From Apricaphanius iberus (taxonomy: Eukaryota > Chordata > Actinopteri > Cyprinodontiformes > Aphaniidae): a DNA stretch of 64,000 bases. The position numbers were made by a program, and so were the translations under genes. The stretch is taken from the NCBI GenBank assembly GCA_028564705.1, contig JAPXFQ010001786.1, positions 744,001-808,000 on the forward strand. The letters run 5' to 3'. Shown piece after piece: positions 1 to 64,000 of the stretch. How positions within the stretch are numbered: position 1 is the first letter of the stretch; each line of letters begins with the position of its first letter. The notes under the pieces are model-generated. The model was not told where the DNA came from and did no database searches. It worked only from the letters and a program-made list of their open reading frames with translations.

Positions 1-1377
1 CCTGAAACCAGCGCTAAGTTATATCAGGGACACCGCATGATCATTCTTTTAAAATGGCTGCCCCAATTTGACAGCTGCTCGAATATCAGAAGTAGTCTAC
101 TCACGTGTTAAAGTGGTGTCTTGCATCCAACGCGTTCAAGATGCAAGTTAGATCGCTCCTCCGTCAACCTATTTTCCAGTCTGAAATTACCAGCTTCCTC
201 CGAGCACTGTTACCAGACAGTTTACTGTCAATTGAAGCTTTTACTTGTCTACTTGGGTCCAGGCGCTCGTGTTCCAAATAGTGAAAACCCCTCTGAGGCT
301 GGTCTTAAGCCTACTCCTCAGAAAAATATATAAACCTTATTTTAAATAACGACTTCAAGTCAAAAGACCAAAATTTGATTATTTAATCTCAAGCCCAAAA
401 AGAATGACAAATTACAAGCAAATTAACAAAAGTAGTCACGCGTCACACAGTCAAAACAACACGAACCTCCTACAGCCTCCCATCCCATCTGCCGTCTCTC
501 TCTCCTCAGAGTTTCAGCTGTAAATATACATCACTAAGATAATTAGGAGGACGTGTCTTATTTTTCTGCTGACATTTGCACAGACAGTTTCACAGAATCA
601 GTCCATCAACATCAATCTTGTGGTTTCTTGTAGATGTTTGACTTTTTCTCCGAAATGATCTCTCTCGTCTCTGAAACAGTTACCTTTTGACCTGCCAACC
701 GCATGCAGGCTTCTTGATGCAGGTGTTATTTCAAAGTGAGGTTTGTTATACATTTTCCACTAATTCAAAGATGGGTGACCTTTTGGCTGGAACATTATAA
801 CTTTTCTCTGCACTAACAAATATACTTTGGTAAGCATAATTAAAGCCACATCCTTATCATACCATCTTCGTAGTTATTGCAAAATCTTTTTCCACAGTTC
901 AGCATCTAGATTATTACAAAATCTTTTTCTAAGGCACATCAGTTAACATATTTTTTTTATGCAAGCACACTTAATTTTCAGAGTATATATTTCTGTTGCT
1001 TAAACACAGCTCGTCATGATGATGTGTGGAATGTGTGCTGAGCCCATTCCAGCAATGGTATTTGAATTTCAAGTAAACATTGTGGAAAATAGCCAATCGC
1101 AATTCATTGCCACTCCAGGCTGACCACTTATGATTGACCAAAATGGTCCTCGATGCCAGCATTGATTACCTTTTGAAACACATTATAGTCTCTGTGATGG
1201 AGAAATGTATTATTATGATTCATCTGTTAGTATTATTAACACTGAGAGCAGAGGGTGTGAAGAACAGAAGAGCTGATGGGCCAAAAAACAGTTGTTGAGT
1301 TCACATGGGAATCGAGGTTAGAGAATACCTCATTGCCTGAGAAAATTGATTCTTCTTATATACTTAATTTTGAGAGT
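1..1377. other. Unassigned AT-rich intergenic DNA
   Basis: I see no coding exon, RNA gene or recognisable transposon terminus here. The short open frames lack splice context and show no protein family I recognise. Near 970-1160 there is no sign of coding constraint on either strand. Confidence 0.4.
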
Positions 1378-1548
1378 TTCACTTATTCCCAGCTAAAGAG
1401 CCAGGTGCTTTGATCCTGAGAAAATTCCCACCCTGACAGAATAATTTTGTCTTCAGAAGTCATAGAGGCAAGGTTGCTGAACATTATAAATACTTATTTT
1501 CATTTGAGCTGGGACGAGGCAGCATTCAGCATTCACTGTGATCTGTAC
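1378..1548 (+). repeat. Direct repeat, copy 1 of a 170-bp segment
   Basis: This segment runs from 'ttcacttattcccagc' to 'gtgatctgtac'. It is repeated in the same orientation at 2436-2603 with a few substitutions and small gaps. The flanks of the two copies differ, so the homology has sharp ends. No coding content was recognised. It may be part of a dispersed repeat present twice, or a local duplication. Confidence 0.8.
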
Positions 1549-1619
1549 CTCCGGGTCCTGTGACGGGCCCGCCCTGACATAGCCGGTTTCCGGCGGAGCC
1601 CGTGGGCTCGTCCCTGCTG

Positions 1620-1665
1620 GTGCGGTTTCTTTTCTTTTCTTTTCTTCCTTTCTTCCTTCTTGTCT
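1620..1665. repeat. (TTTTC/TTCC)n simple repeat
   Basis: A short pyrimidine-rich run of ttttc and ttcc units. It explains the Lys/Glu/Arg-rich reverse-strand open frame in this position. Confidence 0.8.
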
Positions 1666-2435
1666 CGGTTTCGTGTCCATGACTTCAGGAAATTGAACCC
1701 TCAGTAATCACTAATAAAGATTTTTTAATACATATACATCAAGTGGAGTATTGTAGCAAAGCTGTAATACTCTGCTTGGGAAAGTAAATCTGTTGGGTTT
1801 TTACTTGGTACTCAGAAAACAATTCTGAGTGACAAACTGCTAGACAGGACACGTTAAAAAAATAAAAATAAAAAATAAAAAAAGATGCACTCTGCAACTT
1901 TTATACATTAAAAATGTGTGTTTTTGAAACGTTTTGGCGCCACTCCAGAATTTACTATGTTCACCTTTGGAGCTAACATTACACACCAACGTTACACGCT
2001 AACATTACACGCTGCCAAATAATATAAACAAAGCTGCTGTTTTCAGACTTGAGCCATGGAGGATTGACCAAAGAAACCGAAGAAGACAGTAATGCTTGGT
2101 TCTCTCCGTTTACCAGCTGATACACTGTCAGTTTGATGTTTTGTTTTTTTGGCTGGCAAGCTTGTGAATCCGTCAGTACACTGAGAATCATAGAGATTTG
2201 GTTTAATGACAGTGATGTTACACAGCTAGCCTTGAGAGGGCGATAGAGGGCAAATATCCGCAAAGTTATGGAGTGTGTCTTTAAAGCTCTCTGACCTTGA
2301 CTGTCCAATCAGCTGCTCAAGGTTAACAAAGTCACTGTTTTATTAGTCACTCCGTAATGGCTGGAGAAAAAGAGTTAAAAAAAAACAAAAAACGATTAAA
2401 CCCAAGCTATTGCCATTGTTTTGTATTTCCCAAGA
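1666..2435. other. Spacer between the direct repeats, possible degraded MITE
   Basis: This stretch holds an A-rich run near 1855-1885 followed by a short cluster of 'aacattacac' repeats near 1975-2010. I could not fix termini or target duplications and see no coding sequence. Confidence 0.3.
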
Positions 2436-2603
2436 TTCACTTATTCCCAGCTAAAGAGCCAGGTGCCTTGATCCTGAGAAATTCCCACACAGAGAATAGT
2501 TTTGTCTTCAGAAGTTATAGAGGCAAGGTTGCTGAACATTATGAATACTTATTTTCATTTGAGCTGGGACGAGGCAGCATTCAGCATTCACTGTGATCTG
2601 TAC
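2436..2603 (+). repeat. Direct repeat, copy 2 of a 170-bp segment
   Basis: Second copy of the segment at 1378-1548. Both copies end at the same 'ctgtgatctgtac' boundary, and the sequence downstream is unrelated. Confidence 0.8.
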
Positions 2604-3985
2604 TGTTCTCCTGTATGATCGATTCAACTTTTATTAAAACCTCCAAACGCTTAAAGGAATCTCTCTCATTTTTATTAAGAGTCTTAAATCCGATTACAGT
2701 CGCTTTGTCAAAAGATTTTTCACCTGAACTATGGATCTTTGTACCTCCTCCAGAGTTATCACGGGCCTCCTGGCTCCTTCCTAAAATATTGTCATAATTC
2801 ACAAAAAATAATAATCCAAACTCTTATTCAGCTGGTTTACTTGACAGAGCTGTGTTAGATGTTCAACTCTTAGAATATTGATTTGTAGTATAAATATGCT
2901 TTAAAGTTCTCTATTTCACCCCAGACATTCTCTGCTTTCTTTTTGTTTATATTGAGATTTAATTATTTTAATAGTGTGGCTTCTGATGGATGTTGTGGTT
3001 GATTTCGACTTTATTTAGGGGTATCAGACTAGAGGGGTAAATACACATACATGCAGAAAATTTAGGTGTGTCCTTTGAAAAACAATTTAAAAAATGCATT
3101 GAATTGCTAAATCATACCATATTCCAATACAATATATTGAAATGTGTCGGTTCACCTCTGTAATTGTGATTCAATTACTTTGCCAGATGTCCCCATCTAA
3201 ATGAGCTTTAATACCATGTGGCGGGTTAATTGAAGCCATTTGAAGGCAATACTGCCTCTTTAGTGATGTTCCAGAGGGCTTTCCAGCCTTACAGCTGGAT
3301 CCTATTGTTTGTGAAAGTCAGTGAGGAGAAGACAGGCAGTTGGAGCATGATCGACGAGGTGAAAGTAGAGACAGGAAAAGTGAAATCGCATAAAGCTCCT
3401 TAGTATCCCCTGTTACCCCACAGCCGTGCAACAAATCAAACCGCAGTGTGCTGTTTGAAAGTTCATGCTGGTCCACTGCTGTAGCTGAATTATGTGTGGA
3501 ATTTCACACATAAGTTAAGCCATGATAAATAACAGATATTTTATTTTTTTAAAACAGCAGGCCCTCTGTTATCTGTTGAGATCCCCGTTTAAAGCTTCAC
3601 ATGGCAACTGAAGATGTTTGATACAAACCTTCCATGACATCCCAGTATTTGATACATGGAAATCATGCGGAACAATGTCACTAGTTTAGAACAACAAAAC
3701 CTGTTTGTCTTTTTTAAAATGAAATTTTTAAAGAACCAGAACTGAGGTCTCTACATCACTGGGGGAATAAGATTTAATGCAAAGGGGTGGTTAGCAGGTG
3801 GGTAAGGCTTAATGAGGGGTTCCATGTAGTGATGAAGGAAATTCATTTTTAACCTGGTAAAGAACTGGGTTTCCTGTGGTTTTCGTGTCATAATCTGTTC
3901 TTAAAAATTACATAGAAATCAACCTGGTGACAAATTGTATTAGCCAGAATCACAAAAAGTAAAGTACTAACCCATTTGGATGCTG
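2604..3985. other. Unassigned AT-rich intergenic DNA
   Basis: No gene, RNA or clear mobile-element terminus was seen. Confidence 0.35.
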
Positions 3986-3989
3986 TACC

Positions 3990-4220
3990 CTATTTATTGC
4001 TTTCACATTCCAATCCTAAGTGACAGAATTGGTCTAAAATAAACCCTGTAATGTCAAAGTGAAAACTGGTTTCAACAAAATAATGACAATTAAATAGAAA
4101 TATTAACATAAAATGAGTGATTGCATAAATATTCACCCATTCAAGTCAGTATTTAGCAGATGCACCTTTGCCTGCAATCCCAACACAAGAGTCTGTGTGG
4201 ATATACTTAACAGTGAGGCT
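3990..4220 (-). mobile_element. Tc1-like transposon end fragment
   Basis: The stretch 'gagtgattgcataaatattcaccc' (4114-4138) followed by 'agtcagtatttagcagatgcacctttg' resembles the subterminal region of fish Tc1-like elements with which I am familiar. The transposase body is missing, and the fragment runs into LINE sequence at about 4220. The outer terminus was not located. Confidence 0.55.
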
Positions 4221-4227
4221 GTCTACA

Positions 4228-4342
4228 AGAAAGGACGGAGCAGACTGTACTTCTTGTTTCAAGTTTAGGTCCTTCAAGGATTGCAACAAGATACTGCAGA
4301 TCTTCTGCAAGTCTGTTGTGGAGAGTGTAATATCTTCAACCA
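4228..4342 (+). pseudogene. LINE reverse-transcriptase C-terminal scrap
   Basis: Plus-strand reading, with frameshifts, gives residues resembling the region after the RT core of fish LINEs: an RLYFL start, then leucine-rich residues, then SVV..SVI. It is about 115 bp long and abuts both the Tc1-like fragment and the next LINE, so it is a broken relic. Confidence 0.5.
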
Positions 4343-5826
4343 TTACCCTCCCTCGATCAATACGACTTAGCTAACTACAGACCTATATCTAACCTTCCTT
4401 TCTTATCCAAAATTCTTGAGAAAATAGTTGCTAATCAAGTATGTGAGCATCTAAACAGCAACAACCTGTTTGAAGAATTTCAGTCAGGTTTTAGAGCTCA
4501 TCATAGCACTGAAACAACACTGGTGAAAGTTAATAATGATATTCTACTGGCCTCAGATAATGGATTTGTGACTGTTCTGGTCTTGTTAGATCTCAGTGCT
4601 GCTTTTGATACATACGATCATAATATTCTCTTAGAAAGGCTTGAACATGTTGTACGGATCAAGGGAACAGCACTAGGCTGGTTTAAATCATATCTGTCCA
4701 ACAGATTTCAGTTTGTTCATGTCAATGATAAACCTTCTAAACACTCCAGGGTTACTTGTGGAGTACCCCAGGGTTCTGTGCTTGGACCAATTCTCTTTTC
4801 TCTATATATATATCCTTCCAATTGGTAAAATAAGTAGACAGCATGGTATGAATTTCCACAGTTATGCTGATGTTACACAATTATATTTATCAATAAAACC
4901 TAATGAATCCAGTCAGTTTGTTAGATTACAGTCATGTCTTGAAGACATAAAAAACTGGATGACTGAATTTTCTGCTTTTAAATTCAGACAAGACAGAAGT
5001 TGTTGTCTTTGGACCAGAAGCTTTAAAAAGGAAACTGCTAAGTCAATCACTTCATCTGGATGGCATTAAACTGGCCTCTGGTAATAATATAAAGAACATT
5101 TGTGTAATTTTTGATCAAGACATGACATTTAAATCCCATATCAAACAGGTTTATACCATGTATTTCCTTCACTTCCGGAAAATTGCTAAAATAATAAACA
5201 TCCTGTCTAGGAGTGATGCTGGGAAACTAGTCCATGCATCTTTTACTTCAAGGCTGGACTACTGTAATCCTTTATTATCGGGAAGTCCACAAAATGCAAT
5301 TAAAAGCCTTCAGTTGATCCAAAATGCTGCAGCAAGAGTTCTGATGAATATTAAAAAGAGAGATCACATTTTTCCTGTTTCAGCTTCTCTCCATTGGCTC
5401 CCTGTTAAATCGAGAATAGAGTTTAAGATCCTCTTCCTTACTTATAAAGCCCTTAATAATCAAGCTCCATTGTATATAAGAGATCTGTTTGTTCCATATG
5501 TTCCTAACAGAGCACTTTGTTCTCAGAATGCAGGTCTACTGGTAGTTTTAAGTTTTTCTAAAAGTAGAAAGGAAGGCAGATCTTTTAGTTATCAGGCTCC
5601 TCTCCTGTTGAACCAGCTCCCAGTTTTAGTCCGTGAGGCAGATACTCTGTTGGTATACCGGTTCATACCGAAAACTGGTGTTTATCTTTATAAATTTTTA
5701 ACATTCCCCTATGACCGGTCAATAGCTCGGACAATTCCTGCAAAGTTTAATGAGGGGAAGTGTTTCAGCCAGGACTGATTTCACTTCTACACGCTCTTCA
5801 CCACAGTGTAGAAAATAACTTTTTAA

Positions 5827-6329
5827 AGGCACACTGTGCAATTTTTGGCCAGTAGGGGGGAGTGCATACCTAAATTATCACAAGCATGCGGTATCTGTGT
5901 CTTCAAGTAAGAAACTCAACAACGGAGGTCCAACTAGAGCTTTTTTCAAACGCTCAATTCCCTGAGAATTATCTATTTGCAGCAAAATGACAAGCACGTC
6001 AGTCTCTCGTTCATCGCTTGAAACTAGCAAAGAGGTAAAAATTCATTAATGGCAAAACTTTTTAGTATTTTGAGGGGAAATCAGTGTTTTAATAGAAGGC
6101 TTGTTTCGTGCGCTTTCTCCTTCCGGACTCTTGTAGAACTAAAGACGTCATCTAATATGGCTTTCCCCTGAAAAGAGGACCGCGCCTTTGTATTTTAAAA
6201 CTGATTTTTAAAATCATAGTTTACAATATTGCCAATATTTTGCAATGAATTTGCTTTACGTAATTATTATTACATAATATTTTAATGGCTATTTTCAAAG
6301 ATCTACTGTAAAAACTACACACTGTCACT
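5827..6329. mobile_element. TTAA-flanked MITE (piggyBac/Kolobok-like)
   Basis: The ends are 'aggcacactgtgcaattttt' and the inverse of 'agtgacagtgtgtagttttt'. It is flanked on both sides by TTAA (5823-5826, 6330-6333). The related MITE copy at 31.3 kb lacks this block at the same position, confirming it as an insertion. It is 503 bp and non-coding. TTAA duplications are typical of piggyBac and Kolobok; I cannot choose between them. Confidence 0.75.
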
Positions 6330-6847
6330 TTAACTAAGTACAGCTGCTGGAAGGAGCAGAGCACACAATTCTGATGAAGTGTTTCCAAAAAAGAGGAGCC
6401 TCATCTATAGTTTAAAAAGTTTATCGGCTTTAAAAGGTCAGACGAGAACCGAACCTTTTACAAACACTTTTGGGAGTAACCAGTACGGGGAAGTGTTGAG
6501 CACTATTTGACCGTCTGTAGGTACACGCGGTCAACGGCGGAAAAAAAACAGTAGGAAAGAAATCATTAATAGCGGTAAATATGTTTTACATACCATCTAC
6601 GATACTTCTGCCGTCTTTTTTCTGTTGTTATCTGAATATTAACCAGCTAATAACCACCTACGGTTGCCATGTTTATTTTACTTCTTCTTTGGCAATATCC
6701 AATCTGAGTCTAAACTCTGCCCCCTAGCCGGATTCTTCGGAACTAAATCCAAAGCAATTAGAAGATGCACTTTGTTGATTGTGAGGTTTAAAAAATTATA
6801 CTTTCAGCCTTAGAACACCAAGAATGTCTACCAGAATCCTATTTAAA

Positions 6848-6962
6848 GGTTTTTTGGACCAAAGTGGCCTTTATTGACAGCAGGTAGATTGTGAAGGGGG
6901 GATAGATGAGAGAGGTGGAGATGCAGCAAAAGAAGCCTGGGACGGGACTCGAACCAGGAGCA
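6848..6962 (-). mobile_element. tRNA-type SINE fragment
   Basis: The reverse complement carries a pol III B-box-like 'ggttcgagtccc' (plus-strand 'gggacgggactcgaacc' near 6939). The piece ending 'gccactttggtcc' resembles a common fish SINE body. It is absent from the homologous MITE copy at 39.4 kb. Boundaries are approximate. Confidence 0.55.
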
Positions 6963-7880
6963 TATGATTCATCTGTGTCTGTAAAAAAAACATGATGCAG
7001 TCCATATAGCAGTAAAATTGGCTATTTAAAGCATTTTTTTATATTCTTTATTCTTATAAGATAATGTGGATATGAATGGTCTTGTATGGAAAAAAATAAC
7101 AGTTTAATACCGTAATACCGATATGTTTTTTTTAAAGACCGTGATATGAAAATTTTGCCATACCGCCCAACCCTATACACTGTCTATTTTCAAGACTAGG
7201 CTTAATACTTCCTTTTTGATGAAGCTTATAGTTAGAATGGCTTAGGTTAACCTGAGTTATTTTTGTAGTTATGCTGCTATAGGTTTAGACTGTTGGAGGA
7301 CAGACTGACCACTTTTTTTTCACTCTTCTACTTTTCTCTTCTACTACTCTCCAGATATATTTTTTCTGCTGTTATTGGGATTGTTAACCCTGTTTTCTCT
7401 CAGTGTTTTTCTTCTCATAGAAGCTCTACTCAATCTGGTACCCTGCTCAACTATAATGCCCCCTGCTGGATGAGGAACATTGGTCCAGATAATGCTCAAA
7501 GTGACCGAGCATCCTCCATGGTGTCTCTTCTCTGTCTTCTCAGAGCCCAGAACGGTCATGGCAGATGACCACTTGTACTGAGCCAGGTTCTGTTGGAGGT
7601 TTCTTCCTGTAAAGAGGAGTTTTTCCTCTCCACTGTCGCTACATGTTTGCTCAGTATGCGGGATTGCTGAGGAACTGCTGTGGTTGGAGTCTGCATGATC
7701 CAGGCACAACCTCACGTCGATGACTCAATGCAATCTGCTGGGATTCCTTACATACTAAAAAAACTTAACTGTTTGTAATGTTTGTATAATTTTATTGAAG
7801 TGACTTTTGTTATAAAGTGCCTTTAGAGGTCATTTTTTATGAATTCGCGCTATATAAATTAACGTGAATTGAATCAATTA

Positions 7881-9029
7881 AGGTAGCAGCATCAGAGCCA
7901 GTGACCTAAAGAGTAACTAAACCCCAAAACAACCTTTTTTGCTTATAAAGTGTATAGATGTATCTTTACCAATGCATGAATCATTTGAGAGTTTGGAGTT
8001 AGATATGCGAGTTACTTGCCACCTGCACACCGAAGCAATTTGAGAGAAACAAAGAAAGCTGAAATCCAAATATCACACTACAGCTGACCACAGTGGCGAA
8101 GTGAATGTAGTTGAAGCAAACATGCTTTATTTACAGCATCCTACAGCTGCCAGAAAGCAATGGGAGGGGAAGAGGCCTGCCACAGCCGCTGCTGTGCTGG
8201 AGTCGACCATGGATGATGATTGTGGGTTTTTTGAGTGTTACTTTAATCATAAGTTCCTTGTCCATTATGTTTTAAACACACCCTGAACCTGTCGTGCGCC
8301 AGTGACCGGACAGAGATCACTGTTTGGAAGGTGGATGTTCCAACTACAGAGCGAGACTGGAGCCGATGGTCTATTGGGAGCAGGGGTGGAGGACGAGCTT
8401 GGAGCAGGACTACCTGAGCTCTTCCAAGGCTGCCTGGATCGGATTCCTAGCTGTAGGAAGCAGATGGAGTCTCGAACAGTTCTTAGATGATGCGCTAGTG
8501 TGAATGGGAGCTACAGTAAACTTCGGAGCAAGGCTGATGACTGAGCATCGTAGAGGTGAGTGAGTGAAGCGTTTGAGTGTCTGGATGAGGAGATCCAGCC
8601 AATGGTTGGTGAAAATCACATCAGGAGCAGCTGCTTCTGATTGGTCCTGATGATCTCTTGAGAGAACCAAAGAAATAAATGCTGATGGATATCTCCGTGA
8701 CAACATGAAAGCTAATTAGCATTGATGCTAACGCTAGGCTCTCTATTTTTTTTACGGTTTGCTCTGCTACTTCATGCTCTTTGTATGATTAAGTTGTGTT
8801 CGTATTTCCTTCTAGAGTCTCTTCCAACATGTGAGGGGTAGTCTTTGCTTATTTTGGACCCTTTAAGCTGACCAGCCTCTTCTTCCTGGCCATCTACGTA
8901 TGGCTAAACATAAGACCAGCCGAGACCATGCTGGCTACCATCCAGGCTACGACGTTGCTGTCTGAAAAACTGTGTGAGAATCAAAGATTATGCCGCTTGT
9001 ACATTTTTTTAAATATTACCTAATAAGTT
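7881..9029. other. Unassigned intergenic DNA
   Basis: Several open frames of 60-100 codons exist at 8100-8700, but none has a recognisable domain or paired splice sites. Nothing supported. Confidence 0.35.
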
Positions 9030-9335
9030 CAGTATCACCTTCTATATGACTATGCTTTTTTGACCCTAAGTACTTAAAGTCAAATACCTTATTCACTTCC
9101 ACTCCCTGTAACTTCACAGTTCCACTTGTATCTTTCTCATTTACGCAGATGTATTCTGTCTTTCTGTGAGTAATCTTCATTCCTCTCTTTTCCAGTGCAT
9201 ACCTCTATCTCGCTAGCTTTTCCTTCAGCCCTGCCCTGCTCTCACTGCAGATCACATTGTAATCTGCAAATAGAGACCCCTGTCTAACATCATCCATCAG
9301 CCTGTCAATCACCAAAGCAAATAAAAGGGACTTAG
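9030..9335 (-). pseudogene. RTE-type LINE reverse-transcriptase fragment
   Basis: The minus strand reads, with one stop, MDDVRQGSLFADYNVIC, then an ALEKRGMKI block, KTEYICVNE, GTVKLQGVEV and FKYLGS. These blocks match the palm and following region of RTE-like fish reverse transcriptases known from experience. The catalytic FADD is FADY here. Only about 100 codons remain. Confidence 0.7.
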
Positions 9336-9365
9336 AGAATGGACTTAATATACATTCAAAGATCT

Positions 9366-9600
9366 AACCAATTCAATTCAGTCTATTTATATAGCGCCAT
9401 TTCATAACAGATGTCATCTCAAGGCACTTTACAGGAAGAGTTATTACAATACAATATTTAATTTAGGAATTAGAGAACCACAGAAGATTGCGTCGTGACT
9501 TCTCAGCAATCCCTCACACTGAGCAAGCATGAAGCGACAGTGGAGAGGAAAAACTCCCTTTTAACGGGAAGAAACCTCGAGCAGAACCAGGCTCAGCAGA
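9366..9600 (-). mobile_element. L2 LINE 3' UTR fragment (reverse)
   Basis: Begins with the inverted tail 'caattcaattcagtctattt' followed by 'tatatagcgcc'. It contains the inverse of the 'gaggtttcttcc' block ('gggaagaaacctcgagcag' at about 9567). Same family type as the 3' UTR at 7176-7880 but opposite orientation. Confidence 0.7.
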
Positions 9601-9884
9601 GACACAAAAAGAGCAACAGAACTGATGCAGAAGCTGGTAGCAGGACGTGGAGAGCAGGGCAGGTCAGGAGCACCTACTGTAGAAAGACACATCACATCTG
9701 ACACTTTTCTCCTACAGCTACACCTACAGCTCCACCTACAGCTCCTACAGCTTTTTCCCATTATTATCACCCCAGTGTTGGACATAGCGTGTGGAAGGAT
9801 CACACTATTCCAGCCAGATCCTCTCCAACCCCTCAGTCGCCTCGGTCAGCCAGGAGGAGGCAGTATATAGCCCAGAACTGATGC
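9601..9884. other. Repeat-derived spacer with a short tandem stretch
   Basis: A short internal tandem of 'ctacagctacacctacagctc' type lies at 9710-9750. No gene is seen. This is probably the continuation of the reverse LINE 3' region. Confidence 0.35.
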
Positions 9885-10083
9885 ATGTTTTTGTGGGAAC
9901 ACGGGGAGAACATGCAAACTCCACACAGAAAGGCCCTTTTGCCAACCACACCCAGGGTGTGGGTGCTGATGATATGGAGGAACAAACACATCCTTAGCAC
10001 CCACAGCGTCCCCAGCAGGAATCGAACCCAGGACCTTCTAGCTGTGAGGTGAGCTGCGCTACCAGCTGCGCCACCGTGCTCCC
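9885..10083 (-). mobile_element. tRNA-like dispersed repeat (SINE type)
   Basis: The reverse complement carries 'gcgcagctggtagcgcag', then 'ggtcctgggttcgattcc' (a B-box match), then 'ctgtgtggagtttgcatgtt' and 'ctccccgtgttcc'. This arrangement is a very common dispersed repeat in fish. It is not a functional tRNA: no full cloverleaf was found. Confidence 0.65.
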
Positions 10084-10139
10084 CATACTTCTTCACAACT
10101 CTTCCACAATCTCTGTTGTCCGGCACCACTGACCCCAAA

Positions 10140-10300
10140 AACATATTTCCTTGGGTCGCTTGTGTCTCTCTCATTTACTCACGTGTATTCTGTTTTGCTG
10201 TGACCAATCTTCATTCACCTCTTTTCCAGCGCATGCCTCCACCTCTCTAGCTTTTTCTCTACCTGCACCATGCAGATCACAATGCACTACCACAATGCAC
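10140..10300 (-). pseudogene. Second RTE-type LINE fragment, overlapping the same protein region
   Basis: The minus strand is homologous to part of 9120-9260 (the 'gaatacacgtgagtaaatgag' and 'ggaaaagaggtgaatgaagatt' blocks). It therefore covers the same RT segment as the fragment at 9030-9335 rather than its continuation. Confidence 0.6.
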
Positions 10301-10655
10301 TGAGAAATTAAGTAGTTCTAAAAAGGCATTACATGCAGGCCCCCCAAAAATGTAGCAGTGTTTAACTCTGTCATTTTGAGTAAATAATCACCACAATTTA
10401 CGCTGCTAACAACAAAAGGGGGAGCTTTTCAATATTAAATTTCTTTTGAAGTGATATTTTCTCTGTCAGCTGTAACAATGACAGTTGTTGTGGAACTTAC
10501 ACTCCATGTAGGCAGTTCCTTACTTGAATGAACCTTTCTCACACAGCCACAGTTTCCAGAAAGTCAGACGTGATGACTGATTTCCACCCTGATAGTGTTG
10601 ACTGTTTTATTGTATGCACTAAACTGTAATCGTTTCCCATACGGTAGGAGCCTGT

Positions 10656-10659
10656 GTTT

Positions 10660-10698
<39 letters not shown>

Positions 10699-10722
10699 GT
10701 AAGGGTGTGTGTGTGGTTTTAT
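10656..10722. repeat. (GT)n microsatellite
   Basis: A nearly pure gtgtgt run of about 65 bp with a few interruptions. It creates the Val-Cys and His-Thr open frames in this place, which are not genes. Confidence 0.95.
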
Positions 10723-11390
10723 CATTGTGTTGGGTGGCTCTGGGTGTTGCCTTTGTGCCCCTCTGAGGCTATTTATACAGCTTGTCATTCCCATTCCCAG
10801 GCTCTAAGCACAGGCTGGTTATTGGTTGATGTTAGCATGGTGTCACCGAGGTTAAGGGGCAGCACCAAGCTGTTGGACTGGATAAGGGGTTTTCTTGTGC
10901 CAACACTTGCATCAGGATTGTATAGATGTTCCCATTGCTGCAGCCTGCAACAATGATATTACATCTAGACTGATCTATTTTGGTGCAAAACTACTTGTGC
11001 ATTTGAAGAGGTTCTGGAAAAAAGTTGTTTTTTGACAATTGGAAACTGTTCTTTGAGCCTCAATATAGGATATGGAATTTTCTTGGGGCGGAAACTGGTG
11101 CTGATAAACACACAAATACAACCTAGTAATAAAGCCCTCAAATAGAAAGACTGGTTTTCCCTGCACACTCAGCCGGGACTATAATATTAAATGAGCTGTT
11201 TTCTGATTGGCTGGTTTTCCCTGATGGCTCTATGAAGCTGCTTAACACTAGAAACTCCTGAAACTAGAAAAACAGTCCCTCTGGCTAGTGTTGTTCTGTG
11301 ATTTGCACATAACAATGTGGTGTATTACTCATTCTAACTTCATATAATACCAACATTTAAATGGGTTGGGATATGTAAATCCAAGGGGTC
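10723..11390. other. Unassigned intergenic DNA
   Basis: No recognisable gene or element ends. Confidence 0.35.
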
Positions 11391-11393
11391 TAA

Positions 11394-12065
11394 GGGGCTG
11401 TTTGCACGAAAACGCATTTCAGCTAAACTAAGGTTTTTCTCTGCGTTTTGGCCTCTCGTTTACACGACAACTGGGAGACGGGGGGTCGAAAACGCATCTT
11501 TTGGAAAACGGCTCCCAGAGTGGAGAAATCTGAAAAAGCTGTGTGATTCGTTGTCATGTACATGCAAGTCGGAGACTTCTGAAAACGATCATGTCACTGC
11601 CAGCCGCCTACGGCCTTTCTGGACTTGCACATTCCGCCTTTCTTCAGAAAAAACAACAATAGCGGATCCAGGTACGCTGTTACTGATGATGTAGCTTCTG
11701 AAGTTATTTGGTCTCTGTAAGCAAAGTTAGAGATCATGAGGCTTTTATGCGTTCGCCGACAAAAATGCATACAGTATGTGCTTTAAATAAGAAATAAGCC
11801 TGTCTTTAAGCGGAGGAAAACCAAAAGAAGTTTGTGGAAAAGGCCCATTGTTCGTTAGCTTGATACGTTTCTTTTCTGGGTTGTGAGCAGGAAACCCTGG
11901 AATCCTTCATCTCTATTTAGGGCGCTATACTAGTCACACTGCCATCTAAAGGCCGCACATATGTACTACATCGTTTTCAATCATGCCCCCCTTTCGTGTA
12001 AACGCAGTGCGTTTTCACCCAGCGTATTCAAACAAAAACGGCAACGTTGTCGTGTGAAGCCTGCC
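11394..12065. mobile_element. Harbinger-like MITE with TAA target duplication
   Basis: Ends 'ggggctgtttgcacgaaaac' and the inverse of 'ggcaggcttcacacgacaac' form imperfect terminal inverted repeats. TAA flanks both sides (11391-11393, 12066-12068), the 3-bp TWA duplication expected of PIF/Harbinger. The 672-bp interior contains several gaaaacg motifs on both strands and no coding sequence. Confidence 0.75.
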
Positions 12066-12068
12066 TAA

Positions 12069-13603
12069 GTGAGCCATGGCACCTATAAAGAGCTTTGCTC
12101 AGACTGAACCATTGCAAATTTGCATAGGAAAGCAGGTTGGTTTAGGATGGTGCAGATGTTTTTGTATGGTACATTTCACACCCCAAGCTGCCTGTATTCA
12201 ACAGCAAGAAGGTAAATCAGATTTTTAACTCTAGAACATCTTTAAAACTAACTTGAAGCCGTAAAAATACTATAGGAGCTGGGTCATTTATATTTTTCTG
12301 TGTTTCACAGATAAAACATAACAGTTACAGCTCTTCAAATTCTTTAGTACAAGAACACAAATTGTATTCTCTAAGTTACACTTTTAACAAAATCCAACAT
12401 TTACAGCTTTATTCCAACTTAGCCACTAAATTAGGAGCAGAACTAATTCAGACACCTGTATTAGCTGGAGAATGCATTTCAACATTTTAAGATCAACTTA
12501 AAAATGTTGAAATGTTACTATATGACCCTGTTCGGCGATAAAGTATATAATATTTCAGACTTCATATAAGTCCCTCCCCTGGCTTCTACAGCAAAATGAA
12601 TCAATTCATGCGAGCCTAAGGCATAGGCCAATAGATTTGCTTAACCACAAGTGGGAGCTGTCGATCAACAAAAATGCGCCCTGTTCCCAGCATACAATAC
12701 GGGGTTACACATCTCAGTCAGCTTAGCACACCAACAATGAGAAAGCCATCACCAGGTTCTTGTTAAAAAAAAAAAATACTTCCCTTTGAAAACTAAACAT
12801 GTAAAACATTTTATAAAGTGGGTCAATGCAGAGATGTTCTCTGTGTTGACTCGGCTTTATTTGTCGAAGTGCAGTATGAGGCAGGGCTTTCAGCAGCTTC
12901 CAGAAGGTAAGGGGGACACGGGGTGGGAGCTATAGTCTTCAAATTTCAAAATCTCCTCCTCTCCCTGATGATATCACACTACAACACTAGCTTTAACATC
13001 TTCCCACATGTACACCTTTTTGTCATATTTTTCAATTAACACAAACATCTGTTACTTAAAGTTAATAAGTAAGCCTAAACATCAGGGAGCCCTGCCTGCT
13101 CCAGACTTCACCAACCAGAAATAATGCCATGCTTGAGAATATGGGTCCTTGGAGCAATATTGGGAACCTGCGGCTATTTGTTGTCAATATAGCGCATATT
13201 AAATTGCCACAATGTTCCACAAACTCCTCAAAGTATTTAAAACAGCGTTTACCTTGTGGGTAGAGGTTAAAAGTAATAGCAATCACCATTTAAAAAATGC
13301 ATTAATTTGGTAAATAAAAATAAAAATTCCCTTTCAACATTTACATTTCTTGTAGATAATAAAGTCAAGAAAAGTATTCATAGTTGGCTCTGTACCATAT
13401 AATTCACTGAATTCATTTAGTGCTTGCTCAAAGTTTGACTGGGTGGCTCGTCAGTCCAGCTCATTGGACACAAAGTTAGAGCTTCACTTCTCCACCCTTA
13501 GAATGAGACCTGACCACGAAGAAGTTTATTCACTGGAGAAGCGAAGACAAAATAGTGCTTCTTCAATGGTTCTTCTCCAACCTCCTTTTCAACCTCTTGA
13601 GAG
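12069..13603. other. Unassigned AT-rich DNA with one small hairpin
   Basis: A near-perfect hairpin lies at 12,475-12,514, with arms of the form 'catttcaacattttaag' around a short loop. Otherwise nothing is supported. The reverse-strand open frame near 13,062-13,289 shows no recognisable domain. Confidence 0.35.
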
Positions 13604-13846
13604 TTTAAATTAAGGCAACTGGACTTTTCTTCTTGTCCTGAATATGTTTCATCTTTCATCCAAGAGGCTTCTTTAGTTCTGAAAATACTGGATAGGGAGT
13701 GTCTAATAAGTAAGTCTAAAAGTTAGAGTCATTAAGGCTGACTGATGAGGATTTTGTTTTCAAAACAAGAAGAAAAGTCTAGTTGCCTTCATTTAAACTC
13801 TAAAGAGTCTCATTGGCTGGATGACTGAGAATCTACATCAATGTAC
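13604..13846. mobile_element. Inverted-repeat element resembling a Penelope-like LTR fragment
   Basis: Two inverted arms of about 35 bp, 'gagtttaaattaaggcaact' with its continuation to 'cttcttgt' (from about 13,600) and the inverse ending near 13,803, enclose about 130 bp. The tail 'ctggatgactgagaatctacatca' is one I associate with fish Penelope-like elements. That assignment is tentative; the inverted repeat is directly visible. Confidence 0.5.
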
Positions 13847-13912
13847 TCCTTTTCAGTCCTTATGCCTGGTTTATACAGCTTTTTGGGATGATTTTTGCCC
13901 TGATTCTCCCCT

Positions 13913-14217
13913 TCACTAGAACCAGGAAAGTAGAGCACATTACCTCAGGTCTAAAATCTTACACTGGCTCCCTATAGCCCAGAAAATAGACTTCAAAATA
14001 CTCCTACTAGTTTATACATCCTTAAATGACTTAGCTCCAAAATATGTTGAAGACCTGCTGTTTTTACCTCAACCATTCAGACCACTTAGATCTTCCAACT
14101 CTAAACTATTAATAAGCCCTAGAATCAGAACCAAACATGGAGAAGCATCTTTCAGTGACTATGCTCCCCTTATCTGGAACAAAACTCTTAATGACTGCAA
14201 AGCTGCTCAAACTCTAA
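13913..14217 (+). pseudogene. L2-type LINE C-terminal fragment
   Basis: The nucleotide sequence matches the region from 'cattacctcaggtctaaaatctt' through 'cactggctccctat' to 'tatctggaacaaaact', equivalent to 5370-5640 of the longer L2 copy. Frames are broken. It is cut on the right by the Harbinger-type element starting at 14,218. Confidence 0.75.
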
Positions 14218-16841
14218 CCCCGAATTTACACCAAAGCATGATGGAAGCGTACCATGAGTGTTACTGAATACATTCGTAGCGCACAGCATAAACACTTTTG
14301 TTTTTATCAATGTGACAGGCCACACCAGCTGCGCTATGCGCACCCTTTACGAGCGTCACCTCACGACGCAATGCTCAAAATAGGTTTGAGTTAAATTGTT
14401 GAAGCGTATTCGCAAGCTACGGATGCACCAACACAGGAAACAGCCACGATTTTAGCAAACTAAAACTTCCACTAGACAGTCAAAATAAAAGTATTGAACT
14501 CATAGTCTCCATCTTCCTCTGCTTTAATTTCTCAGCACCTCGTCAACAAGGAGAAGAAAGGGCAGGATTCATCTTCTACTTGTGCTGTATGCAAAAATAT
14601 CAATGATTGTTAAAAAAGACTAAAGAAGTGTGTTCAAAAGAAATAGTTGCAGAGCTGGGTATGATACCAACGCGAACAAGCAAGTGCAACAAACATTAGC
14701 AGGCTATTTCCTACACATACTGTATATCAATCAATAAATCAATAAATAAATAAAATAAATTTATTGTCATTGTAAAAAAAAAAAGCCTTACAACGAAATT
14801 GTCAACAGCACCACTGTTGGTTTATCCTGATGGCAATAGTAAAAACACAAACATAGCAATAATACGAAAATAGAAAAAAATTAATACTAAGCTATGGACA
14901 GCCAACTTAAATAGAGTGAATAGGGTAATAAAACAAGGATCAAGACAACCCAATCTATATAAGTCAGAGTTCTTGGAAGTGTTTAACAGTCTTATGGCTG
15001 TTGGATAAAAACTGTCAATCAGTCTTGTTGTGCAAGCATTGGCTGCCCTGTACCTCCTGCCAGATGGCATCAGTTCAAAAAGGTTGTGATCCGAGTGATA
15101 CTTGTCTAATAAAATCGCCTTTACTTTGCTGAGGTAGCGAGTTTTGGCAATGTCCTCCAGAGGTGGTAACTGGTAGCTGATAATGTTTTCTGCTGTTGTC
15201 ACTGCTCTTTTTTTTTTGTCTGTACGTGAGCAACTTGCGTACCACACCGAGAGGCTGTATGTCAGGACAGACTCCACTGCAGCAAAGGGATGACCCTGAC
15301 CTTTAAATAAAATCTGCATTGATCATATCGTTAAACTAATATGTCCAAATATTAATCTTCTTCCACTTCTTGAACCATTTTTTAATAAATAGGCCCAATG
15401 AATATAAATGTGAAATACATATGAAATATCATAAATTAGGTTTCAAATTAAAATACAAGCAACTAGAAGGGGCTTATAGAGAGGATTTATGGACATATTT
15501 ACTTTTGCACACTTTAAAAGACCACAAATAGTTATATTTTTATCAATTTATGAGATGTCTCATTAGCCTTTGCTGCAGCACCAGGCTGCATCAAACTACC
15601 TCCAAGTTCATGGGTCACCACACAGGCTGCTGGTTTAAGCAACGATTACCAACATGGATCAACATCGTCAGGGGCACACAGATAAAATAATATTAAAAAA
15701 AAATTTGAAAGGAAGATTATCTTTTCAATGACATCAATACTAAATCAATCAAATGGTGATAGTCAGATGCATGTTTTAAATGCATATGTATGACTTATTT
15801 GTCATATTTGGTTTAATGTTTTTTACACAGAAAAAAAATGTTAAATGACTGTCTAATAAATAAAAGTACTTTATTATACTATTAATATTTGCATTTTGCA
15901 TGAAATATTGGACTTGGCTCGCAGCGCTATGATAGAATATCAGTTTGGCCCTTTGAGTTAAAAAGTTTGGGCGCCCCTGATCTACACAGTCAGAGTGTCT
16001 TATAGATGATCATTTGCCTATAATATAGCCTATAATAATCAACACAGTCAGAGTAGCCTATAGGTGATAATTTGCCTATAATGCATCCTAAAATGGAAAG
16101 ATACGTCTTGTTTTTGTTTGTTAGTTACTTTGCTTTCCTGAACTACTTGTTTTAAACTTGAACTGAGGTTTGGGTAGTAAAGAATCTGACTCTTTCTAAT
16201 CTTAAATGGTTGCAGTAAAATGATGTTGTTTGTAAAAATTTGAGATGTGCATGTGCAAATAAATATCATTATATTGTACCCATTAATCTACCCATGGATA
16301 TCTACCAATGGTTTAATATAGACTACAGTATGACAATGACAATAATGATTTTGAAACTTGTACCCGTAGGCTAGCCATTTATCTTATATTGCGAACACAT
16401 TTATTTTATTTATTTTTTATGTATTAGGAGTTGGGGGCCTGAGCCCCAGCAAAGCTCTAGGTCTAGAATTGCCCCTGCATTGACCCGGCGCACCTTTCCT
16501 AGCACCCTGTCAGGGCCTTTATTGGTTTCCCAAACCTCAGCACTCATCTGACATCATGTTTATGCAGACAGAGAGCATGCGAAGAGATATATATATATAT
16601 ACATTTTATTATACATATTATACATTTTATTTAAACAAATCAATACATTGGGTAATTTTATTAACAAGAAACTACCCATTTTATGACCAAAAAGGAGCAG
16701 ACGTAGAGACGTCCGCAGCTGGGAAACCGCACGCATGACACTCGCTTCATGTTTTGGTGTGAAATGATGCCTTTAAATAGACCGGTCTAAAATGGGTACA
16801 CTCAAGTTACGCTCAGATGACGCTTTGGTGTAAATTCTGGG
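14218..16841. mobile_element. Harbinger-type element with TAA target duplication, carrying a LINE
   Basis: The ends are 'ccccgaatttacaccaaagc' (from 14,218) and the inverse of 'cccagaatttacaccaaagc' (to 16,841). They match over about 20 bp. TAA flanks both sides (14,215-14,217; 16,842-16,844). It is inserted at the end of an L2 fragment. No transposase is recognisable inside, so it is a non-autonomous or gutted copy of 2.6 kb, of which about 600 bp is a nested LINE. Confidence 0.75.
14720..15319 (-). mobile_element. LINE 3' end (C-terminal RT region and 3' UTR), reverse strand
   Basis: The minus strand has one open frame of about 165 codons, 15,319 to 14,822. It contains LTYSLSVWYASCS, then EDIAKTRYLSK, then LPSGRRYRAANA and TTRLIDSFYPTAIRLLN. 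This is the zinc-knuckle/C-terminal part of a fish non-LTR retrotransposon polymerase. The 3' UTR ends 'tacaatgacaataaatttat' followed by a 'tgattgattg'-like tail at 14,725-14,760. The element is 5'-truncated, as is usual after incomplete target-primed reverse transcription. Unlike most LINE relics here, this reading frame is still unbroken. It is nested in the 14,218-16,841 element. Confidence 0.82.
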
Positions 16842-16844
16842 TAA

Positions 16845-18985
16845 GCTACTTTAAAGGGCCTATATCATGCAAAATCAATGATTGACATGTGAACAACAGT
16901 AACGTAATCAACCACGTCACCAAAGAGCGCCTGGGTTGAATTTGTTTACAACGATGGCTGCCACTGGAGAACTGAGATGTGTTGATTCTGCCATTGAGTC
17001 TGTTCTAGAAGATATCGACAGAGCATGAATTTTAAAGGAATTTTAAGAGAGGAACAGATAACGTCCGTTGCTCTGCACAGCAACGTCACACACTTCCGTT
17101 GCTCTGATTGGTTATAGGTCTATCCAATTGAGTTCAGAAGCATTTTTTTACCTGGTTCGGTTAAAACACGCCCAATGAAGCAGTATCAGACTCACATTCT
17201 GATTAGAATTGAGTATGGCTACGTCAGGCTAGCACGTCTGAGTAATTCCAAACTCCTGCTCTGGGACTTCTTATAAGTATTTGTTATCTAGCTGAAACTA
17301 AGCAGTAATGATGGTGAGATGAAGCCCCATAAAGCATTGAACCTCTAGAGCCAATTGGTTCAAGAAAGGGTTCTGCTCATGGTGCTTCATGTGAACACAA
17401 GCCCCCCTACTGACCAGATATATAATCACAGGCATCTGTAGATCTTAGCCACTTAATGTATGATGCATTAAAGTTGTAAGTCTGATAAGGCTTTTGGGAA
17501 TGACTATGAGTTACAAAAAAAATATTTCTCCACATAAATTATTACAAATGTGAATAATAACAATATTTTTGAATGTATTATGTCTGTAAATAATCCCAAA
17601 AATGATTATATCAAATTTTATGGCAGGTTGTGTAATAATAATGTTTTTCTGTCACTTGAGGCAAAAGGCATAGGCTTAATCAGTTGGATGAAAGTGAAAA
17701 TGCTCGTGGAACTTGGAAGAGTGGACTAAAAATGATTGTGTAGCTTGGACAATGATGTGCAGAATCGGGGAAACTATTGATTTTTATTCAGAATAGGAAA
17801 TTCTCAACAGTTTTTGGCTTTAAACGATTCATTTTTTTGACACCACTTCACCAGCCTTCAAAAACACTCTTTCACAAGGCACAGAAGATGCCGCCGTACC
17901 CAAAAACACAAGAGCTGCACTTTATAAAATGGGGTACAGTAATTCAGGAGAATTTCTTGCCTGCTAATATTTGGCTCCTTTTCCTCATGCAAAGCATTGT
18001 AACTCATTAGCTTGGATGAGGTATTATTGTACCCCATCTCCTCGGAAAAACAATAAACACTTCACCTTTGAATAAAATAAAAAACTGTAATAATATATAT
18101 ACAGCTCTTAATAAGCAGATCTAACTTGTCTGAACTAAAGTTACATTGAGGTTACCCTATTAGGAGTTATCAGTTAAAAATGTTCCCACATGGGGGAAAT
18201 CCTCCTCTTCCTAGCTTGCTCCATTATCTCTCTCTCCTGGGACATCCCGCGAATGTGTAAATGTTTTGACTGTGCAACACGTTTTTTTCAGAGGCCACAA
18301 ATCCTGCGTGTGATGCACGAGAGGCACAGCTTGAGACTTGCGCAACCTGAAATAGAATCAATCATATCTTTTCACGTGCGCATCTAGCGAGGTCTTGTCT
18401 CCCAGAGGAAATAAATGAAACTTCTCCTTTGTAGCGCACAAAAACGCAGCATGTGTGGCAGGTCTTGCGTTGCACTCTGGTTACGCAGGGACTCCAAGCA
18501 TACGCGAGATGTGTCCCACTCTCCTAAACCTGCAAACTCTCTGTTTCTATACTCAAAAAATATCTCCAAACTATATAAACACTTACTAAACTCTCTTATC
18601 AAGTGAGTGATTTATATTGCTGGCAAACCACTCAGCAAATGCTGAACCACTTCCTCAAGCAGTCATGTGGTAGAGGCGGGCAGCGGGGCTTCAGATGTTG
18701 TCATTTTCGGCTCCTACCCTAAATGAAGCAGACCTCGATATGCGCTTTATGGAAACACCCCCTCCACTGCTTGACACACACTTCGTAGCCTCGGCTCACA
18801 TCACAACATCACTACTAAGCAGGAATATTAAAAATATGGGGATTTGTCTTGGCCTATTATATAAGTGTGTATGTGGAGTGTTGCGAGGACAAATGAGCAT
18901 ACAGCTTGTTGACAGTGAGGTGTAGCCAGTCAGAAAGCTGGGTGATAGACAGCAATACATCTTGGAAGCAACTACTATTGAAATG
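16845..18985. other. Unassigned DNA with MITE-like segments
   Basis: At 16,851 a 'tttaaagggcctatatcatgc' start is typical of fish MITEs. An exon-like ATGGCTGCCACTGGAGAAC follows at 16,952 and stays open for about 25 codons. No matching right terminus was found. The rest (17.3-18.98 kb) holds short open frames with no recognisable domain. Confidence 0.35.
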
Positions 18986-18989
18986 TCGA

Positions 18990-19790
18990 CTCACTTGACC
19001 AGTCCACAAACTGTGTCCCTCCACATCTGTGGGTGCCCCTGCAACTTTGCATCTGGTCATCCACCTTCAGCACATGTGCTGCACCCCCGCCCCTGCATCC
19101 TGAGCTGTTCCAACTATTAACAGAACAAAAGGTGGGAGTTGAGCTCAGGAACCTTAGACCAGAGAAGGCTGATCCGGATGGAGAAGACTTGTGAAGGACA
19201 TATGGCAGTTCCTATGATTCTATCTGAGCCTTCAGATGGAAAAAGTCCCAGTCCTACCATGGAAGACTTCATGTCTCATAATGTTGCCCAAAAAGGATGA
19301 ATGGTAGAACTGCAGACTGGTGGCTTTGGCATCCTACATGATGAAGAACTTGGAGCTTGTTCTTGATCAGTGGATAAAAGTGCAGGTTGCTGAGGAACTA
19401 GACCCCCTTCAGTTTGTCTACCAGGAACACATACTGTAGGAATTGAAGATGCTGTCTTTATATGGTGCACCAGGCATATAACTACCTGAATGCGCCTGGT
19501 TCTTATGTCGAAATCATGTTCTTAGACTTTCTTCAGCACTTTTAACACCATAAAGAATCCCATACTGGGAAAAAATACTTCTGGATTAAGGATTAGCCCC
19601 CTGCCTGAATCCTGGATTATGTACTATCTAAAATCCAGACCTCAATACATCAAGGTGGGGAGAGTATTCCTGAGACACTAGAATGCAGCATTGGGGTCCC
19701 ACAGGGGACTGCTTTGATTGCTACACATGAGACTTCAGATACAACTTATATTTTGACACCCTCAGTGGGGTTGTGTAAAGACAGGTACAT
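18990..19790 (+). pseudogene. LINE reverse-transcriptase remnant (jockey/Rex-like)
   Basis: The plus strand, read across several frameshifts, shows VGVELRNLRPEKA (the fingers lead-in), then a PLQF.YQEHT block, then YLN.PGS and IMFLDF, then a GVPQGT block near 19,695. The order is correct for RT blocks 0 to 4. Many stops are present and the YADD block is missing. This is an old degraded copy. Confidence 0.7.
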
Positions 19791-19924
19791 TGAGTGAGTG
19801 AGACATCCTACTCATAAATAAGGGTATGTAGCATGCTGGTACAGACAGATAGTTTACAGTAATACACATAGGTAGAAACAAAGAAAGACTGGTTTAATGA
19901 AGCGTAGACTGAGGTGTGAACGAA

Positions 19925-20615
19925 ATGTGTAACAGTCATCGACATTCAGCTTTCACTGCTGAAAAGAGCAGGGATGTAGCTACAATCTGAATATCAAATG
20001 GGGTTTCTAAATTATGGTATGGTGACACAGTGAATCCTCAAAAATAGTAGATTTTCATGATTTTAGACTTCTAACTAAACTTTGTGTCGAGCAAAGTCCA
20101 ATTGTGAAAAACTGCAACAGCTATCGCCATCCGGTCTTCACTGCTGAACAGAGCAGGGACGTAGCTAAACTCTGAGTTTCCAATGGGGTTGCTAGGTTAT
20201 TGTATGGTGACACAGTGAATCCTCAAAAATAGTGGATTTTCATGATTTATGACTTCTGACTAAACTTTGGGTCGAACAACGTAAAACTGTGAAAAAAGCA
20301 TAAGAGCCATCGACATGCGATCTTCACTCCCGAACAGAGCAGAGATGCAGCTACACCCTGAATTTTAAATGAAGTTTCTAGGTTATTGAATGGTGACACA
20401 ATAAATCTTCAAAAATAGAGGATTTTCATGATTTTTGATTCTGGCTAAACTTGGTGTAGAACAAAGTGAAATTGTGAAAAAAACGTAACAGCTATAGACA
20501 TCTGGTCTTCACTGCTGAACAGAGCAGGGATGTAACTACACCCTGAATTTCAAATGGGGTTGCTAGGTTATTGTATGGTGACACAGTACATCCTCAAATG
20601 TAGGAGATTTTCAAT
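19925..20615. repeat. Tandem array, four copies of about 185 bp
   Basis: The anchor 'atggtgacac' occurs at about 20,019, 20,204, 20,390 and 20,575, spacings of 185-186 bp. Each unit contains 'cttcactgctgaacagagcag', 'ggggtttctaggttattg' and 'gattttcatgat'. Copies differ by scattered substitutions. Non-coding. Confidence 0.9.
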
Positions 20616-21320
20616 TTGGGGCAGTACCAAAATATAGTCAAAAAACCTAAAATTAGCTAAGATACTAACAAGAGCTAGCATGCTAATGCTAGCTAACATG
20701 TTGGCATTGCTATAAACCTGATGAGGACCAAAATATAGTCAAAAAGCTAAAATGAGCTAAAATGCTAACAAGAGCTAGCATGCTAATGCTAACTAGCATG
20801 CTATAACTAGCTAACATGTTTTCATTTATATAAACCCACTCAGTAGTAAAATATAGTTGAAAAGCTAAAATTAGCTAAAATGCTAACAAGAGCTAGCATG
20901 CTAATGTTAACTAGCAGGCTAATGCTAGCTAACATGTTGGCATTACTATAAACCTGATCAGGACCAAAATATAGTCAAAAAGCTAAAATTAGCTAAAATG
21001 CTAACAACAGCTGGCACGCTAATGCTAACTAGCATGCCAATCCTAGCTAACATGTTGGGATTACTATAAACCTGATTAGGATGAAAATATGGTCAAAAAG
21101 CTGAAATTAGCTAAAATGCTAACAACAGCTAGCATGCTAATGCTAACTAGCATGCCAATGCTGGCTAACATGTTGGCATTGCTATAAACCCGATAAGTAC
21201 CAAAATATATTCAAAAAGCTAAAATTAGCTAAAATGTTAACAAGCACTACCATATAAATGTTTACTAGCTGCTAATGCTGGCTAACATGTTGTCGTTATT
21301 ATTAGTAGGATTATTATGAA
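20616..21320. repeat. Tandem array, about six copies of 118 bp, rich in GCTAGC/GCTAAC
   Basis: The anchor 'ccaaaatatagtcaaaaagc' recurs at about 20,627, 20,728, 20,847, 20,963, 21,081 and 21,200. Each unit has 'gctagcatgctaatgctaac' and 'ctaacatgttggcatt'. Units decay toward 21,320. It abuts the 185-bp array directly. Confidence 0.9.
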
Positions 21321-22345
21321 AGTATACAGAAAAAGCTGAAATAAACTAAAATGCATACAAGGCCTACCATTCTGCTCCTAAGTACCTGTATATTATATAA
21401 GGAATGTGAAGACTTTCCTTAGTCTAATGAAATGGTCAGTTTCAATAGGCCAGGCAGGAACATACATAGAAATGAATGTGGGTTCTGAAGCATTTTGGGA
21501 TATGGAGTTGTTCTGGATGTCAAACCTGCTGATTCATAGACAGACACAGAGAGACAGATAAAAAGAAAGGAATGCAGATGAAAGGATAGAGACAGACAGG
21601 AGGACTGAGACAGACTGAAACAGCTTCTATTTCCAGGTTTTCATCAAAAAAGTGCTCAGAACAAATCGTTCCCATTCGAAAACCGTACAAGGTATCGGAA
21701 AAATTCTTGAAGTGTGAGCGAGATTTATTTATAGTTTCACATTGCACCGACGACGCAAGGGAGCATAAGGAAATCGTTGCTAATTTATACAAGTTTGGAT
21801 ATAGGCTTTTGGTTTTGCTCCAGTACAGCAGCGGATCCTCAGTTCTTACAATGTTCTGTTCAGCAAGATAGCGGTCTTTTAAGCAACTCCCAAGTATAAG
21901 AGAAAATATAGCCTAGAGCTCACTTCAGAGGGCTACAACAAGTAGGATGTTCAATTAAATATCTGACTGACTGACTAACTCACTAACTCACTACGAACAC
22001 CGACACACACCACATTGTGCCGCGGGATTCAAAGCGCTTACAGGGAAGCTGGTCGCGGGACGAATCAATGACGTCACCGGGACAAACCGATGCCTTGGTC
22101 ATGTGATTTCCCCGTTGTTGACACAGGCCTCGAATCGAGACTTCATCTGGCATGCCCACTTTTGCTCGAGACACGAAATTTTACTTAGGGGTGGGATATC
22201 CCTTTAAGAACTTTTAAAGGATTAAAGGACAAATGTCCCAACAAGACCTTAAAAAAACTCATCCATGCATTTATCTTTAGTCCAACAGTTTACTGCAACA
22301 GTGTTCTCATGTGTCCCTAAAAAGTAAATCGGACAATGTTCTTAT
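21321..22345. other. Unassigned DNA
   Basis: A gaca/gaga-rich patch lies at 21,540-21,620. The stretch at 22,000-22,170 is more GC-rich. No coding exon or element ends could be fixed. Confidence 0.35.
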
Positions 22346-22349
22346 GGGA

Positions 22350-22895
22350 ACCATTAAAAGGGAGCATGTCACCCCATTTCTTAAACTGCTGCCTCTACCT
22401 CAGGGAATAGACTTGAAATACTTTTGTTAGTTTAGAAATCATTGAATGGATTAGCACAAAAACAAATTAAAGATATATTTTCACTGTACCAACCATAAAG
22501 AGACTGCTTAGGTCTTCTGATTCAAGTCTGCTCTGCATTCTAGGAGCCAGACCCTAACATGGAGAAGAAGCAGTTCAACTAAGTTTTTATGCTTTTCTAA
22601 ACTTCCAGAAAACGGCAAAACTGCTGAAATACTGATTTTATTTAAATCAAGGCTAAAACCCCATTTTTTTCGAGCTGTCTTTGATTAATAACTGCAACAA
22701 TGAACAAAAACGAATTGATGATTGTCCTTATTCCAATACGTTATGATTCTGGATTATTTTGATTTTACATTTGAGAAAATGTGATGTTTATTGCTTGTTT
22801 GTTGTTTAATGTTGCAATCATGTAAAGCACCCTGAATTGCCTGGTGCTTAAATGTGCTATTCAAATCAAGTTGCCCTACTTTGCCTTGCTAGAAA
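22350..22895 (+). mobile_element. LINE 3' fragment with terminal tail
   Basis: Starts with 'gagcatgtcaccccatttct' and runs through sequence resembling the L2/CR1 C-terminal region. It ends with 'tgtaaagcaccctgaattgc' and 'aatgtgctattcaaatcaag', a tail common at the 3' end of fish LINEs. Reading frames are destroyed. Confidence 0.7.
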
Positions 22896-23468
22896 TCCAT
22901 ACAACTTATAGCCTATGCACTGACTTTTTAGGCAACTGTAGTAACATTAAGTGATGTGGCATTTGCTGCTCCTTTTGAATTGTGCTTTGTTCTCCCACAT
23001 CCCCAGGAAGTTTGCTTCATTGATATGCTAAGTGAAATAGATATGCAATTGTTTCTAGGATATTTTTGACACATATGAAAAGACAACTAATTACTTAGAT
23101 ATTTCAGCTTTAAGCAAGGAAGTGGTCTTGGAGATGTCTGAATTTAGAGATACATTTGAGAAATAATTGGTACGACCTGGACCTGCAACAGATTAATAAC
23201 TCATGATCATCCCAGGATAGTGAAGCTGTTTTCTTTAGCCTCTTATTGGTTGCTTCTAGCAAGTGTGGCTGAATCATTGTGTTCATCTGAAGTGAGGAGC
23301 ACTTTCTGCATCCTGGGTGAGAGCAGACCTCCTGCTAATAAAGCTGAGTAAAAGCAGTGTTTAGAAAGAGGGAGAGTGATCTCTCTCTGGAACTGGTCCC
23401 TGTGATTTATGACCTCTTAATGACTGTATCTCCTGTGTGTGTGTGTGTGTGTATGTGTGTGAGTGTGA

Positions 23469-23509
<41 letters not shown>

Positions 23510-24655
23510 AGTGTGTTCTCACTGGCATTTATGTGACTGTGTTTCTCCCCAAGTTTCACCTCTTTTCTTTTAGTAACACTTGCAGAAACACAAAGACAGA
23601 CTTTACGTACAAATACACATGGATAAGCTTAACATCTTTATAATTTCTATTCAACAGTGACATTAAATTCACGCAGCAGAATCATGGGCTGTAACTAAGG
23701 AACAGTCACTTTTTGAGAACAAATGTCACAATTCTGAAATCTCTCTCCAGGATTCTTTTAGTTGTTTAAGTTTTTAAAGTGTAGGGGCATCAGTAAAAAA
23801 AATACACAAGCTGCTTACCATCTCGTAGACCATAATAACAATAGAGGACATGTGAATTTTAAACAAAATATTATATTTTATTTCTTCTTTAAAAAATAAG
23901 AATTCTCCAACATCATCCTACCCCCTAACATTTTCTCTGACACACCTAATGCTAAAATTAGAATAGGAACCCAGCTAACACCAGGCCTCTCGAACTAATA
24001 CTAGCAGTATTAGTTCCCAGGGTCGAGATCACCAGAAAGGTAAATGGTTTTGTTTGTAGTCTTTCTGTAGTTTTATACAGTCGCGGTGTCGTACGCTACA
24101 CTATCCAAACATTGTTTAACATTTTGATGGACCTCCATTGAATTTCCATTTCCGGCGGGCGAAGGGATACAGTTCCTCATAGCACTTCTAATACTATTTA
24201 ATGGAGTTGGACAAAAACTATGATAAAACCTATTGGAAAGCATGTTTTGCGGCGATTTTTGTGTGACCATATCAGTGAACACCCCTGACCACTTGGTGAA
24301 TTTCATGTCTTTGTAAACAAAATTTTTATGGATTTTAGGAGGGATTATTCGACTGCACCTAGGCATTGTGAGGGTGGGGGGTTGTTGGCAAAGAAACCCC
24401 AAATTCTTGGGCCACCAAAATTTACCAAATTTCAACCAAAACCGTTCTATTTCATCATTAAAAAGTCTAAAAACACAGCTTTAAGTGTAAAATACCGAAC
24501 TAGTCCTTTAATGTTCTATGTTTAATTTCAGATAACCTGATGTGCAAAAGCCTTTCATCCTTTTAGTTTTTTAAACTGTGGAGCCCTGTATCTGTAACCT
24601 GACTGTAATACTCGACTTTGCTGGTTCAGAGAGTAGTCAGGGTTAGAGGTGATGT
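22896..24655. other. Unassigned DNA with a GT/GA microsatellite
   Basis: A (GT)n run followed by (GA)n lies at 23,434-23,512. The stretch 24,030-24,520 looks MITE-like: its right end, 'taaaataccgaactagtcct', is typical of such elements, but I could not pair it with a left end. No gene. Confidence 0.4.
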
Positions 24656-24662
24656 TTTCAGC

Positions 24663-24740
24663 TAATTCAATTCAGTTCATTTATATAGTGCCTAGGGCTG
24701 GGCGTTATACTGAAAATTTGCAGATACAGAAATTCAGGAC
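24663..24740 (-). mobile_element. L2 3' tail joined to a truncated hAT MITE end
   Basis: 'aattcaattcagttcattta' at 24,664 is an inverted L2 tail. It is interrupted at 24,692 by 'tagggctgggcgttatactg', a terminal repeat of the same type as the hAT MITEs at 5.6 and 31.2 kb. The other end of the MITE was not found. Confidence 0.5.
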
Positions 24741-27700
24741 TGTTACTGACTTAATTTATGAAGCGATTTGTTTTAGTTTTGCGATACTCATGCCCCTTTA
24801 ACATAAGTGTAGTGCTGGAGTTGAGTCACGGGACTACGTACAGTCATGTGACCTAATCCCATCCAGAAGGGAACAGTGCGGCCAACGTAGCAACTGTGTG
24901 GCTATATTTAGCGAGTGTTAAGACTCCTCTAGTGACTGTGTTTCAAAAACTGAACCTTTTATGGTATTATTGGAGACCTTTAGAGACTCTAACGTGGAGC
25001 AAGTATCATTATTACTGTTGGTGGGCCCAAAGCGTTCACAGCATGCAGCATCTCTGCCCACCTGCACGCCCAGGCCCTTCTCACTCAGAGCGAATATTAA
25101 CCCCACTGAGTCCAGAATGTTGACAAATTGAGTATGCTTGAAGCTACTGCTGACTGATCCTACCCATGCTCCAATGTATATGCAAAATATTTTCTGTCTA
25201 AAATAAATGATTGCACACTAAGCAAATCACAGATTTCACTCAGCCCCAGTCACTTCTAACCTGGTCTGTGTGTGGTTGCTTTTCTGAATCATGTCTGTGT
25301 CTAAACTGGACTTTTTAGAAAGAAGAAATACAGAAAAGAGTAGGATTTAAACCATGAACTAAAAGGCTGGTCGAAGCCATACAATAACAAGAACGATCAT
25401 ATTTTCAAGCACAACAATTTAATCATACATACATTCTACTTAGTTTAAAAGTTTTCTAAGGACAACCAGCAGACTGCATCAACTCATTGACTTGTATATC
25501 TGTGTGTGAAGACAGCAGTAGAGATCAGACAGACAGCCTAAATATGCAGCAACTGATACTCCCTGCATTGCAGTTGAGTGACCCTAGGTTCCAGGAGACA
25601 AATCACATGCTCAATTATGTAGAATTAAGTCTCTTGTATAATAGGTGACATTGGGTCGGTGGATCTAGTTTCCATTTGTATTTGACAAATTTCCTTTGAC
25701 CACGATTACATGTGTGACACAATCAGATTCTGAATTAAATTAAAATCCGAGACAAAATGCTGTTCTTTGTGTTGTTTTCCTTAAACTGACTTGACGTGAA
25801 ATGCTCCACAGTCTTTGGCTTCTCTCTGTGCAGGAGGAATTACAACTGCTTTGGTTGCTACCTGAGAAATTGTACTGTGGGTTGGCACGAAATGCTGTTC
25901 TGCTTTGATAATCTTTTAAAAGTACTACGCCATCTAGCCTCCTGTGGTGGAACTCCCGGCCCCAATACGCATCTTGTATGCACACATATTGTTTCCAATG
26001 GTCTGCTAAACAACATACTTCACTAATTCATTTGCAAAACAATACTCAGTTAATTATTTTACTCTAAGTTATCCTACTTTAGAACTTTGTTCATTCATCA
26101 GGTTTATTTATAGTTTTCTTTCTGTTTAAGGAGAAATTTCTAGCATGTAGCTCAGGCCTCATAAATTAAGTAGTTGAGAGAACTTCACGACCTCACACTA
26201 TGGAGAGTGTAAATCTCAGGGGAAGAGAGACCTCAAATAAGTGGCATATAAATACATTTCACAAGACACAATTTTATAAAAGTCTTTGAATAACATGGAA
26301 ACATAGCTTAACTGCATTGTGGAGCTGAAAATTATGTTTGCATGCTTAGTCATCCAGCCGTCCATGCCTGGAAAAGGAAGTGGAAGGTATTGAATATCTT
26401 TACATTAATATTACCTAGAATTGGTAATGCATTGTACAAGACATTTTATTTGGATATTAGTTAAGATGTTCAGAAAGTTGGTATTCTCATTTTTTCTTGG
26501 AGGTCTCTAGCATCGTGTATGGGTGATGTGTTAATATGGGCTGAAATGTGAATCATAATATCAAATTTAAAAGTAAGGTATCTCAAAAGACTTGCTTTTG
26601 AGATGGTTTCTCATTGGGAACCAGAGTTGGAATTGAGTTTTAGGTATGTTCTTAAGGCTTAATTCAAACCCCTGTAAAGCCTGTGGTCACAAATGTTAAT
26701 TTTAACGTATCTGTTGGGATCTGATAGGGATTTATATGGAAGCCAGCTTGCAGCCCAGACTAATACACATAATTTCACTTTTTTGACAAAAACATTATTC
26801 AACTACAGCAGCACAGGTGTAGTTCATTGAGTCCTATTACAGGCTGAGGATTTAAGGAGACCGTTTCAGACCTTCAGCGCTTGAGTCTCAAAGCATCTTG
26901 GTTAAAACTCAAGTCCTCTGTGCAATTCCAAGGTTCTTTGTGTTCTGACTCTCCTGAGATTGTTATTCTTCCCCAGTGACAACCTGTATATCGTCTATGT
27001 GCTCCTTCCAAGGTTTTGTCTTGCTGCGACTGCATCATGAACTAAGCCTTGGTTCACTTTCCGCATCTGACTGCCTTTAAGCTTCAGTTCTCCTGTGATC
27101 CATGTTCTATTGCCGTGCTTTACTTGCTGGCCACCATGTCTGGCCGTGCCTCTCGGATTTTCCCATCTCATCATCACCACCATCTGAAACTCAGAAGGAA
27201 GCTCCCAAAGACATCTTGGACTCTTAGCTATTCCTCCCTGGTGTTCCATCTTCTGTCTATTCAGTAAGCCTTTCCTGAGTACATTCAAACAGTTTTACCC
27301 GCTCCAAGCTCTGGTCTGAACTCTGGACTTCTCTTCCTGCAGTACCTCTCAACTCCGTTTCCCTGTTCTGTCTTCCCAGTTCCAGCATTATCATCATATC
27401 ATTATCATTATACCAAAAATATTTGGTTTTCTGTCATATTTAGGAATGTTAATTAATTGTAATTAATTTTCAGCTACCCTGTGATTTCATAAAAAAATGT
27501 AATCGTTTGACAGCCCTAAATTTTTTAAAAGTAACATTAAATAATGGATTGTATGAAATTATGGTGCTCATGATTGACTGTAATAGCAATAATAAGGTTA
27601 AAACATTCAAGTGGTGAATCCTTTTTATAGATACTGTGGTTCAAAAATAAGCAATTTAGTTCTAAAATGTAATGTTCTTAAACTCTTGTTAAAACATGAA

Positions 27701-27950
27701 AACATACAAATGCATTTTAGCTCTTTTATATTACTTTAAAATCAGAATTACTTACATACATAAACAAAATATATGGAGATATTTAAAACCTCATTGTATA
27801 AATTAAAATAAATAAATTAAATCTAAATCTATTTTACAAGTCAGCACACTGCCACACAGTTGGCTGCAAGAGCTCAAGCCTATTTTCTAGTATCTCATTA
27901 AAATTACATTAAACTTAAAACACATAAAATGCATTGATTCCCATTTTCTC
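24741..27950. other. Unassigned intergenic DNA
   Basis: No recognisable gene. The stretch 26,850-27,400 is pyrimidine-rich, with 'ccttccagttcc'-type patches reminiscent of an LTR leader, as at 40,095. This is too weak to call. The reverse-strand open frame at 25,740-25,985 has no recognisable domain. Confidence 0.3.
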
Positions 27951-28099
27951 ATGCCATGCTCATTGCTGCTTTCATGCTTCAATGCTGCTCAGTTTTGTTG
28001 ACTGAGTTCCCTACTGATAATCAGTTACATTCAGCCCACCTGTATCCCAGCCTGATCGTTTCCCTACCTTCTCCTGTGCTCTGCCCTATTTATTTATCC

Positions 28100-29930
28100 A
28101 TCGAAAAGTCTAAGTTACCACCACCTGATGCCTCCCCGCCAAGTGAGATACAGCCCAGCCAAAAAACTATTCCTGAGTGTTGGCGTTGGCAGACCTTTGG
28201 ATGAAAAGAAGTTAACCATGGCGATCACCAGATGGGTGGCAACTGATTGCAAACCAGTCAACATAGTTGAAGATTTGGGTTTCAGCTATGTAATCAGGTT
28301 GGCAAGTTCTGACCTGGTTTACACGTTACAATTGCAGGGAACAATTGTTGGTCGCATAGAGGAGCTTTATGAAACTGGGGATCAAAACTCAATCTCATGC
28401 GAAATGCAAATGCTGCGGCATTAACTGGGGATCATTGGATGTCAGTAAGTAATCAGAATTATTTTGTTACTGCACACCACATAGACGCTGTCTGGAAGTT
28501 TCATTCGTTTGCTTTAACAAATAAACACTCAGAAGAACTGCACTTTGCAGAAACATGTGGCAAGTAATTTTCCGAAGTTGCAGAGGAGTGAGATATTGCG
28601 GGTGAAGGTTACACCAATCTGCACCGACAGTCCATGTAATATGACAGTAGCAGCAAGACCCCTCGAGCACATACCGTGCTTTTTGCACAGTTTACAAAGC
28701 TTGATCACAGTGTCACTCCATGACAGTGGTCTTGAGAATGTCTTGGCAAAATGCCGTAAATTTGTTGAACATTTTAAGCAAATTCCAGCAAATTGCTGCT
28801 GAACTGCTAGCACAAAAGTTGGAGTTGGGACATCCACAGGACCCACTCGTCCAAGATGTTTCCACCAGTTGGAACTCCACTCTCAGCATGATCACCCAGC
28901 TTCTGAGAAACAAGGACGTTGTCAAGGCCACATTTGAGCTCAATCAGCAAAGAGACACACTTGCCATGCTGACTAATGCAAATTTGGATAAGATCGAAAA
29001 GCTTGAAACACTCCTTAAACCATGCAGATAAATACTGAATTTGTTTTGTTGAAAATTAAAATGTGACCGATTTATTATATATTATTATTTATTTATATAT
29101 TTAATAATTTAGTTATTGCTAAAATTAGATTCTACTGCTTTTGTAGCTTTAAACATTGATTATTTGAATATCAAAAGCACTGTAAGATGAAGAGGAGGAA
29201 GGCCTACACAAATCCTCTAAAAAATTAGTATTTAGAAATGTATTTCACTGGAGCTTAAAAGTGTGCAGGACTTCATCCTTTTTCTCTTTGTAACTGATAA
29301 TTGATTGCACTTTGTTTCTAGGCAGGTATGTCACTGAGCTTTTGGGAGGAGAACAGTACATATCCTGCTCCGTGTTCCTGCCTGCACTATCATTTGTTCC
29401 GGTTGATGACTGGTTCTGATGATAATCCAGGTTATGTGCTCTGGTTTAAAGCAGCCTTCATGCCTAACCAATCAAAGCAAAAACAGCACCCATATCCAGT
29501 GGTTAAAAGTGGCAACGGCGCTTGACCCCAGATTTAAGGATCCGAAATGCCTTCCGAGATCTGAAAGGGAGGACATTTGGAATTTGATTAAAGAGGAGAG
29601 TGCCCAGGAGCCTGAGCCTCACAGATAACCTGAGCCAGATCCACCTAAAAAGATGAACTTTCTGCTTGCTCCTGCATCAGACTGATGACAAATGAGACCC
29701 ATCATCTGACACGTCTGTGGATCGGTACAGAGGTGAGCCCAGCATCTCAATCATTGACTGTCTATTAAAATGGTGGTCTGGACACACAAGGGCCTACCCA
29801 ACCTCGGCACCTCTACCTGCAACAATGGTACCATGTGAAAGCTTGTTCTCTCTCTGGTCACATCTTGCACAAAAAAAGAGAGAGCAGCACTTTCCATAAC
29901 TAATGTCACCAGATTGGTGAGTAAGCAATT
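28100..29930 (+). pseudogene. Decayed hAT transposase gene (ZBED-like)
   Basis: Pieces of a hAT/ZBED-like transposase occur in order. ITRWVATDCKPVNIVEDLGF is at about 28,224-28,283, and a short hAT-like stretch follows near 28,530-28,720. ECLGK..KFVEHFKQ and QDVSTSWNSTLSMITQLLR are at about 28,735-28,910. LETLLKPCR ends at 29,030. YVTELLGGEQY is at 29,317, TALDPRFKDPKCLP near 29,515, and the C-terminal dimerisation block (EPSISIIDCLLKWW, then VPCESLFSL) at 29,735-29,865. Stops and frameshifts separate the blocks. Active hAT transposases cut and paste DNA with 8-bp duplications. Between PCR and YVTELL lies what was probably an intron (about 29,029-29,316). Its acceptor 'ttctaggcag' is intact, but the donor reads 'cagATAAATA' instead of GT. 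No element termini were found. Confidence 0.88.
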
Positions 29931-31164
29931 GAGTTCAAGAAAAGAAAATGAAGAGACAACTTTTAACTCCAATGAGAACTCTGGTAAGCCAAAATGGGTT
30001 TAAGAGTGCCTTGATATGCAAAATAACATAATTTCTCAAGTGCAATTTAAACCACAATTAATTGCAGTTTACTATGAAGCTTTCGTTTCACAGCCCTTAT
30101 AAAAAAACTAATACTTACGTATGTAGAGATGATCATCTACTGTTTGCTTCTAATAAGGACATCCCTCCCACACAATGCACTAAATCTAATTACTACATGG
30201 AAATTAAGTCATTTTGTTCTAACTGATGAAAGAACAGCAAGTTTTAGCTGTTAGATGTAAAAGTGGCCACTGTTTCCAGTTCCCATTTAATTTGTATTTA
30301 ACTGAACGTGTACTTCTTAAAGAGTTCAGTTTCAGCTAGCGAAACTAGCCTGCCAGGTCACACAGGGTCCTGGTGTTAGTGGTTTGTTCACATTTTCCCA
30401 TTAGACCTTAACCTCAGAGCATTTGAACACCTAAATAGACTGAGACTGAAACCCCGTTTGACATTCTCCTGTTCTTTCTTTCTTTCTTTCTTTCTCAATG
30501 ATGCAACATTCATTCACCCTTTCCCGTCCTGTTTCTCTCCATTTTCAGCTACTTTCTCATGTCTTTTCACATTTATTGCTTTGTTGCAAAATAAACCAAC
30601 TTACCCAGCTTGTGAAATTAAATCCTCCACCACAGTGAACTGAGAGCAGTATACTTCATATAAGGCCTCAGGGGTTACTCACTTCAAACAACTTGGGATT
30701 AAAGGGCCATGTCTGTTTACTTACAACCCTTTCTGCTGCTCTTTACATCCTTACCACTTCCTAATTCAATTACAGATGTAAGCTGAAGGCAAGGTTAAAT
30801 CATCAAGAAAAAATCTAAAGCTGAATTTCTCTAAATCTTAGTGACTCGCCGGGTCACTGGTGTTTACATTGCCTTTATGAAAGCCCATGGCAGGAAGTAG
30901 TGACATTAGCATTTAGAAAAGTAGGTTTTTTATATTTAAGAAATGTTTGTATAAGAAACAAGGATAATGCCAGTCAAACCATGATCTATTTTATAATATG
31001 TTTTGGGGTGCCTATTGGAGTCATCCCACCCCCTATCCCAGGAGACCTCTCTCCTGCTCCTGTACACTAGCATGTATGGTTGTCCCTAAAGTGGTCTTAC
31101 TGGGGCTAAAATGCTCTTTTGTGGTTTTGGCATGTGAATGATTTTATAGATGGATAATCTCTAC
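29931..31164. other. Unassigned DNA
   Basis: A (TTTC)n run lies at 30,473-30,496. No exon, RNA or element ends recognised. Confidence 0.35.
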
Positions 31165-31728
31165 TAGGCCTGGGCGGTATACCGGTTCATACTGAAAACC
31201 GGTGTTTATTTTCGTTATATATGAATTTTTTAACATACAGTTGAATAACTCACACAACTTCCGGAACGTTTAATGTGATGAAGTGTTTCATTGCGAACTG
31301 ATTTCACTGCTACATGCTCTAAACCACAGCATTAAAAGTAATATTTTTAACTAAGAACAGCTGCTGGCAGGAGCTACCAGAGCGAAGCACAAAATCCGGA
31401 TGAAGTAATTCCAAAAAGAGGAGTTTGTAGTTTAGAAGTTTATTGGCTTCAAAAGGTCAGACGAAAACCGAACAGCATATTTTTTACAAGCTCTACAACC
31501 AGTAGAGGGGAGTGCTGAGCGCTATTTGGCCTTCTGTAGGTACACGCAGTCAACAGCGGCAAAACCAGTGGGAAAGACATCAAAATCTAGCTGCAAATAT
31601 GTTTGACATACAGTAGTAGCAGTTTAAAAGTTCTCATGTTTCCATGATTGGTCATTGACTGGTCATTGACTGGCCCTTGACTGGTACGTGCCTGATCCGT
31701 CAAAGGTCCTCGACAGGTCCGTGGTGGT

Positions 31729-34700
31729 TAGTGATGTGTCGTTCGTGAACGATTCGTTCAAAATGAACTAATCTTTTATACGACCCGAGAGTAACGAGTC
31801 CTCTCACTGAGCGATTCGTTCATTGTCATGCAATACCTTCTCTTGCCACATGTCAGCAGTTGCATGAGCTCAGTAGTGATGGGAAGACCGAATCTTTTTA
31901 CCGACTGGGATCATTTACTCTCGAACATTAAATTGAACGAATCTTGAACGAATCATTTAGTTCATTTTAACAGCAGGTGGCGCTGTTGCCCTCTTGTGGG
32001 CGTCGTAGTAAACAAGGCAGCGGTTCTCCAACGAATCATAATTCACAACCCCAAGTGACCCATTTACCGACTCATTCCTGTTACTCTTAGCAACTAATTT
32101 CATTAGTAGAAATATTTATAGTTTATAATTAAATTTGTGGGGGGGGAAACACCCAGTAAAAAAACATTTCTGCTCTGGACTGGAAGAAAAACCCTGAGTA
32201 CAAAACTCACATCACGAGAATAGCTCATTAGTTCACAGTAGTATAGCTCTGCTAACATGCTAACAGCACATTGAGTTACTCACCCCTTCCTTTCCGAGAG
32301 CTAACCGAAGCTAGCTTGCAATGTCTGGTGCTGAATGGCTAGTGTGAACAAATCGCTCACTCCCGGCTCACATCTCAAACGAGCTGCACGACACATTCAC
32401 CCCTCCTCCTTCCCGGCTCACAGCTCAATTCTCCACTACAATACAGAAGGCAACATGTTTTGTTTCACCTGACAAGAAAAAACAAAATGCCACAAGCAAT
32501 TCGAAAACCTAGGAAAGCATATACACACCACAATAAAGTTATTTGTGTCCACGCTGCCATCATTGTTTAACAACGCGACAGTGACTAGGTAGGTGTCACG
32601 TGACAAATGAACGAATCTACTACTCCACACACAGTACACCCTGAGCTGTGAACGATGAACGAGGAGATCCGTTCAGTCCGAACTGTTGGTCACATTACAG
32701 CTGGGTAGAGGAAGAGTGAGTGTAAACTAATTTTGACAATTAGTGATACAATTAAAACAAAAAGGAATAATTAATAAGTTCCCTATGTTTACATGGTGCG
32801 TTTATTGTGTACAAAATTTTACATTATTATTATTATTACTACTATTATTGATTATGTTTGTTGTTATTATCATTATTATATATTTATTATTTAATCAATA
32901 TGCTGATATAATTTTCGAAAGTATTTATTTACTAACACACTTTAAATTATACACACAGTAACACATCTACAGGAATTGAAGGACACTAAATAATTATGAT
33001 TTAATGAATAAATAATATAAATCGGGTGTCGAATGACAAATAAAGCAACATTAGATATCAGACATCATTCATTTCCTTGTTCATCTCTCAGTCCGCTCCA
33101 CAGCCCGTAGCAAGCTGAGCCACAGTTTTCACATGACGAATGTAAGAATGATCCGTCACAATCCGTATATGAACGAATCGTGAGCGGACTGTAGTACTTG
33201 CTGCTCGCTACACACAGCCAGAGCGGTCTGGCTGTCACATGACAAAAGAACTGGGACCTGAAAACGGACGCAGCAGCTGAGTGAGTCATGAACGAATCAT
33301 TTCTGTTTCCTGTCTTGGTGCTGACTGAGCTCTAGTGATGTGTCGTTCGTGAACGATTCGTTCAAAATGAACGAATCTTTTATACGACCCGAGAGTAACG
33401 AGTTCCGCTCAGTGAGCGATTCGTTCATTGTCATGCAATACCTTCTCTTGCCACATGTCAGCAGCTGCATGAGCTCAGTCAGCAGCAAGACAGGAAACAG
33501 AAATGATTCGTTCATGACTCACTCAGCTGCTGCGTCCGTTTTCAGGTCCCAGTTCTTTTGTCATGTGACAGCCAGACCGCTCAGGCTGTGTGTGGCGAGC
33601 AGCAAGTACTACAGTTCGCTCACGATTCGTTCATGTACGGATCGTGACGGATCATTCTTACTCATTCGTCATGTGAAAACTGTGGCTCAGCTTGCTACGG
33701 GCTGTGGAGTGGACTGAGAGATGAACAAGGAAATGAATGATGTCTGATATCTAATGTTCCTTTATTTGTCATTCGACACCCGATATATATTATTTATTCA
33801 TTAAATCATAATTATTTAGTGGTCTTCAATTCTTGTAGATGTGTTATTGTGTGTATAATTTAAAGTGTGTTATGTTTTAAATAAATACTTTCGAAAATTA
33901 TATCAGCATATTGATTAAATAATAAATATATAATGATGATAATAACAACAAACATAATCAATAATAGTAGTAATAATAATAATAATGTAAAATTTTGTAC
34001 ACAATAAACGCACCATGTAAACATAGGGAACTTATTAATTATTCCTTTTTGTTTTAATTGTATCACTAATTGTCAAAATTAGTTTACACTCACTCTTCCT
34101 CTACCCAGCTGTAATGTGACCGACAGTTCGGACTGAACGGATCTCCTCGTTCATCGTTCACAGCTCAGGGTGTACTGTGTGTGGAGTAGTAGATTCGTTC
34201 ATTTGTCACGTGACACCTACCTAGTCACTGTCGCGTTGTTAAACAATGATGGCAGCGTGGACACAAATAACTTTATTGTGGTGTGTATATGCTTTCCTAG
34301 GTTTTCGAATTGCTTGTGGCATTTTGTTTTTTATTGTCAGGTAAAACAAAACATGTTGCCTTCTGTATTGTAGTGGAGAATTGAGCTGTGAGCCGGGAAG
34401 GAGGAGGGGTGAATGAGTCGTTCAGCTCGTTTGAGCTGTGAGCCGGGAGTGAGCGATTTGTTCACGCTAGCGATTCAGCACCAGACATTGCAAGCTAGCT
34501 TCGGTTAGCTCTCGGAAAGGAAGGGGTGAGTAACTCAATGTGCTGTTAGCATGTTAGCAGAGCTATACTACTGTGAACTAATGAGCTATTCTCGTGATGT
34601 GAGTTTTGTACTCAGGGTTTTTCTTCAGTCCAGAGCAGAAATGTTTTTTTACTGGGTGTTTCCCCCCCCACAAATTTAATTATAAACTATAAATATTTCT

Positions 34701-34934
34701 ACTAATGAAATTAGTTGCTAAGAGTAACAGGAATGAGTCGGTAAATGGGTCACTTGGGGTTGTGAATTATGATTCGTTGGAGAACCGCTGCCTTGTTTAC
34801 TACGACGCCCACAAGAGGGCAACAGCGCCACCTGCTGTTAAAATGAACTAAATGATTCGTTCAAGATTCGTTCAATTTAATGTTCGAGAGTAAATGATCC
34901 GAGTCGGTAAAAAGGGTCGGTCTTCCCATCACTA
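31729..34934. mobile_element. 3.2-kb palindromic hAT composite (snap-back element)
   Basis: Flanked by an exact 8-bp duplication, gtggtggt (31,721-31,728; 34,935-34,942). The ends are TAGTGATG and CATCACTA. The internal order is A (31,729-31,873), B (31,874-about 33,330), A again in the same orientation (33,334-about 33,475), then B inverted (about 33,478-34,934). The two B arms are about 1.46 kb each and nearly identical, giving mirror open frames such as those near 32,440 and 34,170. B also starts with the same TAGTGATG end. The element is dense in 'gaacgattcgttca'-like short palindromes, plausible transposase sites. No transposase is encoded. An (ATT)n-rich patch lies within each arm. Confidence 0.9.
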
Positions 34935-34942
34935 GTGGTGGT

Positions 34943-36294
34943 AATGTAATGTAATCCCCCGCTATGACGTCTTCAGTGAGGCCTCGCCCCCAAGGAGCCT
35001 GAGTGAAAACCAGCTGCAATGCCTCTTTTGTCCACGGGGAGGAGCAGTGATTTTAATGTTAATGATTTATTGACGTATCAGACTCAGGGTAGCCTATATA
35101 AATGTCATTAAAAAATGTTCCCCTATCCGTTCCTCTATGGTTTGCTGGTTTGTATGTAGCCTAAGTTTGAATGTCACTCAGAAACTCAGGGTTCAAATAG
35201 CCTACCACTGTAGTCTTATACCCAGATACAGTAGTTTTATAGCATAAGAGTGCTCTGTAATGTGAAACGTATGACAGTACTGTAGGCAATTAGCCTACGT
35301 TTTAGGTTTCATAGGGTTAGGGAACCTGGCCGGGTTCGGGCTTAATTTCTATCATTGTCCACGGTCTCAGGACGGGCTTTAGTGGTCAGCTGATCATCTC
35401 AGCGCGATCATTTATACTGTAATAAAGCGCTGCAGTGGGCCACTAACATTATTCCGACAATACCTGTCAAGATGTTGCAGGCACACTGCATGTGTCACGA
35501 TGTGGAAGACCCACTCCTCTCAGATCAAAACAGAAAACATGCTTCGACTGCTGCGTTGCGCTCTCACAGAAAATACTGAAGTGTAAATGCACTATTATCC
35601 CAAGTTTCAAGTTGCAGAAGTCTCCTGCATTTATATAGCAGCTCCCTGATGGCCACAAGTCAGACAAAATCTCCTGAAATCTAGAGCAAGCGGTGAGAGC
35701 GCACACAGAGACTCACACAGGCGAGACAGACTTTTACGCAACAGAAGCAAGTGGTTAAAGCTTCATATAGCTGCAGACAAAAAAAAAGGTTATAAATCAA
35801 CATGCCTTGAAATTATTCTTATTCATTTATAATTTTAAGTTTCAGGTAACAGGTCCTTTTGACCGGAGTTTCAAACATTTGTCCAGTAAATTGAAAACAG
35901 GTGCCAGTTTTTCTAACGCATGGATTCGTAGTCCTGCAGGAAAGTACTATATAGACATATGAGTCTTTGTAGCTGGGGTAATATTTATAAATTACAGTTT
36001 TTTCCCAACCACTTAAAAACCTGATAGTTTTTTGTTTGTTTTTTTAAACAGTGCGTCCACCAGCGCAATTTTCATCCAGTCAGTCTCCAACTTTTAAGGC
36101 CAGATTACAGCTCTACTTTGAATCAACGCGTGATTCACAGATGTGATTTACCTGTGACTAATAATGGTCATTAATAATAAATGAAACTGTGAAGCTATAA
36201 CTTTTTTTCTTCCATTTTTATTTAAACTAGCAAATTTCACACAGCACAGCAAACCAAAAAAAAAAAAAAAATCACTCCAGTTTGTCATCTTTCC
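34943..36294. other. Non-coding interior of the TA-flanked transposon
   Basis: This lies downstream of the minus-strand gene. No further exon is supported. A poly-A/T run at 36,256-36,271 follows the stop codon of the gene by about 25 bp. Confidence 0.4.
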
Positions 36295-37155
36295 CTAGCT
36301 CTTGTACATATTAAATGGAGTAAACGCCATAAACACATTGGCTGCATATATGTCTGGCCGAGGTTGGTCTCCATCATGGCAGCGTCTAAAAAACTCCTCC
36401 TCACGTTCGGCTGGCAGAGCTCTAATTTTAAAGTCTGTCACGACATCCATCGGACGTGTGAGATGAACTGCTGGAGGCATGGGTTCTGGAGAGGGGCGGG
36501 GGTCCACCGGTTCGTAAGTCAGCCGACGCCTGGCAGTTTGACTTGCTGTTGGTGGTGCAGGACTCTCCAAACGTTGAAGAAGATGTACAACGTCCTGTAC
36601 GGCCGCCTCCAGCTGGCCCATTCTCCTGGAGATGTCCTCCAGTGTTTCTGTTGTGTCATTTTTACGGCCACTGACACTTGTTGCCTCAAGAGCTACCACA
36701 CGGCTTTTAATGGCCCCGATCTCGGTCACGATGAGCGTCTGGAATGAGCCAGCACAGCTCCCTGCAGCAGCGCTGACAATGTTAGCCTGCACAAGAAAAT
36801 AAGAAGGTGGAAATTATTAGTATTAGAGCAAGGTTCAGTCTTCTCACTACAGTCCTCAGGTCACTGGTACTGTTTAAATCAGTTTTAATTCAATAACTTA
36901 CCGCTTTTTTCTTCACAAGCCTCACGTTTGCTCTCCCCACCGGTGTTTTGGATGTCTGTGGCTTCGCATAGGGCGAGGGCTGCTTTGTCTAGTGGGAGAA
37001 AAAAAAGAATAATTTCTTATGTTCACTAAACAAGGAAGGCTATTTAATTCTGGTTGATTATAGTGCTGTTTAAAGAAACGCGCACACAAAGAAAAGCAAC
37101 TTACCAAACATTTTGCTCTCCTGGTCACTGGATTGTAAAAGTTGCCGGGTTCCAT
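36295..37155 (-). CDS. Three-exon gene of unknown function inside a DNA transposon (209 aa)
   Basis: Exon 1 is 37,155-37,105 (17 codons, ATG start), donor TTG|gtaagt. Exon 2 is 36,988-36,902 (29 codons), acceptor 'ctcccactag', donor GCG|gtaagt. Exon 3 is 36,786-36,295 (163 codons plus TAG), acceptor 'tttcttgtgcag'. All junctions are phase 0 and all frames stay open, giving 209 residues. The N-terminus is basic (VRLVKKKAA near 39-47). A likely coiled coil lies at about residues 70-115 (ALEATSV, then ETLEDISRRMGQLEAAV and DVVHLLQRLE). A Pro-rich linker follows, then an acidic/aromatic C-terminus with REEEFFRRCHDGD. There is no DDE motif and no zinc finger. A TATA box sits about 65 bp upstream. 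I do not recognise the family. It may be an accessory transposon protein, or a host gene fragment captured by the element. Exon-intron structure is seen; expression is inferred only. Confidence 0.72.
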
Positions 37156-37199
37156 TTGTAGTGCAAAGATGTTGCCAAAGTGTGGAGGAAAATAATAAA

Positions 37200-37397
37200 G
37201 CGTTGTGTTTTATTGCCATTTTATATTCTACCTGAACGATTATTCTTTGGTGTAGTGAAATTTCATTGGCTGCTTACACTTTGGGAATGCATCCGCCAAT
37301 AAGATGCGTTAGTTTGCAACACGTCATTTACATAAGCATTGCAATAGGCTGTGTTTCTCCCCCCACACTGCCTGACTCAGTCTACTGTACAGCCAAG
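37200..37397. promoter_or_regulatory. Putative bidirectional promoter between divergent transposon genes
   Basis: On the minus strand TATAAA lies at 37,225-37,220, about 65 bp before the ATG at 37,155, with an inverted CCAAT (plus 'cattggctgc') near 37,264. On the plus strand 'cgccaataag' (CCAAT) lies near 37,290, upstream of an ATG at 37,398. The spacing suits head-to-head transcription. No experimental basis. Confidence 0.55.
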
Positions 37398-37493
37398 ATG
37401 ACACGCATCAACAGAGAGAGTTCCCAGCAAGTGCGTCAGATGCGACTTGAAGGAAAATCAACGAGGGAGATCCATATGTGTCTAACCCATTAG
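37398..37493 (+). pseudogene. Helix-turn-helix N-terminal remnant (transposase-like)
   Basis: ATG at 37,398 opens 31 codons ending in TAG: MTRINRESSQQVRQMRLEG, then KSTREIHMCLTH. The EGKSTREI core resembles the first helix-turn-helix of Tc1/mariner-type or other transposase DNA-binding domains. The stop lies in the 8 bp later duplicated by the hAT insertion at 37,496 but precedes the insertion point, so the frame was already closed. No continuation is found after 38,157. It is probably what is left of the transposase gene, divergent from the 209-aa gene. Confidence 0.4.
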
Positions 37494-37495
37494 TA

Positions 37496-38149
37496 CAGTG
37501 GATATCAACCTTTTTGTCAACCAGATGTGGCTAAAACAACAATGCACCTGTTTTTAATTGTTTTTCTTTTGTCCCCACCCTGCATACGCACACACACACA
37601 CACACGCACACACACACTACTACCACCACAAATTCGCCGAGTGCTTCACTGACCAGAATCTGACCCGCACAGATCAGAGTCGCATACAAACGCAGTGTTG
37701 ATACAATGCATTTTGGACAAACAATGAAGCAGAAAACAACTCTCTGTTTGAAATTATTTAATTTAATATGAATTTCAACGCTTTATTTTAGAATGTTTCA
37801 GTAAACTAATGTTTAAGTTTATGTTCTACGATTTCAGACTATCTGTGAATGCATCTGCTTTCTACAGCTCCTGCTGACAGCAGATCGGGGAGAGAAAAAA
37901 CCCATTTCTTTGCTCAGCTGTGTGAATTATGAGGGCAGATATGAGACGAGTGGACAGGTTAGTTGTTGTTGCTTTGGTGTTGCCTAGTTACAGCAGACAG
38001 TAACTGGCTTTGAGTAATAAAATGCCTGTTTGAGACCAACCACTTGTTGTCCTTCTAAAGTTTAGTCGGAGCTACATTCATTTATATTTTTCCAAAATGA
38101 TTTGGCGACCCCAGGAATTATCTCGCGACCCCAAGGTTGAGAATGGCTG
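37496..38149. mobile_element. hAT non-autonomous element, 654 bp
   Basis: Flanked by an exact 8-bp duplication cattagta (37,488-37,495; 38,150-38,157). The ends are 'cagtggatatcaaccttttt' and the inverse of 'cagccattctcaaccttggg', typical of hAT. The right interior has 'atttggcgaccccaggaatt', also a familiar hAT MITE feature. It contains a (CA)n run at about 37,588-37,618. No coding capacity. Confidence 0.92.
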
Positions 38150-38157
38150 CATTAGTA

Positions 38158-39120
38158 TATGCTCGAAATCCCTTACAGATTCCCAAAACAGCACCATTTT
38201 CACTATGAATCTGAAAAAACAAACAAACAAAAATCCATTTATTTTTTCTCAATAATTTGTCGGAATAATAAAAACGTATACATTTAAAACAGATTGCTTG
38301 AGTAATGTATAATTAATATATAATACACACAACAACTTAATTAAGAATTTATTATAAAATATATAAATTGATAAATTTGATAAATACGCTATTACGTTGT
38401 TTTTGCGTTGTGTAACTGATTACCATCTTCAAGCATCCCCCCACCAAGCTTTGCTCCCCATCGCTACAGTATGTAACCATGTCTATTCTGGTGTTGCAAA
38501 CATTCCGTGGTGAGCCGAATAGTCATGTGATTGCATAAATATTTTAATAGGCTATTACGTTGTTTTGCGTTGTGGAACTCTGTCATTTTCATCCAACAAC
38601 AATAACATAAAAAACCACGAGTTTATCACAAAATTAAAGAAAAGTACATTAGGTTAAAAAAAAGATATACTTTAGGTTCATAGAAATAAATCTAATTGTT
38701 TACAGATATGACGTTTAAGGCTACTTGTTATAATGTGTTACAGAACTCATTTGGTGAAGTTTAGCCTGTGTTAACTGTGTGTAACTTAAGTTTATGGAGC
38801 CTATGATAAACTTTGACAATAGAAGAAGCAGGTTAATTACAAAAAAGTGAGCAGTTTGTGTTGCTATATCCTAAATGGTTTGCGCAACCAGCTCTGCTTT
38901 TTCTTCAGTGGACGTGCATACTGATAATAATATCATGTCGATGAGAATTCTGTGAGAGAAGCGCCATCTCCTGGTCATACTCTGTATTTCAATTAATGGG
39001 TGGAGTTGCAGTAAAACTTTGACACTCCCAGGAGAAAGAGGGAGGCCACTGGGATTTGGAGGGAACTCTGCCGTTAATGGGCTGGAAAGGGCACGCCATT
39101 CGTCCGGCGTTTACTCTGAA
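38158..39120. other. AT-rich interior of the TA-flanked transposon
   Basis: No exon recognised. A short direct repeat, 'gctattacgttgtttt' with 'gcgttgtg', occurs near 38,388-38,410 and again near 38,552-38,575. Confidence 0.4.
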
Positions 39121-39869
39121 TGGGAACTTTTAAACTGCTACTACTGTACCATCTACGATAATTCTCTCGTCTTTTTTTCTGTTATCTGAATATTAAACAG
39201 CTAATAATCTCATACGGTTGCAATGTTTATTTTACTTCTTCTTTGGCACTATCCAGTTTGCGTCTGTACTCTGCTTCCTAGCGGGATTCTACAGTACTAC
39301 ATGCAAAGCTATTTCAACATTTGTTGCTTGCGTCAACGCCAGGTTAAAAAGTGAATATACTTTCAGCCTTGCAACATCAAGAATGTCTACTAGAATCATA
39401 ATCATTTAAATTCTTTTCATATCATTCACCTGTGTCTGGAAAAAAACATGATGCAGTCCATATGACAGTAAAATTGGCTATTTAAAGCACATTTTTATAT
39501 TAGTTCATATCCACATTATAAGAATGAATGTCTTGTATGGACAAAAAAATACAGTAATACCGATATGTTTAAAAAAAATACTGTGATATGAAAATAAGGC
39601 CATACCGCCCAGCCCTACTCTCTGCCCATTCTTACTCAGTTTGGGCTATATAGCAAAGAAGAATGGACAAAAATGTCAGTATCTAGCTGGTGTTGCATTA
39701 CCCAAATATTTTTCTGTATTTGGCCATTTTCTTTAAATGGTGATGGAAAAATCTGAAGGCTAAATATGATTGTAATTTCTTCAACTTCCTAAAAATCTAC
39801 ATGCGGCGTCTGAGAAAAATTTACTTGATGCTGAAAGCTTTAGGTTTGAGTGGCTGGGTGCATGGGTGT

Positions 39870-41515
39870 GCGTTGCCTTTTCTACCCCACTCTCTCTGCG
39901 TGGTGTGACTAAAAGGTGCAGCAGCAGGTGCACCTCACCAAGACTCATTAATTCCTCTACTTAAAAGGGGAGTAGATCCTGGAGACTGATGCCAGATAAT
40001 TCTTGCTCCTAGCATGGTACAAAGGCCAAATCTGGTCCTTGGTTCCTTGTTGCTACAGTTTTATCATTTAATCAAAGTCTTGTCCTCTTGTCGTCCTTCC
40101 AGTTCCAGAATCTTCCTTCATCGTGTCTGACATCTCCAGCCTCTATGCTCGTGACTGGCTTTAACAACACCAATAATCCATTTCACCAGCACTCTGGTTC
40201 TATCTTGGTCAGGCTCCACATCGCTCCTCACCTGGAAATCTCTACCATACTCACCAACATTGCCTTTTCCTCTGTCACCACATTTGACCAGTTATGAGTA
40301 GATTTATGGAGAAAATAGCTTATAATTTATGAGTATTGTAGGTTGAATTCATAGCATCAACATGCATGCAAAAAGGGGCATTCTACATTATTTTGCGCTC
40401 CAGGCGACATTTCAACACTCAAACCCCTCACACACCACCCATAGCAGAGAAAGCACGATTGCCCTTAAATATCTCCCCCTCCTACAAAGGAAAGAGTTCA
40501 AGAAAAATGTTGGGCAAATTGGTGATAATACTTCACGGATCAGTTACAACAACATCATTAGACAGATTGATGAGAAAATCAGAGAAAATCACATTGGAGT
40601 TGAGATCACCCATGCCGTGCTACGTGTCATAAAGCCTGGAAATTTCAAAGACATGCTTACTACTAAAGCGGACATGACAGTAGGTTAACTCAAGAGCTTC
40701 CGTCAGTTGCACCTAGGGGAGAAAAGCAGCACTGAGCTCTTCCAGGAACTCATGACGGCCAAGCAGTAAGAGCATGAAACACTGCAGCAGTTCCTGTACC
40801 GGATGATGGGGCTGAAACCGAGTGACTTTATAATACTAGGCAGCATCCAGTCAATTGACAAGGTTGCAGAGACAGACCAGAGGCTCAGATTTGCTGTCAA
40901 AGTGTCAAATTACCTTGTGGCCATCTGACAGACGAACAACAAGCAAGAGTGAAAGGAATTTTTTATATGAGGAGTGTGGCGCCTTTGTATGGGATGACAA
41001 ATAAGGAGAAAAGAGCACAGCTGTCATCCAAGACTTCTGTCCAGTGGAGGAACATCAAAGGGCTTTAGACCAACTCATCCATGTCCTGTCAAATGCACCA
41101 GTGCTTGCCTATCCTGACTTTGACCTCTCCTTTGTCTTACACACAGACACATCAGAAAAAGGACTTGGTTCTGTGCTGAACTAACGCCAGGGAGTAAAGC
41201 TCAGAGTGATTGCCTATGGGTCCAGAACACTCATGCCTGCTGAGCGCAATTACCACCTTCACTCAGGCAAGCTTGAATTTCGGGCACTTAAGTGGGCACT
41301 ATGTGAAAAATTCACTCCTCTTCTATGCACCCCACTTCACTGTATACACGGATGACAACCCGTTGACATTCATGATGAGCACAGCCAATCTGAAAGCTGC
41401 CGGTCACCGGTGGGTGGGTGAGTTCGCTGACTTCAGGTTCGGAGTGAGGTACTGGCCAGGAAAGGCAAACATGGATGCAGACAGACCGTCAAGTTTGCCG
41501 GTGGACATTGACAGC
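39870..41515 (+). mobile_element. Gypsy-type LTR retrotransposon, internally deleted
   Basis: A leader/LTR-like stretch at 39,930-40,100 ('ctacttaaaaggggagtag') precedes gag remnants at 40,362-40,920. These include IRENHIGVEITHAVLRVI and KPGNFKDMLTT, then ELFQELMTAKQ and LQQFLYRM. Protease and most of RT are missing. Sequence resumes at about 41,040 with the RNase H lead-in (QRALDQLIHVLSNAPVLAY, DFDLSFVLHTDTSEKGLG, IAYGSRTL.PAERNYHLHS). After a frameshift near 41,270 it continues with FTVYTDDNPLTF, GHRWVGEFADFRF and WPGKANMDADR. It is cut at about 41,515 by a Tc1-like element. No integrase and no 3' LTR. In active elements Gag forms the particle and RNase H removes template RNA; this copy is defective. 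Confidence 0.85.
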
Positions 41516-42892
<1,377 letters not shown>

Positions 42893-42895
<3 letters not shown>

Positions 42896-43025
42896 TACTT
42901 GTGTTTCTGATTTGTACTTGTGTTTCTGATTTGTATTTGTGTCTGATTTGTACTTGTGTTTCCGATTTGTACTTGTATCTTTGATTTGTACTTGTATTTT
43001 CTGATTTGTACTTGTATTATCAAAT
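42893..43025. repeat. Short tandem repeat, about 19-bp unit
   Basis: About seven variants of 'acttgtgtttctgatttgt' in tandem, beginning right at the Tc1-like right end. Units range from about 15 to 20 bp. Confidence 0.85.
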
Positions 43026-43067
43026 GAATCCGGACTTGTATTTTTCAAAACATGTACAAGTTACAAA

Positions 43068-43880
43068 TAAGCAGATGCAAGTCACAATACATAAGTCCTT
43101 TGGCTGTGCCCCAAACAAAATTGATACGTTCTACATTGTCATTGACGAGCACCTCATCCCCTCTGTGGTAATTCTGCATAAGGTTTAAACTTTTATTATT
43201 CAGAAGGTAAAAGACTGTTTATATAGTTTGCATGGTTGTAAAAATGGGTCTGTCACTATTGTTTATACAGGTAAGCTTTTAAGTCATAAAACTCTGGGGT
43301 GAGTTTTATTGCAAGCTGTAAAAAACAGGATGTCTGTAGAGTTGGGGTGTTGCCATAAAACCATAAATTCAGAATGAGCTTTTAAGAAAAAACGTCTCAC
43401 CCATATGACTGTATAATTTTCTGACAGCCAATAAGAGCTAAGACACTGTATGAAAATGTTCTGATTGGAGAGATTAGAAACGCCTAGAGGCCCGGTTGTC
43501 TATAAAGCTGTGAAATGAAGATCAGTTAATTGTTCAGATTTCTTTAAATCTGGACCACAGAGGAACGACGGGGGCAAAATTCCTCTGTAAAACTGCAATT
43601 TGTTAATCTGTTCAAAATAAATGTTAAATTGGAAATTGGCTCCATTTTGTCTCTGCTTGAACATGCATTGAATTACTTATGATAATTATTTAATTCAACA
43701 CCTCCCAAGCAACAGCTACTTGGGCGCTTTTGATGAGCTGTTTAAATCTCACTACGTTTTCAACCTGTCTGATGATGAGTCCTTGTTCCAGCTCTACACG
43801 TTTGTGCAATCAACAATCTACAACATCGATACTACAACATCAAGGGGATTTCCAAGAGTTTGTGAGCTTTAGGAAAAATT
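43068..43880 (+). pseudogene. Fragment of an uncharacterised fish multicopy protein, split by a solo LTR
   Basis: The first piece (to 43,163) contains FGCAPNKIDTFYIVIDEHLI. The second (from 43,705) contains YLGAFDELFKSHYVFNLSDD, then ESLFQLYTFVQSTIYNID and PRVCEL before a stop near 43,870. From memory these blocks belong together in a protein found many times in fish genomes. I know no function for it. A 537-bp LTR separates the two pieces. A one-base frame change lies just after the junction. Absence of a start and further exons makes this a relic. Confidence 0.55.
43164..43700 (+). mobile_element. Solo LTR of 537 bp
   Basis: Begins TGTGGTAATTC and ends TTAATTCAACA. It is flanked on both sides by CCTC (43,160-43,163; 43,701-43,704). 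A TATA-like 'gtctataaagc' lies near 43,499 and a polyadenylation signal 'aaaataaatg' near 43,614, in the expected order U3, R, U5. No internal region remains, so it arose by recombination between two LTRs. A 4-bp duplication fits retrovirus-like elements more than Gypsy, but I cannot assign the family. Confidence 0.7.
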
Positions 43881-44028
43881 CTTCAGCTAGGTAAAAAATG
43901 TTCAAGTGCTTGCCAGTTACTAATAACTCTAACTTTAAGACTTGACCATTCTTTGTATCCAAGCACCAGGTTTAAGTTAGTTTGTGCACAAGGTTGTTTT
44001 AGGTGACAATTTTCGACATATTCAGGTT

Positions 44029-46880
44029 TCAAAAACTTAGCTGTTCATGAAAAGGATTGTTCTCAAACTGTTCTAGGAAGCTCTTCGTGTTTAACAGATA
44101 TTCGGAAGATAATACTGAAGTCTGTAAAAAATTAGCAAACCCAATGACTCTTTGCAGCCAATCTTGGATTATTTGGATCTTTTGTGGGTCTACTCTCACC
44201 TGCCCGTCCTCCAAGATGTACCCGAGGAAGGTGATTGAGGAGACCTGAAACTGGCACTTCTTTGATGTACAGGCGGTTTTCCAGCAACCTTTGGAGAACT
44301 TGACGGACGTGGATCTTGTGTTGGTCGAGGGTCTTGGAGAAGATGAGTATATCATTGAGGTATACAAAAACAAACTTATGAAGAAAGTTTGGTAGCACAT
44401 CATTAACAAGGGAGTCCGAAAGGCATCACAAGACATCGAAATGACCAATAGGGGTCTTGAAGACGGTTTTCCATTCATCAGCCTGACCGGATCTGAACGA
44501 GATGGCAGATTCCTGGGATCTAGTTTGGAGAAAACAGATGCCTGACTGACAGGTTCGAGAGCTGATGAGAGTAACAAGAGAGAATACTTGTTTTTTATAG
44601 TGATTTGGTTGAGTCCCTGACAATCCATGCAGGGACAGAGGGAACCATCTTTCTTAGCCACAAGAAAGAAACCAGCACCAAGAGGAGATGATGAAGGACA
44701 TGTAATGCGTGCTTCAAGGGATTCTTGAATGTATTTTTCCCCTGCTTCTCGTTTTTTTGACAGGGAGATTGTTCAACGGGCGGAATAGAGAAGAGCACCG
44801 GGTAACAGGTCTATTGCACAGTTGTAGGGACAATGAGGTGGTAACGAGAGGGCAAGACCTTTTCGGAATGCCTGATGGAGGTTGTGATATTCTTCAGGAA
44901 CATTGGAGAGATCTGAGTCTGGTTGGGGACTAGTTCAAGGATTAGCTTTTCAGGTATAGCCGATCTGAGGCATGTCTTTAAACAATGGGAGCTCCAGGCT
45001 TCAATGCGACGGTTGGACCAATTAATTTTGGGATTATGTGCGGTGATCCAGGGGAAACCAAGAACACAGGGGTTTTATTTATAAGGGTAAACATAAAATT
45101 GAACCTCTTCATGGTAATTACCTGAAACTAGTTGATGGGTCTGGTGTGTAATTATAGTCATTTGCCTCCCATCAATTGCGGACGCATTTATGGGAGTCCT
45201 AAATGCAAAAACGGAAATATTACACTTTTCGACAATTTCAGGGTGTATTGAATTTTGCTTTGAACCGGAATCTATCAAAGCTGAACACTGAAAGGGGTTA
45301 TATTCTTGGTTGAAATAGAGCGTTGCTGGTACAGTCGATCTGTTTTCAAGATGGTTACCTGCCAGGACCCCTACTTTCACTGGCAGGACGACTCTTTTTG
45401 GCCGAATCGGACAGTTGGCTATGTAATGCTGAGGTGAACCGCATTAGTGACAACAAGTATTTGATAATCGTCTCTGTCTCTCCTGATGGGAAAGACGTTT
45501 TCTGCCTATCTGCATTGGTTCAAGAGAAGGTTCTCTAGGCGGTCAGGGCTGTTTGGAAATTGTGAGTTCTGCCTTTGGCTCGGAGCGATTTAAAAACATG
45601 GTCTTAGTCTTGGATCGTTCTCTAGAACAGTTATCTAACCTAACTGCCAATGTGATTAAGTTGTTCAAAGTTTTTGGCTCATCTCTAGATGCTAAATCAT
45701 CCTTTATTCTTTCTTCTGCCTGATAAAATGCTCCCTTTAACGCTGGAGCATTCCATCCTGTCTCGTTTGCCAAAATGTTAAATTCAATGGCGGAATCTGC
45801 AAATGAACTATTTCCTTGTCTATTTGTCCATACGTTTCTGGCGGACTCTTCCTCATTTTTTACCGGGGCAAAGGATTCATTAAATAATTCCTGAAACTCT
45901 AGTAGTAGTATATTTAACCATGGACTGGGGAGAACGAGAGAATGCGGGGGTGAAGACACATCCTGGAAGTGCAAAGCGGAAGTGGATAAATCTGCACGCC
46001 TATTGTTTACTTTTATAATTAATTCAAAAACCTGTTGATTAAAACAGTCAATGGTCCAAGATTGGAGAGTTAACTGACTTGACCATTCTTGTATGGTTCA
46101 CCCATGTTGTCCTAACAGCTTTCCCTGCTGGGAAATGGCTGCTGAAATGTGTGCTGTAGAGTCTGGATGGCCAAATTGTTCTGTTATGTTTTGGTTGCGT
46201 ATGACTCAAAGGCAGTGCAAATTTCAGACACGGAAGCAGAATAAAATTTTAGAAAGATTTATTTAAGTCTGGTTTTCTGTCGTCTCAGGAAAATCGCCAG
46301 CGTGGGTTGCAGGAACAAACTGTGATGGGAAGGTAGGTTTAAGTGAGGAGAGTAAAATTGGGGAATAAACTGAGAAGGAGTAGGTCTTACTTGAGGACAG
46401 GAGCAAGCAGGCTAGGTTGGAAGCAGTTGGATTCTTTTCTCTGTGGGTGGCTGGAGGTGATGTGTTCCTTTGATTGTATTTGTGCAGGTGGAGCGAGCGG
46501 ACAGGCAGGCGAGCAGACTTGGCGGAAATAGGTGAGCAGAGGGAAACCAATCCAGTGGAGGTTGCGGTGCAGAGGCTGACCTGGACATCTAGCAAGGTAA
46601 AGGTAAGTGACTCCTAGGAGATCCTTTCCAAGAGAACGAGAACTTGAAGGAGGATGCACAGGAGGACGAGGAAGGAACTAGACCTGGATCGTCGAGGAAG
46701 GCAGGGTGAGTATCTCACAAAGGAATTCAGAAATGTTTCAGAATTTCAATATTCTCTAAGGCTACGGTTGGCCGTGTTACAAGGCTTGTAGTGAGAACAA
46801 TCTGGTGTCAGCTTGCTGGATCCGCTCCTTTTTTGTAGCTGGTAGAGATCAGCTCCAACGAGCCGCACCTGTTGACAGCT
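44029..46880 (-). mobile_element. Gypsy-type LTR retrotransposon, 3'-truncated, reverse strand
   Basis: Reading on the minus strand from the right: an LTR-like region (about 46,880-46,200) with 'ccagattgttctcactacaa' and a TTAAATAAATC polyadenylation-type site; gag from about 46,170 to 45,543 (ISAAISQQGKLLG near the start, then FQELFNESFAPVKNEEESAR and FNILANETGWNAPALKGAF); protease at 45,380-45,075 with its ALIDSGS active site; RT at 44,661-44,029. The RT has MAKKDGSLCPCMDCQGLN and, in another frame, [12 protein letters not shown], where active copies have YLDD. The element ends near [10 protein letters not shown]. RNase H, integrase and the second LTR are absent. Several frameshifts occur. 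Confidence 0.85.
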
Positions 46881-46926
46881 GCCTTCCACGCCCCTGTAAA
46901 GAAGGTGAAAAAGTATAATTTTACCG

Positions 46927-47420
46927 ATGGAGTATCTTTGTGAAAGTGTTTTGTCAAAATATGATCTGCTTTCAAGAGTTTATGCTTTCGATTATGGGTA
47001 TTTGGACCACAAAAATTTTCCGACAAGGATCAATCCTGACAGCAGTGGCAACAGCATAGGGCTCCATTCCATTCAGACTCTTTGCCTTGTAAGAAACCTT
47101 CCTCTCATTTTTGGTGATCTTCTGCATGAGGGGAACCCAAACTGGACTTTTCTGTTGCTTTTATTACAGATCATAAACATATTATTTTCTACAAGTCGTA
47201 CATTTGGGATGAAATTAAATTTGAAGCATTTGATAATAGTTCAAATGGCTGTATCCAAATAGGAACCTCATTCCAAAACATTACTTCATGATACACTATC
47301 CTGCTTGCATTAGAAAACTGGTCCTGTAATACATATGTGGAGCATGAGATTTGAGGCTAAACATAAGATTTTCAAACATACCGTTAAGAATTTAAAGATT
47401 TAACACAGTGACTTGCACAA
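46927..47420 (+). pseudogene. Second fragment of an uncharacterised fish multicopy protein
   Basis: Open from 46,927 to 47,262 with RINPDSSGNSIGLHSIQTLC, LVRNLPLIFGDLLHEGNPNW and TFLLLLLQIINILFS. After a frame change it continues with PKHYFMIHYP near 47,272, then VIHMWSMRFEAKHKIFKHTV and KNLKI, then a stop. I recognise this order from multicopy proteins in fish genomes but know no function. It lies directly beyond the Gypsy LTR. Confidence 0.5.
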
Positions 47421-47524
47421 AAACATAAAATCTCCATCGGATATCACTGGGAGACATAACCTTTAAACCACATCGAATAAAGACCCGTTGAAATCTGTTA
47501 ATTTTACACTGACGATTTTGTTGT

Positions 47525-47642
47525 GTACAAATCTAAATACATTACAGATGCTGGGTCTCCTTTGCCATCTGAATCTGATGCAGCAGCTAATAGAAAGTTA
47601 ATCTTTTTTTAAGTGGACCTGGCTCAGGTTATCTGCAAGGCT
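47525..47642 (-). pseudogene. hAT transposase fragment, same family as 28.1-29.9 kb
   Basis: On the minus strand, 'cagataacctgagccaggtc' and the following 90 bp match 29,622-29,720 of the plus-strand hAT relic, including the Pro-Lys patch between the two C-terminal halves. Together with 48,466-48,515 it marks one hAT copy broken by about 0.8 kb of other sequence. Confidence 0.7.
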
Positions 47643-48465
47643 TACGGTGCTTACACACCGAACGCGATAGACACGACCAAAAAGTGTGACACACTCCCAG
47701 CTGGTCGCCATAACATTCGCACCTTGAAGCGTGTGCAAAGCGAACTTGCTACGCTTTAAAATATACCACTTTCACGCGCGTGAACCGGAAATGTGAAAGT
47801 ATCCTGGCTGGGACCGCTTTGCTGCCCTCCTCCTCCCTCCCTCCTTCCCCTGACCCTCCGTGAGCTCCAACTGTTTTCTGGTCTATGAGCTGACCATGTT
47901 AAATTTTGGGGACTGCTGCTGCGGGGGTAGACCCAGATGAGCAGAGGCGGAGGGATAAATAAACACCCCGGCTCCTCGCCCAGTTTGTGCAGCGAAGGTC
48001 CAAAATTTGTCCCGCCGCACACCAACTACCAAGCTGAGCGGCTGTCCATCTTTCTGCTGTTAGTAAAAGTTTATATGTGAGCAGCACTGGATGTGCTTTG
48101 GTGGAGACATTACTTGCCTGGGTCTTCGTGTTAGGAAGCTGTTTTGCGGCCACAACAGCTCTTTTAAGAGCCACCCACAAATCTGTTAAGAGCATTCCTG
48201 TCTAAATAGTTCCTCTTTATAATGTTTATTTTTTATTCCTATCTCTGTATAGAAAACAGCTGGTGTCATGTAGCTCGGGGTGATTAGCCACGGTGTTTAT
48301 CAGTTTACATGTCCTGCTGATGCTGTGACTCCATTCAGTCCCAGCATCACTGACACCCCTCAGCTGATTATTTGTTATTGCGCGACTTGACGCTGTAGTT
48401 GAGATTTCTCCGATTTCTGCGGCAGTCATAAAATGCAGCGTGTAACCAGAACATATGATAGAATA
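47643..48465. other. Insertion within the reverse hAT fragment, MITE-like
   Basis: Begins 'ggtgcttacacaccgaacgc', a start typical of fish MITEs. A matching right end was not found. It is more GC-rich than its surroundings at 47,760-48,060. Overlapping reverse-strand open frames show no known domain. Confidence 0.45.
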
Positions 48466-48515
48466 TGTACTGTTCTCCTCCCAAAAGCTCTGTCACATAA
48501 CTGCCAATACTTCTC
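48466..48515 (-). pseudogene. Short hAT fragment (YVTELLGGEQY block)
   Basis: The minus strand reads SYVTELLGGEQYIFY, matching the exon start at 29,317 of the other hAT relic. It joins directly to LINE sequence at about 48,515. Confidence 0.65.
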
Positions 48516-50648
48516 CCTTGCTCCACGTAAAATCGAGTTAAACACACAAAGCACTTCGTTGTAAACCTCATAATGAACCTGGAGCTTTGACTTGCGCCAT
48601 TTCCGTTCGGCTTTCCGGCACTCCCTTTTTTGTGCCCTGACCAAAACTTATTTTCTCCGAGGTGCCTTTTGCTTAGTGTTAACCATTTTAACCTTAACAG
48701 GAGCAATAGTATACAAAACATTTACAACCCTTGAAGTGTAGGAGTCCAATAGATTATCAACATTTGAGCATGGGGGATTTTCAAATCTGATCAATTCCAT
48801 AAATTGTGTCCTTGTGTCATTTATGCGTCTTCTCTGAATAACTCCAGTCCCAACTACTAGTTTGGGTACAAAAATAGGTCAAAGAAGACACAAAAATGAT
48901 CAGATAAAGCAACATCAACAATATTGACATTTGTTATATTAACACCTATCATTGGTTACATCCACATGCACATTAAAATCACCTGAAATTACTAAACAAA
49001 TTCCGTGCAAACAAATGTAAGTAATTCAGTAAAATCTTCAATAAAACAATTCTGTGGTGGTTTTTAAATTGTCATATTAAGTATGTGAGATTGTTTAATC
49101 TCCATTTTGAATGACACATACTCAAACGATAGAAAAAACCCACATGACAGTTTGTGGGTCAATATATTGTACCTGAAAATGGCACAAACTCCCCCTCCCC
49201 TCTGGTTTTGCCGTATTTCAGACACAAAATTGAAGTGAGATGGACTACACTCAATCAAAACTGCATTGCCAGTGTTTTTCGCTTTTAGACACTTTTCAGT
49301 TAAAAACATTAAATTCAGATTAAAAAAGGAAATTAAACTATTTACTAAAAATGACTTGTTTTTTAATTATCTGACATTGAGAACAGCATGTTTGAGATTT
49401 ATCTGTGATGGAGTAGATGGAATCTTTTTTTATTATTCAGTCTGACTGTTCCTCTGTTATGTAATCTACATGGTTTGACAGTACTGCTTGTTTTAGAAGA
49501 GCACACTCCCTCTCTGGATGTCTGGTTGGTTTTGAGTTGCTATGGGTGGTAGCAACGTAGAGGCCCTTAACGTCCTAGACAGCAGCAGTAAAGCTGCTTG
49601 AGGTAACAGCTGTGGGCACCGGTGGTGGGGGCCGAGCTGGGGAGACCTTGGTTGGTGAAAGGCAGGAGTGGGGCATGAAACTTCTTTGGAGACAAGGAGT
49701 TTGATTTTGACATGACTGGAGTGAGGGGAACCATTTTAATCCAATATTGTACCAAGTTTTCAAAGTGGTTGGGAAATCCCATAGGTGACTCTGGAGACAC
49801 GAACGATCCTGAAAAGTCTCTGGAAGGTGTAGATGTAGCAGTTGGGTTCCAGGACGGTGGTGGAATAGATGAGAGTGTTCCTGGGGTTGAATTATTTAAT
49901 GTTGATGCAGGTTGTGCTGCAGCTGAGTTTTTCCCCTGAGATTCAGAAGCAGGTGGTGCTGCTACTGTGGGTGAATCATTTCCTGTTACTTTTCGTGCAG
50001 ATGGTGCAGTTGTGGCTGAATCCTTAACTGCGGCGGTTTCCTTTGCTGTAGATGCTGTAGATGCTGATGACATTGCTCCGACTGAATCTTTTGTCGGGGA
50101 TGCAGGCCAAGCCTTTGCTGGCGAGCCTGGAGCTCTTCTCTCGCTCCTCTCTGCTCTCTCCTGCAGCTTTGGCCTTCCCTGATTCCGTAGAACATGGAGG
50201 AGGTTATCTGTCAATCGTCTCACTCCACCTCCGCTCAAATGTGGGCGATTTGCTTTAAACAGATCATCGGGCTGCCAGAACAGATTAAAGTTCTCTATAA
50301 AATATAGTCCTCTTGACTCACAGACTTTGGACAGCCATGTATTAAATTGAAAGAGCCATGAAAATTTGTTTATCCTTCCATTGATGTTTGGAAGAGGTCC
50401 ACTGATAAAAATTTGTATTGCCTCTTTGTCCAGACAATGAAGTCTCTCAAAAAAGTTTATTAAAATTTTCTTTCAAGATTTCAAACTGTTTATTTATTAC
50501 GTCCACTGCACCAACATATATTACCATTTCTTTAATCCCAGGGTTATTATAATTGGTTATTATATATGTTATTATATATGTAATTTCCTTCTTTAGAACA
50601 TCTGAGATGTCAGAAACCCCCCTAGGGAAGTCATCCCGACACTCGGCA

Positions 50649-51040
50649 TAGGCGCCATGTTAAGCGTTAGGGATGGAGGACCGTTTTTTTCAAAAAATCC
50701 CCCCGCCCGCCGCGAGGGCCCTCCGGGGACGGGGCCCCCTTAGGAAATTGGCCGGGGCCCGTCCCCGCGATCCCCCGCGGGTCCCGCGCCTCTGGCCCCC
50801 CCGGGGGCCGCGTGGCGGATTTTCAAAGTCGCGCTGTTTCTTATGCCGAGTGGCAGCTTTGACAAAAGCGGCCACCAGGTGGAGCCTCCCGACCCGAATG
50901 TCAGAATCCTATGCCATCTGTCAGAAACGGATGCCGAACGTCGGTGGAACCGTAACCGACGTTAGGCATCGGTCTCCCTCCATGGAAACTTAATCCGAAT
51001 GTCGGCGAAACGGGTTTTGGTCAGATTTGGGACTAAACGG
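50649..51040. other. GC- and CpG-rich left end of the block
   Basis: The stretch 50,695-50,830 is largely C and G runs with many CpGs ('ccccgcccgccgcgagggcc'). Downstream are GTCAGAA and GTCGG variants of the shared core. Apparent Arg/Pro-rich open frames come from base composition. Confidence 0.6.
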
Positions 51041-51420
51041 TCGGCCCTGGCTCTGTACTGGGCTCATTGTACTCTGTGTGGGCCCCTGGTGCTGTACTGT
51101 AGTGCAGGCCCAGTCCTGGGCTTATGTAACCATGCTGGAGGCCTCTATGCTGGGCTAATCATGCACCGTGTGGGCCTGTGCAGCTACACTGTAGTCCCTG
51201 GCTTCATGTAACCATGCTGGAGGCCTCTGTACTGGGTTCATTGTACTCTGTGTGGGCCCCTGGTGCTGTACTGTAGTGCAGGCCCAGTCCTGGGCTTATG
51301 TAACCATGCTGGAGGCCTCTATGCTGGGCTAATCATGCACCGTGTGGGCCTGTGGAGCTACACTGTAGTCCCTGGCTTCATGTAACCATGCTGGAGGCCT
51401 CTGTACTGGGGTCATTACAC
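51041..51420. repeat. Two copies of a 174-bp unit related to the 90-bp array
   Basis: 'tctgtactgggctcattg' at about 51,051 recurs at about 51,225. Each copy contains two diverged versions of the 'ggaggcctct' unit, so it is roughly a dimer of the 90-bp repeat. Confidence 0.75.
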
Positions 51421-53645
51421 AGTGACAGGTCAGTGACATCACAACACTTACTTCACTGACATTTCCCTTAAGTCCCTATTCCTGGCAAGTGATTCCAAAT
51501 GTCAGTCAGTATATTAGGGCTTTGACTGACATTTGCCTTAGGACCCCATTAAAGGAAACTGATGTTAAATTCCAATGGCCCCCACTGACGTTTGCCATCA
51601 GTTTCCCTTAATGGGGACTTAAGCGAAATGTCAGTAAAGTCAGACTTAGATTAATTTGTTAGTCCTGTCAGTGACATCACAACACTTACTTCACTGACAT
51701 TTCCCTTAAGTCCCTATTACTGGCAAGTGATTCCAAATGTCAGTCAGTATATTAGGGCTTTGACTGACATTTGCCTTAGGACCCCATTAAAGGAAACTGA
51801 TGGTAAATTCCAATGGCCCCCACTGACGTTTGCCATCAGTTTCCCTTAATGGGGACTTAAGGGAAGTGTCAGTAAAGTCAGACTTAGATTAATTTGTTAG
51901 TCCTGTCAGTGACATCACAACACTTACTTTACTGACATTTCCCTTAAGTCCCTATTCCTGGCAAGTGATTCCAAATGTCAGTCAGTATATTAGGGCTTTG
52001 ACTGACATTTGCCTTAGGACCCCATTAAAGGAAACTGATGGTAAATTCCAATGGCCCCCACTGACGTTTGCAATCAGTTTCCCTTAATGGGGACTTAAGG
52101 GAAGTGTCAGTAAAGTCAGACTTAGATGAAACTGTTAGCCCTGGCTTCATGTACCCAGTCTGGAGGCCTCTATAATGGGGTCATTGTACTCTGTGTGGGC
52201 CCCTGGTGCTGTACTGTAGTGCAGGCCCAGTCTGGCTTCATGTACCCAGGGAAGAGGCCTCTATAATGGGGTCATTGTACTCTGTGTGGGCCCCTGGTGC
52301 TCCACTGTACAGCAGGCCCAGCCCTGGCTTCATTTACCCAGGCTGGAGGCCTCTGTACTGGGATCATTACACAGTGACAGGTCAGTGACATCACAACACT
52401 TACTTCACTGACACTTCCCTTAAGTCCCTATTCCTGGCAAGTGATTCCAAATGTCAGTCAGTATATTAGGGCTTTGACTGACATTTGCCTTAGGACCCCA
52501 TTAAAGGAAACTGATGTTAAATTCCAATGGCCCCCACTGACGTTTGCCATCAGTTTCCCTTAATGGGGACTTAAGCGAAATGTCAGTAAAGTCAGACTTA
52601 GATTAATTTGTTAGTCCTGTCAGTGACATCACAACACTTACTTTACTGACATTTCCCTTAAGTCCCTATTCCTGGCAAGTGATTCCAAATGTCAGTCAGT
52701 ATATTAGGGCTTTGACTGACATTTGCCTTAGGACCCCATTAAAGGAAACTGATGGTAAATTCCAATGGCCCCCACTGACGTTTGCCATCAGTTTCCCTTA
52801 ATGGGGACTTAAGGGAAGTGTCAGTAAAGTCAGACTTAGATGAAACTGTTAGCCCTGGCTTCATGTACCCAGCCTGGAGGCCTCTATACTGGGTTAATAA
52901 CACAGTGACAGGGCCCCTGGTGCTCTACTACTGCAGGCCCAGCCCTGGCTTCATGTACCCAGGCTGCAGGCCTCTATACTGGGTTAATTACACAGTCATA
53001 GGGCCCCTGGTGCTCCACTAGTGCAGGCCCAGCCCTGGCTTCATCTACCCAGGAAGGAGGGATTAGGGAAACGACTGACATTAAGGGGATGAAATGCTTA
53101 AGGGAAATGTCAGTCCTACCCAGGGAGGAGGCCTCTATACTGGGCTGCATAAGCTCCGTGTGGGCCCCTGGTGCTCCACTAGTGCAGGCCCAGTCCTGGC
53201 TTCATCTACCCAGGAAGGAGGGATTAGGGAAACGACTGACATTAGGGGGATGAAATGCTTAAGGGAAATGTCAGTCCTACCCAGGGAGGAGGCCTCTATA
53301 CTGGGCTGCATAACCTCCGTGTGGGCCCCTGGTGCTCCACTAGTGCAGGCCCAGTCCTGGCTTCATCTACCCAGGCTGCAGGCCTCTGTACTGGGGTTAT
53401 TACACAGTGACAGGTCAGTGACATCACAACACTTACTTTACTGACATTTCCCTAAAGTCCCTATTACTGGCAAGTGATTCCAAATGTCAGTCAGTATATT
53501 AGGGCTTTGACTGACATTTGCCTTAGGACCCCATTAAAGGAAACTGATGGTAAATTCCAATGGCCCCCACTGACGTTTGCCATCAGTTTCCCTTAATGGG
53601 GACTTAAGGGAAGTGTCAGTAAAGTCAGACTTAGATGAAACTGTT
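51421..53645. repeat. 238-bp repeat units interspersed with 90-bp type units
   Basis: Anchor 'cagtgacatcacaacactta' starts at 51,431, 51,669 and 51,907 (period 238) and again near 52,384, 52,620 and 53,416. Each unit carries 'gactgacatttgccttagga', 'ccttaatggggacttaag' and 'ccaaatgtcagtcagt'. Blocks of 90-bp type sequence separate the groups at 52,140-52,380 and 52,855-53,400. Two copies of a 'gattagggaaacgactgaca' module lie near 53,060 and 53,220. Confidence 0.9.
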
Positions 53646-55735
53646 AGCCCTGGCTTCATGTACCCAGTCTGGAGGCCTCTATAATGGGGTCATTGTACTC
53701 TGTGTGGGCCCCTGGTGCTGTACTGTAGTGCAGGCCCAGTCTGGCTTCATGTACCCAGGGAAGAGGCCTCTATACTAGGATAATAACACAGTGACAGGGC
53801 CCCTGGTGCTGTACTGTAGTGCAGGCCCAGTCTGGCTTCATGTACCCAGGGAAGAGGCCTCTATGCTGGGATAATAACACAGTCATAGGCCCCCTGGTGC
53901 TCCACTACTGCAGGCCCAGCCCTGGCTTCATGTACCCAGGCTGCAGGCCTCTATACTGGGCTGCATAACCTCTGTGTGGGCCCCTGGTGCTCCACTACTG
54001 CAGGCCCAGCCCTGGCTTCATGTACCCAGGCTGCAGGCCTCTATACTGGGTTAATTACACAGTCATAGGGCCCCTGGTGCTCCACTAGTGCAGGCCCAGT
54101 CCTGGCTTCATGTACCCAGGCTGCAGGCCTCTATACTGGGCTAATTACACAGTGTGGGCCCCTGGTGCTCCACTAGTGCAGGCCCAGCCCTGGCTTCATG
54201 TACCCAGGCTGCAGGCCTCTATACTGGGCTGCATAACCTCCGTGTTGGCCCCTGGTGCTCCACTAGTGCAGGCCCAGCCCTGGCTTCATGTACCCAGGCT
54301 GCAGGCCTCTATACTGGGCTGCATAACCTCCGTGTGGGCCCCTGGTGCTCCACTAGTGCAGGCCCAGCCCTGGCTTCATGTACCCAGGCTGCAGGCCTCT
54401 ATACTGGGCTGCATAACCTCTGTGTGGGCCCCTGGTGCTCCACTAGTGCAGGCCCAGCCCTGGCTTCATGTACCCAGGGAGGAGGCCTCTATACTGGGTT
54501 AATTACACAGTCATAGGGCCCCTGGTGCTCCACTAGTGCAGGCCCAGCCCTGGCTTCATGTACCCAGGCTGCAGGCCTCTATACTGGGCTGCATAACCTC
54601 TGTGTGGGCCCCTGGTGCTCCACTAGTGCAGGCCCAGCCCTGGCTTCATGTACCCAGGCTGCAGGCCTCTATACTGGGCTAATAACCTCTGTGTGGGCCC
54701 CTGGTGCTCCACTAGTGCAGGCCCAGCCCTGGCTTCATGTACCCAGGGAGGAGGCCTCTATACTGGGCTGCATAACCTCTGTGTGGGCCCCTGGTGCTCC
54801 ACTAGTGCAGGCCCAGCCCTGGCTTCATGTACCCAGGCTGCAGGCCTCTATACTGGGTTAATTACACAGTCATAGGGCCCCTGGTGCTCCACTAGTGCAG
54901 GCCCAGCCCTGGCTTCATGTACCCAGGCTGCAGGCCTCTATACTGGGCTGCATAACCTCTGTGTGGGCCCCTGGTGCTCCACTAGTGCAGGCCCAGCCCT
55001 GGCTTCATGTACCCAGGCTGCAGGCCTCTATACTGGGCTGCATAACCTCTGTGTGGGCCCCTGGTGCTCCACTAGTGCAGGCCCAGCCCTGGCTTCATGT
55101 ACCCAGGCTGCAGGCCTCTATACTGGGCTGCATAACCCCGTGTGGCCCCTGGTGCTCCACTAGTGCAGGCCCAGCCCTGGCTTCATGTACCCAGGCTAGG
55201 AGCCTCTATACTGGGCTGCATAACCTCCGTGTGGGCCCCTGGTGCTCCACTAGTGCAGGCCCAGCCCTGGCTTCATGTACCCAGGCTGCAGGCCTCTATA
55301 CTGGCTGCATAACCTCCGTTGGGCCCCTGGTGCTCCACTAGTGCAGGCCCAGCCCTGGCTTCATGTACCCAGGCTGCAGCCTCTATACTGGGCTGCATAA
55401 CCTCCGTGTGGGCCCCTGGTGCTCCACTAGTGCAGGCCCAGCCCTGGCTTCATGTACCCAGGCTGCAGGCCTCTATACTGGGCTGCATAACCTCCGTGTG
55501 GGCCCCTGGTGCTCCACTAGTGCAGGCCCAGCCCTGGCTTCATGTACCCAGGCTGCAGGCCTCTATACTGGGTTAATTACACAGTCATAGGGCCCCTGGT
55601 GCTCCACTAGTGCAGGCCCAGCCCTGGCTTCATGTACCCAGGGAGGAGGCCTCTATACTGGGCTAATTACACAGTCATAGGGCCCCTGGTTCTCCACTGT
55701 AGTGCAGGCCCAGTCCTGGCTTCATCTACCCAGGA
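53646..55735. repeat. 90-bp tandem array (over 20 copies) with a higher-order pattern
   Basis: The unit is anchored on 'ggcccagccctggcttcatg', for example at 54,181, 54,271, 54,361 and 54,451. Two variants share the length but differ internally: 'gctgcataacctccgtgtgg' and 'gttaattacacagtcatagg'. The second recurs at about 54,041, 54,499, 54,858, 55,573 and 55,663, partly at multiples of four units. Because 90 is divisible by three, several frames are free of stops for over 100 codons; these are not genes. Confidence 0.92.
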
Positions 55736-58620
55736 AGGATTAGGGAAACGACATTTGGGGGATGAAACGCTTAAGGTAATTGTGAGGACCCTTACCCCAG
55801 AAACAGAAACGGTTGCCAATTAAGGACGTGCGTTCCACGTAGACACTTGAGATTTAGTGGACACTATCGCTCGGTCTGGGCTGGGGCCACGGCGGCGGAT
55901 TCGAGAATCATATGACAGCAGGCGGCAACGATAACTGACGATTGCGCGGTACTGGCACATCGTACGGGGTCGGGAGGCGGCTCAGAACGTTCAAAAGTTC
56001 GAACGCTGCCCAGGCTATGTTATCCGGAGTTTGGCCACAGCAATCACAGAACACGTTCCAGATATTCCCCTGAGCAACTGTAATCAAACAGCACGTCTCT
56101 AAGTGCCTTCTAAAGCTAACTACAGGAAAGGAGCCTCGTAGGAGCCCGGGACCGAGTCCACCCCGCTCAGTACGTAGCCCGATACGACATATCCAGAGCA
56201 CAGGAGGATGCCACTCAGTTAAGGGTTTGGTTTTTGGAAAGAGCACTCGCAGAGTCCTCCGTTGACATTTGGGTTAAGAGTCTCGCAATTGAAACTGATT
56301 CCCAATGTCGCACAACTGAAAAAGTTAGGGACCTCCCTTGCAAACTTAATGGTAATGTCATAGGCCAAATGTCAGAACGTTCCCCAGAAACGAGCAACGG
56401 CAGCCAATTAAAAGCCGTCTGAGGCCGTATCTCGGCTCACGTTAAGCGCAGACGCTCCACGTTCGGCACGCGCCCTGCCGGGGGTCGGGGCCACGACCTG
56501 CGTCCAAATCGCCCCGGTCGGACATAGCACGTGGTCAGGGGGTCACCGTAAGGGTCAAATGTTCGGGACCTCGTAGGTGCTAGGTTCTTGGTCTTATCGT
56601 CACGAAACCGCACAGATGGGTTCATATTCCTCCACGCTACGTACGTAGCAAAGAGCGTGCCTCCAAACGCCTCCTACGGCAAACTCCTCACAGGAGCCTC
56701 GTAGGAACCCAGGGCAAACATTGCGGCGTTCCTTGACTCGTCACGTACAAAACATTTAAGTACGAAGGGGACAGGAGTCCGTTAAGCGTTGATTTTTTAG
56801 CCCAACGTCAGCGGAATAAGGACTTCTGTGACATTTAGAGTAAGTCCCCATTGGAGCGACTGATTCCAACTGTCAGCGGGAGTTTTGGAGGGAAATAAAC
56901 CCAAATTTTCCATGGCCGATTACTGCTCGACCGAAGGTCAGAAGTGAACCAAATTCGCAGGGTACGATCGTAGAGGGGCCACGTATGCTAATCCGGTGTC
57001 TGTTTCCCCATAAACCCCCCAGGGAAAAATACCCTAACCCCAGCCAAGCCCAAAAAATGAACGGTCTGTCGGCTTTGCACCCTAAGAGGGCTCGATGTCA
57101 AAAGTGATAAGGGTTATGATATTTTTTTTATACTTGTGCTACAGTTATAGATCTTTAATATGATGTTCTCGGGAGTGCCACCGGTATTCCTGACTTGGTT
57201 CGGGACCCCCACGAGCCGCGCTAGGGCCATGACGGTTGGAGTAAGTTTGAATGGAGAAATCGTTCTCCGACAGGTGAATCGGAACTGATGCCAAGCATCG
57301 GAAGTCCAAACGCTTCCGTTTCGGACATTTCCGGGCGTACGTCCGCGACGAGTGGACGGACGCGTTCCCGACGCTCCGAGCTACGTCCGCACCCGAGCGC
57401 CACTCTCTAAACCCCTTCTGAAAAGAACTCCTTCCAGGAGCCACCTACGCGATCAGGACGAGTGTCGTAATTTACGCCAATTCGCCCCCGACAACATATC
57501 CCGAACGGAATGGGATCGGACCGAGTTAAGCGTACTTTGCCCCCCGAGGACATTCGCTTGACCCCGGCCCGCTGACGATTGGCATCAGGTGGCTGACATC
57601 CGGAATCACATAGCATTGGAGAAAAACCTAAGGGAAGTGTCATAAGGCAAATGTCAGAACCCTTCACCCAAAACGGAAAGGGGTACCAATTAAGCACCTG
57701 GCGAGCACGCGGACGCGTGCGCTCCGGTGGGCCGGGCGGGGGGACCATGGAGCACGTCATACGTCAGGCAGGCGCAGCTGCGACGTCGAACGGGGTCGCT
57801 AGGTCGCTCCGAACATTTAAAAGTTCGGACGACGCAGGGGCTAGGTACTCGGTCGTTTGGACACGCCGATCGGAGGACGCGATACAGACCTCCCGCTGAG
57901 CGAGTGGAACCCACGCCCGCGTCTCTAAGGGCCTCCTAAAGCTAACTACCGGCAGGAGCCTTGTAGGAGGCCGGGGCCAATTCCGCCACGTTCGGCACGT
58001 AGCCTGGAACGACATATCCGGAGTAGACCGTGATACGTTTCCGTTAAACGTTCGGTATTTGGAAAGAGCACTCGCCGACCCCCGCCATTGACTTTTGGAT
58101 TAAGATGGGTACAATGCAAACAGATTCCAATTGTCGCGCGACAAAAAAGATTAGGGAAACGACTGACATTCGGGGGATGAAATGCTTAAGGCAAATGTCA
58201 GGACCCTTACCCCAGAAACAGAAAAGGCTGCCAACGAAGCACTTGCGTTCCAGGTAGGCGTTCGTGCTTCGGTGGGCGTGTCGGCGGAGCACGGGGGCAC
58301 GATATCTGTCGATCGCGCGGTCATGGCACGTGGTATGGGGTCGGGAGGCGGCTCTGAACGTTCGAAAGTTCGAACGCTGCCCAGGCTATGTTATCCGGAG
58401 TTTGGCCATGGCGATCACCAGAACGTGCTTGCTTCCAGTTATTACGTGAGCTACTCTATCAAAAACTCCTGTCTCTATGTGCCTTCTAAATCTAACTACC
58501 GCCAGGCGCACTCTTAGGCGCCGGGGTTGAATTGCGCCCCCTTCCGTACGCTGTTGGTACGACATATCCCGGTTTGTCACGTTTACGTGTACGTTTAGCG
58601 TGTACGTTTAGCGTGTTAGG
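55736..58620. repeat. Four diverged CpG-rich units of about 500-600 bp or longer
   Basis: Modules recur in the same order. They are 'gattagggaaacgac' (55,737; 58,152); 'cttaccccagaaacagaaa' and variants (55,790; 56,380; 57,655; 58,207); 'gttcgaacgctgcccaggct' (56,000; 58,368); 'cttctaaagctaactac' (56,108; 57,931; 58,485); 'acgacatatcc' (56,184; 58,009; 58,559); and 'tttggaaagagcactcgc' (56,232; 58,054). The copy at about 56,360-57,640 is longer and most diverged. No coding function is recognised. Confidence 0.75.
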
Positions 58621-58785
58621 GCACCAAAAGCAAAAGAGCAGTTCGACATTGTATTAGGCGAAATCGAATGGTAATGATTCTTAAAATGTCACGATTAGTC
58701 TAGGCCGGTCGGGAAACGTCTCGCCATCCGGACCTTCCGATGTCGCACGGGTCTGAAACCCGGGGTGGCTCAAGATCCTGAGTGC
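58621..58785. other. Junction segment between two repeat families
   Basis: A short non-repeated stretch between the CpG-rich units and the 310-bp array. It begins just after a tandem 'gtacgtttagcgtgt'. Confidence 0.5.
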
Positions 58786-60085
58786 GTGCCCTGATGCGTA
58801 CTCTCGAGTTTCACATCTCTGGCTCAAAGCATTGGGTAATTATGAAGAAAAAGGGGCCCGTAATGCCTGCAGGCCTAGTCGTATGTGAAAGGGTGACCTT
58901 TGACATTTCCCAAGGTGCTGCGTGTGTGAAACTTGACACGCAGGTCCCCCTTGGCAGTCTGATGGACGCATGCGAGTCTCAGACCCCTGGGCCCGAGCGT
59001 TGGTGAAATATTAAGAAATAACATGGCGTGACCCCTGACCTTTGACGTTTCCCAAGGTGCTGCGGGTGTGTAACTCGGAGGCTAGACTCAGGCCCGTGCT
59101 CTGATGCGTAGTCTCGAATTTCACATCTCTGGCTCAAAGCATTGGGGAATTATGAAGAAAAAGAGGCCTGTAATGCCTGAGGCCTAGTCAGGTGACCTAG
59201 GGTTGACATTTGACCTTTCCCGAGGTCCTGCGGGTGTAAAATTCGGAACATCGGTCCCTCTTGGCTCTCTGATGGATCCCTGCGAGTTTCAGACCCCTAG
59301 CCCTAAGCATTGGGGAATTATTAATGAAAACACCTACCGTGACCCCTGACCTTTGACGTTTCCCAAGGGGCTGAGGGTGTGTAACTCGGAGGCTAGACTC
59401 AGGCCCGTGCCCTGATGCGTACTCTCGAGTTTCACATCTCTGGCTCAAAGCATTGGGTAATTATGAAGAAAAAGGGGCCCGTAATGCCTGCAGGCCTAGT
59501 CGTATGTGAAAGGGTGACCTTTGACCTTTCCCAAGGTGCTGCGTGTGTAAAATCCGGGTCGCCGGTCCCCCTTGGCAGTCTGATGGACGCATGCGAGTCT
59601 CAGACCCCTGGGCCTGAGCGTTGGTGAAATATTAAGTAATAACACGGCGTGACCCCTGACCTTTGATGTTTCCCAAGGTGCTGCGGGTGTGTAACTCGGA
59701 GGCTAGACTCAGGCCTGTGCTCTGATGCGTAGTCTCAAATTTCACATCTCTGGCTCAAAGCATTGGGGAATTATGAAGAAAAAGGGGCCCGTAATTCCTG
59801 CAGGCCTAGTCGTATGTGAAAGGGTGACCTTTGACATTTCCCAAGGTGCTGCGTGTGTGAAACTTGACACGCAGGTCCCCCTTGGCAGTCTGATGGACGC
59901 ATGCGAGTCTCAGACCCCTGGGCCCAAGCGTTGGTGAAATATTAAGAAATAACATGGCGTGACCCCTGACCTTTGACGTTTCCCAAGGGGCTGCGGATGT
60001 GTAACTCGGAGGCTAGACTCAGGCCCCTGCCCTGATGCGTACTCTCGAGATTCAGATCTCCGTCTCAAAGCATTGGGGAATTATG
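58786..60085. repeat. 310-bp tandem array, each unit a dimer of about 155 bp
   Basis: Anchor 'gatgcgta' occurs at about 58,793, 59,103, 59,414, 59,724 and 60,034. Each unit holds two diverged halves, both containing 'gacctttgac(a/g)tttcccaagg' about 155 bp apart. The halves also share 'caaagcattgg'/'gagcgttggt' and 'attaagaaa'/'tatgaagaaa' modules. About four full units are present and closely similar. The third half-unit in the second copy (59,190-59,350) is most diverged. The 70-80 codon open frames here recur only because the array repeats. Confidence 0.9.
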
Positions 60086-61354
60086 TCGATTGAGGCCCGT
60101 CTCTGACATTTGTCATAACATTTGCTTGATGGCAAAGTTAATCGTAATGTCATCGAAAGTTGTTCGAAAAGTAGGGATCTGTCTGACATTTGGAATCTGA
60201 TTTTCTGATTCCAAATGTCAGACACTAACCCAGAAAGTCGATTCATGCCCTTCCCCCACCCTGTCACTTGTATGTAGGACAAAGGTCAAACTCGTTGACG
60301 CTCGTATCTCGGCTTCCGCTCGACGTAGAGAGCTGGGATTCGGGACACGGGTCACGTACGCGGAGACGTGTAGAATCCTTGCGGGTCACGTGACCTTTGA
60401 CCCCTAAATTTGACCCGAGGGTCAAACCTTGCAGTTCTTAAGCCGAGTGTCAGGCCTGACATTTGGGAACGTCTTTCCCTAACTTTTAGGCTTTTTTTCA
60501 CCGTTGACAGTTTTATGCTATTTCTGGCAAACCGAGTGCCGTACGAGCACCGTTTTCGCACAGCACGTGGGCGGCGGGCGTGGGAGTCGACGTGGGACGT
60601 CGACTGACCCATGCGGGTACCGTGAAAAATAAACGTCTGCTTTTGAAGAACACACTACGCGACGTGAAGGCTCAGACGCAGATGAATAGCTTCACTGTGA
60701 ACATCGGACCAAATATCGACTTTTTTTTTCAAACCGGGCCCAGGGACCGGGGACTTATGAAGCTCAAACGGTACACGGAGGGGCTCTGCCTCGTAGATTC
60801 GCGGACCCCTGGCTCGAACGTGGTTCGATGTGGTCTCGGGCAACTCCAGGGTCCGCCTCGGAGCGTCGTCAACGAGGCCCGACGTAGCCGGGACCGCTCG
60901 TCTACCGTGAGCACTAAACGTGGCAAAGCTAATCCCAAATGTCGGAAAAGCAAGGGAATCCCTAAGGCAAATGTCAGTGCAAGCGGTCCCTGTTAGGGCC
61001 CCGGGTAAGGCGCAAGGGTCACGTCCCAAGTGTCAGTAACTAAGGGAAACCCTAAGGCAAATGTCAGTGCAAGCCGTCCCAGTTAGGCCCCCGGGTAAGG
61101 CGCAAGGGACATGTCCCAAGTGTCAGCAACTGATGGCAAGTGTCAGGGCTATGCGCACGGTGTAGCGCTGGCGCCACCCTCAGGAAAGTCGCGTTAGGCG
61201 CAAGGCATATGGCAAATGTCAGTAAGTTGTCCCTTGTGTCGCAATGCAACATGTGCAGAGTGTCGACCCCGATGACATTGGGGTTAGTTTACTGAATGTC
61301 AGCATAAGATCCCATGTTAAATTTCTAACATTTGGGACAACTTCCCTAAACTGT
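60086..61354. other. Low-copy right part of the block with core motifs
   Basis: Mostly unique, CpG-rich sequence. A duplicated 'ccctaaggcaaatgtcagtg' lies at about 60,960 and 61,051. A small inverted pair, 'ctgacatttggaatctgatt' and 'gattccaaatgtcag', lies at 60,183-60,226. The core motif continues to about 61,305. No gene recognised. Confidence 0.55.
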
Positions 61355-62309
61355 GGCACTCGGATTGCTGCTTGTAACAATTCTGTCCATGTTTATATTA
61401 GATATGGCTCCGTCTCCAAGCACAAGGATATCTCTATCCTTGACACTTTTTACATTTTTTTCTCTCCATCTTTGTTTTGACTTCTTGTTCTCTATTTCTC
61501 TCTGATTATCTTTGTTCATTATACTTAGCTTCTGAGAGAGGTAAATATCTGTTTAACTTTATTCCACTTTATTTATGTCCACTTTTACCAGCATGTTGTT
61601 TTTGCTTTTGTCTAGTACCAAGTTGTCTGTTAAGTTTTGGGAAAGTTATGGTATCATCTAGCTTTAGGTTGCAAGTTTCAGTTTTTCTAGTCTTCTTACC
61701 GGATTCCATTGGGAGTGTGTCATGAAGTCCTTTTTCTGTCTCCAAGGTACGATGTTTGTGTTACTCCCTCAGCCATATTGACAAGATTGTCGCCGCTGGC
61801 TCGTCAGATGAGTTATAAAAAAAAAGGCATAAAAGTAATTAAAAAGTTTTGGTTTACTTAAAAGCAGAGAATAAAATCATATCCAAGATGTGTCAAAAAA
61901 AAGAACGATTAAAAATGATTAGAACTTGATTAAAAATTGATTTAAGAGGCAAGCAGCAAGCGCAAGCTGAAAACACGTCTGCACTCTTGAGAAGCAGGAA
62001 GCAGCAACTGAGCAACAGACCAACTAAGTGAGAGCAGTTGCAACATTCGTGCCACAACCAACTTGAACATTTTCAAATCCAAACATAACAATTTTAAATA
62101 TAAATATCCCGTTGTCTGGGTGTGAGTGGAGCCCCCTGGTGGTCCGACACACTATAGCTGTGTCCGAATCCAGCGGCTGGATCCTTCTAAGGCCGGATTT
62201 GTCGGCCAGTTACGTCACAGTGCCGCGACTAGGCCTGTCGAAATTCGAAGACTGCTTTAAATGCGGCTGACGAATCTGGCCGACTTTTCCCCGATTTGAA
62301 GTCCCGTTG

Positions 62310-62395
62310 CGGTGTATCCTCCGCTGGTCTACATATCCCAAGACTCATTGCGGGCTGAACGGGAGAATTTTCATCCAGCAACATGGCGGACGAAG
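62310..62395 (+). promoter_or_regulatory. TE-borne core promoter with ZNF143-like and YY1-like sites
   Basis: 'ctacatatcccaagactcattgcggg' (62,329-62,353) resembles the vertebrate ZNF143/Staf site ACTACAATTCCCAGCATGC, with several differences. 'caacatggcggac' overlaps the ATG and matches the YY1-type initiator motif AANATGGCGG. Both commonly mark TATA-less vertebrate promoters at this distance from the start. Confidence 0.45.
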
Positions 62396-63081
62396 CTGCA
62401 TGCGAAGCGAGAGAGGAGCACAGTTTTAGATGTAAGTTTATTAAAATCTGGTGGTTCAAAAATTAAAAACTTAGAGAGGTTGTGTTGTTTGCCATTTATT
62501 GTTGGCCTAGACATGTATTTTAATATTTTTTTGTAAAGCATCTCTCGTAAACGAGCTGGTATGGTAGTGTAATGGTTTCTTCATCTTTACGCAGCCAGTT
62601 TCTGCTTTGGGAAATTAAGTAAAAAGTCGACTCCTCTTATGAGAAATTATTACCTCTTTACCGAGTGAAAGAGTGAAAGTGCTTTTAAAGAAGCTTACCT
62701 TGAGCAATTTAAAATAACATAACATATATTGGCATTAGGATAAGTTATTTTGCAGTTATTTATATGTGTATAAATGACCACTTTAAGCTTAATTAGAACA
62801 AATAGGCAGTGCTACTGGATCGGCTGAATACAGATATACTTTCATATTTTCTGGTTGACGAGGGGAACATCAAACAGGTTGGTCTGCAGAGAGAGCTTAG
62901 GGCAGCTTCGTCATGTTGTCCACTGCATCTCTCATCGGGGTTTACAGACTACTTAAGTCGACCTGCTCAAAAGGCAAGTTTTTCCAATCAGAGAGCCCCA
63001 CAGACCTCCAGCAGCTTGATCTTCAAGCTCATCCGCAGAGGCAGCTGTGGAGAAAAGTGTTTTGACCTGCAGTTTTGTTAA
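62383..63081 (+). CDS. Possible two-exon gene inside the TIR element (106 aa)
   Basis: Exon 1 (62,383-62,431) reads ATGGCGGACGAAGCTGCATG onward, 16 codons plus one base, ending at an excellent donor, T|gtaagttta. A possible acceptor 'aaataggcag' at 62,809 opens exon 2 in the right phase (62,810-63,081). It reads LLLDRLNTDILSYFLVDEGN and then a Ser/Cys-rich tail. The predicted product is 106 aa with no domain I recognise. The acceptor lacks a strong pyrimidine tract, and exon 2 may be chance. Exon 1 with its donor is the well-supported part. The start MADEAACEAREEHSFR resembles the openings of some transposon-encoded MADF/Myb-like proteins, but that is weak. Confidence 0.4.
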
Positions 63082-63702
63082 AACATAATCTTAGTTATTG
63101 TTGCAGTGGTTGTTTACAAAAAACAATTCAGTTTATTTAGGAAAAGCCAATTTGGAATACACTTGGTAAAAAAATGAATCTTATATATAAATACAATCAA
63201 ATTAGAAAATGCTGTTTTGATCCAAAAGGCAAATTATATATAATTTTACAGCTCACAAAAAGGTTTTAAAGTTAATCTGAATATAAAAAATGTAATATTA
63301 CGAATATGTACATTTGATCACTAGTCATTTAATTGCAGAAATGCTCATGAAAGTAACTATTTTAAGTAGTAACCTGGATTAAATAAAATGACTTCATCTT
63401 GATATGATGACCTCAGTCAGAGATATAAAACATGGCGCAGACAGTAAAACTTGTTGCTCCTCTAGAGTAAAAAATTTGAATAAATGGGGATTATTTCTTG
63501 CTTTACCAGCTGGTTTAGCATGATTGGGGTTGCTAGGCGACAGGACGTTCGAAGAAGTTGGGGTGGGAATTCAACTGAAGGCTAGAGCGTCCAAATTCAC
63601 AGGCGTTAACATCCGGTCTACCCGGTGGACAAAGTACCCAGCCCACGTAGACCGAGTAGACCGGGTCCTTCGAAGGATCCAGTCCCTGAATTCGGACACA
63701 CC

Positions 63703-64000
63703 TTATGACTTTATAAAAACACCCTTTGAAAAGTTAGAACAGCATAGTTCTCTTCATTAATAGTAAAACAATAAAAATATAAACAAAAATATAAAACAAT
63801 ACTAGGTTTCTTTTTAGTACAGTTGCCAAACTTACACAGAGTCATAGCTCTGTTGAGCCAACTATTCCCCCTTCTCTCAGTAGTGATGACTTTATGGGAT
63901 TCTTTATAAGTGAAATAAATTCTAATAAAAATAAAATCATTGCCATACTCCCAAACATGATTAATTCTCTTTCAGTAAATGAGACAGTATCAGAGAGAAC
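63703..64000. other. AT-rich window end, no feature
   Basis: No exon or element end recognised. The last bases are not informative. Confidence 0.4.

Follow-up and report, generated by a model that had tools for sequence, protein, structure and literature searches.

How satellite DNA originates and spreads is an old question, and a single locus of Apricaphanius iberus poses it in concrete form. Near the right end of the window (the whole stretch of 64,000 nucleotides analysed here), an SGNH-type LINE ORF1 on the minus strand is split by about 10.7 kb of repetitive DNA. What is this DNA, and how did it come to lie there? An earlier note on the same sequence proposed a large mobile element made of tandem repeats. 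The core of that proposal is upheld by an AAAC target-site duplication, inverted termini, restoration of the LINE reading and a motif that runs through several modules, whereas the duplications and ends originally offered as evidence are not. The block is probably a single large non-autonomous cut-and-paste DNA transposon, without superfamily assignment, that inserted into an old copy of the LINE ORF1. We infer the mobility of the 10.7-kb block from one insertion, the single copy examined. If this reading is true, an element composed almost wholly of several kinds of repeats, and possessing defined ends, would be a direct vehicle for planting satellite arrays at new sites by transposition.

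The interrupted reading frame locates the insertion

A protein search with the LINE ORF1 found five relatives, two of which are named Neogobius melanostomus and are nearly identical to each other. At the interruption site the sequence P-S-A-T-V, in which PSA leads straight to T-V, is present in five of five relatives (P0002 and P0004, which have almost the same sequence, are both counted). The residues that follow the site differ among them: VSDI in three, VPAI in one and VTDV in one. On the minus strand, the right flank of the block reads CCG AGT GCC ACA GTT T, and GTTT CT GAC ATC is contributed by the left. When GTTT (AAAC on the plus strand) is counted once, the joined flanks form ISNINMDRIVTSSNPSATVSDISDVLKKEIT in one frame; this AAAC join reads ...IVTSSNPSATVSDISDVLKKEIT and restores PSATVSDI, and the LINE has neither lost nor gained sequence there. 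Taken together, PSA-T-V of the relatives and the codons of the flanks therefore place the join at GTTT/AAAC and the insert at 50618-61347. The resulting features, with the terminal inverted repeats considered below, are:

49567-50613, minus strand: LINE ORF1, part downstream of the insertion, with at least one frameshift of its own
50614-50617, plus strand: left target-site duplication AAAC; the flank join restores PSATVSDI as in the relatives
50618-61347, no strand: inserted element, 10,730 bp, without a recognisable gene; boundaries from the flank join
50624-50637, plus strand: left terminal inverted repeat AGGGAAGTCATCCC; six extra bases, CCCCCT (50618-50623), come before it
61334-61347, minus strand: right terminal inverted repeat AGGGAAGTTGTCCC, with no further bases beyond it
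61348-61351, plus strand: right target-site duplication AAAC, from the flank join and the relatives
61352-61540, minus strand: LINE ORF1, portion upstream of the insertion, which contains SGNH block I (VLGDGAI); its outer limit is approximate

The earlier description of a sharply bounded block of about 10.7 kb of tandem and dispersed repeats within a LINE ORF1 thus holds, while its boundaries and target duplication have to be replaced. By the flank join, the true left end (50618) lies 31 bp further out than the 50649 given before, and the true right end (61347) lies 7 bp further in than 61354. Joining the flanks at the formerly proposed GGCA duplication, itself a chance match, puts nine residues (ECRDDFPRG) where five of five relatives have a single T. 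The other duplication considered, gacactcgg/ggcactcgg, is a coincidence, its left copy lying in the element and its right copy in the LINE, and we rejected the corresponding join also for leaving out the T-V of the relatives. Finally, the sequences taken for the two ends of the element do not mark its termini: taggcgcc... lies within the element, and half of ...acagtttagggaag is LINE.

Two further observations concern the LINE itself. The usual SGNH block I is GDS; here it is GDG, both in the window (61352-61540) and in all four relatives that cover it (P0002, P0003, P0005 and P0006). With GDG in place of GDS, the catalytic serine seems to be missing from this LINE group. A 12-bp tandem expansion within ORF1 (50543-50585, residues YIITYIITNY) is found in none of the five relatives.

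Target-site duplication and termini

At the one insertion examined, the AAAC duplication is perfect over its 4 bp. A 4-bp repeat is expected by chance at about 0.7% for a given end pair (fixed phase) and at about 2.5% over any phase. Four base pairs is short for a target-site duplication, and the true one may be shorter still, with a chance base added.

The imperfect terminal inverted repeat, AGGGAAGT(CA/TG)TCCC, is identical at 12 of 14 positions, which agrees with the terminal inverted repeats generally expected of class II elements. The ends are asymmetric: the left copy begins six bases in, behind CCCCCT, and the right one has nothing extra. With the same freedom of offset, a 12/14 match was reached by 42 of 30,000 random end pairs drawn from the block, and by 10 of 30,000 drawn from outside it (draws with ends less than 60 bp apart were skipped, yet kept in the denominator). 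Under a looser null based on local alignment the ends stand out less (block, 276 of 20,000; outside, 72 of 20,000). Extending the comparison to 200 bp of each end does not lengthen the inverted match beyond 14 bp. Scanning the whole window with the terminal pattern at up to three mismatches gave three matches, namely both ends and an internal site at 57022, versus 0.51 expected.

Look-alikes of the terminal module, of the form TTAGGGAA..., were noticed by eye at 53063, 53224, 55740, 58151 and 60482, and (T/C)TAGGGA occurs 10 times in the block versus 4 times in the 53.3 kb outside. None of the internal relatives of the terminal 45 bp is clearly significant; because shuffled sequences score as well in 37 of 100 cases for the left end and 5 of 100 for the right, repetition of the terminal module inside the element is only suggestive.

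An ordinary satellite is an array without defined insertion ends, unlike the exact insertion with target-site duplication and terminal inverted repeats seen here. The block might instead be satellite or heterochromatic DNA copied into the LINE during break repair, with 4 bp of microhomology and no transposase. Several repeat families side by side do look like heterochromatin, and about 2.5% of joins would share a 4-mer by chance if any phase is allowed, but the LINE lost and gained nothing, and among random end pairs just 0.14% (block) or 0.03% (outside) attain inverted ends of 12/14, so we regard this origin as improbable. An assembly join between LINE and satellite contigs is far less probable still: prone as tandem arrays are to misassembly, a false join is not expected to yield codon-exact LINE halves, a 4-bp duplication and inverted ends. 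The copy numbers of the arrays may nevertheless be wrong in the assembly. Inverted ends, exact insertion and a short duplication make up a cut-and-paste signature, and the block is therefore read as a non-autonomous element moved in trans.

Modular architecture of the block

Tandem Repeats Finder returned units of 238, 90, 174, 161, about 310 and again 90 bp from the block, and self-comparison added diverged units of 500-600 bp. The unit sizes reported earlier (238, 90, about 500-600 and about 310 bp) were recovered by these analyses, which also brought in the 174- and 161-bp units. A blastn search of the block against the rest of the window gave no match at E 0.01. The G+C content of the block is 47.5-61% in 1-kb windows, versus 40% for the whole left flank. 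Its modules are:

50618-51050, plus strand: left end module, rich in G+C and forming a nested palindrome whose outer arms lie around 50640 and 50843; CpG o/e 1.04
51051-53645, plus strand: alternating arrays of 90/174/161-bp type and 238-bp type, with recurring junctions; CpG o/e 0.09
53646-55734, plus strand: 90-bp array of about 23 copies, without the 21-bp motif described below; CpG o/e 0.04
55735-58784, plus strand: low-copy region with diverged 500-600-bp units; CpG o/e 1.14
58785-60085, plus strand: 310-bp array of 4.2 copies, with weak motif variants only; CpG o/e 0.63
60086-61347, plus strand: right end module with dense motifs; CpG o/e 1.01

Folded as single-strand DNA, the left 243 bases (50618-50860) form a nested palindrome (z -3.39) that is more stable than 200 of 200 shuffles. 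We considered the stretch 50640-50853 (215 bp, 11-bp inverted arms) as a separate small transposon and rejected this, because the stretch has no flanking duplication and its outer arm falls within the larger insert; we keep it as a palindromic end module. In the right end module there are a 45-nt palindrome (89%, 60180-60224) and two 90-bp copies in direct orientation (60952-61131).

Divergence differs strongly between modules. The six units of the 238-bp type compared are 96.6-99.6% alike, and four junction strings between 90-type and 238-type arrays are each present three times. The 500-600-bp units at 55735-56331, 57624-58148 and 58149-58784 are 61-70% alike, and the one at 56332-56900 only 50-54%. 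Within the 161-bp unit, 53 bp are 94-96% identical to the start of the 500-600-bp unit at 58149. Inspection by eye also revealed a palindrome-like GAAC/GTTC stretch (GAACGTTCGAAAGTTCGAAC type) in three of the four 500-600-bp units (55977-56008, 57805-57830 and 58351-58379); these stretches resemble heat-shock elements.

A 21-bp motif shared by several modules

A 21-bp motif with the core CCAAATGTCAG and the consensus TTAtGCCAAATGTCAGtgaag occurs in both orientations and has one site near either terminus. Sites above 9 bits number 79 in the insert versus 8 in the other 53.3 kb, counted with a model fitted on the block itself. With a held-out model, trained exclusively on nine variants taken from the 238-bp-type arrays and used at a threshold of 9 bits, the left end yielded 4 sites and the low-copy part and the right end 11 each, versus 7 in the 53.27 kb outside. 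The motif is therefore common to the left end, the 238-bp arrays, the low-copy region and the right end. The held-out model found no site in the 90-bp array and none in the 310-bp array, where weaker variants were seen with the block-fitted model only. Overall, all kinds of repeat except the 90/174-bp units carry at least a weak form of the motif.

CpG composition and the history of the arrays

CpG is undepleted in the ends and the low-copy part (o/e 1.0-1.14) and nearly absent from the 238/90-bp arrays (0.04-0.09); the flanks have values of 0.46 (left) and 0.63 (right). Among fifty 1-kb windows of the left flank the top value is 1.06, so the insert is not alone in having a high 1-kb CpG value. 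Although the three low-copy units that align well are just 61-70% alike, the low-copy units are rich in CpG, which is unexpected for old methylated DNA. The undepleted CpG suggests that the ends and the low-copy part either stayed unmethylated or arrived recently. The presence of CpG-rich and CpG-free modules within one insert offers a handle on selective methylation.

These contrasts bear on a different history, in which a short transposon with these ends inserted, the 238-, 90- and 310-bp arrays grew or were captured later in place, and at no time did the 10.7-kb block move as a whole. The contrast between CpG-poor arrays and CpG-rich ends does look like that of separate histories, the 90-bp array is without the motif, and the close similarity of the 238-bp-type units (96.6-99.6%) points to an expansion that is recent relative to the 500-600-bp units (61-70%). 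On the other side, the motif of the 238-bp arrays is also that of the end modules, and array and low-copy sequences are fused in the 161-bp unit; element material therefore makes up much of the DNA in the arrays. We consider later growth in place unlikely, if somewhat less so than break repair.

Under the preferred reading, that of a non-autonomous transposon inserted whole, a transposase acting in trans would have made a 4-bp staggered cut (AAAC) in the old LINE ORF1 copy. Most simply, the 21-bp motif would be a putative binding site of that transposase or of a host factor. Unequal exchange and segmental copying may have amplified motif-bearing modules into arrays, and the element would then have moved as a unit. 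Against this reading stand the single copy seen, the asymmetric ends without clearly significant internal relatives, the less striking local-alignment result, the 90-bp array devoid of the motif, the weak motif variants of the 310-bp array, the shortness of the duplication and the lack of a known transposase. The corrected ends make the vehicle idea testable in any related fish genome.

Searches for genes, RNAs and relatives

None of the 16 ORFs of at least 100 amino acids in the block reached the Pfam cutoff, and no DDE transposase was recognised among them; the element is therefore at most non-autonomous. Sub-threshold matches were to DUF2625 (E 0.013), NPBW (E 0.0012 and 0.042) and DUF1582 (E 0.0068), those to NPBW and DUF1582 falling in the 90-bp repeats. 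Coding remnants were rejected as an account of the block on the same 0/16 result. An rDNA spacer was likewise rejected, as no Rfam family was found in the whole window at gathering scores.

One ORF of the 90-bp array had no match in the protein collection, which yielded no other carriers. Scans with element patterns detected none in viral contigs or prokaryotic genome contigs (collections without fish genomes), a scan of viral contigs with the LINE protein gave no match, and neither did the low-copy part (55735-58784) against phage and plasmid collections. In the literature, judged on titles and the openings of abstracts, no element with these features was found, and four sequence strings looked up in literature texts had no match. 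Using the 4-bp duplication as a guide to superfamily gave no full match in the literature passages compared.

Comparison with known transposons

hAT elements have 8-bp target-site duplications, and Ac/Ds has subterminal motifs. TAGGG of the element fits the terminal pattern of hAT; we rejected hAT, since the 8-bp sequences AACCCCCC and AACTGTGG agree at only three of eight positions. Provided that neither copy has been altered, a length of 4 bp argues against a standard duplication of hAT or P type.

CACTA/EnSpm elements have CACTA/CACTG termini, target-site duplications usually of 2-3 bp and arrays of subterminal motifs. They resemble the block in their many copies of one short motif in both orientations and in having large non-coding derivatives. 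Here the termini are CCCCCTAGGG and AGGGAAG, not CACT(A/G), and this assignment was rejected too. A foldback element, with long terminal inverted repeats holding internal tandem repeats, was rejected on the 14-bp inverted match in the 200-bp end comparison.

Tetris, a foldback element of Drosophila virilis, has terminal inverted repeats of up to 1,735 bp that hold tandem repeats, and 8-10-bp target-site duplications (PMC4079207). It is like our element in being non-autonomous, in having no conserved ORF and in carrying, within a mobile element, tandem repeats able to seed satellite DNA (PMC4079207); ours differs in its terminal inverted repeat of about 14 bp, its 4-bp duplication and its internal arrays that are not mirrored. 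Galileo (P superfamily) has target-site duplications of 7-8 bp with consensus GTATTAC, extended terminal inverted repeats and a known transposase; it shares structural growth through internal tandem repeats and differs in both terminal repeats and duplication (PMC4168063). Transposons can therefore carry tandem repeats (PMC4079207, PMC4168063).

The piggyBac rule is a TTAA target duplication and a CCYT start of the terminal inverted repeat (PMC5601938), and the left end here (CCCCCTAGGG) resembles the latter. PiggyBac and Teratorn of medaka are comparable in the 4-bp duplication and as a large fish element (PMC5601938, PMC10045372), but no transposase or herpesvirus-like gene was recognised in the element here. 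Measured against the rule, piggyBac was rejected, because the duplication is AAAC, not TTAA, and because the left end is C-rich but the right end starts with AGGG, so that CCYT is not found at both ends.

On a bolder reading, which we hold to be rather unlikely, the element would represent giant non-coding transposons of fish that form a group not described before and are packed with putative binding sites, about 80 within 10.7 kb, for a transposase from a superfamily yet to be named; its ends and core would escape germline CpG methylation and its internal arrays would act as a satellite nursery.

Other features of the window

Two adjoining tandem arrays with units of about 185 and about 118 bp occupy 19930-21370, the second being full of short repeats of the GCTA type. 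A remnant of a DDE_3 transposase lies at 41739-42155. ORFs at 44029-46097 resemble remnants of an LTR retrotransposon, on the sole support of a gag match just under the Pfam cutoff. Reverse transcriptase ORFs of another LINE are found at 4331-5778; the best ten of 2561 relatives include one from Cyprinodon and seven from Nothobranchius furzeri, which makes a killifish-like percomorph the probable host. Among the matches listed for the second of these ORFs are also records assigned to Escherichia coli, Vibrio and Acinetobacter (P0031, P0053, P0054 and P0060; 62-63% identity), which look like fish DNA in bacterial records.
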